From: Lacunisphaera limnophila
GTDB lineage: Bacteria > Verrucomicrobiota > Verrucomicrobiia > Opitutales > Opitutaceae
DNA length: 64,000 bases
Reading direction: 5' to 3'
Assembly (NCBI RefSeq): GCF_001746835.1
Contig: NZ_CP016094.1
Span: 434,001-498,000 of the forward strand
How positions within the stretch are numbered: the stretch's first letter is position 1; the number at the start of each line of letters is the position of its first letter. The position numbers and the translations under genes are program-made. Shown piece after piece: positions 1 through 64,000 of this stretch. The notes under the pieces are model-generated. The model did not search any database and had not been told where the DNA came from. It was given only the letters and a program-made list of their open reading frames with translations.

Positions 1-329
1 AGGCCCAGCGCGATCACCATGGCGATGATCAGGAGGTCAAAGGCCGAGAGATACCGCAGGCCCGGCTGGCCGCCGCGCGTCAGCTTGACCAGCAAGGCGT
101 GCCCAAAGACCGCGACGGCCGACACCGGCAGGGCCAGCCGGATCGACTTCAGTTTCAGTTGTTCGACGCGCTCGTCCTGTTCCTTTTCCCGGGAGAAGAA
201 GACCACCATCAGGCAGGTGGCGACCATGACCGAGGCACCGGACCACCGGAAATCCGGGTTATACAGGCTGCCTGCGGCCGTGGTCGCGGCCAGGGTCAGG
301 TAGAGATATTTGAGTGAGTGGTTTTCCAT
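1..329 (-). CDS. Partial multi-pass membrane protein, C-terminus off the window
   Basis: Reading the minus strand from an ATG at 329 gives an uninterrupted frame to the window edge (109 codons), beginning MENHSLKYLYLTLAATTAAG. It has about four hydrophobic segments separated by a short charged loop (SREKEQDERVEQLKLKS), so it looks like a small integral inner-membrane protein. It starts 29 nt after the stop of the XRE regulator gene and on the same strand, so the three minus-strand genes at this edge probably form one operon under the operators at 994-1031. I do not recognise the family. The missing 3' end prevents a length comparison. There is no clear Shine-Dalgarno sequence; the start is chosen because it is the first ATG after the upstream stop. 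Confidence 0.6.
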   Translation of the reverse strand, partial: MENHSLKYLYLTLAATTAAGSLYNPDFRWSGASVMVATCLMVVFFSREKEQDERVEQLKLKSIRLALPVSAVAVFGHALLVKLTRGGQPGLRYLSAFDLLIIAMVIALG

Positions 330-358
330 AAGAATCGGGGGTTGGGGGTGGCGACGCG

Positions 359-553
359 TCAGCCGCGGTCGGTGAAGATGTCCTCAATCGGACACTTGAA
401 GAGTTTCGCGATCTTGAAGGCCAGCGGCAGGCTCGGGTCGTATTTTTCGGTCTCGATCGCGTTGATCGTCTGGCGTGACACGGCCAACTTCTCGGCGAGG
501 TCGCCCTGCGACCACTCGCGCGCAGCCCGGAGTTCCTTGAGGCGATTTTTCAT
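359..553 (-). CDS. XRE-family helix-turn-helix transcriptional regulator (64 aa)
   Basis: A 64-residue protein consisting almost entirely of one Cro/C1-type HTH domain (residues about 4-56: KNRLKELRAAREWSQGDLAE, then SRQTINAIETEKYDPSLPLA), with the ending FKCPIEDIF typical of the short YozG-like subfamily. Proteins of this subfamily are single-domain DNA-binding repressors usually co-transcribed with a small membrane protein, as here: the upstream gene ends 6 nt before this ATG. Two near-perfect 18-bp palindromes lie over the operon's 5' end and are the obvious candidate targets, which would make the operon autoregulated. The family call is secure; the signal it responds to and the role of the membrane partners are unknown. 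Confidence 0.9.
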   Translation of the reverse strand: MKNRLKELRAAREWSQGDLAEKLAVSRQTINAIETEKYDPSLPLAFKIAKLFKCPIEDIFTDRG

Positions 554-559
554 GATGAT

Positions 560-985
560 TCAGCGATAGCGTCGCACTGACCATACCCAGCCGGCGCCGA
601 GGGAAATCAACATCGCTTTCTCCCACACCCCGGGGGTCCAGGCGAAATCCGCCAGTATCCCACCCGAGCGTAACATGCCGGCGATAGTGAGCATGAGGAA
701 GAGTACGAAGAAACCGGCCGCGGCCGCGTCGCTGACAATGCGCTGTTCAAGCTCATCGCGGCGGCCGCGTGTCGCAGAATGATAGCAGTACACGCCGTAG
801 GCAAAAGGGAGCAACGGAGTCAGGGCGAGGGGGACCCTTAGCCAGCCCATGATATCGTAATGTCTGAGCATGCCCCGCGCGCCGACCGCACAGAACGCGT
901 TTAGCAGCACACTCCACAAAAGAAACTTGAAGAAGGGTCGCATCTTTGGCGCGGGAACATCGGGGGTATTGGAGGCGGTGTGCAT
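560..985 (-). CDS. Small four-helix membrane protein in the XRE operon
   Basis: About 141 residues with four hydrophobic segments (FFKFLLWSVLLNAFCAVGA; VPLALTPLLPFAYGVYCY; AAAGFFVLFLMLTIAGML; AMLISLGAGWVWSV) and a charged loop RGRRDELEQRIV between the second and third. It is probably an inner-membrane protein of unknown function that accompanies the downstream XRE regulator. The frame stays open to an ATG at 1012, but that codon lies inside a palindromic operator and would leave almost no leader, so the ATG at 985 (MHTASNTPDV) is preferred. A third in-frame ATG at 944 (MRPFFKF) is possible. The gene ends 6 nt before the regulator's start, indicating translational coupling. Confidence 0.7.
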   Translation of the reverse strand: MHTASNTPDVPAPKMRPFFKFLLWSVLLNAFCAVGARGMLRHYDIMGWLRVPLALTPLLPFAYGVYCYHSATRGRRDELEQRIVSDAAAAGFFVLFLMLTIAGMLRSGGILADFAWTPGVWEKAMLISLGAGWVWSVRRYR

Positions 986-993
986 TCGCTCGA

Positions 994-1031
994 TGTAAAG
1001 CATCCTTGTCATCTGTCAAGCATGCTTGTCA
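994..1031. promoter_or_regulatory. Two tandem palindromic operators
   Basis: TGTAAAGCATCCTTGTCA (994-1011) and TGTCAAGCATGCTTGTCA (1014-1031) are 18-bp near-palindromes whose starts are 20 bp apart, that is, about two helical turns and on one face of the DNA. They lie just upstream of the membrane-protein/XRE operon read on the minus strand, where a repressor would block initiation. Assignment to the XRE regulator at 359-553 is inference from position and symmetry. Confidence 0.65.
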
Positions 1032-1108
1032 TGCCGATTTGAACCACCCAGGCACGAAGACACAAAGAGTACCCGAACCCTTCGGGCCTTTGTGGTTACT
1101 TGGCTCGC

Positions 1109-2173
1109 TCAGATATGAGGCCCCATCCACCCCTGCGCCTTCAGCCACGCCGTCAGCTCCGCCGCCATCACCCGGTGGTCACGCACCCGCGGGTGCTGCT
1201 CCGTCCAATGCTGGAAAACGAAATGGCTGATCGCGGGGTCGGCGGCCTCGAGCTCCCCCACCGCCGCCGCCCACGCTGCGCGCAGTTCCGGGTTCGTCGC
1301 GCCGCCCGCCATGCCGCCGCGTAACAGGACGATGTGCGCCGCCGGATAAGCCGCGCGCACGGCCTTGATCAGCGCGACATAAGCTGTCGTGAACCCCGCC
1401 GGGAACGGCCGCCCGTTCGCCTGAGTGAAGGCCGCGTCGTTCTCGCCGAGGTTCACGCAAACGACCTCCGGCACCCACACGGATAGATCCGCACGGCGCG
1501 GATTGTCCCGCGGGTAGACCTTGTCCCACGCCTCGCCGGCCACCATCGGCACAAAACCCTCGCACAACCCCATCCCGCTCACCGCCATCGCCCGGTGATC
1601 CGCCCCGAACGCTTGCGAAGTGAGATAGCCGTAACTCAACGCGTGGTTGTGCGTCCGCCGGTCTTCCCACTGGTCCACGGCACCATCCTCGTTGTTGGCC
1701 CCGGCCGTGATCGAGTCTCCGATAAACTCCATGCGAAATCGGTACGCCCGCGGCTCCGGTGCCCAGGCCTGCGCACCGGCCGCCAATTCCACGCCGTGGA
1801 AGGCCACCTGCCCGGCGTCGGCTTCCGAGCGCTTGAGGAGTTCCAGCCGGTGCCTCCCCGTCCCGAGTCCGTGCGGGCAGACATACCGGCCGGCCGAACC
1901 CGCCACCACCTCGGTCACCCCGTCCACCGTAAGGTCAAAATAGCTCTGCCCCGTGGCCGTCCCGAAAACCACCGCCAGTACGGGGCCCTCAAAATCCACC
2001 CTAACCCGGCTCCCGGCCCAGATCAGGACCGGTTGCGACGGATTGGCACGGTCGAGGCGACCTTCGTACTGAAAGGCGGTGGCGGAGGCGGCAAGGGGGG
2101 TCATGGCAGGGGCGCCCAGGGCGCTGGCCGCGAAAAAACACATCCCAAGGCCCGGCAAGAGGTGTCGCAGCAT
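1109..2173 (-). CDS. Secreted SGNH/GDSL esterase, CE2 acetyl-esterase type
   Basis: 354 residues with a signal peptide (MLRHLLPGLGMCFFAASALG), then a beta-sandwich-like N-terminal domain (about 25-145) and a C-terminal SGNH hydrolase domain (about 147-350). This order is characteristic of carbohydrate esterase family 2, which deacetylates plant polysaccharides such as xylan and mannan. Visible catalytic blocks are EFIGDSITAG with nucleophile Ser154, the block III motif NLGEND, and a C-terminal HPRVRDHR segment holding the likely catalytic His. The protein should be exported. Its minus-strand neighbour downstream is the XRE operon, which has its own operators, so it is probably transcribed separately. 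Substrate is inferred from family only; other SGNH esterases cannot be excluded. Confidence 0.82.
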   Translation of the reverse strand: MLRHLLPGLGMCFFAASALGAPAMTPLAASATAFQYEGRLDRANPSQPVLIWAGSRVRVDFEGPVLAVVFGTATGQSYFDLTVDGVTEVVAGSAGRYVCPHGLGTGRHRLELLKRSEADAGQVAFHGVELAAGAQAWAPEPRAYRFRMEFIGDSITAGANNEDGAVDQWEDRRTHNHALSYGYLTSQAFGADHRAMAVSGMGLCEGFVPMVAGEAWDKVYPRDNPRRADLSVWVPEVVCVNLGENDAAFTQANGRPFPAGFTTAYVALIKAVRAAYPAAHIVLLRGGMAGGATNPELRAAWAAAVGELEAADPAISHFVFQHWTEQHPRVRDHRVMAAELTAWLKAQGWMGPHI

Positions 2174-2288
2174 CCCGGAGGCGTAGCGGCCCGGCCTCCT
2201 GCGGCAAGCTTCGGGTTATGCGGCCTTTATCGGGCTCAAGCCCCCCGTTCCCGGACCGATAAAGGGATGGTACCCTCTCTTCATCCGC

Positions 2289-2798
2289 ATGGCCACCGCC
2301 GTCTCCACCATTTCCGACTCCCTCATCCAGGACTCCATCGTGCGCGCCGTCCGCAACGTCTGCGTGACCATGCTCAAGCAGGAGGCCGGGCTGGTGGAGA
2401 AATCCACCGTGACCGGCTACGACGGCTTCAAGGAAAAGCCCCATGTCTTCGGCAGCGTGGGGTTCGCCGGGGTGATCGACGGGATCGTGTACCTCTGCAT
2501 CCCCGACGATTTCGCCCAGGACGCCGCCGCCCGCGTGCTGGGCATGAGCCTGGCCGAGGTCGAGATGACCGGCGACGAGGCCGTCAAGGACGTGGTCGGC
2601 GAGATCACCAACATGACCGTCGGCGGCTTCAAGAACGCCCTCTGCAACGTCGGCTTCCCCTGCAAGCTCACGCTCCCCACGATCGTGCGCGGCGACAGCC
2701 TCTCCGTGGCCGGCCTCAAGGGCGCCATCCGCCATGTCTTCCACTTCGACTGCTCCGGCCACCGCCTGATCGCGGACATACAACTACGGCAGGATTAA
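2289..2798 (+). CDS. cheX: CheX-family chemotaxis phosphatase
   Basis: 169 residues matching the CheX/CheC/FliY phosphatase fold. The single active-site helix carries GEITNMTVGGFKN with the ExxN pair Glu105/Asn108, which in CheX dephosphorylates CheY-P. CheX has one such motif whereas CheC has two, and only one is present here. The N-terminal DSLIQDSIVRAVRNVC helix and the Gly-rich sheet FGSVGFAGVIDGIVYLCIP fit the family. It is expected to be cytoplasmic and to act on a receiver protein; several receivers and a chemoreceptor are encoded within 10 kb. The last ten codons (IADIQLRQD plus stop) recur twice downstream. It is divergent from the esterase gene, with 115 nt between starts. Confidence 0.85.
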   Translation: MATAVSTISDSLIQDSIVRAVRNVCVTMLKQEAGLVEKSTVTGYDGFKEKPHVFGSVGFAGVIDGIVYLCIPDDFAQDAAARVLGMSLAEVEMTGDEAVKDVVGEITNMTVGGFKNALCNVGFPCKLTLPTIVRGDSLSVAGLKGAIRHVFHFDCSGHRLIADIQLRQD

Positions 2799-2971
2799 CC
2801 CGATCTGCCCTCGGAATCAGCCATTCCTATCGCGCCGTAGCCTCGCGAAGGCGGATCGCGGACATCCAGTTACGCCAAGACTAGCCTGATCTGCCCGCGA
2901 ACACCTCACCCCCTATCGCGCCGTAGCCTGGGCGAAGGCGGATCGCGGATATCCAACTGCGGCAGGACTGA
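2768..2971 (+). repeat. Three copies of the cheX 3' end, about 86-bp period
   Basis: The 31 bases ending cheX (2768-2798) recur at 2854-2884 and 2941-2971. Read in the matching phase, all three encode IADIQLRQD followed by a stop, and the stops are TAA, TAG and TGA. All base differences among the three copies within those codons are synonymous. The spacers also resemble each other and contain CGCCGTAGCCT..CGAAGGCG at 2833-2853 and 2919-2940, a motif that recurs at 38081-38100. Copies 2 and 3 lie outside the cheX reading frame. Confidence 0.85.
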
Positions 2972-2973
2972 GC

Positions 2974-3063
2974 GGAAGTAAGAATTAAGAAGTAAGAAGG
3001 AAGAAAACGAGCCCGCGCGGCCCCTTTCTTAATTCTTCCTTCTTCCTTCTTACTTCTTACTTC
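2974..3063. repeat. Inverted repeat with purine/pyrimidine arms at the uup 3' end
   Basis: The left arm (about 2974-3005) is made of GAAGTAAGAATTAAGAAG-like purine runs. The right arm (about 3025-3063) is the complementary pyrimidine run, separated by a G+C-rich loop. The stop codon of uup (3064-3066) abuts the right arm, so the element can act as a bidirectional transcription end between cheX and uup. A second member of the family is at 25784-25860. Confidence 0.75.
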
Positions 3064-4878
3064 TTACTTCATTTTCTCCAGCTCTTCCCAGCGCGCAAAC
3101 GCCGTGGAGTGCTCGCGCTCGACCGTCTCCAGACGCGCCTTCACCTCGGCGAACTTCGCCGCCTGCGCCTTGTAGAACGCCGGATCCGCGAGCTTCGCCG
3201 CCAGCTCCGTCTGCTCCTTTTCGAGCACTTCGATCTTCGCCGGCAGGGTCTCGAGTTCCTTCTGCTCCTTGCCCGTGAGCTTGCGCGTCGGCTTGGGGGG
3301 AACCTCGTCCAAACCCGCGCTCCGTGCGGGCTCCACCTTCGTCAACGCCAGCGCCCGCGCCGCCTGCTTCGCCTTGTCCTGCACCCAGTCCGTGTAACCA
3401 CCGGCGTAGTCGCCGATGCGGCCGTCGCCTTCGAACACGAGCGTGCTCGTGACGACCTCGTCCAGAAATTCGCGATCATGGCTCACCAGCAGCAGCGTGC
3501 CCTGGAACTCCACCAGCAGGTCCTCCAACAGGTCCAGCGTCTCGGCGTCGAGATCGTTGGTCGGCTCGTCCAGCACCAGCACGTTGGCCGGCTTGGTGAA
3601 GAGGCGCGCGAGCAGGAGGCGGTTGCGCTCGCCGCCCGACAGCACCCGGGCCGGCGTGCGCGCGCGGGTCGGGTCGAACAGGAAGTCCTGCAGGTAGCTG
3701 ATCACGGCCCGCGAGCGGCCGTCGATCGTGACCGTGGCGTTGCCGTTCGCGATGTTGTCGGCGACGGTCTTGTCGTCGTCGATCTGCGCGCGCAACTGGT
3801 CGAAATAGACGATCTCCATGTTGGTGCCGTGCTTCAGGCTGCCGCCGGTGGGCGTGAGTTGGCCCAACAGGAGCTTGATCAGGGTGGTCTTGCCCGCGCC
3901 GTTGGGCCCGAGGATGCCGATCTTCTCGCCGCGGCGGATGATGGTGGAGAAATCGCGGATCACCGGCGGGCCGCCGGCCGTGTAGGCGTAGCTGACGTTC
4001 TCCGCCTCGACGACCTTCACGCCGGAGCGCTCGGCCTCGGCCAGCTTGATCGTGGCGGTGCCGGTGCGGTCGCGGCGGGCGCGGGCCTGGGCGCGCATGT
4101 CCTTGAGCGCGTTGATGCGGGCCGTCGCGCGCGAGCGCTGGGCCTTCACGCCGCGGCGGATCCATTCCTCCTCCTGGGCGAGTTTCTTGTCGAACAACGC
4201 GCGCTGGCGCTCCTCGGCCTCCAGCACCTCCTGCTTGCGCACCAGGTACGTGTCGTAGTCACAGGCCCACCCGGCCAGCCGGCCGCGGTCGAGTTCCACG
4301 ATGCGCGTGGAGATCCGGCGCAGGAAGGCGCGATCATGGGTGATGAAGAGCAGCGTCGGCTTCTTCTCGAGCAGGAACTCCTCCAGCCAGAGGATGGACT
4401 CGAGGTCGAGGTGGTTGGTCGGCTCGTCCAGCAACAGCAGGTCCGGCTGGCCGGCCAGCGCCCGCGCCAGCAACGCGCGGCGCTTGAGGCCGCCCGACAG
4501 CGCGGCAAAATCCTGCGTCGCGGGCAAACGGATCGCCGCAATCAGATCCTCCACGCGCACGTCGCGTTCCCAGTCCTCCTCATGATGGTCGTCGTTGGGT
4601 CGCAGGCCGCCGTAGACGATGTCATGAACCGTACCGGCGAGATCGGACGGGATTTCCTGCGTGAGCCGGCGGTAGACCGCGCCGGACGGACGGAACACAT
4701 CCCCGGTGTCGGGCTTCATCTCGCCGACGATCACCTTCATGAGCGTCGATTTGCCCGCCCCGTTGCGCCCGATCAGACAGATGCGCTCGCCCGGATCGAC
4801 CTGGAAGTTGACCTTTTCCAGGATGGCGGGACCGCCAAAGTGGAGGGTGACGTCGAGCAAAGTGAGGAGAGCAGCCAT
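3064..4878 (-). CDS. uup: ABC-F family ATPase Uup
   Basis: 604 residues with two ABC cassettes and no membrane segments, the layout of ABC-F proteins. Cassette 1 has Walker A GRNGAGKST (37-45), signature LSGGL (127-131) and Walker B LLLLDEPTNHLD. Cassette 2 has Walker A GPNGAGKTT (324-332), signature LSGGERNRL and Walker B VLVLDEPTNDLD. The linker (about 215-285) is charged and helical. The C-terminal 70 residues form the coiled-coil domain distinctive of Uup (KELETLPAKIEVLEKEQTEL). The family acts on ribosomes or on branched DNA intermediates; Uup affects transposon precise excision and ribosome function in Escherichia coli. It is monocistronic here, with repeat elements on both sides. The ATG at 4878 gives MAALLTLLDVTLHFG, the standard N-terminus. 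Confidence 0.92.
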   Translation of the reverse strand: MAALLTLLDVTLHFGGPAILEKVNFQVDPGERICLIGRNGAGKSTLMKVIVGEMKPDTGDVFRPSGAVYRRLTQEIPSDLAGTVHDIVYGGLRPNDDHHEEDWERDVRVEDLIAAIRLPATQDFAALSGGLKRRALLARALAGQPDLLLLDEPTNHLDLESILWLEEFLLEKKPTLLFITHDRAFLRRISTRIVELDRGRLAGWACDYDTYLVRKQEVLEAEERQRALFDKKLAQEEEWIRRGVKAQRSRATARINALKDMRAQARARRDRTGTATIKLAEAERSGVKVVEAENVSYAYTAGGPPVIRDFSTIIRRGEKIGILGPNGAGKTTLIKLLLGQLTPTGGSLKHGTNMEIVYFDQLRAQIDDDKTVADNIANGNATVTIDGRSRAVISYLQDFLFDPTRARTPARVLSGGERNRLLLARLFTKPANVLVLDEPTNDLDAETLDLLEDLLVEFQGTLLLVSHDREFLDEVVTSTLVFEGDGRIGDYAGGYTDWVQDKAKQAARALALTKVEPARSAGLDEVPPKPTRKLTGKEQKELETLPAKIEVLEKEQTELAAKLADPAFYKAQAAKFAEVKARLETVEREHSTAFARWEELEKMK

Positions 4879-5241
4879 GGGAACGGGCCAACTTGGGCAC
4901 CGCCCCCGCCGGGTGCAACCCTAAGCTCAGAGACAAAACCCAATACATTATTGGCCGCAAAAAGGCGCAGAATCCGTCAGTGGATTAAGCTCCCCAAGCG
5001 CCTATCAGCGCACGGAAGACTTTCGGGACCAAATAAAAGCATTATTGCGCCTTTTTGCGGCAATCCCGCTTGGTTCGTATCACCCCCGGCGCTCGCCCCG
5101 GATCATCGGCCGGTGGCGGGTGCCCTCCGGGGGACCGGAGGATCGTCAGGGCGCTGATCCGAGGGCGGCGATGGGGCGCGTCGTCGCAACCAGGTCGCAA
5201 CGGCGTGGACGCGTCCCTTATCGACGCAAACCGGTCCGCGA
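4879..5241. other. Non-coding 363-bp region with inverted-repeat element
   Basis: No supportable gene. It contains the promoter side of uup and a member of the CCGCAAAAAGGCGCA repeat family at 4950-5064. The remainder up to the receiver gene's 3' end is G+C-rich sequence in which I see nothing recognisable. Confidence 0.6.
4950..5064. repeat. CCGCAAAAAGGCGCA inverted-repeat element, copy 1
   Basis: The outer arms are GGCCGCAAAAAGGCGCA near 4953 and TGCGCCTTTTTGCGGCAA ending near 5063. They are about 75 bases apart and enclose an inner AGCGCCTATCAGCGC palindrome. Related elements occur at 29633-29743 and 38152-38270. Confidence 0.75.
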
Positions 5242-5685
5242 TTAAGCGTTGTTCGCCGCCACCGGCGGCCGCGGCCCGAGGATCTCCGCCACCAGCTTCA
5301 GCAGGCTCTGCGGGACAAAGGGCTTGGGCAGCACGCGGTCCGCCCCGAGCTGCTGCGCGGATTTCAGAAAATCGAGACCGATCTTCGAGGGGTTGCCCGA
5401 CATCGCGATGATCCGCGGCCGGAACGGACTTTCCCGCAGCTTCATGATCAGCTCATAACCGTCCAACTGCGGCATCTGGATGTCGGTGACCACCACCGCG
5501 ACGGCCCGGCGGTGCAGGATCTTCAGGGCGACTTCGCCGTCCGCGGCACTCTCCACCTGGTAGCCGCTGCGCCGCAGATACTCACTCATCACCGAGGCGA
5601 TTTCCCGGTCATCATCCACGAACAATACGTCCAGGGGCGTGACGGGCAAGCCGGCGCGGCCGGCAGGGGCAGGGCTGAAATCCAT
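5242..5685 (-). CDS. Single-domain response regulator (CheY-like receiver)
   Basis: 147 residues comprising one receiver domain. The acidic pocket is FVDDDREI (about residues 22-29), the phosphoacceptor Asp lies in VVVTDIQMPQLDGYEL, the conserved Ser is in IIAMSGNPSKIG and the Lys is in VLPKPFVP. There is no output domain, so it should work by protein interaction like CheY or as a phosphorelay intermediate. It is clearly paralogous to the receiver at 6238-6660: both have MSG(N/S) followed by an IG motif and a KPF ending. The two flank a VOC gene. CheX at 2289 and the kinases further right are plausible partners, but nothing in the sequence fixes the pairing. It is divergent from the VOC gene with 107 nt between starts. 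Confidence 0.9.
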   Translation of the reverse strand: MDFSPAPAGRAGLPVTPLDVLFVDDDREIASVMSEYLRRSGYQVESAADGEVALKILHRRAVAVVVTDIQMPQLDGYELIMKLRESPFRPRIIAMSGNPSKIGLDFLKSAQQLGADRVLPKPFVPQSLLKLVAEILGPRPPVAANNA

Positions 5686-5792
5686 GGTCGGCGGGACTGG
5701 GAACCACCGTGTTTCGCGCCGGGCGTTTCACCAGTGATAAAAGCGGCCGGGAGATTTTTTGCGTTTTTTTCCCATTCCCCCACCCTGTGGCC

Positions 5793-6284
5793 ATGACCGC
5801 TCCCCGTCCCCTCGCCGCCGGTGTCCGCATCGGCCACGTCCACCTGAAGGTCGCCGACCTCGCCCGCGCGCTCGATTTCTACTGCGGCGTGCTGGGCTTC
5901 ACCCTCACGCAGCGCTACGGCACGCAGGCGGCCTTCATCTCGGCCGGCGGCTACCACCACCACCTCGGGCTCAACACGTGGGAGAGCTTGGGCGGCCGGC
6001 CGCCGCCGCCCGGCAGCACCGGCCTGTTTCACACCGCCATCCTCTACCCCACCCGCGCGGACCTCGCGGACGCCCTGCGCCGGCTCGTCGCCGCGGGCGT
6101 GCCGCTTGACGGGGCCAGCGATCACGGTGTGAGCGAGGCCCTTTATCTGCGCGATCCGGATCAGAACGGCGTCGAGCTGTACTGGGACCGTCCGGAAAAC
6201 GCCTGGCCCCGCACCCCCGCCGGGGAACTGGCCATGGTCACGGCGCCGTTGGACTTGGCCTCGCTGCTGGCGACCCGCGCCTGA
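5793..6284 (+). CDS. VOC-family (glyoxalase/extradiol dioxygenase-like) protein
   Basis: 163 residues with two beta-alpha-beta-beta-beta VOC repeats. Candidate metal ligands are His in IGHVHLKVADL, His in GYHHHLGLNTW or GLFHTAILYP, and Glu in DQNGVELYWDRPE. The arrangement resembles CatE/YfiE-like ring-cleavage dioxygenases (LRDPDQNGVELYWD is typical), but the substrate cannot be read from sequence. The ATG at 5793 (MTAPRPLAAGVRIGH) is chosen; an earlier in-frame ATG at 5709 would add a non-conserved extension into the divergent promoter region. Its 3' end overlaps the 3' end of the convergent receiver gene by 47 nt. Confidence 0.8.
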   Translation: MTAPRPLAAGVRIGHVHLKVADLARALDFYCGVLGFTLTQRYGTQAAFISAGGYHHHLGLNTWESLGGRPPPPGSTGLFHTAILYPTRADLADALRRLVAAGVPLDGASDHGVSEALYLRDPDQNGVELYWDRPENAWPRTPAGELAMVTAPLDLASLLATRA

Positions 6285-6660
6285 CCTCCGCCCCGACGAG
6301 TTGCCCGACGGTGGACAAAAATTCCGCCGGGGTGAAGGGCTTGCTCAGTGTCCGGGTCGCCCCGAGGGCAACGGCAACTTTCAGCATGCCCCCGATCCGG
6401 GCCGTGCTGCTGCCGGACATCGCCAACACCGGGGGTCGCATCGGCAGCCGGCGGATATGGTCCAGCAATTCCAAGCCGTCGCTGTCGGGCATGAAGATGT
6501 CGCTGATGACGAGCGCGAACGGCTCGCGCGCCAGCCGCTCGATGGCTTCACGCCCCTGCTTGGCCAGCGCGACTTCATAGTCGGAGCGCTGCAGGAGCTC
6601 CACGAGCGTCCGGGCGAGCATGGCATCATCTTCCACCAGGAGGATCCGGGACCGGACCAT
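6238..6660 (-). CDS. Single-domain response regulator downstream of the chemoreceptor
   Basis: 140 residues forming one receiver domain: acidic pocket LLVEDDAML, phosphoacceptor Asp in LVISDIFMPDSDGLEL, Ser in VLAMSGSSTARIG and Lys in TLSKPFTPAEF. The start at 6660 (MVRSRILLVEDD) follows the chemoreceptor stop by 4 nt. An upstream in-frame ATG at 6678 would overlap that gene by 14 nt. The tight spacing argues for co-transcription and for a joint signalling role. The coding 3' end overlaps the opposite-strand VOC gene. It is paralogous to the receiver at 5242-5685, so a duplication that bracketed the VOC gene is likely. Confidence 0.9.
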   Translation of the reverse strand: MVRSRILLVEDDAMLARTLVELLQRSDYEVALAKQGREAIERLAREPFALVISDIFMPDSDGLELLDHIRRLPMRPPVLAMSGSSTARIGGMLKVAVALGATRTLSKPFTPAEFLSTVGQLVGAEVRRGSPAARPSPTAP

Positions 6661-6664
6661 GGCG

Positions 6665-8641
6665 TCAGGCGGAGTCATCGGCGTGGCGGGAGTTTCCGGC
6701 CAGCGCCGGCGCGGGCTGGTCCGCAAAGAAATCGTTGGTCGTACTCCCGCGGCGGAAGACCGCCGGCGCCGGGCGCATGACCTCCGGCGCGGAGACCGCA
6801 CCCGCGGCGCCGGCGCCATTGACGACCTGCAGCAGGTCGTTGACGCACCCGCGCAGGGTGACGGCCTGGGCGTTGAGCTCCTCCGCGGCGGCCGAGTTTT
6901 CCTCGGCGCCGGCGGCGTTGCCCTGGGTGACCTTGTCCATCTGGCCAACCGCGGCGTTGATCTGGACGATGCCCTCGCTCTGCTCCTGACAGGCGTGGGC
7001 GATGTCAGCCACGAGGCCGTCCAGCCGGCGGGTGCGCTCGACGATCCCGCCGAAGCCGGTCGCGACCTTGCCGCTGATGCCGACGCCGAGTTCGCTCATG
7101 CGCACGGCCTCGCTGATCGTGGCGGCGGTCTCCTTGGCGGCGCTGGCGCTGCGCTGCGCGAGGTTGCGCACCTCTTCGGCGACGACCGCGAAACCGGCCC
7201 CGGCCTCGCCGGCGCGCGCGGCCTCGACCGCCGCGTTAAGCGCGAGGATGTTCGTCTGGAACGCGATCTCGTCGATCGTCTTCACGATCTGCGCCACGCT
7301 CTTGCTGGTTTTCTGCAGGTCGGCCATGGCCGTGGCCATCTTCTCCATATCGGTGGTCCCGGCGTCCGCGGCCGCGCGGGTCTCCGCCGCCAGGGCCTTG
7401 GCCGTGGCCGCATGCTCGGCGTTGCGCTTCGTCATGCTGGAAAGTTCCACCAGGGAGGAACTGGTCTCCTCGAGGGAGGCCGCCTGCTCGCTGGCGCCGG
7501 CGGCGAGGCTCTGGCCCGCGCTGGACACCTGGCCGGAGGCGGCGGTGATCTCATCCGCGCCGGCCCCGAGCTGCTGGGCAATGTCGCGCACCGGGCGCGA
7601 AATCCCGCGGGCGATCCACCAGACGACGACCAACACCCCCGCGAGGACGAGCCCGCCCGTCAGCACGATCGTGTTGCGCAGCCGCCGGGCCGCGGCCAGC
7701 ACCTCGCTCTCGCGCAGGGTGATGCTCACGGCCCACGGGGTGTCCGCCGTCCCGATCCGGACCGGCGCACCAAAACGGAAGGTGTTGTCATCGAGCGTGC
7801 GGGAAAAACTCTCGGTGGCGAAGGCCTCGCCCCGCTGCACGTGGCCAAGGAAGGGCTGCACCCAGGCGTCGGTGTCGACCATGGGCTTGCCCAGGCGCTC
7901 GCTCTTCGGGTGCGCCGCATAAAGGCCGCGGTTGGAGATCAGCGCGGCATAACCCGTCTCACCTACCTTCACCTGGGCGATCTCGGCCCCGAGCTTTTCG
8001 AGCGGCAGATCCACGCCGACCACGCCGGCGAAGGCCCCGTCGGGCCCCTGCACGGGGACGACCAGGCTGGTCATGAGCACGTCCTTCCCGGCGACTTTGT
8101 AGAGGTAGGGCTCGAGGATGGTTTCGCGGTTGGTGCGCTTGGCGATCAGGTAGTAATCGCCGGCCCCCTCGACGGTGTAATCCACCAGCGGCTCAACCTG
8201 GATCTGGCCGCTGCCGCGGTTCCAGTAGGAGATAAAGCGGCCGGTGCCGTCATGCCCGGGTTGGCCGGCGTGCTCGGCGTCGCGACCGTCAAAGGCGCCG
8301 GGCTCCCACAGGGTCCACACGCCGATGTAGTCCGCGTTCGCGGCGAGGCTGCCGCGCAGCATGGCATTGGCCTGCGCGCGAGACGGATGCCCCTCGGCGT
8401 GCAGACCTTCCAGGGCCTCGCCCAGCGTGCGGGCCGTGCCCAGCGCAAAGCCGAGCCGGTTCCCCATGTCCGCACCGATGCGGGCGGCGGTGGCCTGACT
8501 GAGGGCAAAGGCGTCCCGCCGCGCGCTCTGCACGACGCGCAGCGTGGTGAGGCTGATGAGCACGGTGAGCCCGGCGAAAACCGCCAGGCCGATCGAGACG
8601 AGCATGCGGGCATTGAGCCCGCGTTGGGTGATGAATTTCAT
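6665..8641 (-). CDS. Methyl-accepting chemotaxis protein with a Cache-type periplasmic sensor
   Basis: 658 residues: transmembrane helix 1 (about 13-34, [20 protein letters not shown]), a periplasmic dCache-like sensor (about 40-315, with [20 protein letters not shown] and [12 protein letters not shown]), transmembrane helix 2 (about 319-343), a short HAMP-like stretch, and a cytoplasmic signalling domain. The highly conserved hairpin tip [20 protein letters not shown] is at about 455-474. Cache chemoreceptors bind small ligands such as amino or organic acids directly. The longer open frame to 8797 is not hydrophobic or conserved, so the ATG at 8641 ([13 protein letters not shown]) is used. 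The next gene, a receiver, follows by 4 nt. The usual cheA, cheW, cheR and cheB are not in this window. Confidence 0.93.
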
Positions 8642-8941
8642 GGTGGAGCGTGGAGGAAGGAAGGCGGCAACCCTCCCGGCAGGAAGGAACGGGCCCAAAG
8701 CAAAAGGCACAGGCGCACCGGGTCCCCGAGAGGACATGGTGTGACTGTGCCTTCGACTGACAGGCCCGTATGTCCTGCCGGAGAAAGCTGCCTGCAACCG
8801 GGTTGCGGGCCTGCTGTGCCCCCTAACGGCACATCCGCCCGGCGCTTGAGCAAAAATTTACCTCGCCCACCCCCACGCCTTGTTGTCGGGCGGGATTGCC
8901 AAATCCGGGCTCGCTTCAACCGCCTCGCCCCGACCGTCCCT
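8642..8941. other. 300-bp non-coding region upstream of the chemoreceptor
   Basis: No supportable gene. It must carry the chemoreceptor promoter, read leftward. I looked for sigma-28 and sigma-54 type boxes and found none with correct spacing. Confidence 0.5.
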
Positions 8942-9685
8942 TCAAATCCCGTCGCCCGATCCCGGTTCGCGTTCCAGCAGCTGCTCCAGCTGGCGGCGCA
9001 GGTCGGCAAGATCCTTGCTCTTGAAATTCTGCCGGGTGCGCTCAAGCACCTCCACGGTGCGCCGCAACGCCGCCACATGGTCCACCTCGCGCAACCGGCT
9101 CGAGGCCCGCCGGTCCAGCGATTGCGTGGCCCGCTCCAGGTCCGCCAGCAGCAGGATGGCCTGCCGCAGCGACACCCGGATGAAATCCTCCATCCGCCCG
9201 CCGCCGTCAACCGGCGCCTGCCGGGAAAGCTGCTCGATCTGCGCCAGCTCCCGCTCCCAGTCGCGCAACCGCTGCCGGCCCTCCCGGATCAGGACGAGAT
9301 CCCGGTAATCCGCCACGGCCTGGTCCAGCACGCTGGTCATCTCGGCGAGATCGGGCGGCTTCGTGAGATACGCGGTGACCGGCAGCCGCACCGACCGGGC
9401 GGCGGTGTCCACCGACGGACGTCCGGTCAGCAGGATCACCGGCAGCCCGGGCACCGCCTGCACCGCCGCTTCTACCAGCTCGAGCGCCGTGTTGCCCGGC
9501 ATGTGGATGTCGGAAATCAGCACGTCATACGGCGCGGCCCGGAGTTGTTGCAACGCATCCGCCGCCGACACGGCGCACTCGCAGGTGTACCCCAGCCGGC
9601 GCAACATCTCGGCCAGCCCCTCGCGCGCGGCCCGGTCGTCGTCCGCGAAAAGCACCCGGCCGCGATGAGGGAGAGGAGTCAGCAT
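8942..9685 (-). CDS. Response regulator with coiled-coil helical C-terminus
   Basis: 247 residues. The N-terminal receiver (about 8-125) has VLFADDDRAAREG, phosphoacceptor Asp in VLISDIHMPGNTALEL, ILLTGRPS and the Lys in YLTKPPDL. The C-terminal half (about 130-240) is a charged, probably coiled-coil helical region (LREVDHVAALRRTVEVLERT) that matches no DNA-binding or enzymatic output domain I know. It begins one base after the stop of the upstream hybrid kinase, so the two genes are co-transcribed and almost certainly form a signalling pair. The start at 9685 (MLTPLPHRGRVLF) is preferred to 9748, which would run into the kinase gene. The output mechanism is unknown. Confidence 0.85.
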   Translation of the reverse strand: MLTPLPHRGRVLFADDDRAAREGLAEMLRRLGYTCECAVSAADALQQLRAAPYDVLISDIHMPGNTALELVEAAVQAVPGLPVILLTGRPSVDTAARSVRLPVTAYLTKPPDLAEMTSVLDQAVADYRDLVLIREGRQRLRDWERELAQIEQLSRQAPVDGGGRMEDFIRVSLRQAILLLADLERATQSLDRRASSRLREVDHVAALRRTVEVLERTRQNFKSKDLADLRRQLEQLLEREPGSGDGI

Positions 9686-9686
9686 G

Positions 9687-12443
9687 TCAGGGATGGGGGG
9701 TGAGATCGAGGGCGCGCCGCACCGTGCGGGAAAGCTCGGCGATATCAATCGGTTTTTCCACCAACCCGTAGCCGGCTTCCGCCTCCGCCCCGTCCGGCGG
9801 GTTGGACCCGCTCATGCCGCTCATCAGCAGGACCGGCAGGTCCGGCCGGACGGTGCGGGCCAGCTGGATCAGCTCCGGTCCTGACAGGTGCGGCATCGTC
9901 CGGTCGGTCAGCAACAGGCTGAACTGCCCGGGTCGCGCCTGGACACAGGCCAGCGCCTCCCGGGGATCCTCGTAAATCTCCACGTGGTAGCCGATCCGCC
10001 GCAGCATGGCGCCGACGGCCTGGCCGATCGCTTCCTCGTCATCCACCAGCAGCACGGACTCGCCCTGCCCGGGCACCAGGCCCGCCACCGGCTCACGCAC
10101 GGCGCTATCCGTCGCCGGAGCCGCGGGAAAATAAAGCTCAAACGTGGTGCCCTCCCCCGGTTGGCTTTGCACGAAGATGGCCCCGTCGTGGCTCTTCATG
10201 ATGCCATGCACCATGGGCAGCCCGAGGCCGGTCCCCTCGCCCGGGCCCTTGGTCGTGAAAAAGGGTTCGAAGATCCGCGCCAGCACCGTGGCGTCCATGC
10301 CGTGTCCGGTGTCGGCAATCGTCAGCCGCGCGTGGGGTCCCGGCTGCAAGCCCGGCCGGGGGACACAGTCGGCCGGCTCCAGCCGGCACAGGGCCAGCCG
10401 CACGGTCAGCCGGCCGGGCCGGTCGCGCATGGCGTGGGCGGCATTGGTGCACAGGTTCATCACCACCTGGTGGACCTGGCCGGCATCGGCGAGCACGGGC
10501 GGCGCGTCGGGGGCCATGTCCTGACTGATCTCGATCGTCGCCGGCAACGAGGCGCGCAGCAGGCCCAGGGCCTCCCGGATGATCATCTGCAACGGCTGCC
10601 GCAACCGCTCATGCTGCTGCTGGCGGCTGAAGGTCAGGATCTGGCGCACCAGTTCTTTCGCGCGGTTGCTCGCCAGGCCGATCTCATCCAGCCGCCGGCG
10701 CAGGTCCGCCGGCTGGTCCAGATCCATCAGCGCCAGCTCCTGGTTGATGATGATGGCCGTGAGGATGTTGTTGAAATCGTGCGCGATGCCGCCGGCCAGG
10801 GTGCCCAGCGCCTCGAGCTTCTGGTTCTGCTGCAGTTGGGCCTCGAGCGACGCCTTCTGCGTCTCGGCCTGGCGCTGCTCCGTGATGTCGGTGATCGTGC
10901 TCAGCATGCACCGGACGCCGGCCAGCTCGATCGTCTCAAAGGAGCAGCGCGTGACCAACCGACCGCCATCCTTCCGGCGGAAATTGAGCTCCATGTCGCG
11001 CACGCGGCCCTCCTCCTGTAACCGGGCGAACAGGGCCTGCCGGTCCGCCAGGTTCTCCCAGATGCCGGTCTCCAGCGAGGATCGTCCGATGACATCCGCC
11101 CGGCTGTACCCGCTGACACGCTCGAAACCCAGGTTCACGTCGATGTAGCGCCCCGTGGCGATTTCCGAGATGATCAGCGGCTGCGGGCTGGACCGGAAGG
11201 CCTTGGCGAATTTCTCCTCCGACTCCCGCAGGGCCTGCTCCGCGGCCAGGCGGTCGGTGATGTCGCGCAGCACCGAGACGTTGTGCGGCCGCCCGTCGAT
11301 CTCAATGCGCTCGGCCGAGAGCTCGCACCGGCGCTGGCGGCCGCCCTTCATCCCGATGATCACGGGATGGCCGCGCACGGAACCCTCGACCCGCAGCTGC
11401 TCGACAAAACCCTGGCGCTCCAGGCTCTCCGACCACAGGCCCAGCTCCAACGGCGTGCGGCCGATCACTGTCTCGCGCCGGCAGTCGAACAGCCGGAGGA
11501 AACCCTCGTTGACGTCGACGTAGCGCCCGGTGTCCAGCTCATGCACCGACATCGCATCCGGGCTGGCCCGGAAGATCCGGGCGAACTTCTCCTCCGACTC
11601 GCGCAGCGCCTGCTCGGCCCGCCGGCTCTCGGTAATGTCCCGCCCTTCGGGGATGATCGCCACCACCGCACCCTGCTCGTCGCGCACGGGCTTGAGGGAA
11701 AAATCCATGGTCAGCAGCCGCCCGTCCGCCGCCGGATGCGTGGTCTCGTAGCGCACAAATTCCCCGCGGGCCGCCCGGCCGATCGCCGCGCGCAGCCGCG
11801 CCTGCTCGGCCGGGTCGTGGCTCCACCAGGGGGTGTCCCAGAAATAATTCCCCACCACCTGCTCCTGCCTCACCCCCACCGCATCCAGCGAGGTCTGGTT
11901 GGCGCGCAGCAGCCGGCCCGCCGGGTCGAGCAGACCGATGAACTGGAAACTGTGGTCCAGGATGGCGCGCAACATCTGCTCGCTCCGGGCCCGCTCCTGC
12001 TCCGCCTGTTTCCAGGCGGTCACATCCTGCGAGGAATAGAGCACATGCGTGCAGGCGCCGGCCGCGTCCAGGATCGGCGTCAGGGTGGTGCGGCCATGGA
12101 ACACCCCCGTCGGCGCCCGCGTGACCTCCTCGAATTCCAGCAGCTGCCCGCTCCGGATCACCTGCTCGTAACGCTCCCGCATCCGCCCAACCGTCTCGGC
12201 GTCAAAACCGAACTGCGCCTGCACGTCCGCGAAGCTGCGACCCTCAAAATCCTGCGCCGAGAGGGCATAGCCGGCGGCGCGGACGGTCTCGAGGTAGGGG
12301 CGGTTGACCGTGACCACCCGGATCAGGTCCGTCGCGTCCACCTCCGCCAGCAGCATCATGTCGCGCGCGCTGTTGAAGATCAGCTCGAGCTGGAGCTTTT
12401 GCGTCCGCAGGGCGGCCGTGGCAGTGGATGGCTTAGTGGCCAT
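9687..12443 (-). CDS. Soluble multi-PAS hybrid histidine kinase with C-terminal receiver
   Basis: 918 residues with no obvious membrane segment, so probably cytoplasmic. Four PAS-type sensor domains run to about residue 535; the later ones share the linker ALRESEEKFA. The HisKA domain has LAGGIAHDFNNIL with phosphoacceptor His555. The HATPase domain shows N box NLCTNAAHAM, G1 DTGHGMD, F box IFEPFFTTK and G2 GTGLGL. The C-terminal receiver has VLLVDDEEA and phosphoacceptor Asp847 in LLTDRTMPHLSG. The kinase core is of the NtrB-like type. The gene is followed after one base by the receiver gene at 8942-9685. The start ATG at 12443 (MATKPSTATAAL) is preferred to 12497. The stimulus cannot be predicted. 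Confidence 0.92.
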   Translation of the reverse strand: MATKPSTATAALRTQKLQLELIFNSARDMMLLAEVDATDLIRVVTVNRPYLETVRAAGYALSAQDFEGRSFADVQAQFGFDAETVGRMRERYEQVIRSGQLLEFEEVTRAPTGVFHGRTTLTPILDAAGACTHVLYSSQDVTAWKQAEQERARSEQMLRAILDHSFQFIGLLDPAGRLLRANQTSLDAVGVRQEQVVGNYFWDTPWWSHDPAEQARLRAAIGRAARGEFVRYETTHPAADGRLLTMDFSLKPVRDEQGAVVAIIPEGRDITESRRAEQALRESEEKFARIFRASPDAMSVHELDTGRYVDVNEGFLRLFDCRRETVIGRTPLELGLWSESLERQGFVEQLRVEGSVRGHPVIIGMKGGRQRRCELSAERIEIDGRPHNVSVLRDITDRLAAEQALRESEEKFAKAFRSSPQPLIISEIATGRYIDVNLGFERVSGYSRADVIGRSSLETGIWENLADRQALFARLQEEGRVRDMELNFRRKDGGRLVTRCSFETIELAGVRCMLSTITDITEQRQAETQKASLEAQLQQNQKLEALGTLAGGIAHDFNNILTAIIINQELALMDLDQPADLRRRLDEIGLASNRAKELVRQILTFSRQQQHERLRQPLQMIIREALGLLRASLPATIEISQDMAPDAPPVLADAGQVHQVVMNLCTNAAHAMRDRPGRLTVRLALCRLEPADCVPRPGLQPGPHARLTIADTGHGMDATVLARIFEPFFTTKGPGEGTGLGLPMVHGIMKSHDGAIFVQSQPGEGTTFELYFPAAPATDSAVREPVAGLVPGQGESVLLVDDEEAIGQAVGAMLRRIGYHVEIYEDPREALACVQARPGQFSLLLTDRTMPHLSGPELIQLARTVRPDLPVLLMSGMSGSNPPDGAEAEAGYGLVEKPIDIAELSRTVRRALDLTPHP

Positions 12444-12871
12444 GGGGACAATGCCTGTCCGTTGCACCTCTCCGGGGAGGTGCCGACACGGGGACATGCG
12501 GTGGAAGATTCACGCAGCGTAGGCAGACCGGCCTGAAGCCACCCTGCCTATCGACCCCGGTCCGGGCAAGTTAACACTCAAAATCAGCCCGTATAAACGA
12601 AGGACGCCGGCCCGCTAAGCGGGCCGGCGTCCGGCACTGGCACACACGACAGCGGGGCAACCGGCCCCCGCCGCCAAATTCGGGCTCACTTGGGAGGATC
12701 AACCCCGCCCCGCTGGCGATCCCTTCGTTCTAAGGTGGATTTTTCCCCAGTTGGCGCGCCTTTGCCCCAAGGCGCGAGGGGTTGCTCCCTGGATGGCCCG
12801 CGCCCCTGCGGCCGGGCCTTGGGGTTCTTTTGCCTCATCCGTGTCCATGCGTGGTTGCACCGAATCGTTGC
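12444..12871. other. 428-bp non-coding region between kinase and TonB-like genes
   Basis: No supportable gene. The region holds a strong stem-loop (12602-12632) and the presumed promoter of the kinase operon. The right part is G+C-rich without recognisable motifs. Confidence 0.55.
12602..12632 (-). terminator. Perfect 14-bp hairpin, likely intrinsic terminator
   Basis: GGACGCCGGCCCGC and GCGGGCCGGCGTCC are exact reverse complements separated by three bases. On the minus strand the hairpin is followed by TTCGTTTAT, a moderately T-rich tract. It lies 240 bases beyond the stop of the TonB-like gene and before the kinase gene. Confidence 0.65.
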
Positions 12872-13588
12872 TCACCGCCCGCCGCCGAAATCAAATTCCT
12901 GCACCGCCGCGACGAGCACCGGCCGGCCGCGGCTGGTGGGGGGCGCGAACTTCCAGTCGCGCACCGCCCGCACGGCCTGTTCCATCAGGTAGGGATGGGT
13001 GCCGGCGGCGGGCTGCGCCGCGGCCATCCGCACGGCCCCGCGTTCATCGATGTAGAAGTGGACCTGCACCCGGCCGTGGACGCCCGCCTTCCCGGCGTCG
13101 AGGGCGTACCGCGGTGCGTCGCCCGCGAGGCGCTGCGGCGCGCGGTCGAGTTGGTTCGCGGGACAGAGCTGGCGCGAGGCGCTCAGATCGCCGGCATTCT
13201 CAAAACCGTCGAAGAAGAAGTGGTTGACCGCGTTCGACGTGATCACGGCCCCCTCGAGCGTGAAATCGATCCGCATCTCCGTCTGCACCGGCACGGGCAG
13301 GCCGTCGAGGCGCGCGGGCAGGAACTGCCACTCGCGCAGGGCGGCCAGGGCCGTCTCGGCAATCCGCGGATGCGTGTGGGCCAGCGGCAGCGCCTCCTGC
13401 ACTTTGCCCTCGGGATCGATGCTGACGGCGACGACCGCGTAGCCGCGGGTGATGCCGGACATCTGCAGGGCGGCCGGGAACGGCGGCATGGCATTGTCGG
13501 GAGCCAACCGGGCGGACTCGAACTGAGCCAGGACCGGAACCGCGGGGACGAGCAGCGCGGCGAGCAGAAGTGCATGGGGAATTTTCAT
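12872..13588 (-). CDS. Exported protein with two TonB C-terminal domains
   Basis: 238 residues starting MKIPHALLLAALLVPAVPVL, a cleavable-looking signal peptide ending near AQFES. Two TonB_C-type domains follow: domain 1 (about 25-115; GYAVVAVSIDPEGKVQEALP, then ALAALREWQFLPARLDGLPV) and domain 2 (about 150-235; GRVQVHFYIDERGAVRMAAA, then AVRAVRDWKFAPPTSRGRPV). True TonB proteins carry an N-terminal membrane anchor and a proline-rich spacer with one such domain. This protein lacks both, so it is probably a periplasmic protein using the fold for binding rather than a canonical energy transducer. No ExbB/ExbD or TonB-dependent receptor is nearby. It is divergent from the symporter gene. Confidence 0.75.
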   Translation of the reverse strand: MKIPHALLLAALLVPAVPVLAQFESARLAPDNAMPPFPAALQMSGITRGYAVVAVSIDPEGKVQEALPLAHTHPRIAETALAALREWQFLPARLDGLPVPVQTEMRIDFTLEGAVITSNAVNHFFFDGFENAGDLSASRQLCPANQLDRAPQRLAGDAPRYALDAGKAGVHGRVQVHFYIDERGAVRMAAAQPAAGTHPYLMEQAVRAVRDWKFAPPTSRGRPVLVAAVQEFDFGGGR

Positions 13589-13885
13589 GGGAGGAGTGAT
13601 TCGTCCCGCATAACCCCGCCCCCGCGCCATCCCTTCACAACCTCCTCCCCCGCCTCAATTCCCTTCCCGTGGGCCGCGAGCTTGCTCGCGCTCCGATTAC
13701 CCAATCCTCTTCCGCCACAAAAAGTCACAAAAAATCGACAGCGTATGCAGCTCTCAACGCGCCTAACGGCGCGCGTATCAGCTCCACCCACCGGACCCTC
13801 GCTCTTCGTGTCCACCCCTGCATTGGTCCTCACTGACACACTCCGCGCTCGCCACCCCGCTTTGCGCCCGGCTCACTCGGCGGCC

Positions 13886-14812
13886 ATGTCGCGCGTGCTC
13901 ACCCTGCTCACGAACGCCTTCCCCGTCTGGGTCGTGGTCCTGGCCGCGCTCGCGTTGGTCGAACCCACGTGGTTCACTTGGTTCGGCGGCCCGTGGATCA
14001 CCTGGGGCCTCGCCGTCATCATGCTGGGCATGGGGCTCACGCTGACCTTCGACGATTTCCGCAGTGTCACCCGCCTGCCCAAGGCCGTGGCCCTGGGCTT
14101 CGTCGCCCAATTCACGATCATGCCCTTCCTCGGCTGGAGCCTCGGCCGGCTCTTCGCCCTCGAGACCCCGTACGCCGTCGGCCTCATCCTCGTTGCCTGT
14201 TGCCCGGGTGGCACCGCCTCGAACGTCGTCACCTACCTGGCCCGGGCCAACGTCTGCCTCTCCGTCGTCATGACGATGTGCTCGACCTTTGCCGCCGTGG
14301 CGCTGACGCCCCTCCTCACCTCGTGGCTGGCCGGCGCGCTCGTCGAGGTGGATGCGTGGGGCATGTTCCGCTCCACCGTGCAGATCGTGATCGCGCCCGT
14401 CGTGATCGGCGTGCTCGTGAACCGCTTCGCCCCGCGCCTCGTGCAGCGCGTGCAGGTCGGCCTGCCGCTGGTGTCGGTCGTCGTCATCGCCCTGATCTGC
14501 GCCAGCATCATCGGCGGCAGCGCCGCCGCGGTGCAGGGTGCCGCGTGGCGGTTGCTCGGCGCGGTCTTCGGCCTCCATGCCGGCGGCTTCGCCCTCGGCT
14601 ACCTCGCCGCGCGGGTGCTGCGCTTCGACCAGACCATCGCGCGCACCGTCTCCATCGAAGTCGGCATGCAGAACTCCGGCCTCGGCGTCGCCCTCGCCCG
14701 CAAGCATTTCGCCGACCCGCTGACCGCCGTCCCCTGCGCCATCTCGAGCGTCTTCCACTCCGTGATCGGCAGCATCCTCGCCGGCTGGTGGCGCTGGCGC
14801 AGCCGGAGCTGA
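13886..14812 (+). CDS. Bile acid:sodium symporter (BASS) family transporter
   Basis: 308 residues, very hydrophobic, with about nine or ten membrane helices. Family hallmarks are the crossover motif CCPGGTASNVVTYLARAN and the sodium-site motif EVGMQNSGLGVALA. Members move organic anions, for example bile acids, pyruvate or pantoate, with sodium across the inner membrane; the substrate here is unknown. The frame is open far upstream, but the ATG at 13886 (MSRVLTLLTNAFPVWVV) precedes the first helix and is the only sensible start. The 297 bases to its left separate it from the divergent TonB-like gene and contain CACAAAAAGTCACAAAAAAT and a CGCGCCTAACGGCGCGCG palindrome, resembling a degenerate CCGCAAAAAGGCGCA element. 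Confidence 0.88.
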   Translation: MSRVLTLLTNAFPVWVVVLAALALVEPTWFTWFGGPWITWGLAVIMLGMGLTLTFDDFRSVTRLPKAVALGFVAQFTIMPFLGWSLGRLFALETPYAVGLILVACCPGGTASNVVTYLARANVCLSVVMTMCSTFAAVALTPLLTSWLAGALVEVDAWGMFRSTVQIVIAPVVIGVLVNRFAPRLVQRVQVGLPLVSVVVIALICASIIGGSAAAVQGAAWRLLGAVFGLHAGGFALGYLAARVLRFDQTIARTVSIEVGMQNSGLGVALARKHFADPLTAVPCAISSVFHSVIGSILAGWWRWRSRS

Positions 14813-15092
14813 GTCTCCCTGATGGGGTTGTTGGAGTCGGTGGCGGTTTTGCGCGCTTTGCGCCGTTTGGCGGCCAAAGGCATTGGCCGAATGAGGGCGA
14901 AGGGCTGCGGGAAATCGCCTGCAAGGAGGCTCCTACAACTGGCGTTCAGACCTGGCCATTGTACTGCAACCAATTGCCAGGCATAATTAAACACAACTAA
15001 GCCAGCGGGGACTCTCGCGCCGATCCACCCGCGCACTTCTTCCATCGTTAGTGCCTCCTTGGTCTGCCTCCTGCTTAGTTGGTGCATCCCTC
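14813..15092. other. Non-coding 280-bp spacer with short palindromes
   Basis: It separates the symporter from locus A. It has GCGCGCTTTGCGC, GCCTGCAAGGAGGCTCCTAC and an A+T-richer patch (GGCATAATTAAACACAACTA) that could include the locus A promoter. There is no supportable gene. Confidence 0.45.
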
Positions 15093-18000
15093 ATGGCCAT
15101 TCACGTCGCGCTTAACCACCGGACCAGCTACAAATACGACCGCCCTGTCACCCTCGGGCCCCAAGTCATCCGGTTGCGCCCCGCCCCGCACTGCCGCACG
15201 CCCATCCTCAGCTACTCGCTGAAACTCAAGCCGGCCAAGGGCCACTTCCTCAACTGGCAGCAGGACGCCTTCGGCAACTACCTCGCCCGCGTCGTCTACC
15301 CGGAAAAGGTCACCGAGTTCTCCGTTGAGGTCGACGTTGTCGCCGAGATGTCGGTCTACAATCCCTTCGATTTCTTCCTCGAGCCCTACGCGGAAAAATT
15401 CCCGTTCACCTACGAGAAGAAACTCGCCACCGAGCTCGCCCCCTTCCTCCGCAAGAACGCCCGCAAGCCGAAGTTCGGCGCCTTCGTCGCCGGCATCGAC
15501 CTCAAGCCCCAGCGCACGATCGATTTCCTCGTCGCCCTCAACAGCGCGGTCAACCGCCTCGTGAGCTACGTCATCCGCCTCGAGCCGGGCGTGCAGACCC
15601 CCGAGAAAACGCTCACCCTCGGCAGCGGCTCCTGCCGCGACTCCGCCTGGCTCCTCGTCAACGCCCTCCGCCACTGCGGCCTCGCGGCGCGCTTCGTCTC
15701 CGGCTACCTCATTCAGCTCAAGGCCGATCAGAAATCCCTCGACGGCCCCAGCGGCGCCGAAACCGACTTCACCGACCTCCACGCCTGGTGCGAGGTCTAC
15801 CTCCCCGGCGCCGGCTGGATCGGCCTCGACCCGACGTCCGGCCTCCTCGCCGGCGAGGGCCACATTCCCCTCGCCTGCTCGCCCGAACCCTCCAGCGCCG
15901 CGGCCATCAGCGGCGGCGTGGACGAGTGCGAAACCGAGTTCGACTTCGCCATGGCCGTCACGCGCGTCCACGAGTCCCCGCGCGTCACCAAGCCCTACAC
16001 CGAGGAACAGTGGACGAAGATCGAGGCCCTCGGCCACCAGATCGACGCCGAGCTCACCAAGAACGACGTGCGCCTCACCATGGGCGGCGAGCCGACGTTC
16101 ATCTCCCTCGACGATCCCGACGGCCCCGAGTGGAACTTCGTCGCCGCCTCCCACCGCAAGCGCGTCCTCTCCGGCCAGCTCATCAAGCGCCTCCGCACCA
16201 AGTTCGCCCCCGGCGCCCTCCTCCACTACGGCCAGGGCAAGTGGTATCCCGGCGAACAGCTCCCGCGCTGGGCCCTCTCCGCCTACTGGCGCAAGGACGG
16301 CGTCCCGATCTGGCACGACGACTCGCTCATCGCCGACGAATCCAAGAACTACGGCCACGGCCCCAAGGAGGCCAAGGAACTCGCCTCCCGCCTCGCCCGC
16401 ACGCTCGGCGTCAATCCCGCCCATCTCATTCCGGGTTACGAGGACGCCTTCTACTACACCTGGAAGGAGCGCCGCCTGCCCTCCAATGTCACGCCCGAGA
16501 AAACCAACCTCAAGGACAAGCTCGAGCGCGAACGCATCGCCCGCATTTTCCAGGAAGGCCTCGGCACCGTCGTCGGCTACGCCCTGCCCATCAAGCGCGC
16601 CACCGTGGGCAACCAGACGGGCTGGATGTCCGGCTCGTGGTTCCTGCGCGACGACGAGACGCTTTGGCTGATCCCCGGTGACTCGTGCATGGGCCTGCGC
16701 CTGCCGCTCGATTCCGTACCGTGGGTCGCCGACAAGGACTACCCTTGGAATTGGCAGCAGGATCCCTCCGCCACCCTCGGCGCCCTACCCAAGGAAACGC
16801 CCCACGACCGCCGCCGCCTCGCCGCGCTCCGCGCCGGCCAGCGCATCCTCAGCGGCGGCGGCGCGGCCCTGCCCGCCGGCTACGGCCCCGGCCAGCGCGC
16901 CCAGGATCCCGAAAATCTCCCGCCCCTGCCGCCCCCCAACCTCGACCCGAATCGCCGCCCGCAGCCGGGCGAGAGCGCGCCGTGGATCATCCGCACCGCT
17001 CTCTGCGTGCAGCCGCGCGACGGCCGCCTCCACGTCTTCATGCCGCCGGTCAGCACGACCGAGGATTACCTCGACCTGATCTCCGGCATCGAGGCCACTG
17101 TCACCGAGATGGGCGTGCCCGTCATCATCGAGGGCGAGACCCCGCCGAAGGACCCGCGCCTCAACAAGCTCGCCGTCACCCCCGACCCCGGCGTCATTGA
17201 GGTCAACATGCACCCGAGCAAGACTTGGGACGAACTCGTTGAGCGCACCACCGTGCTCTACGAAGAGGCGCGGCAGACGCGTCTTGGCACCGAGAAGTTC
17301 ATGCTCGACGGCCGCCACTCCGGCACCGGCGGCGGCAACCACATCATCATCGGCGGCGAGACTCCCGGCGACTCGCCTGTCCTGCGCCGCCCCGACCTGC
17401 TGCGCTCGCTCCTCGCGTACTGGCAGAATCACCCGTCGCTCAGCTGGCTGTTCTCCGGCCTGTTCATCGGCCCGACCTCGCAGGCCCCGCGCATCGACGA
17501 AGCGCGCAACGACGCCCTCTACGAACTGGAGGTCGCGTTCAAGGAGATGGACCGCCAGCTCGGCACCTTCAACAGCGTGCCGCCGTGGATGGTCGACCGC
17601 CTCTTCCGCAACCTCCTCACCGACGCCACCGGCAACACCCACCGCAGCGAGTTCAGCATCGACAAGCTCTACGCCCCCGAGGGCCCGACCGGCCGCCTCG
17701 GTCTGGTCGAGATGCGCGCCTTCGAGATGCCGCCGCATGCCCGCATGAGCCTCGCCCAGCACCTCCTGCTGCGCGGCCTCGTGAACAAGTTCTGGAAGGA
17801 GCCGTACAAGAACGGCCTCGTCCGCTGGGGCACCGACATCCACGACCGCTGGATGCTGCCGCACTTCAACAAGACGGACTTCAACGAGGTCATCCGCGAC
17901 CTGCGCCTCGACGGCCAGCCCTTCGAGGCCGGCTGGTTCGACCCCCACTTCGAGTTCCGTTTCCCGCGCGTCGGTGAGTTCAGTGTGCGCGACGTCAAGG

Positions 18001-18503
18001 TCGAGCTCCGCGCCGCCCTCGAGCCGTGGCATGTGCTCGGCGAGGAACCTGGCCCCGGCGGCACCGTGCGTTACGTCGACAGCTCCCTCGAGCGCCTGCA
18101 GGTCAAGGCCACCGGCCTCACCGGCGACCGCTTCGTGCTCACAGCCAACGGCCACCGCGTCCCGCTCCACCCGACCGGCGTCAACGGCGAGGGCGTGGCC
18201 GGCGTGCGTTACCGCGCCTGGCAGCCGCCCGAGTGCCTGCACCCCACGATTCCCTCGCATGCGCCCGTGGTGTTCGACCTCGTGGATACCTGGAACAAGC
18301 GCTCGCTCGGCGGCTGCACTTACTATGTCGCCCACCCCGGCGGCCGCAGCTACGAGACTTTCCCGGTGAACTCCTACGAGGCCGAGAGCCGCCGCCTCGC
18401 CCGCTTCCAGGGCATCGGCCACACCCCCGGCGGCATGCGCCCCGCGATCCCGGCATCCACCTCGCGCGAGTTGCCCTTCACCCTCGACCTGCGGAATCCG
18501 TAG
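15093..18503 (+). CDS. Transglutaminase fused to DUF2126 putative amidoligase (locus A)
   Basis: 1136 residues. The N-terminal part (about 1-290) is a bacterial transglutaminase-like domain with an intact papain-type triad: Cys181 in [11 protein letters not shown], His230 in [10 protein letters not shown] and Asp246 in GLDPTSG. The rest is the DUF2126 domain, classed in Pfam as a putative amidoligase and linked by Iyer, Aravind and colleagues to glutamine synthetase/GCS-like COOH-NH2 ligases. Conserved-looking segments include [12 protein letters not shown] (about 328-339) and [17 protein letters not shown] (near 740). The protein could cleave or transfer at amide bonds and also form them. 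It heads locus A and is followed 116 nt later by the ATP-grasp/alpha-E fusion. There is no signal peptide. The length is typical for this fused family. The substrate is unknown. Confidence 0.88.
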
Positions 18504-18514
18504 GCCGGGGTTCT

Positions 18515-18557
18515 TTATAGGACCTATAGGCCCCATAAGCCCTATAGGACCTATAAG
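18515..18557. repeat. TATAGGACCTATA palindromic repeat cluster
   Basis: TATAGGACCTATAGG followed by CCCATAAGCC and TATAGGACCTATAAGG: a repeated TATAGG..CCTATA palindrome. It lies in the 116-nt gap between the first two genes of locus A and could affect read-through between them. Confidence 0.65.
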
Positions 18558-18619
18558 GTGCCAGCCCCACCACCCCACCCCGCGCTTGCCACCCCGCGCC
18601 GCTTCCGAAAGCTTTTGCC

Positions 18620-21082
18620 ATGCCCGCGCCCGCCTCCAGCGCCCGTTCCGTCCTGCACGGTTATGCCCCCAAGGGCAGCCGGTACGACGAATGCGTTGAT
18701 GCGGCCGGCCACCTGCGCCCGGCCTGGGCGCAGTTTTTCAGCCACCTCTCCGGCAACCCCACCGCCGCCCTCCAGGCCGCCCATGAGGCCGGCCACCGCG
18801 CCATCGTCGAGCAGGACGTGAACATGAACGTCTACCGCGGCGAACGCGCGGGCAGCCAGCTCTGGCCCCTCGACGTGCTCCCGCTGCTCATCGGCGCCGG
18901 CGAGTGGGAAACCCTCACCCGCGGCCTCCGCCAGCGCGCCCACCTCTTCAACGAACTGCTGCTCGATCTCTACGGCGACCAGAAGCTCCTCCGCGGCGGC
19001 CTCATCCCGCCCGCCGTGGCGATGCACAACCCGCACTTCCTCCGTCCCTGCGTCGGCCTCGGTCGCGGCTCGCCGACCTACCTCCACACCCTCGCCGTCG
19101 ACGTCGCCCGCTCCTCCGACGGCCGCTGGTGGGTGATTGAGGACCGCCTCGACGCGCCCTCCGGCCTCGGCTACTCGCTGCAGAACCGCATCATCACGCG
19201 CCAGGCCCTGGCCGACGTCTTCCACCGCGCGCCCGTCCAGCGGCTCTACCGCTTCTTCCACGACTACCGCCAGTCCCTCGAGCACCTCGCCCCCCAGAGC
19301 GCCGACCCGCGCATCGTCCTCCTCTCGCCCGGCCCGGCCAACGAGACATACTTCGAGCAGGCCTACCTCTCCAGCTACCTCGGCTACACGCTGGTCGAGG
19401 GCGAGGACCTCACCACCCGCAACCGCAAGGTCTACCTCCGTACCGTCGGCGGCCTGCAGCAGGTCGACGTCGTGTTGCGCCGCCTCGACTCCGAGTTCTG
19501 CGACCCGCTCGAGCTCGACCCTCATTCCCTGCTCGGCGTCCCCGGCCTCATCCACGCCGCCCACCACCGCAACGTCGCGCTGGCCAACCAGCCCGGCTGC
19601 CGCGCCCTCGAGACCCCCGCGCTGCTGGGTTTCCTCGCACCGCTGTGCCGCCACGTCCTCGGCGAGGAACTGCAGCTCCCCAACGCCGCCACCTGGTGGT
19701 GCGGCCAGGACAAGCCCCGCGACTACGTCCTCAACCACCTCGCCGACCTCGTCGTCAAACCCACTTTCCGCACCCGCGACTCCGCCCCGCCCCGCTACGG
19801 CGCGTGGATGGGCAAGTCCGCCCGCGCCACGCTGGCCGACGAGATCCGCGCCAACCCCGCCGGCTGGTGCGCCCAGGAACGCGTCTTCCACAGCACCACC
19901 CCAGGCTGGCACGAGGGCGCCCTCCGCCCGATGCCGTTCATCACCCGCCTCTATGTTTCGTGGCACGACGGCGACTACACCGTGATGCCCGGCGGCCTCA
20001 CCCGCTGCAACCCGCGCGGCGAGGACATGATCGTCTCCCTCCAGCAGGGCAGCGTGAGCAAGGACACCTGGATCCTCCACGAGGGCCTGCCGCACGACCC
20101 GCCGATTTTGCTCAGCCCGCGCCCGACGGAGACACTGCGCCACCCCGCGACCACCCCGAGCCGCACCGCCAACAACTTTTTCTGGCTCGGCCGCTACCTC
20201 GAGCGCGCCGGCGCCCTCGCCCGCCGCCTGGAAAAGATCGACGCTCTCCTCCACGACGAGATCGCCCTCCTCGACCCGGCCGTGCCCCGCGACACGCTCG
20301 CCCTCATCTTCCGCATGCAGGACCTGCCGGCGGCCGGCGACGGCCGCCCGCTCGACCAACTCGCGACCGCCGCCCGCCAGGCCGCCGACGACCCGAACCG
20401 GCCCTCCAGCCTCGCCGCCACCGTCGCCAACCTCGTGCGCCTGCTGGAGACCCTCAAGGTCCGCCTGCCCCACGAGGCCTGGCAGATGATCCGCCACCTG
20501 CGCCAGCGCCGCAAGGCGGGCGACACCGTCGCCTGCGCCTGGCTCCGGCAGCACCTCACGGCCCTTGAGGGCCTCACCCTCGAGTCCATGCCGCACGACA
20601 CCGGCTGGCACTTCCTCCAGCTCGGCCGCCGCCTCGAGCGTTCCCGCCAACTGCTCGACCTGCTGCAGGCCCTGCTCCCCGTCGCCGCCGACAAGACCCC
20701 GACCGAGTTCCGCCTGCAGACCCTGCTGCACCTCGCCGACGCCCTCTTCACCTACCGTCACGCCTACCACGGCGCCGTGGACTCCGCGGCCGTCATCGAC
20801 TGGCTGGTCGTCTCCCCCGACAACCCGCGCAGCCTCCGCTATCAGGCCGACGAGATCAACCGCCACCTCGGCGTCCTGCCCACCGATCTCGCCCCGCGCA
20901 GCGTCGCCGCCCTGCGCCTCCAGTCGATGCGCGTGCTCGGCCAGGTCCGCCTCAACGATGCCGCCCACCTCGCCGCCCACCCGGACGAGGCCCTGCAGCT
21001 CTTCCGCGAGCAACAGTCGCACCTCGCCACCGTGAGCGACGAGCTGAGCCACATCTACTTCTCCCACGCGGAGAGCCGGTGA
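18620..21082 (+). CDS. Circularly permuted ATP-grasp fused to alpha-E domain (locus A)
   Basis: 820 residues. Residues about 1-500 form a circularly permuted type 2 ATP-grasp domain (old DUF404/DUF407): DVNMNVYRGERAGSQLWPLD, WVIEDRLDAPSGLGYSLQNR, IVLLSPGPANETYFEQAYLS, LVVKPTFR and TVMPGGLTRCNPRGEDMI are family landmarks. Residues about 515-815 form an alpha-E domain (DUF403), opening with ANNFFWLGRYLERAGALARR. ATP-grasp enzymes of this group are predicted to ligate amino acids or peptides through acyl-phosphate intermediates, and alpha-E is an all-helical partner domain. In locus B the same two domains are separate genes. The gene ends 33 nt before the next transglutaminase gene, consistent with an operon. 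No biochemical role is established. Confidence 0.9.
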   Translation: MPAPASSARSVLHGYAPKGSRYDECVDAAGHLRPAWAQFFSHLSGNPTAALQAAHEAGHRAIVEQDVNMNVYRGERAGSQLWPLDVLPLLIGAGEWETLTRGLRQRAHLFNELLLDLYGDQKLLRGGLIPPAVAMHNPHFLRPCVGLGRGSPTYLHTLAVDVARSSDGRWWVIEDRLDAPSGLGYSLQNRIITRQALADVFHRAPVQRLYRFFHDYRQSLEHLAPQSADPRIVLLSPGPANETYFEQAYLSSYLGYTLVEGEDLTTRNRKVYLRTVGGLQQVDVVLRRLDSEFCDPLELDPHSLLGVPGLIHAAHHRNVALANQPGCRALETPALLGFLAPLCRHVLGEELQLPNAATWWCGQDKPRDYVLNHLADLVVKPTFRTRDSAPPRYGAWMGKSARATLADEIRANPAGWCAQERVFHSTTPGWHEGALRPMPFITRLYVSWHDGDYTVMPGGLTRCNPRGEDMIVSLQQGSVSKDTWILHEGLPHDPPILLSPRPTETLRHPATTPSRTANNFFWLGRYLERAGALARRLEKIDALLHDEIALLDPAVPRDTLALIFRMQDLPAAGDGRPLDQLATAARQAADDPNRPSSLAATVANLVRLLETLKVRLPHEAWQMIRHLRQRRKAGDTVACAWLRQHLTALEGLTLESMPHDTGWHFLQLGRRLERSRQLLDLLQALLPVAADKTPTEFRLQTLLHLADALFTYRHAYHGAVDSAAVIDWLVVSPDNPRSLRYQADEINRHLGVLPTDLAPRSVAALRLQSMRVLGQVRLNDAAHLAAHPDEALQLFREQQSHLATVSDELSHIYFSHAESR

Positions 21083-21115
21083 TGCCGACAAGCCACCCGC
21101 ACGCCTGAAGGCCCC

Positions 21116-21994
21116 ATGCCTGAATACCGCATCACGCACCAGACCGTCTACCAGCACGGCGCCCCGGCCGGCGCGGCCTGGCAGACGCTCCAGCTCCAGC
21201 CGCGGCAGGAGCCGGCGCAGGAGTGCCTCGACTTCCAGCTGGAGCTGCACCCCGCCGCGCCCGACCTCTCGACGCGCACGGACTTCTTCGGCAACACCCG
21301 GCACTTCTTCGCCGTGCGCGAGCCGCACCGCGAACTCTCGATCACCAGCCACGCCACGGTGCGCCGCGAGGCTCCCGCCCTGCCCCTGCCCGGCCTCAGC
21401 CCTTCGCTGAGCGAGACGCGCGACCGCACCCGCCAGTCCATCCAGTCCGGCGAGGGATTTCTGCTCGAGCAATACCTCTGCGCCACGCCGCAGGTGCCGT
21501 TGCTGCCCGCCACCGCGTCGCTGGCCGACGGCCTCGACCCGAACCTGCCCGTGCTGGCGTGGCTCGAGCAGTTGGGCCGGCGCTTCGATGAGGCCTTCAC
21601 CTTCGATCCCACCGCGACCACCGTCAGCACCCCTCTCGCTGACGTTTGGGCGAGCAAGCGCGGCGTCTGCCAGGATTTCACGCACGTCCTGCTGAGCTGC
21701 CTGCGCCAGCACGGCCTGCCTGCGGCCTATGTCAGCGGTTACCTGCTGACCCAGCCGCCCCCCGGCCAGCCGCGCCTGCGCGGGGCCGACGCCATGCATG
21801 CGTGGGCCTCGATCCACGTGCCCGAGCTCGGCTGGGTGGACTACGATCCCACCAACACCTGCTTCGCCGCCGACGGCCACATCGTCGTCGCCCGCGGGCG
21901 CGACTACTCCGACGTCAGCCCCACGCACGGTTATTTCACCGGCAGCTATTCCCCGCGCCTCCGCGTCGCCGTGACGGTCGAGCCGGTGGCCTGA
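21116..21994 (+). CDS. Transglutaminase-like cysteine protease family protein (locus A)
   Basis: 292 residues: an N-terminal beta-rich Bact_transglu_N-type domain (about 1-140, starting YRITHQTVYQHG) and a transglutaminase core (about 150-290). The triad is complete: Cys185 in RGVCQDFTHV, His228 in DAMHAWASIHV and Asp244 in VDYDPTNTC. The ending DYSDVSPTHGYFTGSY matches the family. There is no signal peptide. It is the last gene of locus A, following the ATP-grasp/alpha-E gene by 33 nt, and is followed by a bidirectional repeat. It is similar in layout to the locus B protein at 59413-60309. The family may act as a peptidase or transferase on the product of the ATP-grasp enzyme; that is inference from conserved clustering. 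Confidence 0.9.
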   Translation: MPEYRITHQTVYQHGAPAGAAWQTLQLQPRQEPAQECLDFQLELHPAAPDLSTRTDFFGNTRHFFAVREPHRELSITSHATVRREAPALPLPGLSPSLSETRDRTRQSIQSGEGFLLEQYLCATPQVPLLPATASLADGLDPNLPVLAWLEQLGRRFDEAFTFDPTATTVSTPLADVWASKRGVCQDFTHVLLSCLRQHGLPAAYVSGYLLTQPPPGQPRLRGADAMHAWASIHVPELGWVDYDPTNTCFAADGHIVVARGRDYSDVSPTHGYFTGSYSPRLRVAVTVEPVA

Positions 21995-22002
21995 TTTGCA
22001 TG

Positions 22003-22086
22003 TTGTAGGGCGGCATCTCCGAATGCCGCCTCAAACGCGACATCATGATCGCACGAAGGCGGGATTTGGAAATCCCGCCCTACATC
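22003..22086. repeat. TGTAGGGCGG paired inverted repeat, copy 1
   Basis: TTGTAGGGCGGCATCTCCGA and its near-inverse ending AATCCCGCCCTACATC, with a short spacer containing TCAAACGCG. Each half can also fold on itself (GGCGGCAT..ATGCCGCC and GGCGGGATTTGGAAATCCCGCC). It fills the space between the convergent ends of the locus A transglutaminase and the SRPBCC gene. Confidence 0.85.
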
Positions 22087-22092
22087 AATCGC

Positions 22093-22500
22093 TCACGCCA
22101 CCGCCAGCTCCGGATGCAGCTGCGCTGGCAATTCCCGCAGGCCCGTCAGCAGCGCCTCGAACAACCTTTCATAATGCTCGTCCGTCAGGCCCGCGGTTTG
22201 CCGGCACGCGGCATGGACCAGCGCGCCGCCCTCGCCATCCGAGCGCACGCGCAGCGGGATCACGAGGCTCCAGCCCGAGACATGGCGCAGGCTGAGGTCG
22301 ATCACGCCGGCGATGTCGTCGACCTTGGTCTCGACCGCCAGCTCGCCCAGCGCGGTGTAGGCCCACCAGCCCTCGCGGTGCAGCTCGACCCACTCGCACA
22401 GGCCGCCGGTCCAGGCGGGCAGGTTCTCGATGTCGGCCAGAAAATTGAATGCCGTCGCGCGCGGCGCGGCCAGGGTGAGGGTCAGGAGGCGGGTTTGCAT
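22093..22500 (-). CDS. SRPBCC-superfamily protein
   Basis: 135 residues with the START/SRPBCC-like pattern: an N-terminal strand (TRLLTLTLAAPRATAFNFLA), the segment DIENLPAWTGGLCEWVE common in polyketide-cyclase-like members, and a C-terminal long helix (EHYERLFEALLTGLRELPA). Such proteins bind hydrophobic ligands or act as co-chaperone-like or stress proteins; function cannot be assigned. It begins 12 nt after the stop of the VOC gene on the same strand, so the two are probably co-transcribed. It runs convergently toward locus A, with a REP-like element between. Confidence 0.7.
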   Translation of the reverse strand: MQTRLLTLTLAAPRATAFNFLADIENLPAWTGGLCEWVELHREGWWAYTALGELAVETKVDDIAGVIDLSLRHVSGWSLVIPLRVRSDGEGGALVHAACRQTAGLTDEHYERLFEALLTGLRELPAQLHPELAVA

Positions 22501-22512
22501 GGGGGCGTTGGG

Positions 22513-22884
22513 TCAGGCCTTGCGGCGGTGGAAAATCAGGGAGTTGCCGTCTGGATCGGCCACGATCGCCATCTCGCAGACGCCGGTGTCCATCGGCTCA
22601 ATGATGAACTTCACCCCGCCCGCGCGCAGCACTGTCATGGCGGCGGCGAAGTCCGCGACTTCAAACGCCAGCGCCGGGCCGTCGGGCGAGGGCTTCCACT
22701 TGTCGGCCGACATGTTGGAGATACCGAGCGTGCCGGCGCCGATGTCGTATTCGATCCACTGCTTGCCCTCGTGATCGAAGACCGTGGCGACCTGCAGTCC
22801 AAGCAGCCCCTCGTAGAAACCGCGGGCGCGCGACATGTCGGTGACGGGGTATCCGGTGTAAGCGATGGCGGTGATCTTCATCAT
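22513..22884 (-). CDS. VOC-family protein (glyoxalase/bleomycin resistance type)
   Basis: 123 residues with one VOC module: ITAIAYTGYPVTDMSRARGF with FYEGLLGLQV, then WIEYDIGAGTLGIS, and a C-terminal half ALAFEVADFAAAMTVLRAGG followed by DPDGNSLIFHRR. The canonical first metal-ligand His is replaced (AYTGYPV), so a metal-dependent glyoxalase I reaction is unlikely; many such proteins bind small molecules. The frame begins with two consecutive ATGs, and either may be used. It probably forms a two-gene operon with the SRPBCC gene downstream. The 192 bases before it, toward the WYL regulator, contain an inverted repeat. Confidence 0.78.
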   Translation of the reverse strand: MMKITAIAYTGYPVTDMSRARGFYEGLLGLQVATVFDHEGKQWIEYDIGAGTLGISNMSADKWKPSPDGPALAFEVADFAAAMTVLRAGGVKFIIEPMDTGVCEMAIVADPDGNSLIFHRRKA

Positions 22885-22945
22885 GCCGCCATCCTACCAC
22901 CCCGCCCTGACAGCCCTATGTCAGGAGCCGGAAACCAATCCCTTT

Positions 22946-23060
22946 TCCGCGGATTTCACGGATGCGACGGATCCAATTCCCCCAGCTCTTCATCCTGAGC
23001 AAAGCGAAGGATGACAGGTTGCTTGGATTGTATCCGCGTCCATCCGCGCCATCCGCGGAA
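22946..23060. repeat. GGAT..ACGGAT inverted repeat with internal hairpin
   Basis: The outer arms are TTCCGCGGATTTCACGGATG (from 22946) and CATCCGCGCCATCCGCGGAA (ending near 23060). Inside is CATCCTGAGCAAAGCGAAGG, which forms its own hairpin. It lies between the WYL regulator's 3' end and the VOC gene's start. Confidence 0.7.
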
Positions 23061-23076
23061 ACCTGCCTTGGCTCTT

Positions 23077-24027
23077 TTACCCGTGCTTCGCCGCCACTTT
23101 CTCCGCGGCGCTGCGGACCAGCGTCCGCAGCTTCTTCGGCGCCATCGCCTCGGCCCGGTCACCAAAGGACAGCAACCACTGCGCGGTCCACTCGAGGGAA
23201 TAGGAATACAGCGTGAACTCCGCGCCGCCGTCGCGCTTCTCCTCCTCGATGAGGGTGGCGTAGCTTTCCCGCTGCGCCCGCTCCTGCGCGTGCTGGTGGA
23301 ACCAGACGCGCACCGGCTCGGTGGCCCCGGCCCCGCGGTCGCGCTCCATGTGCTCCGCCAGCGAGAAATCATCGCGCGGCGTGAACACCACCGGCAGCAG
23401 CTCCAACCGCCGGATGCGGTCCACCCGGAAATGACGGATGCCCGTGCGGAGCCGGCACCACGCCACCAGGTACCACGCGCCGCCGTAAAACACCACGCCC
23501 AACGGCTCGACGTCGCGCTGCGTCTCCTCCTCCCGGTCGAGCCCGCGGTAGGCCATCCGCAGCACCCGCCGGAGGACGACGCCCTGCTGCACCGTCACCA
23601 TCCAGCGCTGCCCGGCGATGTCGGGCGCGGCGCGCCCCACCCGGCCGCGCACGATCGTGCGGCTGACGAGCTTCGCCACATGGTCCTGCTTGTCGCGCGG
23701 CAACACCGCCCGGAGCTTGTCGAGCGCCGAAGCCATCGGGCCGTGCAGCGATGCGTCGGTAAACTGTTTCACCATCTCGCCGCCCACGAAGAGGGCCGAG
23801 GCCTCCTCGGCCGTGAACATGACGGGCGGCAGCTGGTAACCCTTCATCAGGCAGTACCCCACGCCGGCCTCGCCGCTGATCGGCACCCCGCCCTCGCCCA
23901 GGGCCGCGATGTCGCGGTAGATCGTGCGCTCGGTCACCTCGAAGTGCGCCGCCATCTCCGAGGCGCGCACGACCCGCCTGCCTTGCAGGAACAACACCAT
24001 CGCCACGAGCCGGTCGGTCCGATTCAT
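23077..24027 (-). CDS. HTH/WYL-domain transcriptional regulator
   Basis: 316 residues. The N-terminal HTH_11-type winged helix (about 1-60: MNRTDRLVAMVLFLQGRRVV, then VTERTIYRDIAALGEGGVPI) is followed by a central linker and a WYL domain (about 140-240, GVVFYGGAWYLVAWCRLRTG). A C-terminal WCX segment ends LSFGDRAEAMAPKKLRTLVR. WYL regulators sense nucleic acid or other ligands and usually control neighbouring genes. Here the candidates are the divergent YjdF-like gene (90 nt between starts) and the downstream VOC/SRPBCC pair. The ATG at 24027 is chosen because the N-terminal HTH begins there; an upstream ATG at 24096 adds unrelated residues. Confidence 0.88.
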   Translation of the reverse strand: MNRTDRLVAMVLFLQGRRVVRASEMAAHFEVTERTIYRDIAALGEGGVPISGEAGVGYCLMKGYQLPPVMFTAEEASALFVGGEMVKQFTDASLHGPMASALDKLRAVLPRDKQDHVAKLVSRTIVRGRVGRAAPDIAGQRWMVTVQQGVVLRRVLRMAYRGLDREEETQRDVEPLGVVFYGGAWYLVAWCRLRTGIRHFRVDRIRRLELLPVVFTPRDDFSLAEHMERDRGAGATEPVRVWFHQHAQERAQRESYATLIEEEKRDGGAEFTLYSYSLEWTAQWLLSFGDRAEAMAPKKLRTLVRSAAEKVAAKHG

Positions 24028-24117
24028 GTCGCCAGCACAAGCGGACACCCGGACCGCGGCGAGTTTTTCCTGCAAATTCCGGTAACCCCGACCCACCGGC
24101 CCCTGTCAGCAACCGGG

Positions 24118-24909
24118 ATGAAACCCACCCCGCGCCTCCTCCGGGCCCGCCAGCGCGTGAACACCCTTGTGGCCGCGCTCCGCTCCGTGCCCCACGGCCG
24201 CTATGTGCTGGGTCTGGCGGCCCTGCTCGGGCTGGTACTGCTGGCCTCCGCGTGGGGTGCCCGGGCGACGGGTACCTGGTTGCTGGAAAACACCCCGGTC
24301 GCCCTGGGCCTCCTCTTCCTCTGGACCACCTACCGGCTCATGCCGCTCTCGCGGGTGAGCTACACCCTGGTCTTCCTATTCCTGGCCCTGCATGAAATCG
24401 GCGCACACTGGACCTACGCCCATGTCCCCTACGATGAGTGGTGGCACACCGTCTTTGCCACCACCCTGAACACCCAGCTGGGTTTCGAGCGCAACCACTT
24501 CGACCGGCTCGTGCATTTTTCCTACGGCCTCCTGATCGCCTATCCCATCCGCGAGATCTTCCTCCGGCTCGTCAAGGTGGACGGCTTCTGGGGCTACTTC
24601 CTGCCCCTGGACGTCACCCTCAGCACCTCGGCTTTCTACGAGCTCCTCGAGTGGATCACGGCCGCGGTCGTCGGCAGCGACGCCAGCAACGACTTCCTCG
24701 GCTCGCAGGGCGACATCTGGGACGCCCAGAAGGACATGGCCATGGCCGGCCTCGGGGCGGTGTTCGCCATGACCCTCAGCGCGCTCATCGCCTGGCGCTA
24801 CGACCGCGACTTCGCGCGGGAGTTTGGCGAGAGCCTCAAGCTCAAGCGCACCGCCCCGCTCGGCGAGGAGGAGATCGCCCGCATCCAGCTGGGCCGGCCG
24901 CCGGATTAG
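24118..24909 (+). CDS. YjdF/DUF2238-like inner membrane protein
   Basis: 263 residues with about five to six membrane helices ([92 protein letters not shown]). The segments [27 protein letters not shown] and the acidic motif [20 protein letters not shown] are characteristic of the DUF2238 family (Escherichia coli YjdF). Function is unknown. The gene is divergent from the WYL regulator and followed 110 nt later by an ABC exporter. The ATG at 24118 is the first that precedes the hydrophobic region; the frame is open long before it, as is common in G+C-rich DNA. Confidence 0.85.
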
Positions 24910-25019
24910 CAACCCGCCTACTCGGTCCCATCATCCACGCTCCCACCGGGCCGGGCGCCGGGCTTTTGGTTGCACGCCGGGGCGACCCGGGTAGCGTGCC
25001 GCTCCACCCTCCCTCCGCC

Positions 25020-25772
25020 GTGAATCCCGTCCACGCCCCTGGTTCCCGAGCCTCGACCGCCCCCGGCGGTCGCCCCGTCTTCCACGTGCGCGGCCTCACC
25101 AAAATCTACGGCGAGGGCACCGCGCAGGTCCGGGCCCTGGACGGGGTCGACCTCGATCTGGCGGAGGGCGAGCTGGTCGTGCTGCTGGGCCCCTCCGGCT
25201 CGGGCAAGACCACCCTGCTCAACCAGCTCGGCGGCCTCGACATCCCGACGGCCGGCACCCTGCGTTACCGCGACACCGACCTCACCCACGCCAACGAGGA
25301 ACAGCTCACGCTCTACCGCCGCCAGTCGGTCGGATTCATCTTCCAGTTCTACAATCTCATCCCGAGCCTCACCGCCCGCGAGAACGTCGGCCTGATCACC
25401 GAGATCGCGAGCAACCCGCTGGCCCCCGAGGCCGCGCTGGAGATGGTTGGCCTCGGCGCGCGCCTCGACCACTTCCCCGCCCAGCTCTCCGGCGGCGAAC
25501 AGCAACGCGTGGCCATCGCCCGCGCCATCGCCAAGCGCCCCGAGGTGCTCCTCTGCGACGAACCCACCGGCGCCCTCGACGTGAAGACCGGCATCGTCGT
25601 CCTCGAGGCCCTCGAGCGCGCCAACCGCGAGCTCGGCACCCTCACCGTCATCATCACCCACAACGCCGTCATGGCCGACATGGCCGACCGCGTCATCCGC
25701 TTCATGGACGGCAAAGTCCTCTCAGAGCACCGCAACGCCACGCGCGCGGCCCCGGCCACGCTGCGCTGGTAG
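25020..25772 (+). CDS. ABC transporter ATP-binding protein (MacB/LolD type)
   Basis: 250 residues with a complete nucleotide-binding domain: Walker [10 protein letters not shown] (57-65), Q-loop region [14 protein letters not shown], signature [15 protein letters not shown], Walker [13 protein letters not shown] and H-loop VIITHNAVM. The sequence [14 protein letters not shown] is typical of ATPases partnered with FtsX-fold permeases. No ATG precedes the domain at a suitable distance, and a GTG at 25020 (VNPVHAPGS) is the likely start. It is the first gene of a three-gene exporter with the permease (25865) and the HlyD-like adaptor (28348). The 92-nt gap to the permease holds an inverted repeat. 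The substrate is unknown. Confidence 0.88.
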
Positions 25773-25783
25773 CCAACAATTAT

Positions 25784-25860
25784 GAAGTAAGAATTAAGAA
25801 GGAAGAAACCAAACCACTCCGCAGTCCTATTTCTTACTTCCTCCTTCTTACTTCTTCCTT
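25784..25860. repeat. Purine/pyrimidine inverted repeat, copy 2
   Basis: GAAGTAAGAATTAAGAAGG at the left and TTCTTACTTCCTCCTTCTTA at the right, the same words as the element at 2974-3063. It occupies nearly the whole gap between the ATPase and permease genes of the ABC exporter. Confidence 0.75.
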
Positions 25861-25864
25861 TCCC

Positions 25865-28231
25865 GTGCTTCCCCACCTCGACCGCAAGCTCCTCCGCGAC
25901 CTCAAGCGCCTCAAGGGCCAGGTCGCCGCGGTCTCGATCGTGATGGCCTGCGGCCTGGCGATGATGATCACTACGCGCAGCCTCATCGCCTCCCTCGACG
26001 GCACGCGGGCCGATTACTACGAGAGCAACCGCTTCGCCGACGTCTTCGGCTCGGTCAAGCGCGCGCCCAACCACCTCGCCGCCCGCCTCGCCGCCCTGCC
26101 GGGGGTCGCCGGCGTGCAAACCGACATCGCCGGCCAGGTGACCCTCGACCTGCCCGGCGTCGACGAGCCCGCCAGCGGCCTCGTGCGCTCCCTCCCCGAC
26201 TTCGGCGAACCCGAGCTCAACCGTCCCTACCTGCGTCGCGGCCGCTGGCTCTCGGCCGGCTCCCGCCGCGAGCTGCTCGTCGGCGAGGCCTTCGCCGAGG
26301 CGAACCAGCTGAACCCCGGCGACACCCTCGCCCTCATCATGAACGGCCGGCGCCAGGACTTCCGCGTCGCGGGCATCGTCCTCTCGCCCGAATACATCTT
26401 CGAGTCGCGCCCCGGCGCGGCCCTGCCCGACAACCGGACCTACGGCATTTTCTGGATGACCTACAAGGAGGTCGCCACCGCCTGGGACCTCTACGGCGCG
26501 TTCAATTCCTTCTCCCTGAAACTCGCCCCCGGGGCGGAGGTCGCCCCCGTGCTCGCCGCCGCCGATGAGCTGCTGAAACCCTACGGCGGCGCCGGCACCT
26601 ACGGCCGCAAGGACCACCCCTCCCACATCCGCGTCACCGATGAGATCCGCGTGCTCACAACCCTCTCCATCGGGTTCCCCGCGATCTTCCTCGGCGTGGC
26701 CGCGTTCATGACCAACGCCGTGCTCTCGCGCCTCCTCGCCCTCCAGCGCGAACAGATCGCCATCCTCAAGGCCTTCGGGTTCAGCAACGGCCAGATCGTC
26801 GGTCATTATTTGAAATTCGCCGGCGTGATCGGGCTCGTGGGCATCGGGCTCGGCGGCTTGGGCGGCCTCCTCCTCGGCCGGTGGATGGTGCGGCTCTACG
26901 ACCTCTTCTTCCGCTTCCCCGAGCTGGCCTTCCGCCTCGACCACCAGGCCGTCGTGCTGGCCTTCGGCGTCGGCCTGCTCGCCGTGGTGGCCGGCGTGCT
27001 CGGCTCCGTCCGCCGCGCCGCCCGCCTGCCCCCCGCCGAGGCCATGCGCCCCGAGCCCCCCGCCAGCTTCCGCCCCTCCTTCATCGAGCACCCCTCGCTC
27101 GCACGCCTGTTCTCCCACTCCTTCCGCATCGCCGTGCGCAATCTCGAGCGCCGGCCCGTGCAGGCGCTGTTCACCATCGCCGGCCTCGCCCTCGCCACCG
27201 CCCTCCTGATCCTGCCCAACACCCTCAAGGCCGGCATCGCCAACATCCTCGATTACCAGTGGGACCTCGTGCAGCGGCAGGACATCAACCTCGGTTTCTC
27301 CGAGCCCGCCGCAATCCGCACCCTCCACGAGCTGGAGCGCCTGCCCGGCGTGATGCACGTCGAGCCTGCGCGCTCCACCGCGGTCAAAATCCACTTCCAG
27401 GGCCGCGACCGCCAGATCGGCCTGCGCAGCCTCGACCCCGGCTCCGCCCACAGCCGGGCCGTCGACCACGACGGCCGCGAGATCACCCCGGGCACGGAAG
27501 GCCTCATCGTGTCCGCCAAGCTCGCCGAGGTGCTCGGCGCCCGCATCGGCGACGAACTCGTCCTCGAGGCCCTGATGGGCAAGCGCACCGTGCAGCCCGT
27601 GCGCCTCGCCGGCCTGGCCGACGACTTCACCGGCATCGCCGCCTACATGGACCGGCGGGCCATCAATCGCTTCATGGGCGAGGGCGACATCATCACCGGG
27701 GCCAGCTTCACCCTCGACATGGCCCGGCGCGCGGAATTCCTCGCCGCCGTCAAGGAGGTGCCGCGCATCAGCTGGATCGCGATCAAGGAAACCATGCGCG
27801 CCAGCTTCCGCCAGACCACCGCCCAGATGATGGGCATGCTCACCACGATGTATCTGGGCATGGCCGTGGTCGTGGCCTTCGGCGTGATCTACAACAACGC
27901 CCGCATTTCCCTCGCGGAGCGCGCCCGCGAGCTGGCCACGCTGCGGGTCATCGGCATGACCCAGCGCGAGGTCGGCGCCGTCATCGTGACCGAGCTCACC
28001 CTCCTCGCTCTCCTGGCCGTGCCCACCGGCCTATTGCTCGGTACCGGCATTGCCGCCGCCATCATCGCCTCCGTCAACACCGAGACCGTCCGCCTGCCGC
28101 TGGTGTTTACCCCCTACACCTACACCTTCGCCCTGATCGTCGTCGCCGCCGCCTCGACCGTCTCGGCGATGGTCGTCCTCCGCAAACTAAAGCACCTCGA
28201 CCTCATCGGCGCCCTGAAGGCCCCGGAGTGA
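25865..28231 (+). CDS. ABC transporter permease with two FtsX domains
   Basis: 788 residues beginning at a GTG (25865; MLPHLDRKLLRDLKRLKGQV). It has an N-terminal helix, a large periplasmic MacB_PCD-like domain, three membrane helices (FtsX domain 1, about 260-390), a second amphipathic start (SFRIAVRNLERRPVQALFTI), another periplasmic domain, and FtsX domain 2 (about 660-780, then LVFTPYTYTFALIVVAAAST). This is the double-FtsX layout found in exporters and lipoprotein-release-type permeases, which move substrates from periplasm or inner membrane outward rather than importing. The adjacent ATPase and HlyD-like adaptor support a tripartite exporter, though no TolC-like gene is in the window. 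Confidence 0.88.
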   Translation: MLPHLDRKLLRDLKRLKGQVAAVSIVMACGLAMMITTRSLIASLDGTRADYYESNRFADVFGSVKRAPNHLAARLAALPGVAGVQTDIAGQVTLDLPGVDEPASGLVRSLPDFGEPELNRPYLRRGRWLSAGSRRELLVGEAFAEANQLNPGDTLALIMNGRRQDFRVAGIVLSPEYIFESRPGAALPDNRTYGIFWMTYKEVATAWDLYGAFNSFSLKLAPGAEVAPVLAAADELLKPYGGAGTYGRKDHPSHIRVTDEIRVLTTLSIGFPAIFLGVAAFMTNAVLSRLLALQREQIAILKAFGFSNGQIVGHYLKFAGVIGLVGIGLGGLGGLLLGRWMVRLYDLFFRFPELAFRLDHQAVVLAFGVGLLAVVAGVLGSVRRAARLPPAEAMRPEPPASFRPSFIEHPSLARLFSHSFRIAVRNLERRPVQALFTIAGLALATALLILPNTLKAGIANILDYQWDLVQRQDINLGFSEPAAIRTLHELERLPGVMHVEPARSTAVKIHFQGRDRQIGLRSLDPGSAHSRAVDHDGREITPGTEGLIVSAKLAEVLGARIGDELVLEALMGKRTVQPVRLAGLADDFTGIAAYMDRRAINRFMGEGDIITGASFTLDMARRAEFLAAVKEVPRISWIAIKETMRASFRQTTAQMMGMLTTMYLGMAVVVAFGVIYNNARISLAERARELATLRVIGMTQREVGAVIVTELTLLALLAVPTGLLLGTGIAAAIIASVNTETVRLPLVFTPYTYTFALIVVAAASTVSAMVVLRKLKHLDLIGALKAPE

Positions 28232-28242
28232 GCCCATGCGGA

Positions 28243-28333
28243 AACCGCTAATTGACGCTAATGAACGCTCATCCCTATCCTTCGCACCGCAGGCCGCTTC
28301 TTCCATTAGCGGGAATTAGCGTCAATTAGCGGT
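28243..28333. repeat. AATTAGCGTCAATTAGCGG inverted repeat
   Basis: The left arm ACCGCTAATTGACGCTAAT starts near 28244. The right arm ATTAGCGTCAATTAGCGGT ends near 28333. About 50 bases lie between them, including an extra CATTAGCGGG half-copy. It sits between the permease and adaptor genes of the ABC exporter. Confidence 0.75.
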
Positions 28334-28347
28334 AACTGCCTTTCCTC

Positions 28348-29520
28348 ATGGCCACTCCTTCCAAATCCAAACCCACCCGCTGGATTCCCTACATTCTCGG
28401 CGCCGGGCTAGTCGTCCTCATCGTCATCGGCCTGCGCCCGCAGCCCGTGACTGTCGAGACCGCCCGGGTCGTCACCGGGCCGCTGCGCGCCACCGTCAGC
28501 GAGGAGGGCAAGACCCGCATCAAGCAGCGTTACGTCGTCGCCGCGCCGGTGAGCGGCCAGCTCCGTCGCATCGCCTTCAAGCCCGGGGCCGAGGTCGAGG
28601 CCGGCGTCACCATCGTGGCCGTGATCGACCCGCTCCCGGCCTCGCCGCTCGACGAGCGCAACCGCGCCCTCGCGGAGGCCCGCCGCGACTCCACCGCCGC
28701 CGTGCTGGAACGAAGCCGCACCTCCCAAGAGCTCGCCCGCAAGGAGCTCGGCCGCATCGAGCAGATGTTCAACGCCGGCACCATTTCGCCGCAGGAACTC
28801 GAAAGCGCCAAGATGCGCGAGAACATCGCCGCCCGCGACGTCGCCTCCGCCGAGGGCGCCCTGAAACAGGTCGAGGCCGAGCTGGCCGTCACCGGCACCG
28901 CCGGCGCCTCCGCGTCCGCCCCGGTCGAGGTCCGCGCCAACGCCACCGGCCGCGTTCTGCATGTCTTCCAGGAAAGCGCCCGCGCCGTCATGCAGGGCAC
29001 GCCCCTGCTGGAGATCGGCGACCCGTCCGACCTCGAGGTCATCGTCGAGATGCTCTCGCGCGACGGCGCCGCCATCGCCGCCGGCGCGCCGGTGGCGCTC
29101 GAGCAATGGGGCGGCCCCGCCGCGCTCGAGGGCCGCGTGCGCCTCGTCGAGCCCGCCGCCTTCACCAAGTATTCCGCCCTCGGCGTCGAGGAACAACGCG
29201 TGAACGTCGTCGTCGACATCACCAGCCCGCGCGAAACGTGGCGCTCGCTGGGCGACAACTTCCGCGTCGAGGCCCGCGTGATCACCTGGGAAAGCGACCG
29301 CGCCCTCAAGGTGCCGGTGTCCGGGATCTTCCGCTCCGGCCGCGACTGGGCCGCCTTCGTCGTGCGCGGCGGCGCCGCGAAACTCGTCCCCGTCCAGGCC
29401 GGCAAATCCAGCGGCGCCGAGATCCAGGTGACCGAGGGCCTCCAGGAAGGCGACGAGGTCATCCTCTACCCCGGCGACCGCATCAAGGACGGCCAGCGCG
29501 TGAAGCCCGCGAAGGTGTGA
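28348..29520 (+). CDS. HlyD/MacA-type periplasmic adaptor subunit
   Basis: 390 residues: an N-terminal membrane anchor (about 12-27, IPYILGAGLVVLIVIGL), a first half-lipoyl strand region (VVAAPVSGQLRRIAFKPGAE), an alpha-helical hairpin (about 105-180, LDERNRALAEARRDSTAAVL and SPQELESAKMRENIAARDVA), a second lipoyl half (VEVRANATGRVLHVFQESAR) and a C-terminal beta-barrel plus membrane-proximal domain (VKPAKV end). This is a membrane fusion protein that links an inner-membrane ABC exporter to an outer-membrane channel. It follows the ATPase and permease genes in the order usual for such exporters. No channel gene is visible nearby. Confidence 0.88.
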   Translation: MATPSKSKPTRWIPYILGAGLVVLIVIGLRPQPVTVETARVVTGPLRATVSEEGKTRIKQRYVVAAPVSGQLRRIAFKPGAEVEAGVTIVAVIDPLPASPLDERNRALAEARRDSTAAVLERSRTSQELARKELGRIEQMFNAGTISPQELESAKMRENIAARDVASAEGALKQVEAELAVTGTAGASASAPVEVRANATGRVLHVFQESARAVMQGTPLLEIGDPSDLEVIVEMLSRDGAAIAAGAPVALEQWGGPAALEGRVRLVEPAAFTKYSALGVEEQRVNVVVDITSPRETWRSLGDNFRVEARVITWESDRALKVPVSGIFRSGRDWAAFVVRGGAAKLVPVQAGKSSGAEIQVTEGLQEGDEVILYPGDRIKDGQRVKPAKV

Positions 29521-29865
29521 CGGATCCGGGCTTTTCGCCACGGATCGCACGGAAAGGCACGGATGCCCCTGGAGCCGCGGCGACCCCGCCGCGGGGGATC
29601 TCCACCGGAGGAGCAAACCGTCCAAACCAGTTTAGCCGCAAAGAGGCACAAAAATTATCCGTCCTGCAAACTAAGTCCCCCGCGCGCCTGTAGGCGCCTT
29701 GTGAACTTCGCCCGCGGCCGGGCTATGCGACTTTTTGCGGCCAGCCCTGCCTTGGGCGTTGGATCAAATGGATCATCCGGATGAAACTGCAGGAAGCAGT
29801 CGCAGAAATCAGGGAGCCCGTCGTTCTGGCATTGTCGGGCGCCGGCCTTCGGTTATGACACGGGC
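29521..29865. other. Non-coding 345-bp region
   Basis: After the adaptor gene there is a short run of CACGGAT words (29540-29570), then a CCGCAAAAAGGCGCA-type inverted repeat (29633-29743), then the presumed promoter of the M2 peptidase gene. I see no gene in it. Confidence 0.55.
29633..29743. repeat. CCGCAAAAAGGCGCA inverted-repeat element, copy 2
   Basis: The left arm TAGCCGCAAAGAGGCACAAA (29634 on) and the right arm GCGACTTTTTGCGGCCA (ending near 29743) enclose CGCGCCTGTAGGCGCC. The layout matches the elements at 4950 and 38152. Confidence 0.7.
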
Positions 29866-31662
29866 ATGATTATCCCCCCGTTGTCCCGTGGCGTCCTGCT
29901 GGCGGCGCTGTTCACCGCCGCCACCCTCCTCCCCGCCGCTGACCGCAGCCCCGTGCAGGATCGCGCCGACCGCTTCCTCGTCCTCGTCAACGCCTCCTAC
30001 CAGGCCCTCTCCTACGTCGAGCAGGAGGCCCAGTGGGCCGCGTCCACCGACGTGAGCGACCTGCACGACGCGGCCTACGCCACCGCCAGTAAGGCCAGCG
30101 CCGCCTTCATGGGCAACCCCGCCCTCATCAGCGAGACCAAGGCCCTCCTCCTCCAGCGCCACGAGCTCGATGACCTCAGCGTGCGCCAGCTCGAGAAACT
30201 CCTGCTCCTCGCCGCCGAGCAGCCCATGACCAACCCGACGCTCACCCAGGCCCGCATCGAGGCCGAGACCAAGCAGGCCTCCACCCTCAACGGCTTCGAA
30301 TTCCAGCTGAACGGAAAACCGGTCTCGGTGAACGAGATCGACAACCTCCTCCAGTCGAGCACCGACCTCGCCGAGCGCCAGGCCGTGTGGCTTGCCTCCA
30401 AGGAATCCGGCCGCGCCCTCAAGGACGGCCTCATCCAGCTCCGCGGCCTGCGCAACGGCGTGGCCCAGGAACTGGGTTACTCCGACTACTTCGCCCTTCA
30501 GGTCGCGAGCTACGGCATGACCACCGAGGAGATGGTCAAGCTGAACGACGGTTTCATGGAGGTGCTGCGTCCGCTCTACCTGCAGCTCCACACCTGGGCC
30601 AAATACAAGCTGGCCGAAAAATACGGCCAGCCCGTGCCGAAGCGCATCCCCGCGCACTGGATCGCCAACCGCTGGGGCCAGGAGTGGGACGGCCTCGCCG
30701 ACGGCGCCGACCTCACCGCCTATTTCAAAAAATACACCCCCGAGTGGGTCGCGCGCTCCTCCGAGGAATTCTACGTCGGCCTCGGCTTCCCGGCGCTGCC
30801 GAAATCCTTCTGGGAAAAATCCGACCTCTACCCCGTGCCCGCCGGCTCGACCCGCAAGAAGAACACCCACGCCTCGGCCTGGCACCTCGACATCGGCACC
30901 GACCTCCGCTCGCTCCAAAGCATCGAGGCCAACCCGTGGTGGTTCACGACCAACCACCACGAATTCGGCCACATCTACTACTTCATGGCCTACACGCGTC
31001 CCGAGGTACCGGTGCTGCTGCGTGACGGCGCGAACCCGGCCTTCCATGAGGGCTTCGGCGAACTCACCGCGCTCGCGGCCGGCCAGGTGCCCTACCTGAA
31101 ATCCCTCGGCGTGCTGCCGGCGGATTTCCAGGCCGACGAGACGGCCTTCCTCCTCGGCAACGCCCTCGCCCCCGGCATCCCCTTCATCTACTGGTCCTCC
31201 GGCGTGATGACCCACTGGGAAGCCGACATCTACGCGCACAACCTCCCCGCCGACCAGTGGAATGCCCGCTGGTGGCAATACGTCCGCGACTTCCAAGGCA
31301 TCGAGCCGCCCGTCGAGCGCGGCGAGGAATGGTGCGACGCGGCGACCAAGACCCACATCAACGACACCCCCGCCTACTACTACACCTACGCCATCGCCCA
31401 GGTCTTCAAGCACCAACTCCACGACCACATCGCCCGCAAGATCCTCAAGCAGCCCCCGCAGAACTGCAATTACGCCGGCAACAAGGAAGTCGGCGACTTC
31501 CTGCGCGGCGTGATGGAGAAGGGCCAGACCGAGGACTGGCGCAAGGTCCTCAAGGAAGCCACCGGCGAGGATTTTAGCACCCGCGCCATGCTCGACTACT
31601 ACGCCCCGCTGATGGACTGGCTCGTCGAACAAAACAAAGGCCGCCCGATCGGCTGGGAGTGA
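29866..31662 (+). CDS. M2-family zinc metallopeptidase (ACE-like)
   Basis: 598 residues with a signal peptide (MIIPPLSRGVLLAALFTAAT..LLPAA), so exported. The zinc site is HEFGH (His365, Glu366, His369), with the third ligand expected in FHEGFGELTALAA downstream. Other family features are WHLDIGTDLR and the late segment KTHINDTPAYYYTYAIAQVF, which matches the peptide-binding region of angiotensin-converting-enzyme relatives. M2 enzymes remove dipeptides from peptide C-termini. The length agrees with bacterial members of about 600 residues. It is a single gene, convergent with the CHASE-domain kinase, with a repeat between their ends. A role in scavenging peptides is inference. Confidence 0.9.
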   Translation: MIIPPLSRGVLLAALFTAATLLPAADRSPVQDRADRFLVLVNASYQALSYVEQEAQWAASTDVSDLHDAAYATASKASAAFMGNPALISETKALLLQRHELDDLSVRQLEKLLLLAAEQPMTNPTLTQARIEAETKQASTLNGFEFQLNGKPVSVNEIDNLLQSSTDLAERQAVWLASKESGRALKDGLIQLRGLRNGVAQELGYSDYFALQVASYGMTTEEMVKLNDGFMEVLRPLYLQLHTWAKYKLAEKYGQPVPKRIPAHWIANRWGQEWDGLADGADLTAYFKKYTPEWVARSSEEFYVGLGFPALPKSFWEKSDLYPVPAGSTRKKNTHASAWHLDIGTDLRSLQSIEANPWWFTTNHHEFGHIYYFMAYTRPEVPVLLRDGANPAFHEGFGELTALAAGQVPYLKSLGVLPADFQADETAFLLGNALAPGIPFIYWSSGVMTHWEADIYAHNLPADQWNARWWQYVRDFQGIEPPVERGEEWCDAATKTHINDTPAYYYTYAIAQVFKHQLHDHIARKILKQPPQNCNYAGNKEVGDFLRGVMEKGQTEDWRKVLKEATGEDFSTRAMLDYYAPLMDWLVEQNKGRPIGWE

Positions 31663-31666
31663 TCCG

Positions 31667-31781
31667 GTAGGGGCGGTTGCCCCCAACCGCCCGGGCCAGT
31701 CATCTTGTAGGGGCGCACCAAGCGTGCGCCCTCGAACGCGTCATCACGGGCGTAGGGTGCACGCAAGGTGCGCCCCTACAC
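31667..31781. repeat. TGTAGGGGCG paired inverted repeat, variant copy
   Basis: GTAGGGGCGGTTGCCCCCAA is followed by a second unit TGTAGGGGCGCACCAAGCG and its inverse ending GGTGCGCCCCTACA. The spacer has the CTCGAACGCG word seen in other copies. It lies between the convergent M2 peptidase and kinase genes. Confidence 0.8.
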
Positions 31782-31784
31782 CAA

Positions 31785-34700
31785 TCAACTCCTCCCCCGC
31801 ACCCGCCCCAGCGCCGCCGCGAGATCCACCGACTTGATCGGCTTGCCGAGATAATCATCCATGCCGGCCGCCAGACACTTCTCGCGGTCGCCCTCCATGG
31901 CGTTGGCCGTGAGCGCGATGATCCAGGGCATGGGCCGGCCCGCGATCGGCGTCGCCTTGATGCGGCCCGCCGCCTCCATGCCGTCCATCTCCGGCATCTG
32001 CACGTCCATCAGAATGACGTCGTAGGGCTGACGCTCCACCGCCTGCAACACCTCGAGGCCGTTCGCCGCGATGTCAGCACGGTAACCCAGCCGCGCGAGC
32101 ATGTGCAGCGCAACCTTCTGGTTCACGGTGTTGTCCTCCGCGAGCAGGATGCGCCCCAACCCGGCCGCGGGCACGGCCACGGGAGCAGCCACGACTTCCA
32201 CTGGCGCCTCGGGTTTCGCGTCGCTGATAATACCGGCCAAGGTGTCGAATAGCTGCGACGGCTTGACCGGCTTGGTGAGACAGGCCGCAAACAGCCCCTG
32301 ATGCTCCTTCGGCTGCTGCCGCCCGATGGATGAGAATAGCACGAACGGAATTGTCCCGCACCCGGGCAAACCCCGGATCGCCAGTGCTAGCATGATGCCG
32401 TCCATGACCGGCATCTGCATGTCGAGGATCGCGAGGTCAAAGCGCTCGCCGCGCCGCAGGATCTCGAGCGCCGCCTCCGGCCCCTCGGCCAGCGTGGTCT
32501 GCAGGCCCCACTTGGCCGTGAGGCCGGCGAGGATGCGGCGGTTGGTGGAGTTGTCGTCCACGGCCAGCACGCGCCGCCCGCGCAACTGCACCTGCGCGGG
32601 CGCAACGAAGGGCCGGGCCTCCTTGTGCAGCCACTCCGCCCGCAGCGTGAAGAAGAAAGTCGAGCCGCGGCCGGGCTCGCTCTCGACCCACATGCGTCCT
32701 CCCATCAGTTCGGCCAGCCGCTTGCTGATGGCGAGGCCCAGGCCCGTGCCGCCGTATTTGCGCGTGGTCGAGGCGTCCACCTGCGTGAAGGAATTGAAGA
32801 GCCGCCCTTGCGCCTCAAGCGGAATGCCGATGCCCGTGTCGCGCACGGCAAACACCAGCTCGCGGCGCGGGTCCGGATCACCGGCCACCGGATCCGCCGG
32901 ACGCACGCTCAGCTCCACCTCGCCGTGCTCGGTGAACTTCAGCGCGTTGCTGATCAGGTTGACGAGGATCTGCCGCAGGCGCGTGACATCGCCGCGCACC
33001 TCGGTCGGCACGCCGTCGGCCACGTCGTAAAGCAGGTCCAGCCCCTTCTCGCCCGCCTTGGCCGCGAGCAGGTTGAGCGCGCTCTCCAGGCACTCCCGGA
33101 CATTGAAGGCCTCGTTCTCCAGGTCGAAGCGCCCGGCCTCGATCTTGGAGAAATCCAGAATGTCGTTGATCAGCGTGAGCAGGCTCTCGCCGCTGTAGCG
33201 GATGACCTCGGCAAACTCCTTCTGCTCGGACGTGAGCGGCGTGTCCATCAGCAGCGAGGTCATGCCGATCACGCCGTTCATCGGCGTGCGGATCTCGTGG
33301 CTCATCGTCGCGAGGAACTGACTCTTCGCCACGTTGGCCTGCTCGGCGCTCCGCCGGGCCTCCTGCAGTTCCGAGATGTCCGCCAGCACGCCGAACCACA
33401 CCCGCACGCCGTCCGGCCGGCGGCCGACCGCCGACTGCGCATGGATCCACCGCGCACTGGCATCGGGCCGGACGATGCGGAAACTCAGCTCCCACGGCGC
33501 ACTGTCCGCGATGGCCTTCTCCAGACTGTTGCGCACCGCACGCCGATCGTCGGGGTGCACGGTCATCAGCAGCACGGCGGAGCGCCGCAGCACCTCCCCC
33601 GGCTCCCGGCCGAACAGCGCTCGGTAGCCTGCACTCAAGAAGGAGAACCGGCGCGCGTGTTCCGGCGTGACCTCAAACTGAAAGATCACCCCCGGGGCCT
33701 GCGCAGTGAGATCCACGAGGCGCTGCTCGTTGTCCTTGGCCACCTGGGCAAGCCGGCGGGCCTCGGCCTCACTGGCGCGCAGTCCCTCTGTCATCTGGCC
33801 GGCGACCGCCAAGGCCCGGCCGCGAGCCGTCATGAGCACCCACACCAGCGCCGCCACCAGGATGCCGAGCACCGAGCCTCCGCCCGCGACGACCCAGGGG
33901 ACCACGAGGTTGTTGCTGCTCGCGTCGAATTCCGGCGACGTGCTCGTCCATATAGTCCACCGGCGCCCAAGCACGTCGAGCACCCGCGCCTCATTGAAGG
34001 ACCGCCCGGCGTAGTCATCCGGGCTCACCACCCGGCCCGCTTCGCCCAGCGTCAGGGCGCGGTCGGCGTCGTAGAGCAGCGCGCCCACCGTAGGCTTGTC
34101 CCCCTCGAACAGGTCGAAATCCAGCTGCACCGTCGCGGACTCGGTCATGTGCGCCATGAGCCGGTCGATCCGGATCGAGGCATACACCCATCCTTGGAGA
34201 TGTTGCTCCCTCTCCGCCACCGTCCCGAGCGGGACACCCTTGGCATAGACCGGCAAAAAGAGCAGACACCCGGCGACCTCCCCGCCGTCATAGTTCAGGC
34301 GGATCCGGCGCGACAACTCCATCCGCCCGGAAGTCGCCGCCGACTCCGCCGCGGAGCGACGCGTCGTGCCGCTGGCAATATCGATGCCCAGCACGCTGGT
34401 GTTCAGCTCCTGCGGCTCAAACGCCACCACCACGTAGGCCCATTCATCCGTGCCGTTTTGGTGCACGCGGAATTCCGGTTCACCTTCCTGCCGGACCCTC
34501 GCCTCGAACCCCGCCAGCTGGCTGCGCTTCACCCGCTCGATATAGCCGAGCCCCAGCAACCCCTCGGTAAAGCTGCCCTGCAACGACCGGAAATAGTCCC
34601 GCCACTCGCTCGCGATCACCCGATCCGAGGCCGCCGGCAAGGCCCGCGCCCCATTCAGTAACTCCGATACCGTCGAAAACCGGCCCTGGATTGCCGAACC

Positions 34701-34865
34701 CAGCCGCTCCGTCTGGACCCTGAAGCGCCCCTCGTTCACCCGCAGCGCCTCCTGGTTCAACCGCCAGCCGGTAAAAGTCGACAACCCGACGCAAACCACC
34801 AACACCGTCCACGGCAGCAGTTTCTCCAGTCGGTTGGCAGGTGATTGATCCGCGCGCAAGCCCAT
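31785..34865 (-). CDS. Membrane hybrid histidine kinase: CHASE-PAS-HisKA-HATPase-two receivers
   Basis: 1026 residues. Helix 1 (about 18-35), a periplasmic CHASE sensor (about 50-310; [20 protein letters not shown] with GYIERV), helix 2 (about 325-345) and a PAS domain precede HisKA with [20 protein letters not shown] (phosphoacceptor His about 523). HATPase follows ([28 protein letters not shown]), then receiver 1 ([25 protein letters not shown]) and receiver 2 ([25 protein letters not shown]). There is no Hpt domain, so a separate phosphotransfer protein is needed. CHASE domains bind small ligands. Start: ATG at 34865; a GTG at 34868 is equally in frame. A GGGAGG lies upstream but is closest to an ATG in another frame. 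Confidence 0.93.
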
Positions 34866-35154
34866 CACTGGAGTACATTTAACCTCCCTCGTTAGGCGAA
34901 TTCAATCATTAGCCTCTGATAGTTTTTTCCAACCATCACGCGGCATCGCCTTGCCGGTTTGCTTGCGACGTAGGACCCGACCTTGGCCGCTCCTCCGCTG
35001 ATTCAGCGGTATCCCACCCCCATTAGACCGACAAATCCACTCTCAACCGGCCTAATGCCTCGGCTAATACGCAGGATTCGCAGACTGTTTGCTTTCCAAC
35101 CCGTTCTTTACGAAACGCCCGCATAGGCACATAGTGAAAACAATCTACCCCCCT

Positions 35155-37014
35155 ATGGTCAGCCCGAATACCCCCGCGGCGACTGACGCTTCTGCGTCGT
35201 CCGCCACCACCATCCCCGACGTTGTCATCCGCCTCGCCGGCAATTCGCAGGACGGCATCCAAGCCGTCGGCGGCTTCCTCGCCCGCCTCGCCGGGCGCTC
35301 CGACCAGGAGGTCATGACCTACATGACCATCCCGTCCACCATCTCCGGTGGTCCTTCCATCTTCCAGGTCCGCATGGGCTCCGGCGAGATCCTCTCGTCC
35401 GGCGACCGCGCCGACGTGCTCGTGGCCTTCTACCAGCACAGCTACGAAAACCACCGCTCCTCGCTCCGCCCGGGCGGCGTGCTCCTTTACGACAGCGACC
35501 ACGTGGTCCCCAACCCCGACGACAAGGAGGTCACCGCCGTCGGCGTCCCGATGACCAGCGCCACGGTCGAGGCCGTCGGCGGCTCCTCCAAGGAGAAGGG
35601 CAAGAACATCTACGTGCTCGGCCTGATCGCCCGCATGTTCGACCTCGACGTGCCGAAGCTGACCCAGCTCATCCGCGAGCGCTTCACCGGCAAGAACGAG
35701 GACATCGTGCGCAATGCCCTCCTCGCCTTCGACGCCGGCTACGCCTACCCCGCCGAGAATCTCCGCTCCTGCCTCTACCGCCTCGAGAAATCCACCGCGC
35801 CCGGCGGCCGCCCCCAGGTGACCGGTGACGGCAACACCGTCCTCACCTACGGCCTCCTTGCCGCGGGTGTGCGCTACGGCGCCGGCTACCCCATCACCCC
35901 CTGGTCCTCCATCATGGAGACCCTCCGCACCGAGCTGCCGAAATACGGCGGGCTTTTCGTGCAGTGCGAGGACGAGATCGCCGCCGCCTCCACCGCCCTC
36001 GGTTTCGCCTACGCCGGCCACCTCTCCATCACCGGCAGCTCCGGCCCCGGACTCTCCCTCAAGATGGAGGCCCTCGGCTGGGCCACCATGGCCGAGATGC
36101 CGCTCATCGTCATCAACGTCCAGCGCGGCGGCCCCTCCACCGGCCTGCCCACCAACATCGAGCAGAGCGACCTCCTGCAGGCCATCTACGGCTCGCACGG
36201 CGATTGCCCGCGCGTCGTGCTCGCCCCGAAGAATGTCGAGGACTGCTTCCACATCGCTCTCGAGGCCGGCCGCATCGCCCGCGAATTCAGCACCCCGGTT
36301 ATCATTCTCACCGACCAGGCCATCGCCACTCGCATCGAGGCCTTCGACGAGCCCGACCTGGCCAAGCTCATGGTCGAGGTGAAGCCCGACACCAGCACCC
36401 GTGACGCCGCCTTCAAGCCCTACCCGCTTGGCGGCATGACCCGCCACGCGCCCCCGGGCTCCGTGATGGCCTCCGGCAAATACCCGACGGTCACCGGCCT
36501 CGAGCACGACGAGCACGGTCACCCCACCGCGAGCCCGGCGTTGCACACCAAGATGACCGAGAAGCGCCGCGAGAAGATCAAGGCGGTCGCGAATTCCCTC
36601 CCCGCCCCCGAGCTGGTCGGCGATGAGTCGGGCGAGGTCCTGCTCATCGGCTGGGGCTGCACCTACGGCCCGATCCGCGAGGCCATGGGCCGCCTGCGTC
36701 ACGCCGGCGTCAAGGCCGCCCACATGCAGATGCGCCACCTGCACCCGCTCGCCCCCGGCCTCGAGGCAACCTTCGCCCGCTACAAGCACGTCCTCGTGGT
36801 CGAGATCAACGACGAGGGCCTCTACGGCCACGGCCAGCTCGCCACGCTGCTCCGCGCGCTCACCTGCAACCCGGCGATCACCAGCATCACGAAGACCGAC
36901 GGCCTCACCTACAAGGTTAGCGAGATCGTCGAGCGCGTCGCCCGGAAGATCGACCTGCCCGACAGCACCATCGGCATGCGCAAGCAGAGCATCCTCGCCG
37001 TCACCCCGCGCTGA
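35155..37014 (+). CDS. korA: 2-oxoacid:ferredoxin oxidoreductase, alpha subunit (KorA type, gamma-alpha fusion)
   Basis: 619 residues. The N-terminal gamma-like domain (about 18-200; VVIRLAGNSQDGIQAVGGFL) is fused to the alpha pyrimidine-binding domain (about 210-610; GVRYGAGYPITPWSSIMETL, ITGSSGPGLSLKMEALGWAT, NVQRGGPSTGLPTNIEQSDL). This is the two-subunit KorAB arrangement for CoA-dependent oxidative decarboxylation of 2-oxoglutarate, or related 2-oxoacids, with ferredoxin as acceptor. The beta subunit follows 48 nt downstream. The start at 35155 (MVSPNTPAATDA) is used because earlier codons show no similarity. Substrate choice between 2-oxoglutarate and other 2-oxoacids is inferred from domain layout. 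No ferredoxin gene is adjacent. Confidence 0.9.
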   Translation: MVSPNTPAATDASASSATTIPDVVIRLAGNSQDGIQAVGGFLARLAGRSDQEVMTYMTIPSTISGGPSIFQVRMGSGEILSSGDRADVLVAFYQHSYENHRSSLRPGGVLLYDSDHVVPNPDDKEVTAVGVPMTSATVEAVGGSSKEKGKNIYVLGLIARMFDLDVPKLTQLIRERFTGKNEDIVRNALLAFDAGYAYPAENLRSCLYRLEKSTAPGGRPQVTGDGNTVLTYGLLAAGVRYGAGYPITPWSSIMETLRTELPKYGGLFVQCEDEIAAASTALGFAYAGHLSITGSSGPGLSLKMEALGWATMAEMPLIVINVQRGGPSTGLPTNIEQSDLLQAIYGSHGDCPRVVLAPKNVEDCFHIALEAGRIAREFSTPVIILTDQAIATRIEAFDEPDLAKLMVEVKPDTSTRDAAFKPYPLGGMTRHAPPGSVMASGKYPTVTGLEHDEHGHPTASPALHTKMTEKRREKIKAVANSLPAPELVGDESGEVLLIGWGCTYGPIREAMGRLRHAGVKAAHMQMRHLHPLAPGLEATFARYKHVLVVEINDEGLYGHGQLATLLRALTCNPAITSITKTDGLTYKVSEIVERVARKIDLPDSTIGMRKQSILAVTPR

Positions 37015-37062
37015 CCGCGCGATTTCAAATCTCGAATTTTAAATCTTTAATTCCCCGCCCCC

Positions 37063-38019
37063 ATGTCCACCCCCGCCCCCGCCGCTCCCGTCGCCCCCGC
37101 CGCTGACGGCACCCGCGCCCCGCTGACCAAGAAGATCCTCACCGCCGACCACCCCACATGGTGCCCCGGCTGCGGCGATTTCGCCGTGCTCGCCTCCTTC
37201 TACAAGGTCCTCGAGAAACTGAACTACCCGCAGGAGAAGATCGTCACCTTCGCGGGCATCGGTTGCTCCTCGCGCTTCCCTTATTTCGTCAACACCCACG
37301 GCGGCCACTACATCCACGGCCGCGCCCTGCCCTTCGCCGCCGGCATCTCGCTCGGCCGCGACGACCTCCATGTCTTCGTCTTCGGCGGCGACGGCGACGG
37401 TTTCTCCATCGGCGGCAACCACCTCGTCCACACCGCGCGCAAGAACCCGCGCCTCACCTACGTCATCATGGACAATTCCGTCTATGGCCTGACGAAGAAG
37501 CAGACCTCCCCCACCTCCCCGATCGGCTTCAAGTCCAAGACGGACCCCTGGGGCGCGATGGACCAGCCCATCAACCCGATGCGCACGCTGCTCAACAGCG
37601 GCGCCACCTTCATCGCCCGCTCGCACGCCACGCAGGTCAACCACATGGTCGAGATGATGCTCAAGGCCGCGCAGCATGACGGCTTCTCCGTCGTCGAGAT
37701 CCTGTCGGAGTGCGTCGAATTCTTCGAGGGCGCCTTCGACGGCGCCGTGCCCCGCAAGGGCGGTAGCTGGCAGGCCATCGAGCTGAAGAAGAATGACGGC
37801 ACGCCGGAGGACGAACTCCGCCACGACCCGACCGACAAACTCGCCGCCATGAAGCTGGCCTCCGAGCCCTGGCCCGGGAAGTTCGGCATCTATTACGAGG
37901 ACAAGGTGCGCCCCACCAAGAACGCCCTCGAGCAGAAGCTCATCGCCACCACCCGCGAGAAGACGAAGAACGCGACCGATCTCGAACTGCTTTCCAAGAC
38001 GTTCGCGCGGATGCGCTGA
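37063..38019 (+). CDS. korB: 2-oxoacid:ferredoxin oxidoreductase, beta subunit (KorB)
   Basis: 318 residues. It carries TWCPGCGDFAVLASFYKVLE (Cys34, Cys37), GIGCSSRFPYF, and the thiamine diphosphate/Mg motif GGDGDGFSIGGNHLVHTARK with the closing VIMDNSVYGLTKKQTSPTSP, all hallmarks of KorB. It binds thiamine diphosphate and an iron-sulfur cluster and forms the catalytic complex with KorA upstream. The C-terminal 60 residues (KKNDGTPEDELRHDPTDKLA onward) match the usual KorB ending. The 48-nt gap after korA contains A+T-rich words (TTTCAAATCTCGAATTTTAA). The operon ends here; two repeat elements follow. Confidence 0.92.
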   Translation: MSTPAPAAPVAPAADGTRAPLTKKILTADHPTWCPGCGDFAVLASFYKVLEKLNYPQEKIVTFAGIGCSSRFPYFVNTHGGHYIHGRALPFAAGISLGRDDLHVFVFGGDGDGFSIGGNHLVHTARKNPRLTYVIMDNSVYGLTKKQTSPTSPIGFKSKTDPWGAMDQPINPMRTLLNSGATFIARSHATQVNHMVEMMLKAAQHDGFSVVEILSECVEFFEGAFDGAVPRKGGSWQAIELKKNDGTPEDELRHDPTDKLAAMKLASEPWPGKFGIYYEDKVRPTKNALEQKLIATTREKTKNATDLELLSKTFARMR

Positions 38020-38052
38020 GGCGAAACCCGCGTTTCAAGCGGGCTGGTTCGA

Positions 38053-38120
38053 TTGTAGGGCGGGGTCGTCAACCGCGTCAGCCATAGCCTTGGCGACGGC
38101 TGAACCCCGCCTTCCTTCGT
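38053..38120. repeat. TGTAGGGCGG repeat, degenerate copy
   Basis: TTGTAGGGCGGGGTCGTCAA begins the element and TGAACCCCGCC closes it. The interior is GCCATAGCCTTGGCGACGGC (38081-38100), the same motif found between the cheX 3'-end copies. It lies just 3' of korB. Confidence 0.65.
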
Positions 38121-38151
38121 TTTGAGCATGGCCTGGCCAGCAACGCCCGGA

Positions 38152-38270
38152 TTGTTAGCCGCAAAAGGCGCAAACATCCGTCCGCGAGTGCAGCGCACAA
38201 GGCGCCTATAGGCGTGCGGGAGAGCTGAGACGGCATGACAAAATGCCTTTTGCGCCTTTTCGCGGCCAAC
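38152..38270. repeat. CCGCAAAAAGGCGCA inverted-repeat element, copy 3
   Basis: The arms TTAGCCGCAAAAGGCGCAAA and TTTTGCGCCTTTTCGCGGCC enclose AAGGCGCCTATAGGCGTGC. Together with the preceding element it fills the convergent gap between korB and the small minus-strand gene. Confidence 0.75.
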
Positions 38271-38313
38271 CTGCCTTGATGGCGAGCCCGGCCTCCGCCG
38301 GGCCGCTGTCCCC

Positions 38314-38553
38314 TCACGCCGCGTGCGGCGAGTGATCGTGCAGCGCGATCTTCTGCGGCGCGTTGGCGGTTTCCTCGGCCAGCGCGGCGCGCAGGGTCGC
38401 ACCAATACGCAGGATGACCTGACATACGTTCTCGCGCACGGCCGGATCATCCGGCGGCACCGGGCAACCCCGGCGCTCCGACTCCAGCCAGGTCTCGTCG
38501 GCAATCACTTGCTGGATCACGGGCAGCTGGCGGAACATGACAGGGTCGTGCAT
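38314..38553 (-). CDS. Small conserved-looking hypothetical protein (79 aa)
   Basis: 79 residues, soluble, starting MHDPVMFRQLPVIQQVIADE, with TWLESERRGCPVPPDDPAVR and VCQVILRIGATLRAALAEET; the tail is His/Ala-rich. It does not resemble a shadow of a gene on the other strand, because the opposite strand has no credible product here. Composition is ordinary for a folded helical protein, and the segment DETWLE..RRGCPVPPDDP looks motif-like. I do not recognise the family. It is isolated: repeats lie on its 3' side and the divergent thymidine kinase gene is 175 nt from its 5' side. An alternative start is the ATG coding Met6. Confidence 0.5.
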   Translation of the reverse strand: MHDPVMFRQLPVIQQVIADETWLESERRGCPVPPDDPAVRENVCQVILRIGATLRAALAEETANAPQKIALHDHSPHAA

Positions 38554-38728
38554 GGAAGGGGGAAGCTGTCCCCTCTATCGGCACAGACTTGGCACAGATT
38601 AGTTCCCACCCAAGCCCGCCGTGTATTTTACAGTTCCGAGCGCGGCCGGGGTTGTTCGGCCCGCCAAGGGGCCACGGGCTGACCTTTTGGTTGGCCAGCC
38701 CCGGTCCCAACCGCTTGGCTGCCCCGGC

Positions 38729-39310
38729 ATGTCGAAGGTCTATTTTTACTACTCGGCGATGAACGCCGGCAAATCGACGGTCCTGCTTCAGGCCAGCCAC
38801 AACTACCACGAGCGCGGCATGCGCACGCTGTGCTTCATCCCGGCGATCGACACGCGCGCCGGCGCCGGGGTCATCAAGTCTCGCATCGGCCTCGAGGTGC
38901 AGGCCCTCCCCTTGCAGCCCGAGGAGAACCTCTTCGCCCACACCCAGGCCGCCCACGCCACCCAGCCCGTGGCCTGCGTGCTCATCGACGAGGCGCAGTT
39001 CCTCACGCGCCTCCAGGTCGAGCAGTGCACCGACATCGCCGACCAACTCCGCATCCCCGTACTCTGCTACGGCCTCCGCACGGATTTTCAGGCCCAGCTG
39101 TTTCCCGGCAGCGCCGCGCTGCTAGCCCTGGCCGACGATCTTATCGAGCTGAAGAACATCTGTCACTGCGGCCGCAAGGCCACGATGAACCTCCGCATCA
39201 CGGCCGACGGCCACGGCGTGAAGGAAGGCGCCCAGGTGGAGATCGGCGGCAACGACCGCTACGTCGCGATGTGCCGCCGCCACTACAAGGAAGCCCTGGC
39301 CCGGGCGTGA
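38729..39310 (+). CDS. tdk: Thymidine kinase, type II
   Basis: 193 residues with P-loop AMNAGKST (10-17) near the N-terminus, the catalytic/Walker B segment [10 protein letters not shown], the lasso region and a zinc-binding pattern (ICHCGRKA with two Cys, and MCRRH at the C-terminus). [15 protein letters not shown] is the conserved segment next to the nucleoside site. The enzyme phosphorylates thymidine with ATP in the salvage pathway. Length is that of the tetrameric bacterial type II family. The start ATG at 38729 gives [15 protein letters not shown], the family N-terminus. It stands alone, divergent from the small hypothetical gene, and is followed by a REP-like element. Confidence 0.95.
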
Positions 39311-39332
39311 GGGTGTCCGCGCGGCCTGCCTG

Positions 39333-39416
39333 ATGTAGGGCGGAATTTCCAAATCCCGCCTTCGTTCAAACGCCCTGCCGCGGGCAAGGCGGGGTTCGGA
39401 GACCCCGCCCTACAAC
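39333..39416. repeat. TGTAGGGCGG paired inverted repeat, copy 2
   Basis: GATGTAGGGCGGAATTTCCA opens and GGAGACCCCGCCCTACAAC closes the element. Each half also folds locally. It lies between the convergent ends of tdk and the CoA-transferase gene. Confidence 0.85.
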
Positions 39417-39453
39417 AGCACGGCATCGGGCGCCGGACCGAACATGACTGTCT

Positions 39454-40950
39454 TTACTCCTTCCAGACCACCTTGCGCATGTCCCCCTGCTCGAGGAAGG
39501 CCAGGTGCATGCCAAAGGCGTTGTGGAGGGTCTGCGGCACGTGGCCCTTGGCCGAGGCGCGCAGGTAGGCGCGCAGCGGCTCGCGGTACTCCGGGTGCAC
39601 GCACTTCGCGATCATCAGCATGGCGCGTTCCTGCGGGGACTTGCCGCGCAGGTCGGCGACGCCGTGCTCCGTCACCACGATCTGCACGGAGTGCTCGCTG
39701 TGGTCCAGGTGGGTCACGAAGGGCACGATCGTGCTGATCTTGCCCCCCTTGGCCACGGAAGGACAGGTGTAGATCGAGACGTGGGCGTTGCGCGTGAAAT
39801 CGCCGGAGCCGCCGATGCCGTTCATCAGGTCGCGCCCCATGACGTGCGTGCTGTTCACATTGCCGAAGAGATCGACCTCGATGGCGGTGTTGATGGTGAT
39901 GAGGCCGAGCCGGCGGACGATTTCCGGGCTGTTGGAAATCTCCTGCGGCCGCAGCACGACGCGGGAGCGGAAGTACTCGAGGTTGGCGTAGAACTCCTTG
40001 AGCCGGGGCGGGCTGAGGGTCAGCGAACAGCTGCTGGCGAAGGCGCACTTGCCGGTCTGCAGCAGGTTGATGACGGAATCCTGCAGGACCTCCGTGTACA
40101 TCATGAAGGGCGGGATCCCGGGATTGGCGCCGAGGGCGCCGATGACGGCATTGGCGATGTTGCCCACGCCGGATTGGAGCGGGAGGAACGAGGCCGGCAG
40201 GCGGCCGGCCTTGATCTCGCCCGCCAGGAACCCGGCGACATTTTCGCCGATCCGGTTGGTGACGTCGTCCGGCGCATCGAAGCCGCCGGACTCGTCGGGC
40301 AGGTTGGTCATCACGATGCCCGCGATCTTCTTCGGGTTCACCTTGATGAAGGAGGTGCCGATGCGGTCGGTCGGCGCATAGAGCGGGATTTCGCGGCGCC
40401 GCGGCGGATCGGCCGGCTCGTAGAGATCATGGAAACCCATCAGGTCGCCCGGGTGGTGGGCATTGAGCTCGATGAGGATCTTGTCCGCGACGCGGGCAAA
40501 GGTGTTGGCGCAACCCACGGCGGCGGAGAGCACGATCTCGCCCTGGGCCGTGACGTGGCTGGCTTCGAGGATGGCCCAGTCGACCTTGCCCAGCACGCCG
40601 CTGCGGACGGCCGGTTGGACGGCGGACAGGTGCAGGTCGAAGAAATGCGTTTTACCCTCGTTGATGGACTTCCGCAGCGTGGGGTCCGACTGGTAGGGCG
40701 TGCGCCAGGCGATGGCCTCGGCCTCAGCCAGGGCGCCGTCAAGCGACTTGCCGGTCGAGGCCCCGGTGATCACGCCGAGCTTGAAGGGCCGGCCAACCGC
40801 ATGTTCGGCCTTGGCCTTGGCGGCGATGGCCAGCGGGATGACCTTGCAGGCGCCGGCCGCGGTGAAGCCACCGAAACCGATGGTCTGTTTATCTTGCACC
40901 AGGGCAGCAGCTTCCTCTGGTGTGAGCGTGGGAAAAGGATAGTGGATCAT
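39454..40950 (-). CDS. Acetyl-CoA hydrolase/transferase family, succinyl-CoA:acetate CoA-transferase type
   Basis: 498 residues, the usual length for the AarC/Cat1/SCACT subgroup. It opens QTIGFGGFTAAGACKVIPLA and carries the catalytic-Glu motif MYTEVLQDS (Glu287), then SSCSLTLSP, GGSGDFTRNAH and IVTEHGVADLRGKSPQERA, all landmarks of class I CoA-transferases that form a glutamyl-CoA thioester. Likely reactions are succinyl-CoA plus acetate to succinate plus acetyl-CoA, or a related exchange. It is divergent from a second CoA-transferase (41175), with 224 nt between starts. KorAB is 1.4 kb away on the other side of tdk, suggesting a link to succinyl-CoA metabolism, which is inference. Confidence 0.88.
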   Translation of the reverse strand: MIHYPFPTLTPEEAAALVQDKQTIGFGGFTAAGACKVIPLAIAAKAKAEHAVGRPFKLGVITGASTGKSLDGALAEAEAIAWRTPYQSDPTLRKSINEGKTHFFDLHLSAVQPAVRSGVLGKVDWAILEASHVTAQGEIVLSAAVGCANTFARVADKILIELNAHHPGDLMGFHDLYEPADPPRRREIPLYAPTDRIGTSFIKVNPKKIAGIVMTNLPDESGGFDAPDDVTNRIGENVAGFLAGEIKAGRLPASFLPLQSGVGNIANAVIGALGANPGIPPFMMYTEVLQDSVINLLQTGKCAFASSCSLTLSPPRLKEFYANLEYFRSRVVLRPQEISNSPEIVRRLGLITINTAIEVDLFGNVNSTHVMGRDLMNGIGGSGDFTRNAHVSIYTCPSVAKGGKISTIVPFVTHLDHSEHSVQIVVTEHGVADLRGKSPQERAMLMIAKCVHPEYREPLRAYLRASAKGHVPQTLHNAFGMHLAFLEQGDMRKVVWKE

Positions 40951-41174
40951 TAGGTTTTAAGGTGGCCGCCGGACGTGAAGGCAGCCGGTCCCCAGTCTGG
41001 CAAAGAACGCTCCCGGCGGCTGCGCACCCCTTGTCACACGTGGGGCGCATCTTGACTCCGCCGCATCCAGCCGGTCCGACCCCGGGGCAACCCATAGGAA
41101 GAACCCGCCAAGCCATGCACATTTTCAGGGCTTCGCCTCCCGCGCCCGATCTGCCATGCCAGAGGCTCCACGCT

Positions 41175-42479
41175 ATGCCCTCCTCCTCCCCCGCTTGGTC
41201 CACCCGCGCGGTTTCGGCCGCCGAAGCCGTCTCTGTCATCTGCAGCGGCACGAATCTCTTCATCCACGGCGCCGCCGCGACCCCCACCCCGCTCGTCGAG
41301 GCCCTCGCCGCCCGCCACGACCTGGAGGGTGTCCGCCTCTGGCACCTGCACACCAACGGCCCCGCCCCCTTCGCCGAGCCCGGCCGCGAACGGGAATTCC
41401 GCTCCGTCTCCCTGTTCACCGGCTCGCCCCTGCGCGCCGCCGTCAAGGAGGGCCGCGCCGACTTCATCCCCATCTTCCTTTCCGACATCCCCGGCCTCTT
41501 CCTCTCCGGCCAGGTGAAGCTCGACGTCGCGCTCCTGCAGCTCTCCCCGCCCGACCACAACGGGCTTTGCTCGCTCGGCACGTCCTGTGACGCCGCCAAG
41601 GCCGCCTTCGAGTCCGCCCGCGTCGTCATCGCCGAGATCAACGCCGCCATGCCGCGCACGCATGGCAACAACGTCATCCCGCTCAGCGAGGTCGACGCCT
41701 TCATTGCCACCGACCGCCCCCTGCACGGCCACGGCGTCAGCGCCGAGTCCCCGGTCGAGGCCAGCATCGGCGAGATCATCGCCAATCTCGTCGAGGACGG
41801 CTCCACCCTCCAGATGGGCATCGGCGGCATCCCCGACGCCGCCCTGAGCCGCATGAAGCACAAGCATGACCTCGGCATCCACACCGAGATGTTCTCCGAC
41901 CGCATCGTCGAACTGGTCGAGGCCGGCGCCATCACCAACCGCTTCAAGAAGGTCGGCCAGGGCCGCATCATCACCAGCTTCATCAACGGCACGCAGAAGC
42001 TCTTCGACTTCGTCCACGACAACCCCCTCGTCCACTTTTACCCCTGCGACTGGACCAACGACACCTCGGTCATCCGCAAGAACCCCAAGGTCGTCGCCAT
42101 CAACTCCGCCATCCAGATCGACCTCACCGGCCAGGTCTGCGCCGACTCGATCGGCGACCGCATCTACTCCGGCATCGGTGGCCAGATGGATTTCATCCGC
42201 GGCGCGGCGCTTTCGCCCGGCGGCAAACCCATCATCGCGCTGCCCTCCCGCGCGATGGGCGGCCAGGTCTCGCGCATCGCCCCGCAGCTCACCCCCGGCG
42301 CCGGCGTCGTCACCACGCGCGGCCACGTCCACTGGGTCATCACCGAGTACGGCGCCGTCAACCTCCACGGCAAGACGCTGCGCGAACGCGGCGAGGCCCT
42401 GATTTCCATCGCGCACCCCGACTTCCGCGCCGAGCTGCGCCACGATCTGAACGTACGCCGGCATTTCACGCTGGCTTGA
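41175..42479 (+). CDS. Acetyl-CoA hydrolase/transferase family, 4-hydroxybutyrate/butyrate CoA-transferase type
   Basis: 434 residues, matching the shorter Cat2/AbfT-like subgroup. Key features are LHTNGPAPFAEPG, AEINAAMPRTHGNNVIPLSE, LQMGIGGIPDAAL, the catalytic motif IHTEMFSD (Glu238), IGGQMDFIRGAALSPGGKPI and VITEYGAVNLHGKTLRERGE. These enzymes exchange CoA between acetyl-CoA and a second carboxylate such as butyrate or 4-hydroxybutyrate; the second substrate is not evident. The frame is open further upstream to 40962, but MPSSSPAWSTRAVSAAEAVS (41175) fits the subgroup's N-terminus. It shares a divergent promoter region with the SCACT-type gene and is followed 151 nt later by a sulfatase. 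Confidence 0.88.
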   Translation: MPSSSPAWSTRAVSAAEAVSVICSGTNLFIHGAAATPTPLVEALAARHDLEGVRLWHLHTNGPAPFAEPGREREFRSVSLFTGSPLRAAVKEGRADFIPIFLSDIPGLFLSGQVKLDVALLQLSPPDHNGLCSLGTSCDAAKAAFESARVVIAEINAAMPRTHGNNVIPLSEVDAFIATDRPLHGHGVSAESPVEASIGEIIANLVEDGSTLQMGIGGIPDAALSRMKHKHDLGIHTEMFSDRIVELVEAGAITNRFKKVGQGRIITSFINGTQKLFDFVHDNPLVHFYPCDWTNDTSVIRKNPKVVAINSAIQIDLTGQVCADSIGDRIYSGIGGQMDFIRGAALSPGGKPIIALPSRAMGGQVSRIAPQLTPGAGVVTTRGHVHWVITEYGAVNLHGKTLRERGEALISIAHPDFRAELRHDLNVRRHFTLA

Positions 42480-42630
42480 AGCGGCGAGGGCCGCGGGGAA
42501 GGCGGGCGACAACGGCGGACCCGGCACTGTGGCCTTGCGCCCATTCACGGCCCGACCATGGTACCGCTGACGTCCGGGCGGCGGGCCGGTCTCACCGGCA
42601 ACCGCGTCCGCCCGGCCGCCTCCTACCCCG

Positions 42631-44205
42631 ATGCCCCTGTCCGCCGGTCTCCACACCCGCCTCGTCCTCGGTCTCCATTGCACCCTCCTCGCGGCGAGTG
42701 CCGCGGCCGTGGTGCCGGTGCCGGCGACCATCACGCCCGAGCGGATCCCCGGCGCCAAGCCGCGCAACGTCGTCCTCATTCTCGTCGATGATCACCGTTA
42801 CGATGCGATGAGTTTCCTCGGCCATCCCCTGGCCGAAACCCCGCACATCGACTCGCTGGCCCGCAATGGCGTGCACATTAAGAACGCGCTCGTTACGACC
42901 TCACTCTGTTCCCCCAGCCGCGCCTCCATCCTCACCGGGCTCTACACCTTTCGCCACCGCGTCATCGACAACAACCGCGCGATTCCGCCGGGCACCGTCT
43001 ATTTCCCGCAGTACCTCCAGCAGGCGGGCTACGCGACGGCATTCTTCGGCAAGTGGCACATGGGCGGCGAGGGCGACCAGCCGCAACCCGGTTTCGATCG
43101 CTGGGTAAGCTTCCGCGGCCAGGGCGAATACCTGCCGCCCAAACCGGGCTACACGCTCAACGTCGACGGCCGCCGCGTGCCGCAAAAGGGCTACATCACC
43201 GACGAGCTCACCGACTACGCCGTCGATTTCATCCGCCAGCAGGACCCGGCCAAAAAGCCGTTCTTCATCTACCTCTCCCACAAGGCGGTCCACGCCAACT
43301 TCACCCCCGCCGCGCGCCACGCGGGGAAATTCGTGGACAAACCCTACCGCCGCCCGGCCTCGGAAGCCGACACGCCGGAAAATTACCACCTCAAGCCGCG
43401 TTGGCTGCATGACCAGCGCAACTCCTGGCACGGCGTCGACTTCCCCTACCACAGCGACCTCGACGTCGAACAATACTACAAGCGCTACTGCGAAACCCTG
43501 TGCGCCGTCGACGACAGCGTGGGCCGTATCGTCGCCGAGCTGAAGGCCAAGGGCATCCACGATGACACGCTGATCCTCTACATGGGCGACAACGGGTTCA
43601 TGTTCGGCGAACATGGCCTGATCGACAAGCGCGTCGCCTACGAGCCCTCCATCCGCGTGCCGATGATCATGCAGTGTCCGTCCCTCTTCCCGGGCGGCCA
43701 GGCCATCGAGCATGTGGTGGCCAACCTGGATGTCGCCCCCACCGTGATGGAAGCGATGGGCCTCGTCCGTCCGCCCCACATGGACGGGCAGAGCTTCCTG
43801 CCCCTGGCCCAGGGGCGCCCGGTGCCTTGGCGGGAAAACTTCCTCTACGTCTACTATTGGGAGAAGAACTTCCCCCAGTCGCCAACCGTCTTTGCCCTGC
43901 GCGGCGAGCGCTACAAGTACATCACCTATTACGGCCTCTGGGACGCCGACGAGCTGTATGACCTGCAAGCGGACCCCGGCGAGCAGAAGAACCTCCTCTA
44001 TGACCCCGCCCACCGCGCCACGGGGCAGGCGATGGAGCAGAAACTTTACGCGATGATGGACGAGCTCGGCGGCATGGAAATTCCCCTGAATCCCCCGCTC
44101 GGCGGCTCGCAGAACAAGCGCTTGCGCAGTCGCGAGGGCGCCCGCGGCGCCGATTTCCCTGCCCCGCTCGTCGTGGACGAGCCCACCAACTCCAGCGCCC
44201 GCTAA
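42631..44205 (+). CDS. Secreted type I (formylglycine) sulfatase
   Basis: 524 residues with a signal peptide (LVLGLHCTLLAASAAAVVPV). The sulfatase signature is SLCSPSRASILTGLY with Cys93, the residue converted to formylglycine. Metal-site residues are visible at VLILVDDHRYD near the N-terminus and in YMGDNGFMFGEHGLIDKR. The C-terminal part (YDLQADPGEQKNL) is typical. The enzyme removes sulfate esters, most likely from sulfated polysaccharides; it fits the glycan-degrading habit also suggested by the CE2 esterase. Maturation needs a formylglycine-generating enzyme or anaerobic maturase, neither in this window. It is followed 86 nt later by the lactonase gene. Confidence 0.92.
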   Translation: MPLSAGLHTRLVLGLHCTLLAASAAAVVPVPATITPERIPGAKPRNVVLILVDDHRYDAMSFLGHPLAETPHIDSLARNGVHIKNALVTTSLCSPSRASILTGLYTFRHRVIDNNRAIPPGTVYFPQYLQQAGYATAFFGKWHMGGEGDQPQPGFDRWVSFRGQGEYLPPKPGYTLNVDGRRVPQKGYITDELTDYAVDFIRQQDPAKKPFFIYLSHKAVHANFTPAARHAGKFVDKPYRRPASEADTPENYHLKPRWLHDQRNSWHGVDFPYHSDLDVEQYYKRYCETLCAVDDSVGRIVAELKAKGIHDDTLILYMGDNGFMFGEHGLIDKRVAYEPSIRVPMIMQCPSLFPGGQAIEHVVANLDVAPTVMEAMGLVRPPHMDGQSFLPLAQGRPVPWRENFLYVYYWEKNFPQSPTVFALRGERYKYITYYGLWDADELYDLQADPGEQKNLLYDPAHRATGQAMEQKLYAMMDELGGMEIPLNPPLGGSQNKRLRSREGARGADFPAPLVVDEPTNSSAR

Positions 44206-44291
44206 CGCGGACCGGGAAAAGGAATGGTCACCGGGTGGGCCCGCTACGCCCGCCCTTGCCAACCGGCGGCCCTTGCGACTTTGTCGGACCC

Positions 44292-45377
44292 ATGCCCCTC
44301 GCCACGAGCCTCCTGATCTTTCTCGGCACCTACACCCCCGCTGGCGGCGAAAGCCGCGGCATCTACTCGGTCCGCCTCGACCCCGTCAGCGGCCACCTCA
44401 GCGAGCCCGTGCTCGTGGCCGCGACCCCGAACCCGACCTTCCTCGCCTGGCATCCGGACGGCCGCACCCTCTACGCCCTGAGTGAAAGCGGCACCGTGGA
44501 CGGCAAGGCCGGCGGCGCCCTCGCCGCCTTCCGCTACGACGCCGCCACCGGCTCGCTCAGCCCGCTCAACACCGAGGCCACCGGCGGCATCGGGCTCGCC
44601 CACGTCGCGGTGGATGCCTCCGGCCGCACCGCCGCCGTCATCAGCTACAACGGCGGCTACACCGCCGCCTTCCCGCTCCTCGCCGACGGCCGGCTCGGCG
44701 CCCGCACCAGCCTCATTCCCCACACCGGCCCGCTCGGCCCCCACGCGCAGCGCCAGGACAAACCCCACCCGCACTCGATCACCTATTCCCCCGACAATCG
44801 GTTCGTCTACGTCTGCGATCTCGGCCTCGACCGCGTGTTCCATTACCGCCTCGATCCCGCCGCCGCCACGCTGACGCCGGCCGGGACCACGGCCACCGCG
44901 CCCGGCGCTGGCCCGCGGCACAGTAAGTTCTCCGCCGACGGCCGCTTCCTCTACGTGATCAACGAGCTCAACGGCACCATCGGGGTCTTCGCCGCTGAGC
45001 CCGCGAGCGGGGCCCTCACGCCCGTGCAAGCGATCGGCACCCTGCCCGCGGATTTCACCGGCACGAGCATCTGCGCCGAGATCCGTCTCAGCCCCGACGG
45101 GCGCTTCGTCTACGGGTCAAACCGCGGACACGACAGCCTCGTCGTCTTCGCCCGCGATGCGGCGGCCGGCACCCTCACCCTTGTCGAGATCGTGCCCACC
45201 GGCGGCAAGCATCCCCGCAATTTCAACCTGTCCCCCGATGGCCGCTGGCTGGTCTGCGGCAACCGCGACAGCAACAACGTCACGGTCTTCGCGGTCAATC
45301 CCGCCTCCGGCCGCCTGACCCGCACCGCCCAGACGCTGTCCGCCCCACAGGCCGTCTGCGTGCTCTTCGCCCCCTGA
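44292..45377 (+). CDS. Seven-bladed beta-propeller lactonase (6-phosphogluconolactonase family, YbhE-like)
   Basis: 361 residues made of repeated propeller strands: FLAWHPDGRTLYALSE, HVAVDASGRTAAVISYNGG, SITYSPDNRFVYVCDLGLDR, SKFSADGRFLYVINELNG, IRLSPDGRFVYGSNRGHDSL and FNLSPDGRWLVCGNRDSNNV. SNRGHDSL and PRNFNLSPDG are specific to the lactonase (Pgl/YbhE) family rather than to WD40 or NHL propellers. The family hydrolyses 6-phosphogluconolactone or other sugar lactones. No signal peptide is clear (MPLATSLLIFLGTYTPAGG is mostly the first strand). The gene is co-directional with the sulfatase and the following AsmA-like gene. Confidence 0.85.
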   Translation: MPLATSLLIFLGTYTPAGGESRGIYSVRLDPVSGHLSEPVLVAATPNPTFLAWHPDGRTLYALSESGTVDGKAGGALAAFRYDAATGSLSPLNTEATGGIGLAHVAVDASGRTAAVISYNGGYTAAFPLLADGRLGARTSLIPHTGPLGPHAQRQDKPHPHSITYSPDNRFVYVCDLGLDRVFHYRLDPAAATLTPAGTTATAPGAGPRHSKFSADGRFLYVINELNGTIGVFAAEPASGALTPVQAIGTLPADFTGTSICAEIRLSPDGRFVYGSNRGHDSLVVFARDAAAGTLTLVEIVPTGGKHPRNFNLSPDGRWLVCGNRDSNNVTVFAVNPASGRLTRTAQTLSAPQAVCVLFAP

Positions 45378-45430
45378 TTCATCGACGGTGGGCTTGCCCG
45401 GCGGCAACGAAGTGTCCTTGATGCTGCGCC

Positions 45431-48400
45431 GTGCCGTCCCCTTTGCCCGCTCCATCGCCGAAGCGCCGCATTCTCTGGTGGCTCCTGGCCGGCGGCGTGC
45501 TGGGGGCCCTGCTCGTCGTCACGCTCCTGTTGCTGCCCCCGGTGCAGACCTGGTTGCTGCGCCGGATCCTGGCCAACCAGCCTGAAACCAGCGTGGAATT
45601 CAGCCGCGTGGCCCTCGGTCCCGGCGGGGCCGAGGCGGCGGATGTGCGCCTGCGCCTCCCCAACCTGACGGTCGAGGCCCGCGCCCTGCGCCTCGCGATC
45701 TCGCCCTGGCAGCTGCTCTCCCGCCAGCGCCTCGCCATCGACGATCTCCAGGCGCGCCAGCTCACGATCCGCGCCTCCACCGGTCCCGCGGCCGCTTCCC
45801 CCGCCCCGTTCACGGGTCTGTTGGAAAGCCTGCAGGCGCCGCTCGCCTGGGCCTGCGGCAACGCCCAGGCCGACGGCACCCTCACCTTGGAGCAGGCCGG
45901 CGCCCCGCCGATTCGCGTGGCCTTCGCCCTCGAGGGCACCGACCTGGACATCACCCGCCCGGGCCGGGTGAAATTCAATTTCACCACCGCCGGCGATCTC
46001 GTCGCGGGATTCCAAGGGGAATGGACTTTCGCCGGCACCCTTGACTTCACGCCCGCGGCCGACGGCCGCATCGACCGGCTGGTCCTCGATGGCCGGCTGA
46101 CCCCCGGCACCAGCCCGGACTGGCTGCTGCCCGCCGCGACGGTGCAAGTCACCCTGGCCCGCACCCCGACCGGCGAATCCTTCGAGGCCACGATGCAGCC
46201 GATGGACGCGCCCGCCGCCGATTTCACCGCCCGGGCCGACTTCACTCGCGCGGACGGCCTCATCACGGGCACCTGGTCCGCCCACGGCGGTTCGGCCCTG
46301 GTCGCGCACGTGATGAAGCGCACGGATCTGCCGGTCATTGAGACGGCGAGCCAAGGTGGCTTCTCGCTCAACCCCGCCACCGGCGCGGCCACCGCCACCG
46401 CCGAGGGCGAATTCCACGGCGAACAATGGGAACGGTTCATGCCCGAACTCGCCCAAATCGGCCGGCTGCTCGGCCGCCACTCGGCCGGGCTCACGCGCCG
46501 CGACGGCCAGTGGATCCTCGACCGCCTCGACGCCACCGCCCGCAGCGAGGGCTCGGCGGCCGCCTTCCGTCTCGGCCTCACCCGCCCTGTGACCCTGCCC
46601 CCGGGCGGAGACGGCAACGGCTCGCCCTGGGGCCTCCTGGCCATCGAACAACTGCCGCTCGGCTGGACCGCCCCGGTGCTCGGCGTGGGCCGGATCAAGG
46701 ATGGTCTCGCCGCGGGCACCTGGACGGTCTCGTCGCCCGATGCCGGCACCCTGCGCTTCACGCCGGTCGGACCCTTGGCGTCGACCGCCTTCACGGTGGA
46801 AGACGCCACGCTCCCCGTATGGCCGCCGCTGACCCTGCAAGGCGAAGCCCACCTTGACCTGACCGCAACAACCGCGCGCCTGCGCATCGCGCCGGCCGCG
46901 CTCCTGACCGCCAAGGGCGATCGCGTGGAGGGTGAGATCGAATCGGTGGCCGATCTGGAGCGTTTCACTGCCACGCTGCAGGCGCACGGCACCGCCCGCC
47001 TGCCCACCTGGCTCGGCACCGCCCAGGCGCCGGTGCTCCACGGCCGGCTCACCGCCGACCTCCGCGAGTTCGATGCCACCGTGCAAAGCCTGCACGTCGC
47101 CGCCCGCGACGAAGACGGCACCGATGACACCTTCGTCCTCGAGACGCTCGCGCCGTTTGAGATCAACTACGAGCAGCCCGAGGCCATCCGGACCGCCGAG
47201 GGTGACCTGCTGCGTTTCTCCGCGCGGGGCCTGCGCCTCGACTGGGCCGCCTCGCTGCTGCCCGGACTCTCGCTCTCGGGGCGGCTCGCCGGCGGCGAAT
47301 CCACGCTGCGTCGCGAGGGTTCCGGGTTGGTCATCACCCCGGGCCGGCCCTGGGAGGTGCGTGACCTGGCCGTCATCCAGGGTGGCGTGCCGCTGCTGCG
47401 CGCCCCGGTGTTCACCCTCGAGCCCGCCGGCCGCGTGCAGGTCGGCGCCGACTGGTTGCCGGGCGATTTCATCGGCACGGTGAAGCTGGGCGGCCACCTC
47501 GACGAGATCTTCCGCCTGCGCGACCCCGCCGGGCCTTTTAGCGCCGACGGCGCCGCAACCCTCCTCCGCCGCGACGGAAAACTGGAACTGCGCTCGTTCA
47601 CCCTCGCCGCCCGGCGCGGCGACGGCTCGTCGCTGCTCGACCTCGAGACCCTGCGCCCCCTCGCCCTCGGGGCGACGGCGCAGGACAACGACATTGACCG
47701 CGCCGCCGACTCGCTGCGCCTGCGCACCGCCGCCGTGCCGCTCCCCTGGCTGCAGCCGCTGCTGCCCACCGGCACGATCCTCGAGGGCACGCTCGAACCG
47801 ACGGAGTTCGCGGCAAAGATCGACCTACCCAACCTGTTCCTGAATCCCGCGCGGCCCCTCACGTTCAATGTGACCCGGCTGGCCGACACCACCGGCGGTT
47901 ACCTGCGCAACGCCCGGATCGAGCTCTCACCCTCCGTCATCGTCATGGGCACGATCGCCTCGCTGGTGGTGGAGAACGGCCGGGTGCTGATCGATGGACA
48001 CGAGGCCGGCAACGCCGGCCTGGCCTTCATGTATTTCACGAACAACCTGCAAATCCCCGTCTCCGCGTCGCTGAATGTCCGCGCCGATCTGGCGCTGGTC
48101 CGGGGCCAGCCGCTCGCCGCAACCCTCCCGCTGCCGGCCGCGGGCACGGCGCAGCTCATCCTCGACCACGACCTGGTCGGCGGCAAGGACCCCACGGCGA
48201 CCTTCCTGCTCTTCGACGTGCCCGACCCGGCCGGCGGCGGCATGCTGCCGCGCTTCGGTTCCCGCGTGACGCTGCTCAAGTCCCAAGGCGAGCGCCACCG
48301 CGCCCGGTTTGACTTCCAGTACCAGACCGCGCCCGTCTGGAGCCAGTTCACCACCGAGTTCGACTACGGGATGACGCGGGGCAAGGCCGAGATCAACGCA

Positions 48401-49483
48401 ACCCTCACCGGCGACTTCTTCGACGCCGGCCGGTTCATGCAGCTGCTCGCGGCCTGCACCCCGGCCGAGGTGGCGCCGGTGGCCACCAGCCCGGTCGCGA
48501 CCGCCGCAGATGCGGCCGCCACCGTCGCTACGAACGCGCCCGCGGGTGCGTTCTGGCAGACGCTGCTCGGCCGGTTCGAGCTCAAGTTCGGCGCAGTGGC
48601 CTACGATGCGTACCGCGTCGAGGACCTCACCGGGGAATTCCGGATCACCGAGGACGCCCTGCAACTGAGCCAACTCGCCGGCCGAATGTTCGACGGCCGG
48701 TGGCAAGGCAACTTCCGCTTCGCCTACGACCCGGCGCAACCCGCGACTCCCTACGGTTTGACCGGTGGCTTCAGCATCCAGGATTTCTCCGCCGAGCGCA
48801 TCGTGCAGACCGCCACGCCCACCGACTTCGGCTCCTTCTCCGGCCGCCTGCACTTTGACGCCACGATCGAGGCCCGGGGTGCTAACCCGCGGCAGCTGCT
48901 GGACGGGAGCACATCGGCCTTCTCCTTCCGCGGCGAGGGCGGCCGGCTACAGCTCAAGGTGCCGCAGGCCAATCTCGCCTCCGCCGCACTGCTGGTGGGC
49001 GGCGCCATCACGTTTTCCCCCGAACTGCGCGCGATCGGCCGTCTCGTGAAGCAGTTCTCCGACCTGCCCGTCGACCAGCTCTCCGCCCGGGGCCGGCGCG
49101 AGGCGGGCGGCGCGATCCTGCTCGATGACCTCCGCATCCACACCCCGCAGCTGCGGCTCTCGGCCCGGGGCACCGTCGCGGCCAACCCGGACCTCGACCT
49201 GGCCGCCCTGCCCTTCGAGCTGCCAGTGACGCTCGCCGTCCGCGACGAGATGGCCGTGCTGCTGAAGGGCATGAAGCTGATCGGCCCGAAACCCGACGCC
49301 GACGGTTTTTTCACCATGACGCGGCAGCCGGTCCTGCGCGGCACGCTGGGCGCCCCCGACACGACCGCGCTTTATGATCTCCTCGCCCAAGCGGCGTCGG
49401 GCTCCTCCGGCACCTTCGGTTTCCTGATGAGGAAAGTGCAGCAGGAAGCGGCCAAGGCGCAGGCGGATGGGAAAAAGCCGTAG
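45431..49483 (+). CDS. Giant AsmA/YdbH-like envelope protein
   Basis: 1350 residues: a short cytoplasmic start rich in Pro/Arg, one membrane anchor (about 14-36, ILWWLLAGGVLGALLVVTLL), then a very long beta-rich periplasmic region. The segment ARIELSPSVIVMGTIASLVV..ENGRVLIDG (about 820-860) resembles the YdbH/dicarboxylate-transport region. The end (about 1130-1320: FDATIEARGANPRQLLDGST, LDDLRIHTPQLRLSARGTV) is AsmA_2-like. AsmA/TamB/YdbH proteins span the periplasm as hydrophobic grooves that carry phospholipids to the outer membrane. The start is a GTG at 45431, 53 nt after the lactonase stop. It ends before a REP-like element. Confidence 0.78.
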   Translation: MPSPLPAPSPKRRILWWLLAGGVLGALLVVTLLLLPPVQTWLLRRILANQPETSVEFSRVALGPGGAEAADVRLRLPNLTVEARALRLAISPWQLLSRQRLAIDDLQARQLTIRASTGPAAASPAPFTGLLESLQAPLAWACGNAQADGTLTLEQAGAPPIRVAFALEGTDLDITRPGRVKFNFTTAGDLVAGFQGEWTFAGTLDFTPAADGRIDRLVLDGRLTPGTSPDWLLPAATVQVTLARTPTGESFEATMQPMDAPAADFTARADFTRADGLITGTWSAHGGSALVAHVMKRTDLPVIETASQGGFSLNPATGAATATAEGEFHGEQWERFMPELAQIGRLLGRHSAGLTRRDGQWILDRLDATARSEGSAAAFRLGLTRPVTLPPGGDGNGSPWGLLAIEQLPLGWTAPVLGVGRIKDGLAAGTWTVSSPDAGTLRFTPVGPLASTAFTVEDATLPVWPPLTLQGEAHLDLTATTARLRIAPAALLTAKGDRVEGEIESVADLERFTATLQAHGTARLPTWLGTAQAPVLHGRLTADLREFDATVQSLHVAARDEDGTDDTFVLETLAPFEINYEQPEAIRTAEGDLLRFSARGLRLDWAASLLPGLSLSGRLAGGESTLRREGSGLVITPGRPWEVRDLAVIQGGVPLLRAPVFTLEPAGRVQVGADWLPGDFIGTVKLGGHLDEIFRLRDPAGPFSADGAATLLRRDGKLELRSFTLAARRGDGSSLLDLETLRPLALGATAQDNDIDRAADSLRLRTAAVPLPWLQPLLPTGTILEGTLEPTEFAAKIDLPNLFLNPARPLTFNVTRLADTTGGYLRNARIELSPSVIVMGTIASLVVENGRVLIDGHEAGNAGLAFMYFTNNLQIPVSASLNVRADLALVRGQPLAATLPLPAAGTAQLILDHDLVGGKDPTATFLLFDVPDPAGGGMLPRFGSRVTLLKSQGERHRARFDFQYQTAPVWSQFTTEFDYGMTRGKAEINATLTGDFFDAGRFMQLLAACTPAEVAPVATSPVATAADAAATVATNAPAGAFWQTLLGRFELKFGAVAYDAYRVEDLTGEFRITEDALQLSQLAGRMFDGRWQGNFRFAYDPAQPATPYGLTGGFSIQDFSAERIVQTATPTDFGSFSGRLHFDATIEARGANPRQLLDGSTSAFSFRGEGGRLQLKVPQANLASAALLVGGAITFSPELRAIGRLVKQFSDLPVDQLSARGRREAGGAILLDDLRIHTPQLRLSARGTVAANPDLDLAALPFELPVTLAVRDEMAVLLKGMKLIGPKPDADGFFTMTRQPVLRGTLGAPDTTALYDLLAQAASGSSGTFGFLMRKVQQEAAKAQADGKKP

Positions 49484-49503
49484 ATATCACGGTACTCTCC
49501 TAA

Positions 49504-49613
49504 CTGTAGGGCGGGGTCTCCGACGGAGGTTTGGCAGAGAGGGCGAAGCAACGCCGCTTTTAAGCCGGCATACTGTCCGAATGAAGGCGGGATTCGGCGA
49601 TCCCGCCCTACAT
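49504..49613. repeat. TGTAGGGCGG paired inverted repeat with extended interior
   Basis: CTGTAGGGCGGGGTCTCCGA opens and GGCGATCCCGCCCTACATC closes. The interior is longer than in other copies (GAGGTTTGGCAGAGAGGGCG and CCGCTTTTAAGCCGGCATAC). Its last base touches the stop codon of the lnt remnant. Confidence 0.8.
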
Positions 49614-49758
49614 CAGAACACCTTCTCGCCGCCCGGCCGCGGCGGTCGCAGGGTTTGGGCCACGTAATATACGGCCACGGGGAACGCGGCGCACAGCAGC
49701 ACGAACCAGTCGCCATGCTGCGTGTAGAAACGCTGCTGCCCGCGCCAGCACCAAACTC
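49613..49758 (-). pseudogene. lnt': Second, divergent copy of the lnt 3' end (remnant)
   Basis: On the minus strand this reads WRGQQRFYTQHGDWFVLLCA and continues to RPPRPGGEKVF and a TGA stop (49615-49613). It matches the last 46 codons of the intact lnt (51262 on) with five substitutions and loss of two prolines; 49 consecutive bases (roughly 49685-49733) are identical. An in-frame stop just upstream and the lack of the catalytic domains show that it is only a fragment. With the intact lnt end it brackets the GGDEF gene as direct repeats. It may be the displaced original end of lnt or a donor-derived end. Confidence 0.85.
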
Positions 49759-49826
49759 AACCACGAAGCCGGCGCCGTGGACGGCGAACCAGCTGGCGCC
49801 AATCCGGGGCGGCTCCTTGCGCCGGA

Positions 49827-51206
49827 TCAAGCCGCCCCGCCAGACTGGGCGTAGACCCGGTTGCGGCCCTGCGCCTTGGCCTGGTAGAGCGCCAGGTCGG
49901 CCTGTTTGAACAGCAGCTCAAGGGTTTGCCCGTGATGGTATTCACTGACGCCGAAACTGGCGGTCACCCGATTTGGGTAACGGTCGATACGAAATTGAGC
50001 ATTGTCGAGCAACTGGCGGAGCCGCTCAGCCTGCTCGACCGCTTCGGCTTCACCGGTATTCGGCAACAGCACCAGGAACTCCTCGCCGCCCCAACGCGCC
50101 ACCACGTCCTGCTCCCGCACCGCTGCCTGCAATGCGCGCGCCACCGCTTTCAGCACATCGTCACCAATGTCGTGGCCAAACTGATCGTTGATGCGTTTGA
50201 AGTGATCGATATCGACCAACACCAGCGCACAGGCACCTCCGGCCTGACCGATTCGCTCCAGATCATTCTGAACGAGCTGGGCCATTGCCCGCCGGTTGAT
50301 GAGCTGGGTCAGGAAATCGGTGCGGGCGTTGTGCTCGAGTAATTGCGCCATGCGTTCGCGTTCGGCAATTTCGCCCTGCAATCGCTGATTGCTGGTCTGC
50401 AGCTCCGCCGTGCGCCGCGCTACCCTTTGCTCCAGCTCGCTATGGTGACGCTGGATCCGGCCCAGCATGTCGTCAAAGGTGGCGGTCAGCTGCGACAGCT
50501 CGTCACCGCTTCCGATCGGACTGAGCTCGTCGCCCTGCGCCATGGCGACGCAACGCCGATGCAGCGCGTAGATACGCTTCAAAAAGTTGCGCGACAACAT
50601 CTGCGCAAAGAGCAGCGCCAGCAGGATCGACAATGCGAGCGAAAGAATGCCGGTGCGGCGCAGCTCATACAGCTTGTTTTCGACTTCATCGGCGCGCATA
50701 TCGATGCCAATGGCATAGCGGCCGTTGCTGTCGGCGATCGGTCCGTAACCGGACATGAAGGTGCCCCATTTGTCATGAATCAGTTCGCGATCACAGCTCG
50801 AGGTCGTGAAGCCGTTCCGCAATGCCGGGGCGCTGACCTGGTAGATTTCGCCCGGCTGGGCCGGATCGTCCGGGTCTGAGTCGAGCACGAACTGAACTTT
50901 GTCGCCGGTGCGACGCAGCACGTAAATGTAGGCAATATCAGGGTTCGAGCCAACCAGTTCACGCAGCCGTGTAATCCCCTCACGGTAGGCGGGGTTGTCC
51001 TTGTCGGCGACCGTCAACAGCTGATCAAGCTCCGTTGGACTGAACGTGCGTGAGAGCAATCCGGTGCTGTACTGCAACCGCGCCTGCAGGCTGCCGAGCA
51101 AGGTGTCGATCGCGCTTTGGTAGAAGTAACTGCCGATGCTGCCAGACACCAGCACGACGGCAAGAAAGTGACTGAAGAACAGTTTTTGTCGGGTCGAGAA
51201 TGTCAT
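49827..51206 (-). CDS. Membrane-bound GGDEF diguanylate cyclase, probably horizontally acquired
   Basis: 459 residues: helix 1 (about 9-29), a periplasmic sensor (about 30-185), helix 2 (about 187-206), a HAMP-like segment (KRIYALHRRCVAMAQGDELS), a coiled coil (ELEQRVARRTAELQTSNQRL) and a GGDEF domain (about 295-455) with the active motif GGEEF (373-377). Five residues upstream is REQD, an intact RxxD inhibitory site, so it should make c-di-GMP with product inhibition. Base use is visibly unlike its neighbours: the 60 bases from 50641 are 55% G+C, those from 52441 in lnt are 67%. Its style resembles proteobacterial cyclases. It is flanked by duplicated lnt 3' ends. No EAL or PilZ gene is in the window. 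Confidence 0.92.
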   Translation of the reverse strand: MTFSTRQKLFFSHFLAVVLVSGSIGSYFYQSAIDTLLGSLQARLQYSTGLLSRTFSPTELDQLLTVADKDNPAYREGITRLRELVGSNPDIAYIYVLRRTGDKVQFVLDSDPDDPAQPGEIYQVSAPALRNGFTTSSCDRELIHDKWGTFMSGYGPIADSNGRYAIGIDMRADEVENKLYELRRTGILSLALSILLALLFAQMLSRNFLKRIYALHRRCVAMAQGDELSPIGSGDELSQLTATFDDMLGRIQRHHSELEQRVARRTAELQTSNQRLQGEIAERERMAQLLEHNARTDFLTQLINRRAMAQLVQNDLERIGQAGGACALVLVDIDHFKRINDQFGHDIGDDVLKAVARALQAAVREQDVVARWGGEEFLVLLPNTGEAEAVEQAERLRQLLDNAQFRIDRYPNRVTASFGVSEYHHGQTLELLFKQADLALYQAKAQGRNRVYAQSGGAA

Positions 51207-51261
51207 GCGCGGGTCTTTGTCGCAGCGCAGGAACGCCGCCGCAAGCCCGTAGGCCCCGGGC

Positions 51262-52920
51262 CTAAAACACTTTCTCGCCGCCCGGCCGCGGCGGCGGCGG
51301 CCGCAGCGTCAGAGCCACGTAATACGCGCCCACGGTAAACGCGGCGCACAGCAGCACGAACCAGTCGCCATGCTGCGTGTAGAAACTCTGCTGCCCGCGC
51401 CACGCGAGGTCGCGGTTGACGGTCACGGTCTGGCCGCCGCGGAAATAAACGCTGTCCGCCGCGCTGCGCAGCGTGGCCCGGATGGTGCCGTACTCGTCGA
51501 TCCAGCCGCTCCAGCCGCCGTTGCCGACGCGGATGACCGGCCGGCGGTTCTCCACCGCCCGCAGCACCGAATGGGCCGCGTGCTGGTAGGCCGCGCCGCC
51601 CTCGCCGAACCAGGCGTTGTTCGTCAGCACAGCCAGCACCTCGGCGCCCGCCTGCACGCTCTCCCGCGCCAGGTTGGGGAAAATGTCCTCATAACAGATC
51701 AGCACGCCCACCGGCACCCGGCCGGTGGTGCCGGGCAGGGACAGCGGCGCGGCGGAAAGACCCGGCGTGAAATCACCGCCAATGGGGGCCACTTTCTCCA
51801 GCCAGCCGAGCACCGGGCGCAGCGGGATGTATTCCCCGAAGGGCACGAGCTTCCGCTTGGTGTAGTGTTTGGCGGATAACCCGCCGACCGGATCCACGAC
51901 AAAGGCGCCGTTGTGCCAGCTGTCCGGGTCCTCGCCCGGCATGGCCGCGGCCACCGAGCCGAACAACAGCGGCTTGCCGGTCTTGCGCGTCACCTGCTGC
52001 AACCAGTCCTGCACGTTCGCATCCTGATACAGTGCCCACGGCGTGACCGCCTCGGGCCAGAGGATGAAGTCGGGCGCCCCGCGGTCGTTGGCGGCCACCG
52101 TTACCTCGTCCAGCGTCGCCAGCACGCTGCTCGCGAAAGCCTCGTCCCACTTCTGGGTCTGCGGGATGTAGGGCTGCACCAGCGCCACCTTGGCGAGCTT
52201 GACCCGCTGGCCGCCCATCAGGCCAGTGAGGAACGGAAACGAACCGCCGATGAGCAGGAGCAGCGCGACCATGAACTCCGGGCTGCGCTTCCGCAGGCCA
52301 GTCATGCCCTCGAAGAAAATCCGGTGGGCGTAGGCCGCCACGCCGAGGCCGAAAAACACCAGCAGGAAGGACACGCCCCAGGCGCCCGTGATCGAGGCAC
52401 TCTGCAGCACGAGCGGACGCTGCCACTGGCTCGCGGCGAGCGGCAGCCATGGAAACCCGCCGAAGAGCACGCTGCGCAGCCACTCCAGCATGACCCACAG
52501 GCCCGCCAGACCCAGCAGCACGATCACCCGCACGACCACCGGATGCCCGGCCAGCCGCGGCACCGCCCACCACGCGGCCAGGAACCAGACCCCGACCAGC
52601 AGCCCGACAAAGGGCCCGAGCATGAAGAGGCCGGCCCACGTCACATGGTGGAGCCAACCGAGCAACACGGTCCAAGCCACCACCTGGGAACCCAGGGTGG
52701 CCCAGGCAAAGTGGCGGAACGACGGCCGGCGGTAGGCCCACAGCACCGCGGGCACGACCAGCGCATAGGCGGCCTCGCCGGCGTTGACGGGGGGAAACGC
52801 GACGACCGTGAACAACAGCGTGGACGCAAACACGGCTAGGCCCCACGCGAGTTGCGGGTACCGTTCCCACAGGGTCGGGCGCGGCGCGTACGGGTCGGAC
52901 AGGTCGATCGGGGCGGTCAT
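51262..52920 (-). CDS. lnt: Apolipoprotein N-acyltransferase
   Basis: 552 residues: about six to eight N-terminal membrane helices (1-240) followed by a nitrilase-fold catalytic domain (about 255-510) and a final helix. The catalytic triad is visible as Glu290 in LWPEAVTPW, Lys357 in KRKLVPFGEYIP and Cys409 in VLICYEDIFP. Lnt adds the third acyl chain to outer-membrane lipoproteins, at the periplasmic face of the inner membrane. The ATG at 52920 lies 2 nt after the HAD gene stop; a GTG at 52926 would overlap it by 4 nt, so the genes are translationally coupled. The last 46 codons are duplicated downstream at 49613-49758, on the other side of the GGDEF gene. Confidence 0.95.
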   Translation of the reverse strand: MTAPIDLSDPYAPRPTLWERYPQLAWGLAVFASTLLFTVVAFPPVNAGEAAYALVVPAVLWAYRRPSFRHFAWATLGSQVVAWTVLLGWLHHVTWAGLFMLGPFVGLLVGVWFLAAWWAVPRLAGHPVVVRVIVLLGLAGLWVMLEWLRSVLFGGFPWLPLAASQWQRPLVLQSASITGAWGVSFLLVFFGLGVAAYAHRIFFEGMTGLRKRSPEFMVALLLLIGGSFPFLTGLMGGQRVKLAKVALVQPYIPQTQKWDEAFASSVLATLDEVTVAANDRGAPDFILWPEAVTPWALYQDANVQDWLQQVTRKTGKPLLFGSVAAAMPGEDPDSWHNGAFVVDPVGGLSAKHYTKRKLVPFGEYIPLRPVLGWLEKVAPIGGDFTPGLSAAPLSLPGTTGRVPVGVLICYEDIFPNLARESVQAGAEVLAVLTNNAWFGEGGAAYQHAAHSVLRAVENRRPVIRVGNGGWSGWIDEYGTIRATLRSAADSVYFRGGQTVTVNRDLAWRGQQSFYTQHGDWFVLLCAAFTVGAYYVALTLRPPPPRPGGEKVF

Positions 52921-52922
52921 GG

Positions 52923-53615
52923 TCACAATTGCGGCAACACGGCCGGCAAGTCGGCGAGACTCGTGATCTGGCGGAAACGCGGCAGCGCCGCGGGGTCGAT
53001 CTCCACGTGCTCGTGCTGCCAGGTGACGTGATAGGGCACGTGCACGCCGGCGCCGCCGAGCTGGAGCACGGGCAGGATGTCGGACTTGAGTGAGTTGCCT
53101 ACCATCGCGAACTCGTCCAGCGCCACGCCGTGGCGGCGCAGCACGCGCTCGTAGGCGGGGCCGTCCTTTTCGCTCAGGATCTCGATCGCGTGGAAATGGG
53201 CGGCCAGGCCCGAGGCGGCTACCTTGCGTTCCTGGTGGTGCAGGTCGCCCTTGGTGATCAGCAGCAGGCGATAGTCCCGCGCCAGCGCGGGCACCACTGC
53301 GGCGACGCCCGCCAGCAACTCGACCGGATGCGCGAGCATCTCCCGTCCCGTGGCCAGGATCTCCTCGATCTCGCCGGCCGTGACCTGGCCGCGCGTCAGG
53401 GTGATGGCCGTCTCGACGCAGCTGAGGGTGTAGCCCTTCACGCCGTAGCCATAAAGGCCGAGGTTCTTCATCTCGGTGGCGAAGAGCACGCGGTCCACCT
53501 CGGCCCGCGGGTGGTATTTCGCCAGCAGGGCCCGGTAGCGCTCATGGGCCTGCTCGAAGATATCCTCGTTGCGCCAGAGGGTGTCGTCGGCGTCGAAACC
53601 GATGATGCGGATCAT
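52923..53615 (-). CDS. HAD-superfamily hydrolase
   Basis: 230 residues with HAD motif I IGFDADDTLWRNEDIF (DADDT with nucleophile Asp8), motif II LLITKGDLHHQE, motif III Lys in ILSEKDG and motif IV FAMVGNSLKSDILPVL. The helical cap between motifs I and II indicates subclass I. It is probably a phosphatase of small phosphometabolites; the DADDTLW variant is common in proteins of this unassigned group. The gene is immediately upstream of lnt on the same strand and overlaps or abuts it. That pairing may simply reflect operon packing; no link to lipoprotein acylation is evident. It is preceded by the secA 3' region, 87 nt away. Confidence 0.88.
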   Translation of the reverse strand: MIRIIGFDADDTLWRNEDIFEQAHERYRALLAKYHPRAEVDRVLFATEMKNLGLYGYGVKGYTLSCVETAITLTRGQVTAGEIEEILATGREMLAHPVELLAGVAAVVPALARDYRLLLITKGDLHHQERKVAASGLAAHFHAIEILSEKDGPAYERVLRRHGVALDEFAMVGNSLKSDILPVLQLGGAGVHVPYHVTWQHEHVEIDPAALPRFRQITSLADLPAVLPQL

Positions 53616-53702
53616 GGGCGGGATGGTTTGGACTGGGTTTTGTAGCGACGTACCTGGCGGACGCCCGCGGGCGCCGACGAGCGACGCCCCGACACCATGA
53701 CG

Positions 53703-56675
53703 TTAAGCCCCGTGGCAGTTCTTGAATTTCTTGCCGGAGCCGCAGGGGCACGGGTCGTTGCGGCCGACCTTGGGGGTCTCGCGACGGATCGTGACGGCCG
53801 GCAGCGTGATCTCCGGCGCGGCGGCGGCAGGCGCCTCGCCCGCGGGGGCGGCCGACGCGGCGGCGGCGCCGAGCGCGGTGGGCGCGGCAGCCGGGCCCTG
53901 CATGCGCGCGGAGCGCGAGAGGATGGCGAAGAGGTTCTCGAAGGCGTCGCGGTTGGTCGCCGAGCGGAAGAGGCTCGTGCAGATCTGCAGGCGCACGTTG
54001 TTCATCAGCTCCTCGAAGAAGCGGAAGGCCTCGCCCTTGTACTCGGACAGCGGGTCCTTCTGGCCGTAGCTGCGCAGGCCGATGGAGCGGCGCAGCTCCT
54101 CCATCTCGGTCAGGTGCTCCTGCCAGTGGTGGTCGATGGCGTTGATGACAATGTAGCGCTCGAGGCCGCCCAGGGCGGCCTGGTCCTCGACGGATTCCTT
54201 GAGGGCGTAGGCCTTGCGGATGCGCTCCACGAGGGCCTTGAGGAGCGTCTCGAGGTCGCCGGTGAGCTCGTCGACCTTGGCGCTGACGGGAAAGTGCGAG
54301 TTGAGCCAGCCGACGAGGGCCTCGAGGTTCGTGGCGTTGGCATCGCCCTTGCCGCCGTAGTTGGCGGCCTCGAGGCGGCTCGCGATCTCCTCCTCGATCA
54401 TCTCGAAGATGATGTCCTTCGGGCGGTCGCTGTGCAGGGCGGCGTTGCGGATGCCGTAGATGACCTCGCGCTGCTTGTTGAGCACGTCGTCGTACTGGAG
54501 CAGGCGCTTGCGGATCGAGAAGTTCTGCTGCTCGACCTTCTTCTGCGCGGACTCGATGGAGTAGTTGAGCCACTTGTGCTCAAGCTCCTCGCCCTCCTGC
54601 ATGGAGCCCTCCATGATCTTGGAGGCCAGGTTGCCCTGGAGGAAGAGGCGCATGAGGTCGTCCTCGAGCGAGAGGAAGAACTTGGTCTGGCCGGGGTCGC
54701 CCTGGCGCGAGCAGCGGCCGCGCAGCTGGCGGTCGATGCGGCGGGACTCGTGGCGCTCCGTGCCGACGACGAACAGGCCGCCGAGCTCGCGGACGCCCTC
54801 GCCCAGCTTGATGTCGGTGCCGCGGCCCGCCATGTTGGTGGCGATGGTGACGGCGCCGCGCTGGCCGGCGCGGGTGACGATCTCGGCCTCCTGCTGGTGG
54901 AACTTCGCGTTGAGGACGGTGTGGATGACGTTCGCGCGCTTCAGCATGCGGCTGAGCACCTCGGATTGCTCGACGGTGACGGTGCCGACGAGCACGGGCT
55001 GGCCGCGGGCCTGCGCCTCCTGGATCTGCTTCACGACCGCGTTGTACTTGTCGCGGCGGGTCTTGAAGATCGAGTCGTTCAGGTCGACGCGGATGCCCGG
55101 CTTGTTGGTCGGGATCTGGGTGACGGCAAGGCGGTAGATCTCGTTGAACTCGGTGGCCTCGGTCTCGGCGGTGCCGGTCATGCCCGCGAGCTTCTCGTAC
55201 ATGCGGAAGTAATTCTGGATCGTGACCGTGGCGTAGGTGCGCGTCTCGCGCTCGATCGTGACGTTTTCCTTGGCCTCGACCGCCTGGTGCAGGCCGTCGG
55301 ACCAGCGGCGGCCCGACATGATGCGGCCGGTGTTCTCGTCGACGATGACGACCTTGCCTTCCTGCACGACGTATTCGACGTCGCGCTCGTAGATGGAATA
55401 GGCGCGGAGCAGCTGGGAAAGGGCGTGGATGTCCTCGGACACGACCTCGTAGCGGTTCTGGGCATCGCGCTTGGCCTGTTCCTTTTCCTCGGGCGACTTC
55501 GTGGTGTCCTTCTCGATGTCGATGAACAGGCTCGCCAGGTCGGGCAGCACGAAGGCGTCGGGATCGTCGGGGCGGAGCTTCTTGCGGCCCACCTCGGTGA
55601 GGTCGGCCTGGTGGTTCTTCTCGTCGATGACGAAGAAGAGCTCCTCCTTGTACTTGTAGAGCTCGGTCTTGTTGAAGTCGCTGTGCATCTCGACGTCGGT
55701 CTTGTCGAGGAGCTTGCGCCACTCCGGGTTTTCCTGGAGGCGGAGGAGCTGCTTGTTCTTGGGCATGCCCAGCTTGACCTGGAGCAGCTTCATCGCGGCG
55801 ATCTGGCGCTCGTCGGGGGTGAGGGCCGGCTTCTCGAGCAGGTCGGAGGCGTCCTTGACGAGGTGGTTGATGAGCTTGAGCTGGGCGGCGACGAGCTGCT
55901 CGACGCCGGGCTTGAGCCGGGTGAAGGGCTGCTCGCGCTCGATCGGGGCCGGGCCGGAGATGATCAGCGGCGTGCGCGCCTCGTCGACGAGGATGGAGTC
56001 GATCTCGTCCACGATGCAGTAGAAGTGGTCGCGCTGCACCTGGTTCTCCTTGCGCGTGGCCATGCCGTTGTCGCGGAGGTAGTCGAAGCCGAACTCGGAG
56101 GCGGTGCCGTAGGTGATGTCGCGGCCGTACATCTCGCGGCGCTGCTCGGAATGCATCTGCTGCTGGATGCAGCCCACGGAGATGCCGAGGAAGTTGTAGA
56201 GGTGCCCCATCCACTCGGAGTCGCGGCGGGCGAGGTAGTCGTTGACCGTGACGAGCTGGGTGTTCTTGCCGGTGAGGGCGTTGAGGTAGAGGGGCAGCGT
56301 CGCGACGAGGGTCTTGCCCTCGCCCGTGGCCATCTCGGCGATGCGACCCTCGTGCAGGGTCATGCCGCCGATCAGCTGGACGTCGAAATGCACCATTTCC
56401 CAGACAAGCTCGTGGTCGCACACCGTGAACGAGCGGCCGCACATGCGGCGGGCGGCGTTCTTCACCGCGGCAAAGGCCTCGGGCAGGATCTGATCGAGGG
56501 TCTCGCCACCCTTCACGCGGGCGCGAAACTCCTCGGTCTTGGCCCGGAGCTGCTCCTCGGTGAGCTGCTGGTATTGCTGCTCAAACTCGTTGATCCGAGC
56601 GACGATGGGGCGGCACTTCTCGATGTATTTCCGGTGATGCCTGCCGGCGAACTTCTTAAGGATGAAACTGAGCAT
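53703..56675 (-). CDS. secA: Preprotein translocase ATPase SecA
   Basis: 990 residues starting [20 protein letters not shown], the normal SecA N-terminus; the frame extends upstream to 56792, but those residues are not SecA-like. Motifs: Walker [13 protein letters not shown], substrate region [21 protein letters not shown]-like [40 protein letters not shown] and [20 protein letters not shown]. The C-terminal SEC-C zinc motif is [19 protein letters not shown], which binds SecB or ribosomes. It is longer than the roughly 900-residue Escherichia coli protein because of extra sequence between the nucleotide-binding halves ([20 protein letters not shown] region) and an Ala/Pro-rich linker before SEC-C. 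It is divergent from locus B, with 146 nt between starts. Confidence 0.97.
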
Positions 56676-56821
56676 GGATAGGGGTTGAGTGAAACCCTCC
56701 CGCTGGGCCTTGGCAAACGGCAAATCCACTCCCTCGAAATGCATAAATCTCTGGCCGGCAGCAGTTGTGAGAAATTTCCTCCCAGTTTGCATGAAGCCTG
56801 CTAATCAAAGGCCTACCCTCC

Positions 56822-58309
56822 ATGTCCTCCAGCAAGCCCGCCTCCCCCGCCGCCGCCCTGCCCGAACCTTTCCGCAACTACGAAACCGGGAACTTTTACG
56901 ACGAGATGCTGGGCCCCGACGGCCGCGTCCGGCCCCATTACCAGCATTTCCTCAAGCATTTCGGCGAAGTGGGCCCCGAGGACTTCGCCGCCAAGCGCAA
57001 CGCGGTGGACCTCGCCTTCCTCCGCCAGGGTGTGACCTTCAACGTCTACGGCGACTCCCAGGGCACGGAGCGCATCTTCCCCTTCGACCTCGTGCCGCGC
57101 ATCATCCCGGCCAGCGAGTGGGAGCACCTCGAGGCCGGCCTCGTCCAGCGCATCACCGCCCTCAATCTCTTCCTGCACGACATCTACCACGAGCAGAACA
57201 TCATCAAGGACGGCACCATCCCCGCCCACTACGTGATGTCGGCCAAGCATTTCCGCCGCGAGTTCATGCACGTGAAGGTGCCGCGTGACATCTACATCCA
57301 CATCTGCGGCACCGACATTATCCGCGACGACAAGGGCCAGTACCTCGTCCTCGAGGACAACGCCCGCTGCCCCTCCGGGGTCAGCTACGTGCTGGAAAAC
57401 CGCCGCGCCCTGAAGCGCACCTTCCCGGAGATCTTCGAGTCGGGCGGCGTCCGCCCGGTGGAGAACTATTCGCAGGAGCTGCTCAAGGTCCTGCAGCACA
57501 CCGCCCCCGCCGGCGTCGCCGAGCCCACCGTCGCCCTGCTCACGCCCGGGCCCTACAATTCCGCCTACTTCGAGCACACCTACCTCGCCCGCCAGATGGG
57601 CATCGAGATCGTCGAGGGCCGCGACCTCGTGGTCCGCGACCAGCACGTGTACATGCGCACCACCAAGGGCCTCCAGCCGGTGCACGTCATCTACCGCCGC
57701 ATCGACGACGACTTCCTCGACCCGACCGTCTTCCGCCGCGACTCCGCCCTCGGTGTGCCCGGCCTCGTCAACGCCTACCGCGCCGGCAAGGTCTCCCTCG
57801 CCAATTCCATCGGCACCGGCGTCGCCGACGACAAGGTGATGTATTATTTCGTCCCCCGCATCATCAAGTACTACCTCGACCAGGACCCGATCCTGCCGAA
57901 CGTGCCGACCTACCTCGCCAGCGAGGAGGCCGACAAGCAGTACATGATCGAGAACCTGGACAAGCTCGTGGTGAAGGCGGCCAACGAGGCCGGCGGCTAC
58001 GGCATGCTCATGGGCCCGCACGCCACCCAGGCCGAGCGCGACGAATTCCGCACCCGCATCCTCGCCGACCCCCGCAACTACATCGGCCAGCCGATGATCT
58101 CCCTCTCCCGCCATCCCACCTACTGCGGAGAGGCCGAGGGCTTCGCCGGCCGCCACATCGACCTGCGCCCCTTCATCCTCTACGGCGAAAAGACCGTCAT
58201 CATCCCCGGCGGCCTCACCCGCGTCGCCCTCCGCAAGGGCTCGCTCGTCGTCAATTCCTCGCAAGGCGGCGGCAGCAAGGAATCCTGGGTCCTCTACGGC
58301 AACCACTAA
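56822..58309 (+). CDS. Circularly permuted type 2 ATP-grasp protein (locus B)
   Basis: 495 residues forming one circularly permuted ATP-grasp domain (DUF404/DUF407 family). Landmarks are [100 protein letters not shown] and [20 protein letters not shown]. This enzyme class is predicted to make amide bonds with ATP. It heads locus B, whose genes are separated by only 17 and 42 nt. It is homologous to residues 1-500 of the locus A fusion but clearly diverged. It shares its upstream region with secA on the other strand. There is no signal peptide; the substrate is unknown. Confidence 0.92.
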
Positions 58310-58326
58310 GCCCCCCCTTTCCTCCC

Positions 58327-59370
58327 ATGCTTTCCCGTGTCGCCAATTCCCTTTACTGGATGAGCCGCTACATCGAGCGCGCCGAGAGCATCGCGCGCCT
58401 CGTGGACGTGAACCTCCAGATGCTGCTCGATTTCCGCAATCTCGACGACGCCACCCTCAACGCCCACTGGATGCCCATCGTCCAGAGCTCCGGCGACGAG
58501 GAGCTCTTCCGGAAACTCTACCCAAAGACCACCGGCCAGACCGTGACCGACTTCATGGTCTTCAACCCGGCCAACCCCAACTCGATCTATTCCTCGATCG
58601 GGCAGGCCCGCGAAAATGCCCGCATGGTGCGCGACCAGATCGCCGTCGAGCTCTGGGAGGAGATCAACCGCATCTACCTGTTCCTCAATTCGCCCCGCGC
58701 GAAGAAGGAATGGCGGGAGAGCCCCTCGGACTTCTTCCACACCATCCGCAACGCCTCGCTCCTGCTCCAGGGCCTGACCGACGCCACCATCGTCCGCAAC
58801 GAGGGCTGGTTCTTCATCCAGGTCGGCCGCTACCTCGAGCGCGCCGACAAGACCTCGCGCATTCTCGACGTGCGCCACGCCTCCCTCCCCCCGCGCGGTG
58901 CCCCCGACGCCCCCAGCCAGACCGACGCCCTCGGCTGGTCGGCCGTGCTCCGCTCCTGCAGCGCCTGGGATGCCTACAAGGCGCTCTACGGCGCTGAGGT
59001 CCAGCCGGCGCTCGTGGCTGAGTTCCTCCTGCTCACCGACGATTTCCCCCGCTCCGTCCGCTTCTCCGTCCGCCACCTCAACACCGTCCTCCGCCGCATC
59101 TCCGGCGTCCACGAGGGCCGTTTCAGCAATGAGGCCGAGAAACTCGCCGGCCGCCTGCTCGCCGAGCTCCAGTTCAGCACGGCCGACGACATCTTCGAGG
59201 TCGGCCTGCACAACTACATCGACATCCTGCAGGGCAAGCTCAACGCCATTGGCGAGGCCCTCTTCCAGGCCTACATCTTCCAGCCCTTCCAAACCCCCGA
59301 TGAGAACGAGCTCCGCCAACAGGAGGAGCAGCAACAACAGCAGACCGGCCCCGCCGCCGACCTGTCCTGA
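58327..59370 (+). CDS. Alpha-E domain protein (DUF403, locus B)
   Basis: 347 residues, all-helical, opening MLSRVANSLYWMSRYIERAE, the signature start of alpha-E proteins, with GWFFIQVGRYLERADKTSRI in the middle and DDFPRSVRFSVRHLNTVLRR later. The C-terminal tail is glutamine-rich (about 325-340) and probably disordered. Alpha-E proteins are always linked to circularly permuted ATP-grasp and transglutaminase genes; the role is unknown, possibly a scaffold or a substrate-binding partner. It follows the ATP-grasp gene by 17 nt. In locus A the equivalent domain is fused to the ATP-grasp, which supports a physical complex of these two proteins here. Confidence 0.92.
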   Translation: MLSRVANSLYWMSRYIERAESIARLVDVNLQMLLDFRNLDDATLNAHWMPIVQSSGDEELFRKLYPKTTGQTVTDFMVFNPANPNSIYSSIGQARENARMVRDQIAVELWEEINRIYLFLNSPRAKKEWRESPSDFFHTIRNASLLLQGLTDATIVRNEGWFFIQVGRYLERADKTSRILDVRHASLPPRGAPDAPSQTDALGWSAVLRSCSAWDAYKALYGAEVQPALVAEFLLLTDDFPRSVRFSVRHLNTVLRRISGVHEGRFSNEAEKLAGRLLAELQFSTADDIFEVGLHNYIDILQGKLNAIGEALFQAYIFQPFQTPDENELRQQEEQQQQQTGPAADLS

Positions 59371-59412
59371 GCCCTCCGCCGGGCTCATTTTCTCACCCCG
59401 CATGCACCCCGC

Positions 59413-60309
59413 ATGAAACTTCACGTCCTTCACCGCACCCGTTTCAAGTACGGCGCGAACGTCCACGAAAGCTTCAACGAGGCCCGGCTGCAGCCCGTCA
59501 CGGCCGGCGCGCAGGTCTGCCACAGCTTTGTCCTCAAGGTCCTGCCGACCTCCCGGCTGTCGCACTACCTCGATTTCCACCTCAACTACGTCCATCTCTT
59601 CGAGGTCAACCAGCCCCACACCGACCTGATGGTCGAGGCCAACTCCGTCGTCACCACGGGCGACGAGGCCACCCTGCCCGCCGGGCTCACGCCCGCGCCC
59701 ATGTCCCGGCTCGCCGAGTGCGCCCGCCTGGAGCGCTGCTACGATTTCCTCCAGTCCAGCACCTACGTCGAGGTCTCCGCCGAGCTCTGGCGCCTGGCGA
59801 TTGATGCCACCGACGGGCAGACGGATGTCTGGCAGGCCGCCCAGGCGGTCATGCGCTACATCAACCGCGAATTCCGCTACCAGCCCGCCGTCACCCACGC
59901 CCACACGCACATGCGCGAGGTGCTCGAGAAGCGTGCCGGCGTCTGCCAGGATTTCGCCCATGTCATGCTCGGCCTCTGCCGCGCGCTCAAGATCCCCGCC
60001 CGCTACGTCAGCGGCTACCTCTACAACGGTCCCGCCGACCAGCTGAAGGGCGCCCAGGCCAGCCACGCGTGGGTCGAGGTCTACGTGCTCGGCCACGGCT
60101 GGTGCGGCCTCGACCCCACCAACAACCGGGCCGCCGACAGTCACTATGTGAAGGTCGCCACCGGCCGCGACTTCGCCGACGTCTCCCCGCTGAAAGGCAC
60201 CTACCGCGGCACCGCCAAGCGCGAGCTGACCGTGGACGTGCTCGTCTCACGCCTTGAGGAATCGGAAGCGACGCCGGCCGGCGCCGTCGCCGAACACGGC
60301 GGGGTTTGA
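59413..60309 (+). CDS. Transglutaminase-like protein (locus B) with repeat-derived C-terminus
   Basis: 298 residues: an N-terminal beta domain (about 1-150; LHVLHRTRFKYGANVHESFN) and a transglutaminase core with a complete triad, Cys178 in RAGVCQDFAHVML, His218 in QASHAWVEVYV and Asp234 in GLDPTNNRA, ending RDFADVSPLKGTYRGTAKRE. The last 13 residues plus stop (ATPAGAVAEHGGV, from about 60268) are encoded by an intergenic repeat that recurs at 61255-61293, so the native C-terminus has probably been replaced or extended. It is the third gene of locus B. It is the same family as the locus A protein at 21116 and as the N-terminal domain of the DUF2126 fusion. No signal peptide is present. Confidence 0.92.
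   Translation: MKLHVLHRTRFKYGANVHESFNEARLQPVTAGAQVCHSFVLKVLPTSRLSHYLDFHLNYVHLFEVNQPHTDLMVEANSVVTTGDEATLPAGLTPAPMSRLAECARLERCYDFLQSSTYVEVSAELWRLAIDATDGQTDVWQAAQAVMRYINREFRYQPAVTHAHTHMREVLEKRAGVCQDFAHVMLGLCRALKIPARYVSGYLYNGPADQLKGAQASHAWVEVYVLGHGWCGLDPTNNRAADSHYVKVATGRDFADVSPLKGTYRGTAKRELTVDVLVSRLEESEATPAGAVAEHGGV
60271..60309 (+). repeat. Direct repeat copy 1, inside the transglutaminase 3' end
   Basis: The 39 bases from ACGCCGGCCGGCGCCGTC to GGCGGGGTTTGA match 61255-61293 with two differences. This copy supplies the last codons and the stop of the locus B transglutaminase. The two copies are in direct orientation on either side of the sensor gene at 60355-61203. Confidence 0.85.
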
Positions 60310-60354
60310 TCCCCGCGCGCCGCAGCCGCGACGACGCAACCTGGCTGGGCCGGA

Positions 60355-61203
60355 CTATTTCTGCTCGGTGGGCGCCGGCCGGACCACAGCGCTTGCCTTG
60401 GGTGGCGACGGAGGGCAGGCCGGACACATGGCATCGAGCGCGCCCATGTATTTGTCCATGCAGACCGGGCACAGGCCGTGCGAGAAATCCGCGTCAGTCC
60501 GCTCGGCGATGTAGACCTCCACCTGCTGCCAGTACCCCTTCTCGTCGCGGATCTTCTTGCAGGAGGCGCAAATCGGGAGGATCCCGCGCAGCGTGTGGAT
60601 TTCATCCAAGGCCTTCTGCAGCCGGTCGGCCCGGTCACGGGCTATCTCGTACAGCCGGATGTTTTCGATGACCAGCGGGTCAACCGTGCCGGGCTTCAGC
60701 GGCTCCCGTTCCACCACCACGTACTGTGATTCGACGACGCCGTTCTTGTTATCAAAGGACTTTTTTAACAGCCGCATCGACTTGCCATGCTTGTCGGCCA
60801 GATAATAGAGGCAGAGATTGAGCGGGCAGGCGAGAAACGGATTGTCGCTGATCTCGTGCAATTCCCGATAGGCGTCCACGCCGTAAAGATCGTGCCAGAT
60901 GTAGTTGCTGCCGGTCTCAGCGGCTTGGACCTCGAGTTTGCCGACGAAGCCATTCCGGACGAATAAGTCGGTCAGCTTGGCCAGGTCGGCCACCTCGCCG
61001 GTTTCGGTGAACGCGAATCCGTGGCGGTTGAGGTAATCGATGATTTCCTTTCCGACATCCCGAAGGATGGAAGCCTGGGCGAACGCGTCGTATTTCGTCA
61101 GAATCTTACCGTACGAGACCAGCAGTGCCTCATACAACCGCTGCGAGAAAAGAGGCATGGCATCCGCGCCCGCCCCGCCGGGGTTAGGATCGTTGGTTGG
61201 CAT
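60355..61203 (-). CDS. Orphan soluble sensor-like protein with cysteine-rich (zinc-type) tail
   Basis: 282 residues, no membrane segment. The N-terminal two thirds (LFSQRLYEALLVSYGKILTK, SILRDVGKEIIDYLNRHGFA, PFLACPLNLCLYYLADKHGK) is a compact domain I cannot name; the pattern suggests a ligand-sensing fold of the V4R/heme-sensor kind, without proof. A short coiled coil (ARDRADRLQKALDEIHTLRG) leads to LPICASCKKIRDEKGYWQQV and SHGLCPVCMDKY, a Cys-rich module that usually closes PAS kinases and GGDEF proteins. Here no enzymatic domain is attached, so it may act by protein contact. The start at 61203 (MPTNDPNPGGAG) is used; 61221 is an alternative. The gene lies between direct repeats. Confidence 0.7.
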   Translation of the reverse strand: MPTNDPNPGGAGADAMPLFSQRLYEALLVSYGKILTKYDAFAQASILRDVGKEIIDYLNRHGFAFTETGEVADLAKLTDLFVRNGFVGKLEVQAAETGSNYIWHDLYGVDAYRELHEISDNPFLACPLNLCLYYLADKHGKSMRLLKKSFDNKNGVVESQYVVVEREPLKPGTVDPLVIENIRLYEIARDRADRLQKALDEIHTLRGILPICASCKKIRDEKGYWQQVEVYIAERTDADFSHGLCPVCMDKYMGALDAMCPACPPSPPKASAVVRPAPTEQK

Positions 61204-61254
61204 GCCAGAAATATAAACCATCGGCCCCCATCGCCTTCAATCGTTAAAGCCGTA

Positions 61255-61293
61255 ACGCCGGCCGGTGCCATCGCCGAACACGGCGGGGTTTGA
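61255..61293 (+). repeat. Direct repeat copy 2, intergenic
   Basis: A 39-base copy (ACGCCGGCCGGTGCCATC to GGCGGGGTTTGA) of the sequence at 60271-60309, here in non-coding DNA upstream of the sensor gene. Two differences from copy 1. Confidence 0.85.
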
Positions 61294-61354
61294 ACCGAGC
61301 GCAATCCCAGCGCCGGGTGGAGCGCGTTGCCCTCAACGCGCTTCCGGCGCGTGG

Positions 61355-62404
61355 CTACTTGCCCGGGATAACGTCCGCGTATTTCGCCCAGTCCTTGACG
61401 AGCGCGTGCACCACCGGGCTGCCCGTGCGGTATGCCGCCTCCAGGGCGGGCATCATGCCCTGGTACTCGGCCACCATGCTGTCGGCCGCGGTCTGGCCCG
61501 TGGGCGGCATCGAGAAATTGCTGCCCGTGCGCAGGAAGAGCACGCGCTGGAAATCCACTTTCTTGAGCGCAGCGAGCCGCTCGAGCGCGTTCGCGATGCC
61601 GTGGTCCTCCATGTTCGACATCGCGCAACTGCCCTTGCCGCCGGTGTAGAGCCGCGTCCAGTCGTCGGCCCATTTTTGCAGGGCCGCCCCGTGCCAGTAA
61701 CGGCAGGAGCCGAAGCTATCGCCGTAGAGCACGCTGGGCGCCGCCTGCGCCGCGGGAAATCCCACATAGAGCGCCCGGTGCGCCTGGGCCTCGAGGGTGT
61801 CGTGGAGCTCCACGTTCTTCGTGAGTTCATAGGCCCATTCGACCAGGGCGGGATTGAGCGTCCAGGCCATCGGCTTCGGCGCCCAGCCAGGAATAACCGG
61901 CGGGGTCAGCGGCGTCTTGTTGCCCAGCGCCATGATGCCATAGGGCCAGTCCGCCGGGGCCTCGCGAGTGTCGATCTCGTAGGCGATGTCGCCGTCGATG
62001 ACGTGCCGCGCCCACGCCGCGCTGCCCTCGGTGGCGACGTGCGGGCTGACGCCGGCGATGCCGTTCACCAGCCAGTAGGACTGCGACAGGTCGAAGCGCG
62101 GATCGAAGCCGAGCGCCTGGATCTGCAGGCTGGCGCGCACGGTGGTGCCGGACACGACGCCGTAGACCCCTTGGTCATTGAAGTGCACCGGATGATCCAG
62201 CCCGGGCACGGTCATGGTCTGCGTGAGTTTCTCGCGCTCAGCCCACAGCTGGAATTCACCCGGCTTGTCGCCCATGCTCATCCCGTACTCGAACGTGACG
62301 ACGACGATGACCTTGGGGCGGATCAATTCAGCGGCGGACAGGGAAGTCATGACCAAGAGGAGAAGCGGCAGCAGCCGGGACAGGCGTGGGAGGGAGGTGA
62401 GCAT
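61355..62404 (-). CDS. Purine nucleoside permease (NUP) family protein
   Basis: 349 residues with a signal peptide (MLTSLPRLSRLLPLLLLVMT..SAAEL), then KVIVVVTFEYGMSMGDKPGE, LDHPVHFNDQGVYGVVSGTT, SYWLVNGIAGVSPHVATEGS, VLYGDSFGSCRYWHG and ALKKVDFQRVLFLRTGSNFS. These match the NUP family (PF06516), named from a fungal purine nucleoside permease but structurally close to nucleoside phosphorylases. Without membrane helices beyond the signal, a periplasmic binding or catalytic role is more likely than transport. The ATG at 62404 gives the better signal peptide than 62419. It is preceded by a REP-like element and the uxs gene on the same strand. Confidence 0.85.
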   Translation of the reverse strand: MLTSLPRLSRLLPLLLLVMTSLSAAELIRPKVIVVVTFEYGMSMGDKPGEFQLWAEREKLTQTMTVPGLDHPVHFNDQGVYGVVSGTTVRASLQIQALGFDPRFDLSQSYWLVNGIAGVSPHVATEGSAAWARHVIDGDIAYEIDTREAPADWPYGIMALGNKTPLTPPVIPGWAPKPMAWTLNPALVEWAYELTKNVELHDTLEAQAHRALYVGFPAAQAAPSVLYGDSFGSCRYWHGAALQKWADDWTRLYTGGKGSCAMSNMEDHGIANALERLAALKKVDFQRVLFLRTGSNFSMPPTGQTAADSMVAEYQGMMPALEAAYRTGSPVVHALVKDWAKYADVIPGK

Positions 62405-62431
62405 GGGAAAGGCGAGCAATCGTTATGCCAG

Positions 62432-62515
62432 CTGTAGGGCGGGATCTCCGAATCCCGCCTCGAACGCGCCACCAGGTTCGAACGCTGGCGGGGTTCGGAG
62501 ACCCCGCCCTACAAC
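62432..62515. repeat. TGTAGGGCGG paired inverted repeat, copy 3
   Basis: CTGTAGGGCGGGATCTCCGA opens and GGAGACCCCGCCCTACAAC closes, with the TCGAACGCG spacer. It lies between the uxs stop and the NUP gene start on the same strand, the only copy not between convergent genes. Confidence 0.85.
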
Positions 62516-62519
62516 ACCC

Positions 62520-63446
<927 letters not shown>

Positions 63447-63594
63447 GGGAGTGGTGGAAATGAGAGGGAAAGAGATAGCAAGCAGGCAAGGCTTGGCGAG
63501 CTTCCAATCGGGGCATCCCCGATGCGGGCCGGGGGTAAACCCCGAGGATTTGCTCTGGCCACCGCGGGGGTCCGGCCCAACCCTGCCCCACCGT

Positions 63595-64000
63595 ATGTCG
63601 CCCTTGTCCGGCCGCGTGCCGACCGCCTACCCCCCGCTCGGGCCTGCCGTTTTGTTGGTGCTGGGCGTGCTCTTCCTCCAAGCCGCGGGCGGCGTGCTGA
63701 TCATGCTGCTGGCCGCCTGGGCCGGCGGGGCGATGGCGGCCGGGACCAGCGCGTTGTACAACCCTTGGAGCCTGGCCGTGATCAACACGCTGGCCATCGG
63801 CCTCATCCTCGCCGCGGGCCTCCGGGGCACGGGTGAATCCTTCGCGCGGTTTCTGATCATCCGTCCCTTCGCCCCCGGGCAGGTGCCGGCGGTCCTGCTG
63901 ACCGCCGCGGGCCTGGCGGTGGTGCTCGGGGAAACGGACAACCTGATCCTGGAACTCTTACAGGCGCTGGGCTGGACGGACGGATTCTCGCCGGATCTGA
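63595..64000 (+). CDS. N-terminal part of a multi-pass membrane protein, possibly CPBP intramembrane protease
   Basis: Open from the ATG at 63595 ([20 protein letters not shown]) to the window end, 135 codons. Hydrophobic segments are at about 14-40 and 60-75, and another includes [17 protein letters not shown]. The stretch [20 protein letters not shown] followed by GETDNLI resembles the N-terminal region of CPBP-family (CAAX protease-like) proteins, but the diagnostic EExxxR and later motifs would lie outside the window. The gene is divergent from uxs, with 148 nt between starts. The family assignment is tentative. Confidence 0.55.

Follow-up and report, generated by a model that had tools for sequence, protein, structure and literature searches.

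A foreign-looking GGDEF gene between two diverged lnt 3′ ends in Lacunisphaera limnophila

In the chromosome of Lacunisphaera limnophila, a GGDEF gene that looks foreign lies between an intact lnt gene and a second, diverged lnt 3′ end. We propose, with about even confidence, that this single gene was acquired horizontally on DNA carrying a diverged lnt 3′ end and was added by crossover at lnt, a reading based on the lack of kin in the genus, the duplicated end, an empty site in one congener, and the sister relationship of the two ends. The incoming DNA would have borne the GGDEF gene together with an already diverged lnt 3′ end, and a crossover with resident lnt, inside its final ∼140 bases or immediately ahead of them, would have led to addition rather than exchange. 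The resident gene would thereby have gained the complete incoming end, while its own end, complete and with its frame preserved, was displaced beyond the insert, still facing its old downstream neighbor. Either an integrase that later disappeared could have done this, or one side could have joined by RecA-type recombination and the other illegitimately. Against this proposal, no donor carrying the same lnt end is known, and no tyrosine integrase lies near lnt. If the proposal is correct, the locus is the clean scar of a one-gene acquisition in a verrucomicrobial isolate, in which the second end marks the point of entry and, roughly, the way in which the gene arrived.

Within the window (the 64,000-nucleotide stretch analyzed, positions 434,001 to 498,000 of NZ_CP016094.1), lnt encodes an intact apolipoprotein N-acyltransferase of 554 aa (51262..52926, minus strand) with Pfam matches to CN_hydrolase and LNT_N; on translation, its last 46 codons plus stop occupy 51262-51402 (minus strand). 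The initial annotation described a recurrence of these codons beyond the GGDEF gene at 49613-49758, and sequence comparison confirmed an in-frame remnant of 44 codons plus a TGA stop at 49613..49747 (minus strand), the left edge of the described span being exact and the right edge 11 bases too far. The two ends were rightly called divergent. They agree at 120 of 134 aligned bases, with a gap of 6 bases besides, and the five residue differences (S>R, T>P, G>A, A>V, and L>Q) and two absent prolines are exactly those first listed. Chance is excluded as a source of the duplicated end, since the match has an E of 1.9e-41 when the window is compared with itself and a whole-genome search with Lnt (E ≤ 0.001) returned lnt itself and the remnant alone; this one extra copy also rules out a dispersed repeat. 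An assembly or binning artefact producing both the duplicated end and the insert has next to no probability: nothing was found in its favor, and the assembly containing the window is one contig of 4,199,284 bp, the same length as the closed IG16bT chromosome, which the genome report describes as sequenced by PacBio only, at ∼80x and with a mean read of 3,823 bp (PMC5303756). Reads of this average length are able to bridge the 1.8-kb structure, and misassembly is unlikely given the agreement with the published closed chromosome.

The inserted gene (49827..51206, minus strand) encodes a 459-aa protein with Pfam matches to GGDEF (PF00990, E 3.6e-49) and HAMP (PF00672, E 2.4e-5; at 25 bits, equal to its cut-off). 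No Pfam match to a Cache domain was found; the N terminus comprises long helices, membrane-spanning by eye, around a Cache-fold sensor. A structure model of residues 1-282 (pLDDT 77.5, pTM 0.58) matched the sensor domains of Tlp3, KinD, CitA, and WalK in Foldseek with probability 1.00 and E 1e-4 to 1e-3, at a TM-score by target of at most 0.62. The translation contains a GGEEF motif with REQD (RxxD) five residues ahead of it. The product is a Cache-HAMP-GGDEF protein and probably a diguanylate cyclase (DGC), likely acting as a membrane sensor that would make c-di-GMP. The gene is probably read from the lnt transcript, the lnt stop lying 55 bases upstream. With the protein as sole query, its GGDEF part matched at one other place in the genome only, so the newcomer may have altered c-di-GMP signaling in this organism.

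Three properties make the gene look foreign, namely the lack of a full-length counterpart in relatives, nearest kin in other phyla, and low G+C. No full-length counterpart was found in the other 37 relatives searched. The nearest kin (60-62% identity) occur in a Burkholderiales and a Desulfobulbaceae MAG, with which the protein grouped at 100/99 support. The lower base composition first noted is borne out, with G+C of 0.602 and GC3 of 0.746 in the GGDEF gene as compared to 0.692 and 0.903 in lnt; among 258 host open reading frames of 200 aa or more, 7 are as low for G+C and 10 for GC3. The initial view of a foreign-looking gene added at the lnt 3′ end is supported. A native gene lost by congeners is very improbable. 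The sensor half does occur in 10 of 387 Verrucomicrobiota genomes, including this one, with E values under 1e-99, and another 2 have it weakly, but in each of the 9 other strong members a terminal short domain stands where GGDEF would be, and these are placed elsewhere in the tree, and the nearest kin belong to other phyla. Plasmid or phage carriers of the gene were rejected, searches with the sensor half having returned weak matches only: two (26 and 29% identity) among 72,556 plasmid records and one, over 17% of the query, among 50,697 phage records. A scan of viral contigs gave one locus, matching the GGDEF domain alone.

Around the insert, the 55-base gap from the lnt stop to the GGDEF start (51207..51261) matched none of the other loci compared at a significant level, and the 79-base stretch from the GGDEF stop to the remnant (49748..49826) had no match listed among the genus genomes; a 38-base match to this stretch, located within a downstream gene of L006, was judged chance. 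Directly after the remnant stop is a dispersed palindromic intergenic repeat of ∼108 bases (49505..49612), identified by sequence comparison, which is present many times both here and in congeners; certain matches to it start up to a few bases earlier. The convergent neighbor (45431..49483, plus strand) is a 1350-aa open reading frame with no Pfam match, AsmA-like by eye only, and beyond it is a lactonase gene (PF10282; 44235..45377, plus strand); in 12 of 19 congener loci, a homolog of it follows lnt in convergent orientation. A HAD hydrolase gene lies upstream of lnt (52923..53615, minus strand), with a homolog in 10 of the 19 loci, where 1.5 kb or less of flank was covered. These 19 loci leave out the lnt of G005, which is split over two contigs. 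A search for an empty site in related strains, proposed at the outset, found one among the 19, in G014 (L015), where lnt faces a homolog of the 1350-aa open reading frame with under 40 bases between them. The second lnt end is absent from all 20 other genomes of the genus, counting the split lnt of G005.

Placing both lnt ends in a phylogeny, also proposed initially, returned them as sisters (support 99/97) on equal branches (0.059 and 0.065). They differ by 8 synonymous and 5 non-synonymous substitutions, and all statistics on their divergence rest on these 13. Were the remnant neutral throughout, it would be expected to carry 64 to 71% of all change, and so few non-synonymous changes would have a P of 0.03 to 0.05. 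The first 66 bases hold 2 differences and the last 66 hold 11 and a gap, as if a crossover had fallen between the halves; with a faster second half allowed for, this contrast has a P of 0.036, and some congener pairs show a similar one (e.g., 4 versus 16 differences). The mostly synonymous differences, the equal branches, and the near-identical first half lend weak support to divergence before joining, and the sequence comparison thus weakly favors the meeting of two already-diverged coding ends over in-place duplication followed by decay. We infer that both ends were still coding while they diverged, that they came together only afterwards, and that the crossover was of the additive kind. Counting against this two-allele joining, and as decay would give, the clear replacements (S>R, A>V, and L>Q), polarized by eye with congener codons, fall on the remnant, while lnt has only silent ones. 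When second-half distances to the 19 congeners are compared, the remnant exceeds lnt in 14 cases, ties with it in 4, and is the closer of the two in 1.

The main competing explanation, tentative though quite possible, is that the lnt end was copied in place by template switching or staggered-break repair, the foreign gene being captured then or later and the outer copy decaying. It requires neither a second lnt allele nor an integrase, and it fits both the closest relationship of the two ends to each other and the replacements on the remnant, but not the equal branches and mostly synonymous differences. This genome does hold a local tandem copy of a gene end, at cheX, and the duplicated ends of lnt and cheX (the latter by eye) both adjoin palindromic repeats, a setting that would suit copying in place. 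The cheX ends (2768-2971), once cited as a parallel to the lnt locus, nevertheless differ in structure, being a tandem repeat at 86-nt spacing with no gene inserted. A survey of 20 stretches of 20 kb of the genome, one overlapping the window by 6 kb, yielded 17 pairs of local direct repeats. One is the cheX stack again, those touching a gene end (L209, L213, and L215) are dispersed palindromic elements, and the others lie within genes, between paralogs, or between genes. None of the pairs is a coding end copied beyond an insert, and no further duplicated coding end appeared in the ∼394 kb sampled outside the window, which speaks against copying in place; a genome-wide habit of duplicating gene ends was rejected. 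Ku-type end joining was also rejected, Ku being found in 0 of 8 genomes, and the lack of a Ku match in this genome makes such joining unlikely here.

Flanking repeats also occur around a relative of the gene. In the Desulfobulbaceae MAG L053, it lies between trpE and trpG, bracketed by a 58-base repeat (78%) for which the rest of the 3.2-Mb MAG gave no match at E ≤ 1. Such repeats are therefore present in 2 of 3 clade members (this locus and L053), and a reading that we consider improbable is that the lineage moves as a one-gene unit, one that carries no recombinase itself yet inserts repeatedly at the boundaries of genes or operons and leaves flanking direct repeats of ∼58 to 140 bases that later diverge. 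Two genomes counter it: L052, the third clade member, has no flanking repeats, and G1185, the closest genome to L053, keeps the sequence beside trpG while lacking most of the repeated part, so the L053 repeat is not established as host sequence. When 26 loci of the wider family were compared, such repeats turned up at the lnt locus and in L053 alone (next best E 0.011). If the lineage does insert itself with long flanking repeats, recombinase-free one-gene transfer becomes testable.

The initial annotation saw the pattern of a site-specific island with no integrase. The second 3′ end beyond the insert and the empty site agree with such a pattern; the lack of a nearby tyrosine integrase and of a second end in any congener do not, and a site-specific island as such is not supported. 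Its statement on the integrase holds for tyrosine integrases, the nearest Phage_integrase (PF00589) match in this genome lying ∼415 kb from lnt. On the lnt-bearing contigs of the 20 other genus genomes (mostly short), the nearest is ∼165 kb off, weak, and below cut-off. A full-text search found no paper naming lnt as an island integration site, which says little. It is unlikely that the insert is an eroded element of the type of e14 in icd, attached at the lnt 3′ end by an integrase and later stripped of all but one cargo gene. The near-identical first half would then be the crossover core, but the GGDEF gene fills nearly all of the 1.5-kb insert.

The layout and scale are nonetheless similar to those of e14 in Escherichia coli K-12, where the copied icd end is described as 165 bp long and altered at 12 bases (PMC11148124), as compared to ∼135 bases with 14 changes and the 6-base gap here. 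At both loci, the target gene is complete, a second 3′ end (icdC in the case of e14) lies beyond the insert, and the reading frame of the housekeeping gene stays intact. As described there, e14 is a prophage with the integrase gene intE (PMC11148124), whereas the lnt insert holds one cargo gene in 1.5 kb with no tyrosine integrase found; despite the matching layout, the distance to the nearest tyrosine-integrase match keeps it from being classed with e14. By analogy, the lnt locus may be said to resemble some phage integrations, minus an integration enzyme found nearby. Integrase-free addition of foreign or donor DNA by way of a single homologous end is described for homology-facilitated illegitimate recombination and for transformation-made duplications (PMC3240628, PMC3784515), the latter given as ∼100 to 900 kb (PMC3784515) as opposed to ∼140 bases for the lnt end. 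Unlike the island-encoded DGC reported from Vibrio alginolyticus (PMC10672970), the GGDEF gene has no mobile element found around it, but the two are alike in placing a DGC on what appears to be horizontally moved DNA.

The 3' end of lnt, the apolipoprotein N-acyltransferase gene (51262-52926, minus strand), was confirmed to recur beyond an adjacent GGDEF gene (49827-51206, minus strand; 459 aa), the final 46 lnt codons being repeated at 49613-49747 as 44 codons and TGA. The two ends are identical at 120 of 134 aligned bases, with 6 bases absent, and the remnant carries the five residue differences and lacks the two prolines that the initial annotation had listed. Lnt searches of the whole genome (E <= 0.001) matched lnt and the remnant only. 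No second lnt end was found in other genomes of the genus, the lnt of one of them (G005) being split across two contigs with its downstream side outside the reading. In order of coordinate, the region runs from a lactonase gene (44235-45377, plus strand) and a 1350-aa ORF lacking a Pfam match (45431-49483, plus strand) through a dispersed palindromic repeat to five minus-strand features: the lnt remnant, the GGDEF gene, lnt itself, a HAD hydrolase gene and secA. Positions 434001-498000 are part of one single 4,199,284-base contig; the published genome report describes the L. limnophila IG16bT chromosome as closed at 4,199,284 bp from PacBio reads alone (~80x, mean read length 3,823 bp; PMC5303756).

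The GGDEF gene looks foreign by composition and by the distribution of its relatives. Its lower G+C, also claimed initially, was upheld (G+C 0.602, GC3 0.746), with 7 and 10, respectively, of 258 reference ORFs as low, in a heuristic set (>=200 aa, from the window and 19 further stretches) pre-filtered for coding-like GC3, from which some low-GC genes may be absent. Among 38 genomes searched (its own and 37 relatives, 20 of the same genus), a full-length protein match was found in its own genome only; the remaining relatives exhibited <=44% identity across the GGDEF domain or weaker partial matches, and 12 had no match. The nearest full-length relatives in one-genome-per-species contigs, among the best 80 of 287 matches, are from a Burkholderiales MAG (L052, 62%) and a Desulfobulbaceae MAG (L053, 60%), the next being at 45% and below, and the window protein clusters with both at 100/99 in a 25-row tree of the sensor half. 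The distribution of the sensor-half family is patchy. Alignment searches recovered it from 12 of 387 Verrucomicrobiota genomes (E <= 1e-30; 10 strong, one of them the genome of the window); at an E <= 1e-60 threshold, the class to which L052 belongs gave 1 genome of 369, that of L052 itself, and the L053 phylum gave 10 of 395, with L053 among them. In the nine other strong Verrucomicrobiota members, and likewise in L173 and L174 from the search of the L053 phylum, a short C-terminal domain replaces GGDEF. These mainly Verrucomicrobiota proteins (L157-L165, L173 and L174) fuse the Cache-HAMP sensor half to a cysteine-containing domain with the motif LPICxxCKKIRDDxGYWxQVE ... HGICPxC, with variations.

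Pfam assigned HAMP (at cut-off) and GGDEF domains to the window protein. In Foldseek, residues 1-282 as modeled by AlphaFold (mean pLDDT 77.5, pTM 0.58) matched Cache sensor domains (Tlp3, KinD, CitA, WalK) with modest TM-scores. The translation contains GGEEF, with REQD five residues ahead; these are the usual motifs of the active site and the inhibitory site. The protein probably functions as an active diguanylate cyclase under product inhibition, its sensor facing outward.

The lnt neighborhood is variable across congeners. A lactonase homolog lies convergent downstream of lnt at 12 of 19 congener loci, a homolog of the 1350-aa ORF faces lnt less than 40 bases away in G014 (locus L015), and neither homolog was found within the 1.5 kb flank at the other six. 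From these arrangements, the lactonase gene and 1350-aa ORF are old lnt neighbors, and it is between that ORF and lnt that the GGDEF gene was added.

The main rival to additive recombination with DNA bearing a near relative's lnt end is duplication of the lnt end in place, with capture of the GGDEF gene. In a tree of 21 lnt ends, the lnt end and remnant are sisters (99/97) on branches of 0.059 and 0.065. The first 66 aligned bases contain 2 of their differences and the last 66 contain 11 (P 0.036, corrected for the second half evolving faster in congeners), and NG86 counts are 8 synonymous and 5 nonsynonymous (pN/pS 0.21). Had the remnant always been neutral, nonsynonymous changes this few would arise with P 0.03 to 0.05, and the remnant should carry 64 to 71% of the change. 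These 13 substitutions weakly suggest two ends that diverged as coding sequences before joining. Against this, congener codons, compared by eye, assign the clear amino acid changes S>R, A>V and L>Q to the remnant, and the clear changes on lnt are silent (AAG>AAA, TTC>TTT, TGA>TAG). Over the second half, moreover, 14 of 19 congeners are closer to lnt than to the remnant, 4 are equidistant and 1 is closer to the remnant. Joining of diverged alleles followed by partial decay may be compatible with both sets of observations.

The parallel drawn initially with stacked cheX ends (2768-2971) did not hold. The repeats (2768-2882 and 2854-2969) are 78% alike at 86-nt spacing, each comprising the last cheX codons and a palindrome-like stretch (cgccgtagcc ... 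gaaggcgga), with no inserted gene; the stack is a local tandem repeat and a different kind of event. By eye, its palindrome resembles one recurring near nuo-type genes (L213, 2700-2761 and 4732-4793; genome positions ~2,222,700 and ~2,224,730), where the repeat is translated as the C-terminal tail (PVAxPLDEPRRSxQxEGG) of nuoI- and nuoC-like genes and seems to have been turned into protein ends. A dispersed palindromic intergenic element of ~108 bases, TGTAGGGCGGG ... CCCGCCCTACA, has many copies in this genome and congeners; one (49505-49612) lies immediately 3' of the remnant stop codon, and others at about 22001-22099, 39327-39417 and 62426-62526. A second, A+T-rich intergenic hairpin, AAGTAAGAATTAAGAAG ..., occurs in L215 (734-850 and 3003-3115), starting exactly at the ends of two genes (flhB- and flhA-like by eye), and in the window at 2975-3055, behind the cheX stack, and 25784-25860.

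A possible second case was observed at L053: the sister GGDEF gene there has trpE and trpG (identified by eye) as its neighbors and a divergent direct repeat of 58 bases (78%; 3886-3943 and 5637-5694) on its two sides, and the repeat has no further match in that MAG at E <= 1. In 19 related loci, trpE ends <=15 bases from trpG in 9 and ~100 to 600 bases away in 7, and 3 have no trpE in the available flank. The closest, G1185, has small ORFs before trpG (toxin-antitoxin-like by eye), and the repeated part is mostly absent. Bracketing repeats were found only in the window and L053 among 26 family loci, several with <1,200 bases of downstream flank (a 27th, L167, was dropped without a match). The L053 repeat may be coincidence.

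Taken together, a single gene was acquired horizontally at the lnt locus long ago, and the end of the host gene was duplicated and displaced. DNA carrying a near relative's lnt end could have recombined additively with the resident lnt, free of integrase, which would account for the facts at this locus. Ku was found in none of eight genomes tested, its own included. The initial statement that no integrase is present agrees with the search for tyrosine integrases, the closest PF00589 match in the genome being at 902069, ~415 kb off from lnt; no integrated element was seen at lnt in any relative. Prophage e14 in Escherichia coli K-12 icd has beyond the insert a 165-bp copy of the gene end that carries 12 base changes (PMC11148124). 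The proposed site-specific island pattern stands for layout, with an intact gene upstream and its duplicated end across the insert, but the insert at lnt is, unlike e14, one gene with no recombinase found; because of this, the distant PF00589 match and relatives without an element, the locus was not assigned to an e14/icd-type element. Unusual in that no recombinase was found, the lnt/GGDEF locus is a further example of a known pattern.
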